Of a stretch of DNA of 23,969 nucleotides, positions 1 through 23,969 are shown piece after piece. A program made the position numbers and the translations under genes. Within the stretch, counting starts at the first letter, position 1, and every line of letters begins with the position of its first letter. Source of the DNA: Desulfoprunum sp. (lineage in GTDB: Bacteria; Desulfobacterota; Desulfobulbia; Desulfobulbales; Desulfocapsaceae); assembly GCA_030696435.1 (NCBI GenBank), contig JAUYSF010000015.1, positions 1-23,969 on the forward strand, given 5' to 3'. Below the pieces are notes generated by a model that was given only the letters and a program-made list of their open reading frames with translations, had not been told where the DNA came from and ran no database searches.

Positions 1-2130
1 ACTGTGTACCGGGAAGCCCATAGCCTGAAAGGTGCCGCCCGGTCCGTGAACCATGTCGATATTGTAGCTATTAGCCAATCAATGGAGAATGTTTTTTCCG
101 CGCTGAAACGCGGCCAGATTGTCCTTTCCGCCCAAATAAGCGATCTCCTTCATCAGACCGTAGATTTTTGTTATCGGCTCGTCGCTGGCGAAGAGACATC
201 GCCTTCCGAAAAAGCCGTAATCAGAAAACTCATTCGACAGCTCGACGGCTCGATAACCGGGAAAGAGACTGCTGCAGAAAAGTCTCAAGTAACCGAACCG
301 GAGAAACTACAAGGTCGGGAAATGGTGCCAACTGCCCCCTCGGAAGAATCGACGGTCCTCGATTTAGCCGAACCGCCAAATCAGCCTCGCGACGCCGCTT
401 CGCTCCCTGTCGCGTCAGAGACCGTCAGGATTTCCACAGCAAAACTTGATGCCTTACTCCTCCAGGCTGAAGAGCTGATTTCAGTCAAGCTCGCAACGGG
501 TCAGCGCGTGGCGGAATTGCGGGAATTAAAGAAGGCCTTCGATGTGTGGAAAAAGAAGCGGCAAAGAGAAGGGGCCATCGGCATTTCGCGGAGCCACCAC
601 AGCGCCGAGCCATTCTTGGCGGACCCTTTTATCGCCTCACTCGCATCCAGATTGACAGCTCTAGCCAGGACGGCCGAATACGATCATCGGGCATTTGGCT
701 CCATGGTCGACATACTGCTCGATGACATGAAGAAAACATTGATGCTGCCGTTCTCATCGATGTTTGAGATGTTCCCCCTGTTTGTCCGCGATCTCGCACG
801 CGCCGCCGGAAAAAAAGTAGCATTGACAACAGAAGGCGGCGAGATCGAAATAGACAGGCGGGTTTTAGAAGAGATGAAAGACCCTCTTATCCATCTGCTG
901 AGAAATTGTGTCGACCACGGCATTGAAATGCCGGATGAGCGGGAGAAAAAGCATAAATCGGCCTGTGGCATTGTAAGGGTGAGCGCCTCTTCAAAAGACA
1001 ACAAGATCGAAATCACGGTTTCCGACGACGGAGCCGGGATTGATGCCTCAACAATAAAATTGTCTGCTGTCAGACACGCCCTGATATCACAGGAAGCCGC
1101 GGACAAACTTGGTGAGAGAGAAGCGCTTCTGCTGGTTTTTCATTCAGGCGTGACAACAAGTCGTCTCATCACCGACATCTCCGGCAGAGGACTCGGACTT
1201 GCCATCGTCAGGGAGAAGGTCGAAAAACTGAACGGCACGGTAACGGTTGATAGCCGGATGGAGGCAGGGACAACATTCCGCATGGTCGTTCCGTTGACTC
1301 TTGCGACGTTCCGGGGGACCCTTGTCAGGGTTGCCGAACAGCTTTTCGTTCTGCCTTCGGCTCAAGTGGAGAGGGTAGCAAGGCTAAAAAAAGAAGCGAT
1401 CCAAATGGTCGAAAACCGCGAAACGATTGTCTTCAACGGACAACCGATCTCGCTCGTCAGACTCAGCGATGTCCTGGAACTCAAAGCGACAGGCAATCAG
1501 CCGCAAAACGACGACACTCTCGTGCAAGTGGTCGTATTAGGTTCGACTGAAAGACGCATGGCTTTTATGGTAGATGAGATTCTGCACGAACAGGAGGTGC
1601 TGGTGAAGCCGCTTGGCAGACAACTTTCCCGCATCAGAAACATTGCGGGTGCAACCGTTCTGGGAAACGGCAAGGTGGTGCCTATCCTCAATGTCTCCGA
1701 CCTGCTGAAATCCGCAGTGAAAAAGGCGCCGTCGCTTACCGCAGGACTCGTCAAAGCGCCTGAAAGAAGCAATTCCATCCTGGTTGTGGAGGATTCGATT
1801 ACCGCCAGAATGCTTCTGAAAAATATTCTTGAATCGGCCGGCTACGATGTCCAAACTGCGGTTGACGGCGTCGATGCGATCACCGCACTTAAAATCCGGG
1901 AGTTCGATATCGTGGTCTCGGATGTGGAAATGCCGAGGATGAACGGTTTTGATCTGACCGCAAAGATACGGGCGGACAAGAAACTTTCGGAGCTGCCGAT
2001 AGTGCTGGTGACAGCGCTCGAATCCCGCGAGGACAGGGAGCGCGGCATAGATGTTGGCGCCAACGCCTACATCGTCAAAAGCAGCTTTGATCAGAGCAAC
2101 TTGCTGGAAGTGATCGGGAGGTTGACATGA
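1..2130 (+). CDS. cheA: CheA-type chemosensory histidine kinase with C-terminal receiver (WspE-like), 5' end outside window
   Basis: Partial gene: the frame is open to base 1, and the Hpt motif HSLKGAA is only about five residues in, so roughly the first 40 residues are missing and the GTG at 4 is not the start. Numbered from that GTG: Hpt phospho-acceptor His6; acidic/proline-rich linker about 80-135; dimerisation region about 140-260; HATPase with N-box HLLRNCVDHG near 296, G1 motif DDGAG near 341 and G2 motif GRGLGLAIV near 394; CheW-like domain about 430-565; receiver about 590-708 with phospho-acceptor Asp640 and conserved Lys692. No separate P2 domain is evident. CheA with a fused receiver is typical of Wsp or 'alternative cellular function' chemosensory systems rather than of flagellar ones. 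It would autophosphorylate in a cytoplasmic receptor-CheW complex and pass phosphate to CheB and response regulators. The reading ends in a 4-base overlap with cheB, suggesting translational coupling. Confidence 0.95.
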   Translation, partial: TVYREAHSLKGAARSVNHVDIVAISQSMENVFSALKRGQIVLSAQISDLLHQTVDFCYRLVAGEETSPSEKAVIRKLIRQLDGSITGKETAAEKSQVTEPEKLQGREMVPTAPSEESTVLDLAEPPNQPRDAASLPVASETVRISTAKLDALLLQAEELISVKLATGQRVAELRELKKAFDVWKKKRQREGAIGISRSHHSAEPFLADPFIASLASRLTALARTAEYDHRAFGSMVDILLDDMKKTLMLPFSSMFEMFPLFVRDLARAAGKKVALTTEGGEIEIDRRVLEEMKDPLIHLLRNCVDHGIEMPDEREKKHKSACGIVRVSASSKDNKIEITVSDDGAGIDASTIKLSAVRHALISQEAADKLGEREALLLVFHSGVTTSRLITDISGRGLGLAIVREKVEKLNGTVTVDSRMEAGTTFRMVVPLTLATFRGTLVRVAEQLFVLPSAQVERVARLKKEAIQMVENRETIVFNGQPISLVRLSDVLELKATGNQPQNDDTLVQVVVLGSTERRMAFMVDEILHEQEVLVKPLGRQLSRIRNIAGATVLGNGKVVPILNVSDLLKSAVKKAPSLTAGLVKAPERSNSILVVEDSITARMLLKNILESAGYDVQTAVDGVDAITALKIREFDIVVSDVEMPRMNGFDLTAKIRADKKLSELPIVLVTALESREDRERGIDVGANAYIVKSSFDQSNLLEVIGRLT

Positions 2131-3197
2131 TCAGGGTTCTTGTTGTGGAAGATTCTCCGGTTGCGCGTGAATTGTTGACCCACATCCTGAGTTCCGACGC
2201 AGGTATTCAGGTCATAGGAACGGTGGTCAACGGCAAAGAGGCCGTGGAGTTCGTGATGCACAATAAACCGGATCTTATCACCATGGATATCCATATGCCG
2301 GAGATGGATGGGTTTGAGGCTACACGGACTATTATGGGAACCAATCCGGTACCCATCGTCATAGTGACGGGCAGTTCCAATATGAGAGAGCTGGAGACCT
2401 CTTTCCGGGCGATAGAGGCTGGCGCCCTTACCGTAATACAAAAACCGCAAGGACTCGGTCATCCCGACTATGAAAAGAACGCCAAGAATTTGATTACGAT
2501 GGTAAAACTGATGTCAGAAATCAAAGTGGTCAGGCGCTGGGCGCGGACTGCCGAGAGACGATCACAACCTCAGCGAGAGAACGTGTATAACATTGCCGCC
2601 CAACCTGCCACAGTGAAGGTCGTAGCGATTGGGGCATCTACAGGTGGCCCTCCGGTGATCGAAAAAATATTGGCTGAACTCCCGCATGATTTTCCCGCGC
2701 CTGTATTGATAGTTCAGCATATGGCCGAGGGCTTTATCCCGGGATTTGCCGAATGGCTGGGCCAGACATCTTCCCTGCCTGTTCATGTGGCCTTCCATGG
2801 CAGCATAACGCGCCCCGGTCACGTATATATTGCGCCGGACGGCACCCAGATGAGAGTCGACGCGAACGGCAGAATCGTCTGTGCCGGCGATGCCCCCGAA
2901 AACGGGCTCCGTCCTTCGGTCTCGTATCTTTTCAGATCGATTGCGGAAGTGTTCGGCAAAAACGCGGTTGCTGTGCTCCTTACCGGTATGGGCAAGGACG
3001 GCGCTGCAGAACTGAAACTGATGCAGGATAAGGGTGCGATCACCATTGCCCAGAATGAGGAAAGCTCGGCAGTCTTCGGCATGCCGGGCGAAGCCGTGAA
3101 GCTCGGTGCAGCGAGATATGTGTTGCCTGCTGACAAGATTGCAGCGGTATTGACGAGTATCGCGATGTCCAAAGTCAAAAGAGACGAGAGTAATTAG
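2127..3197 (+). CDS. cheB: CheB chemoreceptor methylesterase/response regulator (WspF-like)
   Basis: 356 residues, normal for CheB. N-terminal receiver (about 1-125) has phospho-acceptor Asp54 in the context TMDIHMPEMDG. The C-terminal methylesterase domain (about 163-350) carries the catalytic triad: Ser171 in GASTGGP, His198 in VQHMAEGF and Asp291 in TGMGKDGA. Known role: once phosphorylated by CheA it removes methyl groups from glutamates of chemoreceptors, resetting adaptation. The ATG overlaps the cheA stop (ATGA), so translation is probably coupled. No methyltransferase cheR or receptor is visible; these would be expected just left of the window. In Wsp-type operons this protein is called WspF. 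Confidence 0.96.
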   Translation: MIRVLVVEDSPVARELLTHILSSDAGIQVIGTVVNGKEAVEFVMHNKPDLITMDIHMPEMDGFEATRTIMGTNPVPIVIVTGSSNMRELETSFRAIEAGALTVIQKPQGLGHPDYEKNAKNLITMVKLMSEIKVVRRWARTAERRSQPQRENVYNIAAQPATVKVVAIGASTGGPPVIEKILAELPHDFPAPVLIVQHMAEGFIPGFAEWLGQTSSLPVHVAFHGSITRPGHVYIAPDGTQMRVDANGRIVCAGDAPENGLRPSVSYLFRSIAEVFGKNAVAVLLTGMGKDGAAELKLMQDKGAITIAQNEESSAVFGMPGEAVKLGAARYVLPADKIAAVLTSIAMSKVKRDESN

Positions 3198-3204
3198 AGG
3201 TAAT

Positions 3205-5028
3205 ATGGGAAACTTAACTGAAAGTAATTATCTTGACATCCTTGTTGTCGAGGACAGTCCAACACAGGCTGAAGAACTTCGGTTTATCCTGGAAAGAAAG
3301 GGTTTTAAAGTCTCGCTTGCCACCAACGGCAAGGAGGCCATGGACTTTCTCAAAAACCACATACCGGATATTGTCATGTCCGACATTGTGATGCCCGAGA
3401 TGGACGGCTATGAACTCTGCAAACACATCAGGGCTGATGAGAAACTCAAAGAAGTCCCGGTCATCCTCGTCACCTCACTTTCAGAGCCGACGGACGTTAT
3501 CAAAGGGCTTGAAGCCGGTGCCAATAACTTTATCACCAAACCCTACGATGAAAAGTATATCGTTTCCCGCATCCAGTATCTTGTCGCCAATATGGAGCTG
3601 CGCAAGAACTCAAAAGCGGAAATGGGCATAAACGTCTATTTCTCTGGCGAAAACTTCTTCATCACCGCCGAACGTTTGCAGATACTGGACCTGTTGCTTT
3701 CAACCTATGAAAATGCCTATCTTCAGAATCGTGATCTGCTCACCGTGCAAAAAGAGCTGAGGGATCTCAATGAACGTCTGGAAGATATCGTCATGGAACG
3801 GACGGCCGAATTGTCGTCAGCCAATAGCAAGTTGAACATCGAACTGGCCGAGAACAAGCGGACCGAGGAGGAGAAGGCCAAACTTCAGGCACAACTCTAT
3901 CAGGCCCAGAAAATGGAATCGGTGGGCCAACTGGCCGGTGGCGTGGCCCACGACTTCAACAACATGCTCAGCGTCATCCTCGGATATGCCCAAATGGGCC
4001 TTGAAAAAACAGACCCGTTATCATCGCTGCATAATGATCTGCAGCAAATTCTTGATGCCGCTCTGCGTTCTGCAAATATTACTCGACAGCTACTGGCCTT
4101 TGCCCGCAAGCAGGCTATCGCTCCTCAGATCCTTGACCTCAATGAAATTGTGGAAGATATGCTCAAGATGCTCAAGCGGCTTATCGGCGAGGAAGTCAGC
4201 TTAACCTGGCGCCCTGACCCAAAGCTCTGGCCAATCAATATCGATCCCTCTCAGGTGGATCAGATTCTGGCAAATCTCTGTGTCAACGCCCGCGATGCCA
4301 TCGGCGGAGTAGGAGAACTCAACATAGAAACAGGTATGGTTACCTTTGAACCGGAATATTGTGCCGGCCACGCTGAAGTTGTTCCCGGCGAGTTTGTGCT
4401 CCTGGCAGTCAGCGATAATGGTTGCGGCATGGAAAACGAAATCCTCGAAAAGATCTTCGAGCCCTTTTACACCACCAAAGAAGTGGGCTATGGCACCGGT
4501 CTTGGGCTGGCTACAGTCTATGGGATCGTTCAACAGAACAACGGTTTCGTCAACGTCTCCAGCGAACCTGGCAAGGGAACGACCTTCAGGATTTATCTGC
4601 CGCGACACACCGGAATGATTAACAATGTAGCAAAACAGCGTAATGGCGCAATCCCATGCAGCCAGGGTGAGACTGTGCTCGTCGTGGAGGATGAGGAAGC
4701 AATTCTCAGACTGGCCAGCAGAATGCTCAAGGAACTGGGCTACACCGTGCTCACGGCCAACAGCCCGACGGAGGCTATCCGCCTGGCTCATGAGCAAGCT
4801 GGCATCCAACTTCTTCTCACTGATGTGATTATGCCGGAGATGAATGGCAAGGATCTGGCGAAACTACTCCTTACCTCTCGCCCAGGTCTTAAATGCCTGT
4901 TTATGTCGGGCTATACCGCCAGCGCCATTGCCAGTCAGGGTGTGATGGATGAAGAGATTCACTTGATTCAGAAGCCATTTTCAGCCAGAGATTTGGCGGC
5001 AAAGGTACGTGAAGTGCTTGACTCGTGA
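3205..5028 (+). CDS. Hybrid histidine kinase, Rec-HisKA-HATPase-Rec, chemosensory output candidate
   Basis: 607 residues, starting 7 bases after cheB with an AGAGG ribosome site close to the ATG. Order: receiver (about 10-130, Asp60 in MSDIVMPEMDG); a linker with a motif around 145-175 (VYFSGENFFITAERLQILD) followed by a predicted coiled coil to about 235; HisKA with His249 in GGVAHDFNN; HATPase with N-box ANLCVNARDAI, G1 DNGCGM and G2 GTGLGLATV; C-terminal receiver with Asp540 in TDVIMPEMNG. No membrane segment is seen, so it is cytoplasmic. From its place after cheA-cheB, the N-terminal receiver is probably phosphorylated by the neighbouring CheA and controls the kinase core, which then phosphorylates its own C-terminal receiver or an unseen regulator. 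It takes the slot held by the GGDEF regulator WspR in Pseudomonas, but has no GGDEF domain. The target is unknown. Confidence 0.92.
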   Translation: MGNLTESNYLDILVVEDSPTQAEELRFILERKGFKVSLATNGKEAMDFLKNHIPDIVMSDIVMPEMDGYELCKHIRADEKLKEVPVILVTSLSEPTDVIKGLEAGANNFITKPYDEKYIVSRIQYLVANMELRKNSKAEMGINVYFSGENFFITAERLQILDLLLSTYENAYLQNRDLLTVQKELRDLNERLEDIVMERTAELSSANSKLNIELAENKRTEEEKAKLQAQLYQAQKMESVGQLAGGVAHDFNNMLSVILGYAQMGLEKTDPLSSLHNDLQQILDAALRSANITRQLLAFARKQAIAPQILDLNEIVEDMLKMLKRLIGEEVSLTWRPDPKLWPINIDPSQVDQILANLCVNARDAIGGVGELNIETGMVTFEPEYCAGHAEVVPGEFVLLAVSDNGCGMENEILEKIFEPFYTTKEVGYGTGLGLATVYGIVQQNNGFVNVSSEPGKGTTFRIYLPRHTGMINNVAKQRNGAIPCSQGETVLVVEDEEAILRLASRMLKELGYTVLTANSPTEAIRLAHEQAGIQLLLTDVIMPEMNGKDLAKLLLTSRPGLKCLFMSGYTASAIASQGVMDEEIHLIQKPFSARDLAAKVREVLDS

Positions 5029-5173
5029 GATTCGGCGATGCAAGCGATTTTCGCTCTCGACAATTCCGGCCAGGACAATTTTTGCTCATTTTGCCGTCGC
5101 ATTAGAAATATCCGGTTCAACAAGGGACCTTCTCCATGTGTAACTCTTCGCTGTCATTGAATCCATCGGGATC

Positions 5174-5309
5174 AAAATCGCTATCGCTATCGAAATCGGA
5201 TTGAGTCTTCCGGTGCAGTGAATTCTGAGTCGCAGTCGCACTTTCCCTGAATCTGCTATGATTTTTGCTAACTCGATTCGATTTCGATCCCGATTTCGAT
5301 AGCGATTTT
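5174..5309. repeat. Hexanucleotide (ATCGNN) inverted repeat
   Basis: The left arm at 5174-5199 is a run of ATCGCT/ATCGAA units. The right arm at 5290-5309 (CCGATTTCGATAGCGATTTT) is its exact reverse complement once a single 6-base unit (CTATCG) is removed from the left arm, giving 20 paired bases. More units continue leftward of the right arm, from about 5274. The arms are about 90 bases apart, so one strand could fold into a long stem. The 6-base periodicity suggests growth by slippage; no protein is encoded across it. Confidence 0.7.
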
Positions 5310-5355
5310 ATTCAGCTGAATAGTTACCTCCATGTTTTTGTATTTTTAATCCAAC

Positions 5356-5384
5356 TTGAATAACTGGGGGGCAATGTTTTAAAT
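5356..5384 (+). promoter_or_regulatory. Possible sigma70 promoter for the siroheme-protein operon
   Basis: TTGAAT at 5356-5361 and TTAAAT at 5379-5384 with a 17-base spacer, each matching 4 of 6 consensus bases. It lies about 95 bases before the preferred ATG at 5481 and in the only long gap upstream of the plus-strand gene group. Weak evidence; position and spacing are its main support. Confidence 0.35.
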
Positions 5385-5480
5385 TTAGGCAAATATCTCT
5401 TGCATGAAGGCATTGAGATGTTACTTTTTAATTGCCGGAGCAGGGTCAACACTCAAACACCCCAAGAGAGATCAAATCCC

Positions 5481-6161
5481 ATGACAGAAAATGAGGCCCC
5501 GAAAGGAGCAATTTTGCAGCGTGATAAAGAGACATACGCCATCGTACCCCGCGTGCCCTGTGGTCTGCTGACGAGAGAGATGTTGAAAAATATCAGTCTG
5601 GTGGTGGAAAAATACGATATTCCTCTGATCAAGATGACCTCGGGGCACCGTATCGCCCTGATCGGCATGAAAGAGGACAAAATCAACGACATCTATGCCG
5701 ACCTCAATATGGAACCAGGTCAGGCTACCGAACTTTGCCTGCATTACGTGCAGGCCTGCCCAGGCACTGAAGTGTGCAAATTCGGCATTCAGGATTCTCT
5801 GCAGTTCGGTGTTAAATTGGAGAAACTGCTTGCAGGCAGAGAACTACCGGCCAAACTCAAAGTCGGCGTCTCGGGCTGCCCGTTTTCCTGCGCCGAAGGT
5901 CTGGTCCGGGATATTGGCGTGATGGGCAAAAAAAAGGGTTGGACCCTGTCTTTTGGTGGCAATTCCGGCAGGCAGGCGCGAATTGGGGATGTCCTCGTCG
6001 AGGAGATCAGCGAGAGCGAAGTTATCGCCCTCATCCAGCGCTGTATCGACTATTACTGCCAGCATGCCAAAAAACGGGAACGCACGGCCCGTTTCATCGA
6101 ACGGATCGGCATCGAGACTTTCAAAGAGGCCGTCCTGGCCCCACCGCCGTCAGAGGCCTGA
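5481..6161 (+). CDS. Small siroheme/[4Fe-4S] nitrite-sulfite reductase-like protein
   Basis: 226 residues from the ATG at 5481, chosen because an AAGAGAG site lies about 10 bases upstream and the homologous-looking sequence begins there; the frame stays open to 5400. It has the siroheme-[4Fe-4S] signature C-x5-C ... C-x3-C at Cys93, Cys99, Cys133 and Cys137 (CPGTEVC and GCPFSC). The size fits the single-repeat, low-molecular-weight 'assimilatory-type' sulfite reductases of Desulfovibrio (about 220 residues) and is far below the roughly 400-570 residues of DsrA/DsrB or CysI/NirA. Such proteins can reduce sulfite by six electrons in vitro, but their role in the cell is unclear. Cytoplasmic; no signal peptide. 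It precedes the TIM-barrel gene by 6 bases, so they are probably cotranscribed. Confidence 0.88.
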   Translation: MTENEAPKGAILQRDKETYAIVPRVPCGLLTREMLKNISLVVEKYDIPLIKMTSGHRIALIGMKEDKINDIYADLNMEPGQATELCLHYVQACPGTEVCKFGIQDSLQFGVKLEKLLAGRELPAKLKVGVSGCPFSCAEGLVRDIGVMGKKKGWTLSFGGNSGRQARIGDVLVEEISESEVIALIQRCIDYYCQHAKKRERTARFIERIGIETFKEAVLAPPPSEA

Positions 6162-6167
6162 TCGACC

Positions 6168-6977
6168 ATGGCCGTGCAACCCCATAACTCAGTTATCCGG
6201 CGATGTTTTGTCAATGCCCCCTGGTATGACCTGAAGGACAACCTGCTTGATCTGTTCCTGGAGTACGGCCTGCAACCGGAAATCGGCCTTGAGGGGACCT
6301 GCCTCTACGACGAAGATATGGCTGAGTTCAGGAAAATTCATGAGATCCTGGCCGGCAACGGCCTACAATGCACACTGCACGCCCCGTTTTTCGATCTCGC
6401 ACCCGGCTCACTCGATCCATATATTCTTGAAAAAAGCCGGGAAAAATTATATCGCGCCATCGAACTCATCGCCGTCCTCCGGCCGCGATCCCTCGTCTGT
6501 CACCTGCAGTACGAAGAAAACAAACACGGCTATGTCTTTGAGCGGTGGCTGGCCAATTCTCTTGCCACCTGGCGGCAGCTTGCCGGAAAGGCAACGGAAT
6601 ATGGCGTGCCGATCATGCTGGAAAACACCTACGAAACCGCACCAACGGCCCATCTGGCAGTGCTCACAGGACTACAGACGGCAGGGGTGGGATTCTGCCT
6701 CGATGTCGGCCACCTGAGTGCTTTTGCCAAGACCTCCTGGCGGGACTGGCTGCCGGTCATGCTGCCATGGCTTGGCCAGTTGCATATCCATGACAATACC
6801 GGCGAGAAAGATCAGCATCTCGCCCCGGGTCGGGGAACCTTTGACTTCCCGGAATTCTTCGACTTTCTCCGAAAAAATGCCTGTCATCCACTCATCACCC
6901 TGGAGCCCCACTCCCGCGAAGATCTCTGGCAGGCCCTCGAATATCTCGGTGATACTGGTCTTCTCGACGGAATCTGA
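6168..6977 (+). CDS. AP endonuclease 2/xylose isomerase-like TIM-barrel protein (possible CbiR-type cobamide-remodelling hydrolase)
   Basis: 269 residues, complete. The pattern is of the AP endonuclease family 2/sugar-phosphate isomerase TIM barrel: likely metal ligands include His71 (LHAPF), His112 (CHLQYE), Glu152 (LENTYE), Asp179 and His182 (LDVGHL), His206/His208 (LHIHDN), His217 and Glu246 (LEPHS). Family members bind up to three divalent metals and act on sugars, sugar phosphates or abasic DNA. A relative, CbiR, hydrolyses cobamides and is reported from anaerobes including Desulfobacterota; the neighbouring tetrapyrrole protein makes that a reasonable guess, but I see no residue that proves it. 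The start is 6 bases after the siroheme-protein stop with no strong ribosome site, so translation may be coupled. Substrate unknown. Confidence 0.75.
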   Translation: MAVQPHNSVIRRCFVNAPWYDLKDNLLDLFLEYGLQPEIGLEGTCLYDEDMAEFRKIHEILAGNGLQCTLHAPFFDLAPGSLDPYILEKSREKLYRAIELIAVLRPRSLVCHLQYEENKHGYVFERWLANSLATWRQLAGKATEYGVPIMLENTYETAPTAHLAVLTGLQTAGVGFCLDVGHLSAFAKTSWRDWLPVMLPWLGQLHIHDNTGEKDQHLAPGRGTFDFPEFFDFLRKNACHPLITLEPHSREDLWQALEYLGDTGLLDGI

Positions 6978-7113
6978 AGGAAAACGCCCAGCAACTCTTT
7001 CGCCCTGATTGCCAAATTTTTCTTTTGATATTGGCGGCATCATCCGATACAACGAAAGATATCAGCGACATTTACGGTTAACTTTCCCGTTTCCGCTCAC
7101 CTGCGAACATACA

Positions 7114-8256
7114 ATGAAGATACCCGCCGCGCAACAATCAGGCCCGCAAGATGATTCAGCCTCTGCACCGCCTTCCGAACCGATGGATTCCTCGACCTCG
7201 CCTGCTGCCGCCGAAAAATACGCCTCAAAATACATAGCCGCCGACCGGCGATTCTCAGACACCAGTGTCTTTGTGGTCGATGATGCGACGTTTTTTTCCA
7301 GTATGCCGAGACCGACCCACTGGTCCGTCGCCTGGTCCGACCTGATGATGACCATGTTCATCCTCTTTGCCGTCATGTTCGCCTATAAGGCCGCCCATCG
7401 GGAATTTCTCGTAGACGATGAGATCGCAGTTGTCGGGGGCGACACGACTGAGGCGCTGGAGATAAGCCGGGAAGACCGGGCCGCCCTGCCCTTTGTGCCG
7501 ATCAAGCCCGGTTTACCAATCATCACCGCCGGCACGGTCAAAAAGGTCGAGTCCGTGCTGCTGCAGGACTCCGAGGATAAGACACAATTCCCCAGCGACA
7601 AGGCAAAGCAGGCTCAGGATCGGATCAGAAAAGCAGCCGCCAGCGATCTTGCCAAAAAAGAGGCCCAACAGGCAGAAGAGATAAAACGGCAGGCCGAAGC
7701 AGCAAGCTCGGTTGTGACGGAGGAGGAAGCCTCCCAAGCCCCTCCTTCTGCACCCACCACGGCAGATAAGATGCAGGAGATGTTCAGTCTCAGCCAAAAA
7801 AATCTGGAAAATTATAATCTGGAAAAATTTGCGGCAATCGATCTGGTACCGGACAAGACGGTCAGAATAGTCCTGACCGGTGATCTCTTCTTCGATACTG
7901 GTCAGGCCGAACTCTCGGCGTCCGCCAAAGAGTCGTTGAAAAAAATCACCGAGGTGATCAAAAAAACTCCGTACATGATCAATATTGTCGGCCATACCGA
8001 CAACATTCCGATGCGCTCCGAACGCTTTTCGACCAACTGGGAACTCTCCGTTGCCAGGGCCAGCAGGGTCGCCCGTTATCTCATTGAGGAACGAGGTATG
8101 AATCCCAATCAGTTCGTGGTCAGCGGTTACGCGGCCTACCGCCCCCTGCAGCCCAACACCGACACACGCAGTCGCGCTGCCAACCGCAGGGTTGAGATCA
8201 TCATCAGTAAAAAGCTGCCGCCACCGACACCGGCCACACCCGAAAATATACAATAA
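7114..8256 (+). CDS. MotB-like inner-membrane protein with OmpA-type peptidoglycan-binding domain
   Basis: 380 residues from the ATG at 7114; a TTG at 7009 would add 35 unpersuasive residues, and neither has a strong ribosome site. A cytoplasmic N-terminal stretch of about 65 residues leads to one membrane helix (about 70-92) that begins WSVAWSDLMMTMFILFAVMF; Asp76 sits where MotB carries its proton-binding aspartate. A long Ala/Glu/Lys-rich, probably coiled-coil linker (about 150-235) follows, then an OmpA-like domain (about 250-372) with GHTDNIP, NWELSVARA and NRRVEIII. The topology is that of a stator B subunit anchored to peptidoglycan, but the N-terminal segment and linker are longer than in flagellar MotB. 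The MotA-like partner follows after 14 bases. It may power a flagellum or another proton-driven envelope machine; no flagellar gene is nearby. Confidence 0.85.
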   Translation: MKIPAAQQSGPQDDSASAPPSEPMDSSTSPAAAEKYASKYIAADRRFSDTSVFVVDDATFFSSMPRPTHWSVAWSDLMMTMFILFAVMFAYKAAHREFLVDDEIAVVGGDTTEALEISREDRAALPFVPIKPGLPIITAGTVKKVESVLLQDSEDKTQFPSDKAKQAQDRIRKAAASDLAKKEAQQAEEIKRQAEAASSVVTEEEASQAPPSAPTTADKMQEMFSLSQKNLENYNLEKFAAIDLVPDKTVRIVLTGDLFFDTGQAELSASAKESLKKITEVIKKTPYMINIVGHTDNIPMRSERFSTNWELSVARASRVARYLIEERGMNPNQFVVSGYAAYRPLQPNTDTRSRAANRRVEIIISKKLPPPTPATPENIQ

Positions 8257-8270
8257 AAAGAATATTCCTT

Positions 8271-9125
8271 ATGAAAAATAAAACACGCATCGGTTTCATT
8301 CTCGGTTTGGCGCTCTTTGTGATCGGCTTCATCATCAACGGGAATCTCAGCCTCTATTTCAACACCTCGGGTATTCTTATTGTGGCAGGTGGAGTTGTAG
8401 CCGCCTCCTTGCTCAGTTTCAAATTCGAACAGTTACGTATTGTCATGAAGGTCATCTCATCGGCCTACAAGAAGCCAATCATCAAAGAAACCGAGATCAT
8501 CAACATCCTGATAGACCTCTCTATCAGATCCCGAATTGACGGTATTCTGTCGCTGCAACAGAAGGAAAATGAGACCACCATCCTTTTTCTCCGCCGCGCC
8601 CTGGCATGCCTTGTTGACGGCTACAGAATCGAACAGATCCGTGACATCCTCAATACCGAGATGTATTTCTTCAAACTGCGCCGGGAAGACTCGGAAAGGG
8701 TATTGCGAACCATTGCCGATTTCTGTCCGGCCTTCGGTCTTATCGGCTCTGTTGTCGGTCTTATTGCCATGCTGGGTGGGGTTGGTGACACCTCGATCAT
8801 CCTCAAATCGATCCCGATTGCCCTGACCTCGACGCTCTACGGTCTCCTCCTCTCAAATTTCTTTTTTCTACCGTTTGCCGCTACCATCAAGGAACGGACC
8901 AATCATGAGTTGCTGCTGCAGAAAATCATCATGGAGGGGGTGATCGCCATCGACTCCGAGATCAACCCAGTCATCCTCAAGGTCAAACTTGAATCGTTTC
9001 TCACCCCCTCGGAACGCGAACCGGAATTCATCTCGTACTCCAAACTGAAAGAACGCTTTAAGATTGAATCGGAGGCCGAAGCAGAGGCAGAGGCTGAGCG
9101 GTCTATCAGGATTCAGGATATTTAG
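8271..9125 (+). CDS. MotA/PomA-like proton (or sodium) channel protein
   Basis: 284 residues. Four membrane segments in the MotA arrangement: about 8-25 and 31-50, a large cytoplasmic loop with the MotA-like stretch RSRIDGILSLQQ, then about 150-172 (PAFGLIGSVVGLIAMLG, with the conserved proline) and about 180-202 (ALTSTLYGLLLSNFFFLP). MotA/PomA proteins form the pentameric ion channel around two MotB subunits and turn ion flow into torque. The C-terminus is charged and ends in an Ala-Glu dipeptide run (about 268-275) encoded by near-identical 6-base units. Gene order is B then A, the reverse of the usual motAB, with 14 bases between the genes. It is much too short to be Zorya ZorA, which has a long cytoplasmic tail. 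Function beyond ion-driven stator work is not determined. Confidence 0.88.
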   Translation: MKNKTRIGFILGLALFVIGFIINGNLSLYFNTSGILIVAGGVVAASLLSFKFEQLRIVMKVISSAYKKPIIKETEIINILIDLSIRSRIDGILSLQQKENETTILFLRRALACLVDGYRIEQIRDILNTEMYFFKLRREDSERVLRTIADFCPAFGLIGSVVGLIAMLGGVGDTSIILKSIPIALTSTLYGLLLSNFFFLPFAATIKERTNHELLLQKIIMEGVIAIDSEINPVILKVKLESFLTPSEREPEFISYSKLKERFKIESEAEAEAEAERSIRIQDI

Positions 9126-9211
9126 ACGTACAAAGGTCCCGGCTCTGACGACGGGTCAGGGTAGGCCGGCAAAGTTAACACTTGATTTGGAATTGGCAGA
9201 AGAGAGAAGAT

Positions 9212-9742
9212 ATGGCACATCAAAAGCGGACCAGCAGGTATACACTGCACACTGTATTTACCCTGTTGCAGGTTTTTTCAATTGCTCTGGGTGTTTGTTG
9301 GGGGGCAGATTCCTCAGATCTGGCCGGCAGTGAACAGATCGGCCGGATCAGACAAGGGATGTCCCAATCTGCCGTATTCTCACTGCTCGGGCCACAACCC
9401 GAGCGAGGGCCTTCAGAGCTTTGGGGGGCGGATGGCATGTACCATCAGATCTGGAAATACAGGGGTGCGGGTATCGAACTCAGCATGGTTGGGGAGAAAA
9501 AAGACTCGGTAAAGGCCGTGGAATCCATTACCGTCACCGCCCCCTGCCCCTTGTCGACAAAACGCGGTATCCATATCGGCAGTACGGAAAACGAGGTCAT
9601 GGTCGCCTATCGAGCGGAATTTGATAAAGACGCAAGCATGGCAGGTGAGTCCTTTGTTGCCGGTTCGGTCTTTGGCGGTCTGGTCTTCCATTTCCAGGCC
9701 AACAAGGTAGATCAGATCTTCCTCGGGGCCTCGGCGGAATAG
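9212..9742 (+). CDS. Small exported protein with BamE/SmpA-like motif, function unknown
   Basis: 176 residues from ATG 9212, preceded by a purine-rich AGAGAG stretch; a TTG at 9182 is the alternative. N-terminal signal peptide: basic RTSRY, a hydrophobic core about 12-27, and a likely cleavage after GVCWGA. The first mature segment, IGRIRQGMSQSAVFSLLG, resembles the 'G-x-s-x2-V-x3-LG' hairpin of SmpA/OmlA (BamE) domain proteins; a second similar unit, IHIGSTENEVMVAY, occurs about 80 residues later, as in proteins with two such units. It is therefore probably periplasmic. It follows the MotA-like gene by 86 bases in the same direction and may belong to the same operon. The function cannot be read from the sequence. 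Confidence 0.65.
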   Translation: MAHQKRTSRYTLHTVFTLLQVFSIALGVCWGADSSDLAGSEQIGRIRQGMSQSAVFSLLGPQPERGPSELWGADGMYHQIWKYRGAGIELSMVGEKKDSVKAVESITVTAPCPLSTKRGIHIGSTENEVMVAYRAEFDKDASMAGESFVAGSVFGGLVFHFQANKVDQIFLGASAE

Positions 9743-9864
9743 TCCGCCTTCTGCGATCGCCCTCCCCCCTCCGACGAAAACTCTTCCTTGAATCGTTTCA
9801 GGAGAGAAATTCCGCAACTCGCCAGAGAGGCATAGCCATTCTCTTCTAGAAGTCCGACAGGCTC
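9743..9864. other. Convergent intergenic region
   Basis: Short gap between the plus-strand exported-protein gene and the minus-strand acyltransferase, whose 3' ends face each other. A bidirectional terminator would be expected here, but I see no clear GC-rich stem followed by a T-run on either strand. Confidence 0.4.
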
Positions 9865-10965
9865 CTAGCTTTCCAGTACCACCTTCTGGGGAATCATTTC
9901 GATGTGCTGCTCTGTCTTGGCAGTTGTCGAAAATCTGCGTTTCTTTTTCAGAAATTGTACCTCAACAAAATAATAGGATATTGAGGCGCAGGCAAAGGTA
10001 AGTGCTACGCCGACAGACGCCAGGATATACCATTCACTGTGAAATTTTTGTTGTAAAATCTTATAGACCGGCCAGTGCCACAGATAGAGGCCATAGGATA
10101 TTTTTCCGATCCAGCGTAGCCTGGCATCAGAAAGTATTTTCCCTATGAGACTATTGGGAATTGCCACAAGATGAAGCAGGAAGATTGCCGAAGCAATGGC
10201 GATAAAGAAATATCCATAAAATTGAACACTTTGACTTCTGTGATCAAAGTGCAGCATGTAGACGCAGAACAGGACTGACAGACCAAGGGGTATTTTCATC
10301 CAGTTCCGCAGTTTCTCAACTGGAGGAATCATTTCATGAAAGAGTGCTACAGCCAAAAGACACCCTATCAACAGACAGTCCGCCCTGGTATCCAGCATCA
10401 GATACAAGCGGCGATAAGAGGCCCCGTGCTCAAAAAGAGATACCCGGTGCCAAACCACCAGACCGATCAGAAACAGCAAAAACAGCATGAGTCGTTGCGG
10501 TTTTTTAAAAATCCGCAGAAACAGACTCAGGAGAAGAGGCCATATTATGTAGAATTGTTCTTCAACAGAGAGGGACCAGGTATGAGCAAGATATCCCCGG
10601 GGAGCACCATGCGCCAATATCCAGTTTGTGGCATAAACCATGGTGATAAATGATTCGTACAGAACAGAGAGCAATATTTTCTTATTGGTGAACAGCCAGG
10701 CATAGACAATGAGAAAGAGGATGAGCAACACCAGGGCCGGAATTAAGCGCAGTATTCTACGCATATAGAAATTCTTAATGCTTATTGCGCCTCGAACATC
10801 GTATTCCTTCAACAGTATGGTGGTAATGAGAAAACCACTGATAACAAAAAATATATCCACTCCAATCCAGCCACCTTTGATGCCGGGAACTTGGGCATGG
10901 GAAAACATAACGGCAAGTACGGCAAATGCCCGTAAGCCATCAATACCTTTGTAATAGTCCTTCAT
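9865..10965 (-). CDS. Acyltransferase family 3 (OafA/YrhL-like) integral membrane protein
   Basis: 366 residues. It begins with the family hallmark YKGIDGLRAFAVLAVMFSHA; the His in FSHA is the conserved presumed catalytic residue. Further family features are GGWIGVDIFFVISGFLIT near 30-48 and WSLSVEEQFYIIWPLL near 128-143. About ten hydrophobic segments span the protein, matching the acyltransferase-3 domain alone; there is no C-terminal SGNH extension. Family members move acetyl or other acyl groups from the cytoplasm onto surface sugars such as O-antigen, capsule or peptidoglycan. It stands alone on the minus strand with no glycan genes nearby, so the acceptor is unknown. No strong ribosome site precedes the ATG at 10965. 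Confidence 0.93.
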   Translation of the reverse strand: MKDYYKGIDGLRAFAVLAVMFSHAQVPGIKGGWIGVDIFFVISGFLITTILLKEYDVRGAISIKNFYMRRILRLIPALVLLILFLIVYAWLFTNKKILLSVLYESFITMVYATNWILAHGAPRGYLAHTWSLSVEEQFYIIWPLLLSLFLRIFKKPQRLMLFLLFLIGLVVWHRVSLFEHGASYRRLYLMLDTRADCLLIGCLLAVALFHEMIPPVEKLRNWMKIPLGLSVLFCVYMLHFDHRSQSVQFYGYFFIAIASAIFLLHLVAIPNSLIGKILSDARLRWIGKISYGLYLWHWPVYKILQQKFHSEWYILASVGVALTFACASISYYFVEVQFLKKKRRFSTTAKTEQHIEMIPQKVVLES

Positions 10966-11161
10966 TTCACATCACAATTAAATGTAAATCTTTGTCTTTT
11001 CGCTGGAATTCAGAGCGGATGATTCATCAAAAAATCTCAGACGGGGTGGCAGATTTGGCTAATTTGGAGCTTCGGCATATTTACACAAGAATGATTATCC
11101 TTTCAAGATATTCATTCTACAGCCTTCCTCAATACTCGGCAAGAAACACCTCACAGTCTCA
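10966..11161. other. Gap between acyltransferase start and IS3 fragment; probable insertion scar
   Basis: No intact gene. The left part is presumably the promoter region of the minus-strand acyltransferase. Near 11140-11190 a different plus-strand frame reads RNTSQSHCLP, which resembles the stretch just before the DDE domain in IS3-family OrfB, so the transposase remnant probably extends a little left of 11162 with a frame change. No left terminal repeat and no orfA are recognisable. Confidence 0.4.
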
Positions 11162-11722
11162 TTGCTTGCCTGGTCGAGTAGACCGGCTCCTGATTTGTTA
11201 AACCGTGAGTTTAAAGTAGAAGAGCCAGACCAGGTATATGTATCCGACATTACATATATCTGGACAGGTGAAGGCTGGTTGTTTTTGGCTGTAATACTTG
11301 ATCTTTTCTCCCGAAAGATCGTCGGATGGTCACTCAATAACCGGATGAGCAGAAAGTTAATCATGGATGCGTTGCGCATGGCAGTCTGGCGGCGACAACC
11401 AGCTCCCGGGCTACGCTTTCATTCTGACAGAGGAAGTCAGTATTGCAGTGATGATTTTCAAAAGATGCTTAAAACCCATGGAATGATCAGCAGCATGAGC
11501 CGGAAAGGGAATTGTTGGGATAATTCTGTGGCCGAGAGTTTTTTTGGCCACTTGAAAACTGAGAGAGTGTTTTTTACAAACTATAAGACTCGAGAAGAAG
11601 CCAGAAAGGATATCGTTGACTACATTGAAATGTTCTATAACAGCAGGAAGCGTCATTCATATTTGGGTTATGTCAGCCCAATGGAGTTTGAGAAAAGCAG
11701 GCTTCTTGAAAAAGCCACTTAG
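11162..11722 (+). pseudogene. IS3-family transposase OrfB, N-terminally truncated
   Basis: 186 codons remain of an OrfB normally around 280 residues. The rve integrase core is present with its whole catalytic triad: Asp29 (VSDITYIWTGEGW), Asp89 (FHSDRGSQY) and Glu125 (NSVAESFFGHLKTERV); 35 residues separate Asp89 and Glu125, the D-D-(35)-E spacing of IS3 elements. The typical C-terminus (YNSRKRHSYLGYVSPMEFE) is intact. The N-terminal helix-turn-helix region, orfA and the programmed frameshift window are missing, and a likely frame break lies near 11160. A product, if made, would not be a complete transposase. It marks the left border of an accessory segment that continues with a toxin-antitoxin operon. 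Confidence 0.9.
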
Positions 11723-11751
11723 CAATCTGTCCATTTTTACTTGACCACACA
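11162..11751 (+). mobile_element. IS3-family insertion sequence remnant (right part)
   Basis: Comprises the orfB fragment plus about 29 bases after its stop. The tail CTGTCCATTTTTACTTGACC followed by a CA-rich run is the kind of sequence that forms the right terminal inverted repeat of IS3-group elements. The left end is not found in the 200 bases upstream, so this is a decayed or partly deleted copy and probably cannot move by itself. The exact right boundary (about 11745-11751) is a guess. Confidence 0.65.
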
Positions 11752-11754
11752 CAC

Positions 11755-11784
11755 TTGACACGACATGCATATCATGTCAACATT
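11755..11784 (+). promoter_or_regulatory. Promoter/operator of the XRE-antitoxin-YoeB operon
   Basis: A perfect -35 hexamer TTGACA lies at 11755-11760. Directly after it, at 11762-11778, is an inverted repeat, GACATG-CATAT-CATGTC, with perfect 6-base arms and a 5-base centre, filling the spacer. The -10 is poor (CAACAT at 11778 or AACATT at 11779). A palindrome inside the promoter spacer is what an autoregulating XRE repressor would bind. The -35 box starts just outside the presumed IS right end. Confidence 0.6.
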
Positions 11785-11860
11785 AAAAACATGAGATACA
11801 CAAAAGAGGTTTTAACAAATCGGCACTATGGTTATTCTGTGAAAAAAGGAGGTGTCGATT

Positions 11861-12214
11861 ATGTCTCTTGGAAACAAGATAAAACAGTTACGCCAGGAAA
11901 AGAGTTGGTCGCAGGATGAGCTTGCCTTTCATGCCAGTATTGACGGACGCCAGGTCAGCCGATATGAAAATGACAAGGTAACACCGTCGGTTGATGTGGT
12001 CATAAAACTAGCCAAGGCCTTTGATGTCAGTGTTGATCACCTGCTGATCGACAATACCCCCAAACGACCACTGCATGAACCGGCCAGCAAGCTGACGGAG
12101 AAAATTATGCATCTTGAAAACATGTCGGAAGAGGACGAATCAAGCCTTTTACATGTACTCAATGCTATTGAGGCGAAAAACAAACTCAAGTCTCTGATGA
12201 GGGAAATTCAATAA
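11861..12214 (+). CDS. XRE-family helix-turn-helix regulator of toxin-antitoxin operon
   Basis: 117 residues from ATG 11861, fixed by a perfect AAGGAGG at 11846-11852 eight bases upstream. An XRE/Cro-CI HTH occupies about residues 2-62 (IKQLRQEKSWSQDELA, then GRQVSRYENDKVTPSVDVV). The C-terminal half (about 70-117) is charged and helical (KLTEKIMHLENMSEEDESSL), probably for dimerisation. It is the first gene of a tight operon: 15 bases to the antitoxin, which itself overlaps the toxin. It very likely binds the palindrome in the upstream promoter and represses the operon. This would make up for the antitoxin's apparent lack of a DNA-binding region. That role is inference. Confidence 0.85.
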   Translation: MSLGNKIKQLRQEKSWSQDELAFHASIDGRQVSRYENDKVTPSVDVVIKLAKAFDVSVDHLLIDNTPKRPLHEPASKLTEKIMHLENMSEEDESSLLHVLNAIEAKNKLKSLMREIQ

Positions 12215-12229
12215 TCAAGGGTGCGAGAT

Positions 12230-12433
12230 ATGGGCGAGGTACAATATATTACAGATGACCTGAAGAACATAACCGGAGTGATTGTGCCGATCGATCTTTG
12301 GCACGAACTGCAGTCCGAGAAGGAAACAGCGTATCTTCTCAAGAGCGAAGCCATGAAAGAACGTCTTCTTGCCGCAAGAAAACGGGATAAGGGCATACCC
12401 CTCAAGGAGGTCTGTGAAAAACTTGGAATTTGA
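12230..12433 (+). CDS. Short Phd/YefM-like antitoxin of YoeB, lacking the usual N-terminal DNA-binding part
   Basis: 67 residues from ATG 12230 (AAGG at 12217-12220 as ribosome site; a GTG at 12221 would add three residues). The segment VIVPIDLWHELQSEKETAYLLKSEAMKERLL matches the style of the Phd/YefM stretch from strand beta-3 through the helix before the toxin-binding tail. The C-terminal tail ending in EVCEKLGI is typical of such antitoxins. Compared with YefM (about 83 residues) the protein starts late, so the N-terminal helix that gives Phd/YefM its DNA contact appears to be missing. It overlaps the yoeB start by 20 bases. Expected role: bind and neutralise YoeB through its C-terminal tail. 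The family assignment is moderate; the pairing is secure from context. Confidence 0.75.
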   Translation: MGEVQYITDDLKNITGVIVPIDLWHELQSEKETAYLLKSEAMKERLLAARKRDKGIPLKEVCEKLGI

Positions 12434-12671
12434 TCCATCGGCCTTTGAGGATTTGGCCTGGTGGATACAGCAGGATCGCAAACAAGCCCTTCGGATTGTC
12501 AAATTGCTCAAGGAAATACAGCGGAGTCCATTTGAAGGAACGGGTAAACCGGAGGCGTTAAAGCATGAACTGGCCGGTTGCTGGTCGCGGCGTATCGACC
12601 AGGAGCATCGCTTGGTGTATGAGGTGAAAGAGGACAGGATCAGAATCCTGGCGTGCCGATACCACTATTAA
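12414..12671 (+). CDS. yoeB: YoeB/Txe-family mRNA interferase toxin
   Basis: 85 residues (E. coli YoeB has 84). The start is GTG 12414, with AAGGAGG at 12404-12410 three bases upstream, and overlaps the antitoxin gene by 20 bases. It aligns by eye along its whole length with YoeB: SPFEGTGKPEALKHELAG, CWSRRIDQEHRLVYEV and the terminal ACRYHY. Catalytic residues correspond with a shift of one: Glu47, Arg66, His84 and Tyr85. YoeB binds the ribosome and cuts mRNA in the A site during translation, and is held inactive by its antitoxin. All catalytic residues are present, so it should be active. Last gene of the XRE-antitoxin-toxin operon and followed after about 115 bases by a dif/attC-like structure. 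Confidence 0.95.
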   Translation: MKNLEFDPSAFEDLAWWIQQDRKQALRIVKLLKEIQRSPFEGTGKPEALKHELAGCWSRRIDQEHRLVYEVKEDRIRILACRYHY

Positions 12672-12784
12672 TCGCCCAACCGTCCGTTCCAAGGCCGGTT
12701 CTCTCCTGCAGGGTGCAATGTATCGCTCCCTGCCTGTCACACTGTTTGCCAAGAATAAAGACGCAACCAGGCCGCCAGGCAGTC

Positions 12785-12921
12785 CGCTCGCATAATGTTC
12801 CTTATGCTAAGTGGCTGGTTTTATTTGGTGTGTGGTAGATGTTGCGGATGTGTGGTGGTTGTTTATGGTCCAAGGCTTTGCTGATGGGCCACTGCAACAT
12901 AAGGGGGGCATTATGCGACAT
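12785..12921. repeat. Inverted pair of dif-like (XerC/XerD) or attC-like recombination sites
   Basis: Left site 12785-12812: CGCTCGCATAA, TGTTCC, TTATGCTAAGT; as I recall E. coli dif, 20 of 28 positions agree, with the inner parts of both Xer arms nearly perfect. Right site 12892-12921, on the minus strand: ATGTCGCATAA, an 8-base centre TGCCCCCC, TTATGTTGCAG. The two are inverted with XerD-like arms inward and about 80 bases between them. The pairing continues inward (AGTGGC against GCCACT) with a one-base offset, so the whole 130-base unit could also fold into an attC-like single-stranded hairpin with a bulged base. Against attC, the core triplet is AAT/ATT instead of the near-invariant AAC/GTT. 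Confidence 0.65.
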
Positions 12922-12963
12922 TGCGCTTGGCTTCTTGCGAGGGTTGATTTTATCCTGCGGGGT

Positions 12964-12991
12964 GGGCGAAATCCGTGATCTGTCCTCGATC
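12964..12991 (-). repeat. 28-base motif copy 1 (GGACAG-ATCACGG type)
   Basis: On the minus strand it reads GATCGAGGACAGATCACGG and a few bases more. It agrees at 21 of 28 positions with a second copy at 13860-13887 in the same orientation. The core resembles the 'GGGGACAGACCACG' sequence I associate with REP-type repeats around Y1 (RAYT) transposases, but no such transposase is present here. The two copies bracket the orphan RHS tip and its neighbour gene. Confidence 0.5.
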
Positions 12992-13008
12992 GTGTTCGCG
13001 TTATTTTC

Positions 13009-13248
13009 CTAAATCCCTATAAAAGAAACAACAATAGCAGCAATAATTGCAATAGTGCCAACAAAGACTTGTGCATATATAGAAAAATAAAAGCTGAATT
13101 TATCCTCTTTTTTATCCTTGAATACTACAGATGGATCTAAGAAACCTTTACATGAAAGAGTAACACCCTTATATAATTGAAGCAATGCAATGCAAATAAT
13201 TGCTACTCCAAAGAGGAAAACCTCAATAGTACTATCAGTGAAGATCAT
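13009..13248 (-). CDS. Small two-helix membrane protein, candidate immunity protein for orphan RHS tip
   Basis: 79 residues with two strong hydrophobic segments, about 8-28 (VFLFGVAIICIALLQLYKG) and 54-78 (FSIYAQVFVGTIAIIAAIVVSF), and a charged connecting loop (DKKEDKF). It lies 20 bases downstream of the orphan RHS C-terminal fragment on the same strand, the usual place of an RHS immunity gene. If so, the cognate toxin would act at or near the membrane. No family is recognised and no clear ribosome site precedes the ATG at 13248. AT-rich, unlike the core genes to the left, consistent with horizontal gain. Confidence 0.6.
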   Translation of the reverse strand: MIFTDSTIEVFLFGVAIICIALLQLYKGVTLSCKGFLDPSVVFKDKKEDKFSFYFSIYAQVFVGTIAIIAAIVVSFIGI

Positions 13249-13268
13249 TTTTTAACATTAAATGAAAT

Positions 13269-14012
13269 TTAATCTTTAACACCGCATCTACATTTGCATT
13301 CTTGGAGGTCGCCATGTAAGTCTAATATGCTCATTAACATTCCGGCAAGATAGAAAGTTTTTCCAAGGTACTTAGCTGTTTTGAAATTGCTTTTCTGGTA
13401 CATTTCTCCAGAATTTTTATATAAATATTTTCCTCCTGCTCTGGTTCCGTCAGCTGTTGCGCTACCTGCATCCCATATCCCTCCACTAGTTAAAGTGTCC
13501 GTGTCCTCGAAGAGTCTGCCTAAAAGATCTAAGTCAACAGGGCTGAAATTTAAACCAGGGAGTAGCATCATCATTTTATCGAAAACGCAACGATTATAGC
13601 ACCAGTTCTCACCAGAATAATTAAAGTTAAAAACTGGAGGAGACTTATGTTTTTCTCCTTTTCTAAAATCCCAATTTGGGTCAGCATATCCAAGTAATCC
13701 TTCAGGATCAATCCAATTAATCGGATCATTTTGGACATACGCATAAAGATTCATGCCCCCAGCCAAACCAATAGGATCAGCGGAGACATACCGCCCAGTC
13801 TCCGGATCATAAAATCTGTTCCAGTTGTAATGGAGTCCGGTTTCCGAGTCGTAATATTGGCCCGGAAACCGTGGTCTGTCCCCGATTGCTCCGCCGATTG
13901 CTCCGAATTTCCTACGGATGGCATCCGAATTTCTTAAATTTCCGGGAAAATATCCAATGGCCCTTTGTAATGATTTCGATTTACTTGTAGGGAAACTTTT
14001 TTGCAATCCCAA
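13269..14012 (-). CDS. Orphan RHS C-terminal tip with a distinct toxin module
   Basis: The 247-codon frame has RHS homology only from about codon 49 ([16 protein letters not shown]): the end of an RHS core ([37 protein letters not shown]) followed by a unique module of about 141 residues with clustered cysteines (WCYNRC, ECKCRC). The preceding codons read across the tail of the upstream gene and look like chance coding, so the true fragment starts near 13887. The core part matches the end of the large RHS gene closely in both protein and DNA, while the toxin modules are unrelated. This is the classic orphan rhs-CT arrangement: a displaced tip that can replace the active one by recombination. 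It probably lacks its own secretion route. The activity of the module is unknown. Confidence 0.82.
13860..13887 (-). repeat. 28-base motif copy 2 (GGACAG-ACCACGG type)
   Basis: On the minus strand it reads AATCGGGGACAGACCACGG and continues into the first codons of the orphan RHS homology. It therefore sits at the exact left breakpoint of the orphan tip. Copy 1 lies at 12964-12991, beyond the candidate immunity gene. Confidence 0.5.
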
Positions 14013-14284
14013 GCCATTTTCGTAAACTCGACTTGAATATCACCATAGTGATCTCTTCCTTTTAATAAAAATTGCTTGTAGATAATTTCCCCATTACCTA
14101 CCTTTATTATCAAATAAGCATCTACTACATAAAAAGGAAAGGTTCTCTTCCAAGCAATACTGGCTACGCTTCCATCTCGTGGGCATTGGGCTGAGAGTAG
14201 CTCATTATACTTATCGAAATAGGTGTTGACCAACATAAACAATAAGATAGCCAGTAATAGCGTTATTAGAATATATTTTTTCAT
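13934..14284 (-). CDS. Small membrane-anchored protein, candidate immunity protein for the large RHS toxin
   Basis: 116 residues. The N-terminus [23 protein letters not shown] is a single membrane anchor or uncleaved signal; the rest is a soluble domain with two cysteines (SAQCPRD and AWDCKK) that could form a disulfide outside the cytoplasm. It starts 7 bases after the stop of the large RHS gene on the same strand, exactly where RHS immunity genes sit. It belongs to no family I recognise. A periplasmic domain would suit protection against a toxin that acts in or enters through the periplasm. The function is inferred only from position and size. Confidence 0.65.
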
Positions 14285-14291
14285 AGGAAGT

Positions 14292-17200
14292 TTATTGGCA
14301 CAAAACTCTTCTTAATTGTTGTCTTAAATAGTTTTCATCTGCCTTATTACTAGGGCATGCATTTTCAAGTTCAGATGCAACTTTTCTTGCTGCCCAATCA
14401 TCGGCAATTTCTGCATCGGATTCCTGTCTTGTTCTACCTGGTTGAAATCCTTGAGCCCAGTCAATGGTCTCATTCGCTGCTGAGGCTCCACCCCCTATTA
14501 TCCAACCATGCTTCAGTATTGCGCCTGCATGTCCATAGATATGACGACTAACAGCACCCCCTTGCCGACCTGCGACTAATTCTGGCCTAAAACCAGTGGG
14601 TTTCGATAGGGTTGTACCGCGTTTATTTAAGAAAAGTTGCCCCAAAGAGTCCTTGTTGCCACCAGCAATCTTCCAGTCCCCAATCAATGATTCAACAAAA
14701 TCGTGACATGAAATAAGTCCCCAAGGATCAATCCAATTAACCGGATCATTTGAGACATAAGCATAGAGATTCATCCCCCCATCCAAACCAATCGGATCAG
14801 CAGAGATATACCGGCCAGTTTCCGGATCATAATATCGATTCAGGTTATAATGAAGCCCTGTCTCCGAGTCAAAGAACTGGCCAGCAAACCTGAGGTTGTT
14901 CTTCACCGTCTGCACCTTGATCTGGGCCTGACCAAAGGGCAGATAGGCAGCCTGCCAGACTAGAGTACCAGTCGCAGTGACAAGCTGCTGCGGGGTCCCG
15001 AGATGATCGTTCACAAAATAATAGGTGCCGGGATTCGTCTGGTATTCCCGTAGGGCCAGAGGTTCGCCGTCGAGATAAATATACTCCCTGAGAGGAGTGC
15101 CATCAAGCAGCGTTTCGGCGATGAGTTGGCTGTTGAGATCATAGATATAGTGACTGGTTACAGTACCGACGGTCTTGCTGATCCGCCGGTTCATACTGTC
15201 ATAACCGTAGGTGGCTATTGTGCTGCCCTGTTGCTCAACTTTGCTCAGCCGGTTCAGGGCGTCGTAGGTAAAGGTGTTGGTCCCATCTGAGAGCATATTG
15301 CCGTTGGCATCGTAGGTGTAGGCCTTCGGGGCGGCAGCGGTGAGTTGGTTATTGGCGGGATTGTAGGTGTAATCGATTGCAACGCCCGCGGTGGTCGGGG
15401 CCTGGATCCCGGCAATCTTCGAGACATTGCCGCCGGCATCGCGGGTATAGATATAGTCGAGACTGCCTGCTTTGATCTTGGTGATATTGTAACGCTGGTC
15501 ATAATCTCTGGTCAGATTGACTGAGCCGAAGGAGGCAGATTTTAACGGACCGAAAGGCAGATGCGTGACGGCGGAAACCAAGGCGGCGCCGTCTATATTG
15601 ATGGCGCTGATCTGGCCGCTTGTATCCCTGGAATAGCTCAGGACTCTGCCGCTCGGGTAGGTCATCCCGGCCAGCTCGCCAGTGGTGGCATCCCAACTGT
15701 AGCCGGTCGTATGGGAGGTGGGGCCGATCACCCTGGTCTCGGTTACCAGTCTGCCGGCTGTGTCATAGACAAACGAGTCCGTCCCTTCCCGATCCGTGAT
15801 CCGGCTGAGATGACCGATGGCGTTTGCACCTTGGTCGTAGCTGAAGAGGATATCGTCGCCACCGGCATAGCTCTGGCTGATCGGTCGGTTCAGGGCATCG
15901 TAGGTGAAGCTTGTGCCCTGGCCCTTGGCATCGGTGGCGGTAACGAGATTGCCTGCCTTGTCATAGCTGTAGCCGTTTTGCCCGGTATCCGGGGCAGTGC
16001 GGGAGACCCTTCTGCCGAAATCATCATAGGTGAAACTCGTTACCTTGTTGTTGGCATCCGTGACCTTCGTGACATTGTCATGGGCATCATAGGCATAGCT
16101 GGCGGTGGTAGTACCCGCTTCGGTCACTGACAGCAGACGGCCCAGGGCATCGTACTGGTATCCGGTCTGCATGGCGGTGGCATTCACGGTCTTAACCAGA
16201 TTGCCGACCTGGTCATACTCCGAGGTTTCCTGGGCATCACCGGGAAGAGTTACTTTGGTCATTCGGCCATAATCGTCATAGCCATAGTTTGCGTATCGAG
16301 TAAGGGTGTTCTGCGGATCATGGACTGCTTCGCCGGTTCGCCTTCCTCCACTGTCATAGGTATAGCTAATGGCGTTGCCCAGGGTGTCGGTGATCTTGGC
16401 GATCTGACCGGGGGTACCGCCACAACCGGATTGACAACCGCCTACGCCTATATAGGTGTAAGTGATCATCCGGGTGCCCGGCAGGGTAATGGTTTGCAGC
16501 TGCCCGGTGGCATTATAGGCATAGGCGGTGGTCAGACCGGCGGTGGTAGTTGCGGTTACCAGGCCGCTGCTATTGTAGGTTCGCGTGGTGACGATGCCGT
16601 TCGGGTCGGTGACGGTTTCGGCTTGGTCGAAGACGTTATAGTCACTGTAGGTTGTTGTATGGCCCAAGGCATCGGTGACGGTATGCAGATTAGCGCGGTT
16701 GTTGCCTGCGGACACATCGTTTGGGTAGTAGGCAAAGCTCACCGTATCGTTTACATCGCTGCGAGGCCCGTCGATTGAGGTAATCCGACCGTAGCTGTTA
16801 TAGGTATACTGGGTTGTAGCGGTGATTGCGGTTGTTCCGGAATAACCGCTCTGCTGTCGGCTAAGCAAGTTGCCCTGTGTATCATAGATCAAACTTGTTG
16901 TATTGCCCAGAGGGGTGATTATCGCGGTGAGATTGCCCCTATCGTCATACTGGTACTGGGTTATGGCATTGGTGGCATCGGTAATTGAAGTGCGGTTGCC
17001 ACGGACGTCATAGCCATACTGCGTAATATTGCCTTTGGCATCGGTGATACTGGTTACAAGATCGAGGCTATTGTAAGTATATGTTGTTGTGTGGCCCAGC
17101 GGATCGGTCACCGAGGTCATGTTGCTATTTGTATCGTAGGTGTTAACGGTAGAAGACCCATCCGGATAGGTTGTTTTGATGAGGTTGCGTTTGGTATCGT

Positions 17201-18416
17201 AGGTGTAAACGGTGGTATTGCCCAGCGAGTCGGTCTTGGAAGTTTTTACCGCTAATACAGCGTCATAGGTGTATGACCAGAGACTGCCGTCTTTTTCGGT
17301 GAAGGTGGAGGTCCCGGACGTGAGGTAATCCATGGCCCGCGTTTTGCCCTCCGGATCGATGGAGCGCAAAAGCCTGCCCTTTGAATCATACGTATAGGTT
17401 ACCGTTCTCTTCGCAGGATCTTTCTTGGTGAGCATTTTACCCGCGCCGTCATAGGTGTACTGCCAGGTATTGCCTTCAGGATCATTGATGGAAGTAAGGA
17501 AGTCTCCGGTGTAAGCCAGGGTGTTGACCCGCCCCAAGGTATCGGTAATTGTGGTTATCTTGCCGCCGGTGGTCGCTATGGTTGTTATTCTGTTATATTG
17601 ATCGGTGATGCTCGCCAGGTTGCTCCCGCTATAAGTCAATGTGGTTGTGTTGCTGTTTTTGTCGGTAATGGAGCTGAGGATGCCGGCTGAGCTGTAGTTG
17701 TACTTTGTTCCGTTCTTGGTGGTTCGCGTAAACGTGCCATTGGCATTTTTGACAATGGGGGAGGTATCGCCGCTTCTGTTTTCAGGATAGTATACTCTGC
17801 TGGATTGTCTGAAGTAGATGATATTGCCATCATCAGCTTTGAGCATGATGTTGCTGCCTGAGATTGTTAGTTTGGATTCGTAATTATGGAACCATTTTTT
17901 ACCTAAAGCGCCTCTGTGTACATCAATGCTGTTAAAGGAAAGAGTAAGCATGCCGATATTCTGTGAATGGTATAGATTACCGCTTTTAAGGTTCGCAGAA
18001 GATTCTGCGGGAACAGAGGGTGTAGAGCAGGGATTGCCTTTATCGCCAGTGGTTCCTCCTAAGGCTGGAGGGTCGCAACTACCAGACGCTATCATTGCTG
18101 GTGTCCTTACGTCGCCCTGAGGCAGGGGATAACCGTATATATAACCTGGCCAATAATGGGTGTACGTTCCAGTTCCAACATGTGAGCAAGTTGGTGGTCC
18201 ACCCTCTATAGGGCAAGGCCCCTGAACAGGATACATCTCATAGTTACAGTTATATTCTGTATAAAAGTGACCCCACCCACACGCTCCACCAGTGCTGCAT
18301 TGTAAATACCTATATGCTACGCCATCTGTTGCATAAGCACTCATTGCAATCAAAAAAGTAAAAAGGCTGCAAATACTTGCTAACAGTTCAACACCAGATT
18401 TTATGTTAAAATTCAT
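14292..18416 (-). CDS. Large secreted RHS/YD-repeat polymorphic toxin
   Basis: 1374 residues. The signal peptide is about 1-30 (hydrophobic ELLASICSLFTFLIAMSAYA). A Cys-rich region about 31-115 is followed by an RHS N-terminal domain (SGNLYHSQNIGMLTLSFNSI, GKKWFHNYESKL). Then come dozens of YD repeats (G-x-x-x-x-x-Y-x-Y-D) to about 1150. The hallmark core end is [18 protein letters not shown] ... NWIDPWGL at about 1205-1234. The last 140 residues are a separate toxin module with AGRQGGAVSRHIYGHAGAI, family not recognised. RHS cores form a hollow shell around the C-terminal toxin, which is released by self-cleavage. A Sec signal peptide and no PAAR or VgrG domain suggest surface export as in WapA rather than type VI loading. 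The next gene downstream, 7 bases away, is the likely immunity gene. The terminal module is AT-rich relative to the core, as usual for swapped tips. Confidence 0.93.
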   Translation of the reverse strand: MNFNIKSGVELLASICSLFTFLIAMSAYATDGVAYRYLQCSTGGACGWGHFYTEYNCNYEMYPVQGPCPIEGGPPTCSHVGTGTYTHYWPGYIYGYPLPQGDVRTPAMIASGSCDPPALGGTTGDKGNPCSTPSVPAESSANLKSGNLYHSQNIGMLTLSFNSIDVHRGALGKKWFHNYESKLTISGSNIMLKADDGNIIYFRQSSRVYYPENRSGDTSPIVKNANGTFTRTTKNGTKYNYSSAGILSSITDKNSNTTTLTYSGSNLASITDQYNRITTIATTGGKITTITDTLGRVNTLAYTGDFLTSINDPEGNTWQYTYDGAGKMLTKKDPAKRTVTYTYDSKGRLLRSIDPEGKTRAMDYLTSGTSTFTEKDGSLWSYTYDAVLAVKTSKTDSLGNTTVYTYDTKRNLIKTTYPDGSSTVNTYDTNSNMTSVTDPLGHTTTYTYNSLDLVTSITDAKGNITQYGYDVRGNRTSITDATNAITQYQYDDRGNLTAIITPLGNTTSLIYDTQGNLLSRQQSGYSGTTAITATTQYTYNSYGRITSIDGPRSDVNDTVSFAYYPNDVSAGNNRANLHTVTDALGHTTTYSDYNVFDQAETVTDPNGIVTTRTYNSSGLVTATTTAGLTTAYAYNATGQLQTITLPGTRMITYTYIGVGGCQSGCGGTPGQIAKITDTLGNAISYTYDSGGRRTGEAVHDPQNTLTRYANYGYDDYGRMTKVTLPGDAQETSEYDQVGNLVKTVNATAMQTGYQYDALGRLLSVTEAGTTTASYAYDAHDNVTKVTDANNKVTSFTYDDFGRRVSRTAPDTGQNGYSYDKAGNLVTATDAKGQGTSFTYDALNRPISQSYAGGDDILFSYDQGANAIGHLSRITDREGTDSFVYDTAGRLVTETRVIGPTSHTTGYSWDATTGELAGMTYPSGRVLSYSRDTSGQISAINIDGAALVSAVTHLPFGPLKSASFGSVNLTRDYDQRYNITKIKAGSLDYIYTRDAGGNVSKIAGIQAPTTAGVAIDYTYNPANNQLTAAAPKAYTYDANGNMLSDGTNTFTYDALNRLSKVEQQGSTIATYGYDSMNRRISKTVGTVTSHYIYDLNSQLIAETLLDGTPLREYIYLDGEPLALREYQTNPGTYYFVNDHLGTPQQLVTATGTLVWQAAYLPFGQAQIKVQTVKNNLRFAGQFFDSETGLHYNLNRYYDPETGRYISADPIGLDGGMNLYAYVSNDPVNWIDPWGLISCHDFVESLIGDWKIAGGNKDSLGQLFLNKRGTTLSKPTGFRPELVAGRQGGAVSRHIYGHAGAILKHGWIIGGGASAANETIDWAQGFQPGRTRQESDAEIADDWAARKVASELENACPSNKADENYLRQQLRRVLCQ

Positions 18417-18502
18417 GGTAATGTCATCCCCAAAAAATAAATAAAATGCGTGATCCTTAACTCTATATCCTTCTTATTACTCAAAAGAAATGAATCCTAA
18501 TT
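18417..18502 (-). other. Short gap upstream of the large RHS gene
   Basis: 86 AT-rich bases between the broken repeat-protein gene and the RHS start. A GGGGATGA stretch about 10 bases before the RHS ATG (minus strand) may serve as its ribosome site. No clear promoter or terminator; the two genes may once have been cotranscribed. Confidence 0.4.
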
Positions 18503-20520
18503 TCAGTCCGTTATTCTAATATCATCCACCCGACCACTCCCCCGGATCAAAAAACCAAGGACAGCCTGCAGTTCATTGGTCGGCTGGGCCTCTTTCAGAT
18601 CGGCTTCGAGATTTCTCTGCAGGGTACGCCAGCTGCCATCCCGAATCTGGGTACCAAGGCCATGATGGATATAGGTGCCGGTGCCAAGACCATTTGCTGC
18701 GACTGGGGTATAATAGAGGTAACGGAACCCGTCCTTAGTCTGGGTCGCGATATAGACGGTAAAGGCCTCGCTATACTTCATGCTCCATTCGAGCACCTTG
18801 AAATTGGTATCGTTCCAGTAGCTGCCGTTAGTATTGCGGAGGCGGTAGCCGTTGTTAGACGCGCTGCCGGTACATTGGATCACCTTGCCGGCCCGGTCGG
18901 TATCGTAGACATTGGTGATGGTGGCCCCAGTCGGATCATTATCGTAGATATCCCAACCGGCAATGTTGCCGTCTTCGCCATCTTCATAGACGATGGCTGT
19001 CGGGATTGAAGCGGCATCGGCCGGATCGGTTCCCTGGCTAATCTCTATCCCATCAAAGAAGCTGTCATTATCGGCATCCGGATCAAGCAGATTGATTAAG
19101 GAATCACCGTCTGGATCGGCATTCCAGCTCTCACCCCAGTAAGTTATCTCATCTTTGTCGTTGAGCCCATCGCCATCTGAATCGGCATTATACGGGTGAA
19201 TACCGTACGTGGTTATTTCATCGGTGTCGGTAATACCATCGGCATCGGAATCCTGGCCGATAGGAATATTTTTGCGGGTCTTGATATCATCAACCCTGCC
19301 GCTCCCTCTAATCAGGAAACCAAGAACGGCCTGCAGCTCATTGGTCGGTTGGGCGTCTTTCAGGTCATAGGCCAGATCTCTGACAAAGGTCTGCCAAGTG
19401 CCGGCCAATACGTGGGTACCAAGTCCGTGATGGACATAGGTACCAGCACCGAGGCTATCTGATCCTACAGGAGTATAATAGAGGTATCGGAAACCATCCT
19501 TGGTCTGGACGGCAACATAGATGGTAAATTGCTCGCTATACTTCATGCTCCATTCGAGCACTTTGAAGTTTGTATCGTTCCAATAAGCACCACTGGCAGT
19601 ACGCAGGCGGTAGCCATTATTGGTCCCGCTGCCGGCAAACTCGATGACCTTACCACCACGGTCGTTGTCGTCGACATTGGTGATGATGGCTCCAGTCGGA
19701 TCATTATCGTAGATATCCCAACCGGCAATGTTACCGTCTTCGCCATCTTCATAGACGATGGAGGTCGGTACGGAAGCGGCATCAGCTGGATCGGTGCCCT
19801 GGCCAATCTCTTTTCCATCCGTAATACCATCATTATCAGCATCGGGATCAAGGAGATTGATGATGCCATCGTTATCGGGATCGGCATTCCAATTGGCACC
19901 CCAATAGGTCAGCTCTTCCTTGTCGGTCATGCCATCTCCATCGCTATCGGCACTGTAAGGAAGCGTACCGTATAGGGTGATTTCGTCTGTATCGGTAATC
20001 CCATCGGCATCGGAATCCTGGCCGGTAGGAATATCCTTTCGGGTCTTAATATCGTCCACCCTACCGTTGCCTCTAATCAGGAAACCAAGAACGGCTTGCA
20101 GTTCATTGGTTGGTTGGGCGTCTTTCAGGTCATAGGCCAGGTCTCTGACAAAGGTCTGCCAATTGCCGGCCAGCACATGAGTACCGAGTCCGTGATGGAC
20201 ATAGGTGCTGGTACCGAGGGAGTCAGAGGCGACTGGGGTGTAATAGAGATACCGGAAACCATCCTTGGTCTGGACGGCGACATAGACGGTAAAGGACTCG
20301 CTGTACTTTATGCTCCATTCGAGCACCTTGTAATTGGTATCGTTCCAATAGGTCCCGCCGGCAGTACGCAGACGGTAGCCGTTGTTGCTTGCACTGCCGG
20401 CAAATTGGATCACCTTGCCGCCACGGTCAGTGTCGTCGACATGGTGATGGTGGCACCGATCGGATCGTTATCGTAGATATCCCAGCCGGCAATGTTGCCG
20501 TCTTCGGCATCTTCATAGAT
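18503..20520 (-). repeat. Three long tandem repeats, 765-base period
   Basis: Units in coding direction: 20520-19757 (764 bases, carrying the one-base deletion), 19756-18992 (765) and 18991-18503 (489, lacking the calcium block). The repeats are highly similar at DNA level, much closer than needed for protein function, so duplication or gene conversion is recent. Such repeats are prone to copy-number change and to misassembly from short reads. Confidence 0.9.
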
Positions 20521-20751
20521 CTGAGAAGTTGCAACTGAGGAGGCTTTTGTTAAGCGGTTACTCGTTGGGCCATAGGAATATTGCACTGCTGCCCCGTTAT
20601 CATAGGCAACATTGGTCAGCCTGTGCCGGGCATCGTAGGTATAGGAAACAGAAGCTGAAAAGGCGGAAGGAGCTGCAAGGGAGAGGGAGAAAACGAAGAT
20701 GCAGAGTTGCTATAAAACCGGTCGCAAGCGAAGAATCATCATTGTAGTCAT
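18503..20751 (-). pseudogene. Broken secreted repeat protein: YD-repeat start plus three 255-residue lectin-like/calcium-binding units
   Basis: The reconstructed gene starts at ATG 20751 after GAGGTG. It encodes a signal peptide (hydrophobic CIFVFSLSLAAPSAFSA), one YD-like stretch (VSYTYDARHRLTNV, VQYSYGPTSNRL), then three repeats starting I/VYEDxEDGNIAGWDIYDND. Each full repeat has a beta-rich domain of about 165 residues (NNGYRLR, YWNDTN, VLEWSMKYSE, GFRYLYYTP) and a block of thrombospondin-3-like calcium motifs (DSDGDGMTDKEE, DPDADNDGITD); the third stops after the beta domain. Two lesions: an in-frame amber TAG at 20710-20712 inside the signal peptide, and a one-base deletion near 20442, where the other copies read ACCAATGTC and this one ACCATGTC. 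An unbroken frame remains from GTG 20413 (636 residues) but has no export signal. It was probably an extracellular, calcium-stabilised surface protein made together with RHS. Confidence 0.85.
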
Positions 20752-21081
20752 GGACGTTTTCACCTCATTGTTTCATTATAAATAACTGGCAAGGGCAGAG
20801 AATTTTAAGAATTTACCGACGCGATAGCTCAAAGTCAGAGGATCGTAATTGAGCTTGGAATATACCTTTTTTCTATCATCTATCGAGGTAACTTCCTCTA
20901 CAACGGAACTTTATACCTTTATCCGTCAGGAATCCCAACCATAAAATTACCTTAAACTACAAGTAACCTGCTTTATTTCTGATAGAAATTATTATCCACG
21001 CCTAGCAAAGATCTGCGCTGTAGGTATGAACGAAACTCACAATGGTGTTTTTGACTCCAAAAAATAAAAGCAAGGTGTAGT
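20752..21081. other. AT-rich non-coding region
   Basis: About 330 bases between the broken repeat-protein gene and the hicB remnant. No gene is seen on either strand and no confident promoter. It presumably carries the old promoter of the minus-strand repeat protein. Confidence 0.5.
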
Positions 21082-21418
21082 TCAGGAGGCGTGTGTTGCG
21101 TTTTTCAGTGCCTCTATGGCCCACTGATTGAGGCTCTTACCCGCCGCCTGTGGTAGCCACGAGGGCGGCACCATGGACCTCTGGCGGCACCCGCAACATG
21201 ATCTTGCCGGATGCCGGTTTTTCTGGCGCTATGCCCTGTTCTGTGCAGTCCAGGAGGTAGTCATCAATGGCCGTTTCAAATTCACAACGAAGCTCAGCTA
21301 CTGTTTCACCGTGGAAGCTGATGATAGAGCGAGCACCAAGCACCCTCCCCACAAAAATATTGTCGCGCTCATCAAACTCGATTCGGGCCGTATAACCCTT
21401 GTAGCTCATAGTATTCAT
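21082..21418 (-). pseudogene. hicB: HicB-family antitoxin with frameshifted C-terminus
   Basis: The start is ATG 21418, with GGGGTGA a few bases upstream. The reading MNTMSYKGYTARIEFDERDNIFVG ... ISFHGETVAELRCEFETAIDDYL is the HicB N-terminal degraded-RNase-H-like domain. The frame stops at 21137 after 93 residues, in place of the usual DNA-binding end. Shifting frame near 21149-21154 (an extra base in ACCACA) recovers AAGKSLNQWAIEALKNATHAS to a stop at 21082, which is the normal ribbon-helix-helix tail of this family. So one insertion has cut off the DNA-binding domain. No HicA toxin is recognisable in the 310 bases upstream; it is an orphan. The truncated protein might still bind a HicA encoded elsewhere. 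Confidence 0.82.
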
Positions 21419-21730
21419 AATTTCACCCCAAGACGTAAACCAGTATTCTGTACAGTATGTCGCAAAGCGAATCCTGTACCAAGTCAGGCAGACCATTGAA
21501 CAACATCTAAGCTATCATGGGCAGGGTCACCGGAGCTTTTTGTGGTGCGCGATTCTGCGCGTCTCGGAGGGCGGAGGTAGCACCACCAGGCAAGGAGATT
21601 GAGATATTCCAACAACCACCCTCCCCTATCGCTCCCCCCATATCTTTTGCTTTTCAGACTGGTTCAGCCGGAAAAATCGAGCCGGAAAATTACGGGCGGT
21701 TTGGACTTACATCCCCCCAAACACCACAGT
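21419..21730. other. Non-coding region between hicB and parE with small inverted repeats
   Basis: About 310 bases without a supported gene. GTGGTGC at 21542-21548 pairs with GCACCAC at 21580-21586, enclosing a small GCGC-GATTCT-GCGC hairpin (21547-21560), so a branched fold is possible. A short tandem of AGCCGGAAAA occurs twice around 21668-21690. The expected hicA reading was looked for here and not found. Confidence 0.5.
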
Positions 21731-22069
21731 TCACTGACGTGCTGATTGAGGAGACGAGGTTAACAGGGCTTCATAATCTCTGCCACCATAAAAGATATGG
21801 AGAATGAGGACAGCCTGCGTTTCTTCATCAACAAGGACGGCCGCAACGGCTTTTTTTTCGAGCGGGATAATCCGCAGATTTTCCATCAGGTCATTTCTTT
21901 GTTGCCCACGCAGGGATGCGATTTCCAGCTCGTGGCACTTTTGGCGGAGTTTTTCAATGAACGCCCACGCTCTCTCAGGGTAGCCGCTTTTGTCTGCTAT
22001 ATAGCCATAAATGGCCTCAAGGTCCTTGACCGCATCCGGCATCAAATAAACATTAAATTTTTTCATCAA
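21731..22069 (-). CDS. parE: ParE/RelE-superfamily toxin
   Basis: 112 residues, a normal size. N-terminal FNVYLMPDAVKDLEAIYGYIADKSG and the later YPERAWAFIEKLRQKCHELE are typical of ParE, followed by the beta core (ENLRIIPLEKKAVAAVLVDEETQAVLILHIFYGGRDYEALL). ParE toxins of this type usually poison DNA gyrase, while RelE relatives cut mRNA; no RelE/YoeB-like catalytic C-terminus is seen, so ParE is favoured. The start overlaps the antitoxin gene by 17 bases, so the pair is translationally coupled. Intact and presumably active. Confidence 0.88.
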   Translation of the reverse strand: MMKKFNVYLMPDAVKDLEAIYGYIADKSGYPERAWAFIEKLRQKCHELEIASLRGQQRNDLMENLRIIPLEKKAVAAVLVDEETQAVLILHIFYGGRDYEALLTSSPQSARQ

Positions 22070-22346
22070 GCTTCTTTTTCATCCGCTGTTGGTGCAACCG
22101 CTCGATTGCTTTGAAAGCATCATCAAGTGGTACAGGCACTCCGCTTTGAGCCGAGCTTGCCAGACGGCCGCGAATTAAAGAAAGCCGCGTTTCGTGTTCC
22201 TCTTCTTTCTTTTGCCACAGGCGCATCGCCTCTCTGATAAGTTCACTGGTGGAGCCGTAGGCCCCAGAACGCACCTTATCCTTGATCGATGCGAGCATTT
22301 CAGATGGCAACGTAATGGTTATCCTTTCAGCTTTATCCGTTTGCAT
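22053..22346 (-). CDS. parD: ParD-family ribbon-helix-helix antitoxin
   Basis: 97 residues. The N-terminal ribbon-helix-helix domain (AERITITLPSEMLASIKDKVRSGAYGSTSELIREAMRLW, about 6-45) dimerises and binds DNA; the charged C-terminal part (about 46-97) wraps the ParE toxin. The GAGGAG ribosome site at 22355-22360 lies 8 bases before the ATG. It overlaps parE by 17 bases. Its own promoter carries a near-perfect palindrome, consistent with standard ParD autoregulation by the ParD-ParE complex. Confidence 0.92.
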   Translation of the reverse strand: MQTDKAERITITLPSEMLASIKDKVRSGAYGSTSELIREAMRLWQKKEEEHETRLSLIRGRLASSAQSGVPVPLDDAFKAIERLHQQRMKKKLDEKI

Positions 22347-22368
22347 CGTTTGTTCTCCTCATATAATA

Positions 22369-22407
22369 GTATGATATTATCATACCCGCCTTCCTCTCAG
22401 GAGTCAA
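22369..22407 (-). promoter_or_regulatory. parDE promoter with overlapping operator
   Basis: On the minus strand: -35 TTGACT (22407-22402), an exact 17-base spacer, -10 TATGAT (22384-22379). The -10 lies inside a palindrome at 22369-22385, GTATGATA-A-TATCATAC, with perfect 8-base arms. Binding of ParD there would block the promoter. The -35 box abuts the start codon of the divergent gene at 22407, so binding might affect that gene too. Confidence 0.8.
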
Positions 22408-23315
22408 TGCGATGTTATCTCTTTAGGACCCTCCATCTCAGCCTTGGGGCTGGAGATAGATTGGATGATACGAAAAGTGGCTTGGTTTTTTTGTGTGTGC
22501 GTTTTTTTGACACGGAGGACATCTCCGGTCTCAACAAAAAGATCAAGGCGCTCTTCCTCCTCGACGAATGTCAGTCTATCGAATTGCGGGACTCACAGAT
22601 TGTCTTTGAATTCACCAAAGACCAGGATGTCGCTGTCCCCCATACCTGGCTGCAGGCCTCTCTGGCAATGCCTGCGAGACTAACCTTGCGGATTCGGGAT
22701 GATCTGTCGGCTCCAGAACCGCCGGGCTCTCCCGCCGCAGAAAAAGATCCGGCAAACAGAGCCATCGTCTTTTCGGTGGAGGAGGGCTATTTGCAGGTTC
22801 ATTTTTCCTTTCTCCTCAAGTTCTTCGGCGGCAAACTACGCGATGCTGACGGAAGCGAACTGATCTACCTGATAAATGACAGTCAGAAGACTTCACGCCT
22901 GCAGCTGATCGAGTTGACGCCATTGGGAGACAGCTCGCTGAAAATCGCCAAATTGCAGACGGACGAGAAAAAACCGGGGATACTGTGGATTGATATCCTG
23001 CATGCCGATTTCCCTGGCGCACACGATATCGGCATTTCGGAGAAGACGGTTTCCTTTCTCGGTACAGAGGTAGAGCTGATGCCCGACCAGCTGATCCGCA
23101 TCGGCGGCGAAGCACCCCAGAAAAACGTCGAAGCCTGGAACTGGTTTACACACAACATCAAACTTTTTCGGGAATTTGCCCAGACCGGGAAACTGGCGAC
23201 ACGTATCGACTATTCCCGCAACTTCGGCTATTATTTCGAAGAGCGCAAGATTGTTATGACTATGGGTTTTCAGGCCTCGGCCCTTCGACTCCGCTCAGCC
23301 ACCGCCGGTCCCTGA
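22407..23315 (+). CDS. Unrecognised cytoplasmic protein, 302 residues
   Basis: I do not recognise a family. The start ATG 22407 is preferred because AGGAG precedes it at 22399-22403, though the 3-base spacing is short; the frame runs open further upstream across parD, so the true start is uncertain (ATG 22371 is another option). There is no signal peptide or membrane helix. A mix of strands and helices is suggested, for example GLVFLCVRFFDTEDISGLNKKIKALFLL and later SRLQLIELTPLGDSSLKIAKLQ. The last residues (near SALRLRSATAGP) are encoded by a repetitive inverted repeat, so the native C-terminus was probably altered. It converges with, and overlaps by 46 bases, the hybrid kinase gene. It could have been cut off from an upstream promoter by insertion of parDE. 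Confidence 0.6.
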   Translation: MRCYLFRTLHLSLGAGDRLDDTKSGLVFLCVRFFDTEDISGLNKKIKALFLLDECQSIELRDSQIVFEFTKDQDVAVPHTWLQASLAMPARLTLRIRDDLSAPEPPGSPAAEKDPANRAIVFSVEEGYLQVHFSFLLKFFGGKLRDADGSELIYLINDSQKTSRLQLIELTPLGDSSLKIAKLQTDEKKPGILWIDILHADFPGAHDIGISEKTVSFLGTEVELMPDQLIRIGGEAPQKNVEAWNWFTHNIKLFREFAQTGKLATRIDYSRNFGYYFEERKIVMTMGFQASALRLRSATAGP

Positions 23316-23969
23316 GCGGAGTCGAAGGGCGCCAAGGCCTTATGGACCGCCTCACTGATCTTTACAAGCGTATAAGGTTTTGCGACATATTGACTAATTC
23401 CCAACCTGCGTGCCTCCTCGATCCGCTCTGATTGCGAATAACCGCTGACGATAATGGCCTTCTGCTCTGGCCGGAACTCGCGAATTCTCTTATATGTTTC
23501 CAGGCCGTCGATGCCGGGCGGCATGATCATATCCAGCATGATCAGATCGCACGGGCATTCTCGCAGACAGCGGATTGCCGCCTCACCGCTGTCTGCCGAG
23601 GTAACGGCATAGCCAAGATGAGTCAGGATCTCGGAGGCAATCTGCCGCTGGTTTTCAATGTCATCAACAACCAAGACGGACTGGCCGCGTCCCCTCAGAG
23701 GTTCCTTCGCCTGACCGCCGGGCCTTTGTTCTGCGAGGCCGCCTTGCAGAGGAAGATAAATATGGAAGGTTGTGCCCTTGCCCTCGGTACTGTCGACAGT
23801 GATGAACCCCTTGTGATCCACCACTGTGCCCCAGACGATCGCAAGGCCCAGTCCCGTACCACTACGACCTATCTTTTTCCGGGAAAAGAACGGATCAAAG
23901 ATCTGCTCCTGGAATTTCTCAGGGATACCTATGCCGTTATCGGAAACGGTCAGCCTGACATAGTCGCCC
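23270..23969 (-). CDS. Hybrid histidine kinase, HATPase end plus receiver; 5' part outside window
   Basis: Partial: the frame is open to the window edge. The visible 232 residues start in the ATPase domain (G1 SDNGIGIPEKF, F-box FDPFFSRKK, G2 GTGLGLAIV) and end with a receiver (VLVVDDIENQRQIASEIL ... MLDMIMPPGIDG) whose phospho-acceptor Asp is at 23531-23533; SGYSQSERI and VAKPYTLVKI supply the conserved Ser and Lys. This is the PAS/HisKA/HATPase/Rec layout common in Desulfobacterota; sensory and HisKA parts lie to the right. The last residues (FDSAQGPAVAERSRRAEA) come from an inverted repeat, a tail often seen where that repeat has run into a gene end. Confidence 0.92.
   Translation of the reverse strand, partial: GDYVRLTVSDNGIGIPEKFQEQIFDPFFSRKKIGRSGTGLGLAIVWGTVVDHKGFITVDSTEGKGTTFHIYLPLQGGLAEQRPGGQAKEPLRGRGQSVLVVDDIENQRQIASEILTHLGYAVTSADSGEAAIRCLRECPCDLIMLDMIMPPGIDGLETYKRIREFRPEQKAIIVSGYSQSERIEEARRLGISQYVAKPYTLVKISEAVHKALAPFDSAQGPAVAERSRRAEA
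23280..23330. repeat. REP-like perfect inverted repeat spanning two convergent gene ends
   Basis: The arms are 19 bases each with no mismatch: 23280-23298 (GCCCTTCGACTCCGCTCAG) and 23312-23330, separated by 13 bases. The plus-strand gene stops inside it at 23315, and the minus-strand kinase reads right through it to 23270. The CTTCGACTCCGCTCAG family recurs in many unrelated bacterial genomes as a dispersed palindrome. It could act as a two-way, T-run-free terminator. Confidence 0.85.

Follow-up and report, generated by a model that had tools for sequence, protein, structure and literature searches.

Inverted dif-like pairs between toxin-antitoxin genes and RHS tips: candidate single-strand-folding Xer sites away from dif

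What is a pair of dif-like sequences doing behind a toxin-antitoxin operon in a Desulfoprunum genome, with its two members turned to face each other? The question arises near the middle of the window, by which we mean the whole stretch of 23,969 nucleotides analysed here. A sequence-only reading had reported two sites with XerC and XerD arms about 80 bases apart, directly downstream of the operon, and had left open whether they belonged to a plasmid-type pdif module, to an integron-like attC or to the chromosomal dif itself. Both sites are indeed present, separated by 79 bases, with the stop codon of the YoeB-like gene about 115 bases upstream of the pair. The 20 of 28 positions that the left site, with its 6-base centre, was said to share with the E. 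coli dif were counted again with the same result. The features of the locus are as follows.

11852..12214, + strand: HTH_3 regulator, first gene of the toxin-antitoxin block (Pfam HTH_3, 4e-15)
12221..12433, + strand: Phd/YefM-like antitoxin (Pfam PF02604, E 8e-4, under the curated cut-off)
12369..12671, + strand: YoeB-like toxin, start codon uncertain (Pfam PF06769, 6e-36)
12673..12788, + strand: flank on the left side of the unit, also conserved in G021 and others (blastn, 74-77% over flank and hairpin)
12713..12721, + strand: left half of a possible outer fork stem, GTGCAATGT, complementary by eye to 12918-12926
12730..12782, + strand: first hairpin, HP1 (inverted repeat I4), in the minimum-energy fold, just left of HP2
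12785..12812, + strand: left dif-like site, with XerC arm, 6-nt centre and XerD arm, CGCTCGCATAA-TGTTCC-TTATGCTAAGT
12788..12922, + strand: second hairpin, HP2, the folded Xer site (128.5 bits with model R1 and 122.2 bits with R2, both trained on it)
12892..12921, - strand: right dif-like site, ATGTCGCATAA-TGCCCCCC-TTATGTTGCAG, with the 8-nt centre TGCCCCCC
12918..12926, + strand: right half of the possible outer fork stem, ACATTGCGC, by eye
13009..13248, - strand: candidate immunity protein of the orphan tip, 79-aa ORF, by position only
13269..14012, - strand: displaced RHS tip, an RHS core fragment with a C-terminal domain, pointing at the unit (tblastn, translation)
13934..14284, - strand: candidate immunity protein of the main RHS gene, 116-aa ORF, by position only
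14292..18416, - strand: main RHS-repeat gene (Pfam RHS_repeat 5e-98, RHS 6e-11)

Could such a pair have arisen by chance? Against the dif consensus of the host family, ATGTCGCATAA-TGTATA-TTATGTATAGT (26 sites of 30 loci fetched), the left site is identical at 19 of 28 positions, and the right site carries the family XerC arm in full (11/11) together with 6 of the 11 bases of the XerD arm. A score of 19/28 is not rare in itself, since an unrelated match of the same quality lies at position 8252, and the weight of the finding therefore rests on the pair, its fold and its relatives rather than on a single-site score. The window has two matches to the pattern CGCATAATN{3,12}TTATG, where shuffles lead one to expect 0.01. 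The inverted dif-like pair is real, and not a product of chance.

The unit, as we call the pair with its hairpin, is single-copy in its own assembly as it stands; the second related site in the genome whose lack the sequence-only reading would have counted against it was not found there. Among 97 genomes (its own and 96 relatives), long DNA matches of 69-81% identity occur in G021 (two), G023 and G024, with pieces in others. A covariance model built from 7 copies (R1) detects units in 12 of 93 family genomes at E <= 0.01, while with a second, built from 10 copies (R2), 36 units are recovered from 27 of the 257 genomes of the order (E <= 0.001). In a sample of 395 genomes across the phylum, R2 detects units in three, of which two were already known; the order and phylum searches ran with stricter filters that lose weak matches. 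A genome may hold up to three units. Column identity averages 64-70% over the 7 copies, and identity across the block between the two units of G021 is 82%. In many relatives the flanks are also conserved beyond the XerC arms, and the unit is thus inherited as a larger block. Covariance-model searches found no unit in the congeners G001-G004, of which G003 and G004 carry an RHS locus that matches that of the window with other tips; behind the immunity-like gene there, the stretches of 390 bases and about 1.5 kb hold none. From this scattered presence and these unit-free congeners, two of them with the matching locus, we would argue on sequence comparison that the site is mobile or labile.

Plasmid and phage records searched by DNA similarity or patterns gave no match to the unit. 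Pattern searches of viral contigs returned 3 + 4 stretches, none of the seven matching R1 at E <= 0.1, and the 16 stretches returned from genome contigs were read as about ten single dif-like sites in other phyla, one unit of G021 and, among others, pieces in Deltaproteobacteria. Three IMG/VR contigs (L093, L094 and L096), alike over the stretch shown, have the dif-like site CATAAGACAAGTTATGCGACATTG in common, and possibly belong to a dif-using phage. Neither a recombination product nor an exact empty site was found in this collection of draft contigs, which has one genome per species and many units at contig ends. In genus g51, unit-free sites lie behind comM in G148, G151, G146, G152 and G145; the contig of the filled copy stops 182 bases past the unit, and no exact junction is readable. 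Half units are broken within the loop rather than at the position of the XerC cut.

Several single observations belong here. In G150 a unit directly follows comM (L167), in G175 one follows a comM fragment (L169), and 3'-end fragments of comM adjoin a half unit in G150 (L200 975-1661) and a unit in G149 (L173 2-351), making comM a possible hot spot. G022 has a loop-less unit on the minus strand (L051, about 4745-4700), CGCATAATGTCAGTTATGCAACATTGC, which looks as though a deletion between its two TTATG copies had removed the hairpin. A tyrosine recombinase gene in G387 (L180 1285-2220) reads towards the unit and ends 120 bases left of it, and an IS200-like Y1 transposase gene in G145 (L163 1122-1526) abuts the right end of the unit.

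How, then, does the unit fold? The hairpin is imperfect: its R and L boxes pair and the spacers stay unpaired, as in attC. For the minus strand of 12785-12921 only 1 of 200 shuffles gave a better fold, and the plus strand was beaten by 8 shuffles. The structure is also larger than first described, the site pair being flanked by HP1 and by the possible outer stem. This outer stem (12713-12721 with 12918-12926) is absent from the computed minimum-energy fold of the window; by pattern search its box occurs in 15 of 39 units, nine with CAATG and six with CATTG, and 12 of the 39 have the HP1 motif. The fork therefore has to be considered a feature of some units only. The CAATG units have CATT at the right partner position in seven of nine cases and lack it in two, while CAGTG is the partner in five of the six CATTG units, the sixth having failed to parse. 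As far as so simple a pattern can tell, this is a compensated change between two groups.

Pairing within the hairpin itself was followed over 36 aligned units. Standard pairs fill 89.7% of the cells, as opposed to 30-48% once the partners are shifted by 1-3 columns, and two-sided changes occur at 14 of 27 pairs. None of 500 shuffles equals the real alignment on paired cells, two-sided changes or covariation score, and one does on further pair types. These statistics are inflated by the relatedness of the units and by the use of a pairing model, since the models favour paired sequences and part of the observed pairing is present by construction; for this reason, the sites were also parsed separately. 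The fold and covariation of the unit are strong nonetheless, and its structure is under selection.

The separate parsing covered 39 tabulated units. Both sites could be read in 35, with L168, L131, L179 and L181 dropping out, and for the right XerD arm of L159 the parse probably falls too early. Of the left centres, 20 are 6 nt long, eight 7 nt, six 5 nt and one 8 nt; right centres measure 7-10 nt in 30 of the 35 (7 nt in 20), and in 26 the right centre is the longer of the two. Base 1 of the centre is the same at both sites in 33 of 35 units, base 2 in 32, and both together in 30, as against only 4 for base 3. The stem must therefore span the XerC arm and two exchange bases, after which it opens or weakens. 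Between units this dinucleotide varies, with nine kinds among the left sites. The 30 matches within units were reached by none of 20,000 permutations, nor were the 24 matches among the 29 distinct centre pairs, in a test that ignores relatedness.

What could two such bases specify? In the phage CTXphi, attP1 and attP2 are described as two oppositely oriented sites separated by about 90 bp, one with a 12-nt centre and the other with a centre of 6-7 nt, in a region that folds into a forked 150-bp hairpin (PMC3089051). There XerC alone exchanges one strand with dif, and compatibility and specificity are set by the centre bases beside the XerC site (PMC3089051; PMC4246890). The commonest dinucleotide in host-family dif is TG, which is found in 6 of the 35 left sites, the window's included, while GG is found in 14. 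Given the CTXphi rule, most units could not join the host dif, and by this analogy they would be mostly incompatible with a TG dif and still able to join each other. Within genomes the dinucleotides mostly agree (TG twice in G021; GG three times in G145 and twice each in G149 and G150; TT twice in G256), with mixed sets elsewhere (GG/CA/AA in G067, two CG with AA in G241, TG/TA in G099).

To the right of the unit in the window, the displaced RHS tip was matched at 13671-13889 (3e-27) by tblastn with the main RHS protein of the window and that of L043, and the 79-aa and 116-aa ORFs have no Pfam or PHROGs match. The same two queries were used to survey 38 units, two of the matches being the queries' own loci. 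RHS matches lie to the right and read towards the unit in 14 of the 38, the nearest 130 to 3,662 bases away (G000, the Desulfoprunum genome itself, G021, G023, G024, G099 twice, G090, G129, G067, G177, G149 twice, G204 and G087). A match on the left occurs once (G099, where the tip sits between two tandem units), four of the 38 left flanks being shorter than 600 bases. The remaining 24 units have no right-side match, seven of them with a right flank below 300 bases; by eye, DPWGL-type tips lie right of the unit in G150, reading towards it, and in G387, reading away. The association with RHS tips is one-sided. In G099, two orphan tips start at the same RHS codons (by eye), each backed by a unit.

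On the left, the proximity of toxin-antitoxin genes to Xer-type sites, which the sequence-only reading took up from plasmid and integron precedents, recurs behind several relatives' units. The toxin-antitoxin block of the window is 91% identical in DNA in G021, where it also precedes a unit; with this block and the families that Pfam finds in the subset of neighbours scanned, such genes read towards the unit from its left in nine units. Beside the YoeB of the window, the toxin or PIN-like families include PIN_3 in G099, ParE and HicA at units A and B of G067, ParE and HicA at the two units of G040, DUF3368 in G150 and HicA in G145; in G178, a Phd-PIN pair points the other way. In G099, G067 and G040, toxin modules stand between tandem units; the window has one unit only. 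The order in G067 is ParE, unit, HTH and HicA genes, unit, and then an RHS tip from the opposite side.

Other repeats and a transposase gene were also noted. The gene immediately left of the toxin-antitoxin block (window 11162-11719) encodes a transposase integrase core (rve; PHROGs transposase). Displaced RHS tips have a short repeat resembling CCGTGATCTGTCCTCGAT / GGGGACAGACCCCGATT close to their ends (window about 12976-12994 and 13867-13886; L127 6066-6090 and 6568-6590). A MITE-like, partly palindromic sequence of some 180 bp (window about 5147-5330) has about 20 similar copies or pieces in the assembly.

Taken at slightly better than even confidence, the explanation that we favour is that the unit is an off-dif Xer site that folds as single-stranded DNA and is attached to RHS-tip and toxin-antitoxin cassettes, with recombination being our inference. 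It would act much like the attP(+) hairpin of CTXphi. The two inverted dif-like half-copies would pair with each other, and the folded stem would present, in turn, an XerC arm, two exchange bases that are paired, a bulge that is not, and an XerD arm, an order of arm, centre and arm that the computed folds and the covariation give, as in attP(+). HP1, or its equivalent, and the possible outer stem would turn the unit of the window and some of its relatives into a fork. Placed between toxin-antitoxin genes on the left and an RHS tip with its candidate immunity gene on the right, both reading inwards, the unit would be bound by XerC and XerD, and when the region becomes single-stranded the host XerC would join its hairpin to compatible sites by exchange of one strand only. 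The partners would probably be other units rather than dif, and such joining would add or displace small toxin cassettes.

The likeness to attP(+) and to elements of the IMEX type lies in the inverted dif-like pair some 80-90 bp apart, the unequal centres, the hairpin (forked in some units) and the specificity bases that adjoin the XerC arm (PMC3089051; PMC4246890). The units differ in lying off dif, in numbering up to three per genome with dinucleotides mostly unlike that of the host dif, and in standing beside toxin-antitoxin and RHS tip cassettes with no Zot-family gene on their contigs. Indeed, this phage assembly family is absent from the unit contigs of all 28 unit genomes and from the whole Desulfoprunum genome, while four of the 28 (G087, G067, G024 and G149) have it on other draft contigs. 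No virion or phage replication family was found among 10 window proteins (PHROGs/Pfam), and no source of single-stranded DNA was seen beside the units. The recombinases themselves are at hand: the genome encodes one XerC-like and one XerD-like protein. Each scores below its NCBIfam equivalog cut-off yet passes the one for the subfamily model common to both; the start of the second ORF is probably placed too late.

Could the unit simply be the terminus dif of the chromosome, or have arisen from dif by inverted duplication? It has both XerC and XerD arms in common with host-family dif, the family-type dif pattern was not found in its own assembly, and GC skew changes sign near 13 kb. The reading is nevertheless scarcely credible, since dif in the relatives is another sequence in another place: the pattern CGCATAANNNNNNTTATGT occurs in 75 of the 93 family genomes, as against 12 with units, mostly with one match each, the extra matches being units in G021, G099, G109, G040 and perhaps G037. 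Most of these sites have TGTATA as their centre; five genomes show TATATA instead, and in three the centre reads TTTATA or TGTGTA. In G021 dif and the units lie on different contigs, in the drafts G003 and G004 dif and the window-matching RHS locus do so too (nearness being possible there), and in the closed genome G018 dif is 1.4 Mb from a weak unit; in G023 both share a contig, 11 kb apart. No dif was found at the units' own location, and the units are thus off dif. The skew change follows gene direction and is undone at 15 kb. As a separate observation, G016 (L135 2760-3700) has a second AATGTCGCATAATG half-site 0.9 kb from its chromosomal dif, as if an element had entered. A divergent attC worked by the genome's own integron integrase (405 bits, contig C200, L062) is improbable too, even though the layout of paired boxes and unpaired spacers is the same and toxin-antitoxin genes read into the site in the manner of cassette genes. 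Integron cassettes, too, carry toxin-antitoxin cargo, and here as there a foldable single-strand site comes after a gene and the members of an array point the same way. What the units lack is the crossover triplet: AAC/GTT, the sole conserved sequence of attC (PMC4792948), is intact on both sides in 6 of 35 units and is AAT/ATT in that of the window, whereas a full dif-type XerC arm is conserved on the right. Nor is there a clear tie to integrases, which at E <= 1e-60 are present in 139 of 257 genomes of the order, comprising 18 of 27 unit genomes and 121 of 230 others (table read by the author), and absent from G099, a 92% complete draft with two strong units. The integron contig itself, which is not the one that bears the unit, gave no match to R1; at L062 1020-4007 (G000:C200) the integrase stands with a divergent array whose boundaries look like canonical attC, of GTT type by eye, as in a chromosomal integron. 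The attC-like character proposed by the sequence-only reading therefore holds for the fold behind toxin-antitoxin genes and fails for the identity: the unit is neither chromosomal dif nor integron attC. Its other suggestion, an ordinary pdif module, matches less well than the CTXphi type of folded attP(+), which that reading had not named. Xer sites do accompany toxin-antitoxin genes in the pdif modules of Acinetobacter (PMC6449649 and others), and T6SS vgrG clusters are flanked by dif sites in Neisseria subflava (PMC10210955); in these modules and islands, single double-stranded sites flank the module, while here each site is a foldable inverted pair.

Two further explanations were considered. 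It might be an RNA or transcription element, either a bidirectional terminator or a structured RNA between converging genes; the genes do converge on it, the covariation fits RNA as well as DNA, and base 3 of the centre wobbles on the top strand in 14 of 35 units and on the bottom strand in 7. We hold this to be hardly probable, given that the window has no Rfam match and no T run after the stem, that its loop, at about 70-80 nt, would be unusual in a terminator, and that the arms are those of host dif around a dif-like left centre of 6 nt. The main rival is that the hairpin is inherited baggage, a former Xer attachment site of a filamentous phage or satellite that is now carried as 3' homology while tips are exchanged by homologous recombination. 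The conserved flanks, the breaks of half units in the loop and the dinucleotides unlike host dif would all suit it, and replacement of RHS tips has been ascribed to recombination at the toxin gene's 3' tip (PMC3482391). Dead baggage should, however, lose its pairing, and pairing kept by two-sided changes despite the divergence of the copies speaks against a mere relic; the two units of G021, at their level of identity, would also make a poor substrate for homologous exchange. This explanation we consider unlikely, while giving it more credit than any other rival.

What would the favoured explanation, a folding Xer site away from dif, mean for these bacteria? The locus resembles known RHS and polymorphic toxin tip cassettes in its displaced orphan tips with an RHS core fragment and candidate immunity genes (PMC3482391, PMC3150448), and differs from them in the defined, recombination-type hairpin 3' of the tips. 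A limited literature search found no description of foldable inverted dif pairs beside RHS tips. The acquisition and stacking of such tips are usually attributed to unspecified recombination, for which a foldable Xer site is a concrete candidate mechanism. A bolder extension, which we put forward tentatively and think rather doubtful, is a Xer-run counterpart of the integron, in which toxin-antitoxin and RHS tip-immunity cassettes would be handled by host XerC through dif-derived folding sites, free of an integrase, with two bases by the XerC arm (TG, GG, CG, TT, AA, CA, CC and others) as a compatibility code that would keep most cassettes off dif. If this is true, the single-strand trick of CTXphi and integrons would be used by chromosomal cassettes with neither a phage nor an integrase of their own, its specificity would be readable as a two-base code, and the hairpins may let small toxin cassettes move by means of the cell's own recombinases.
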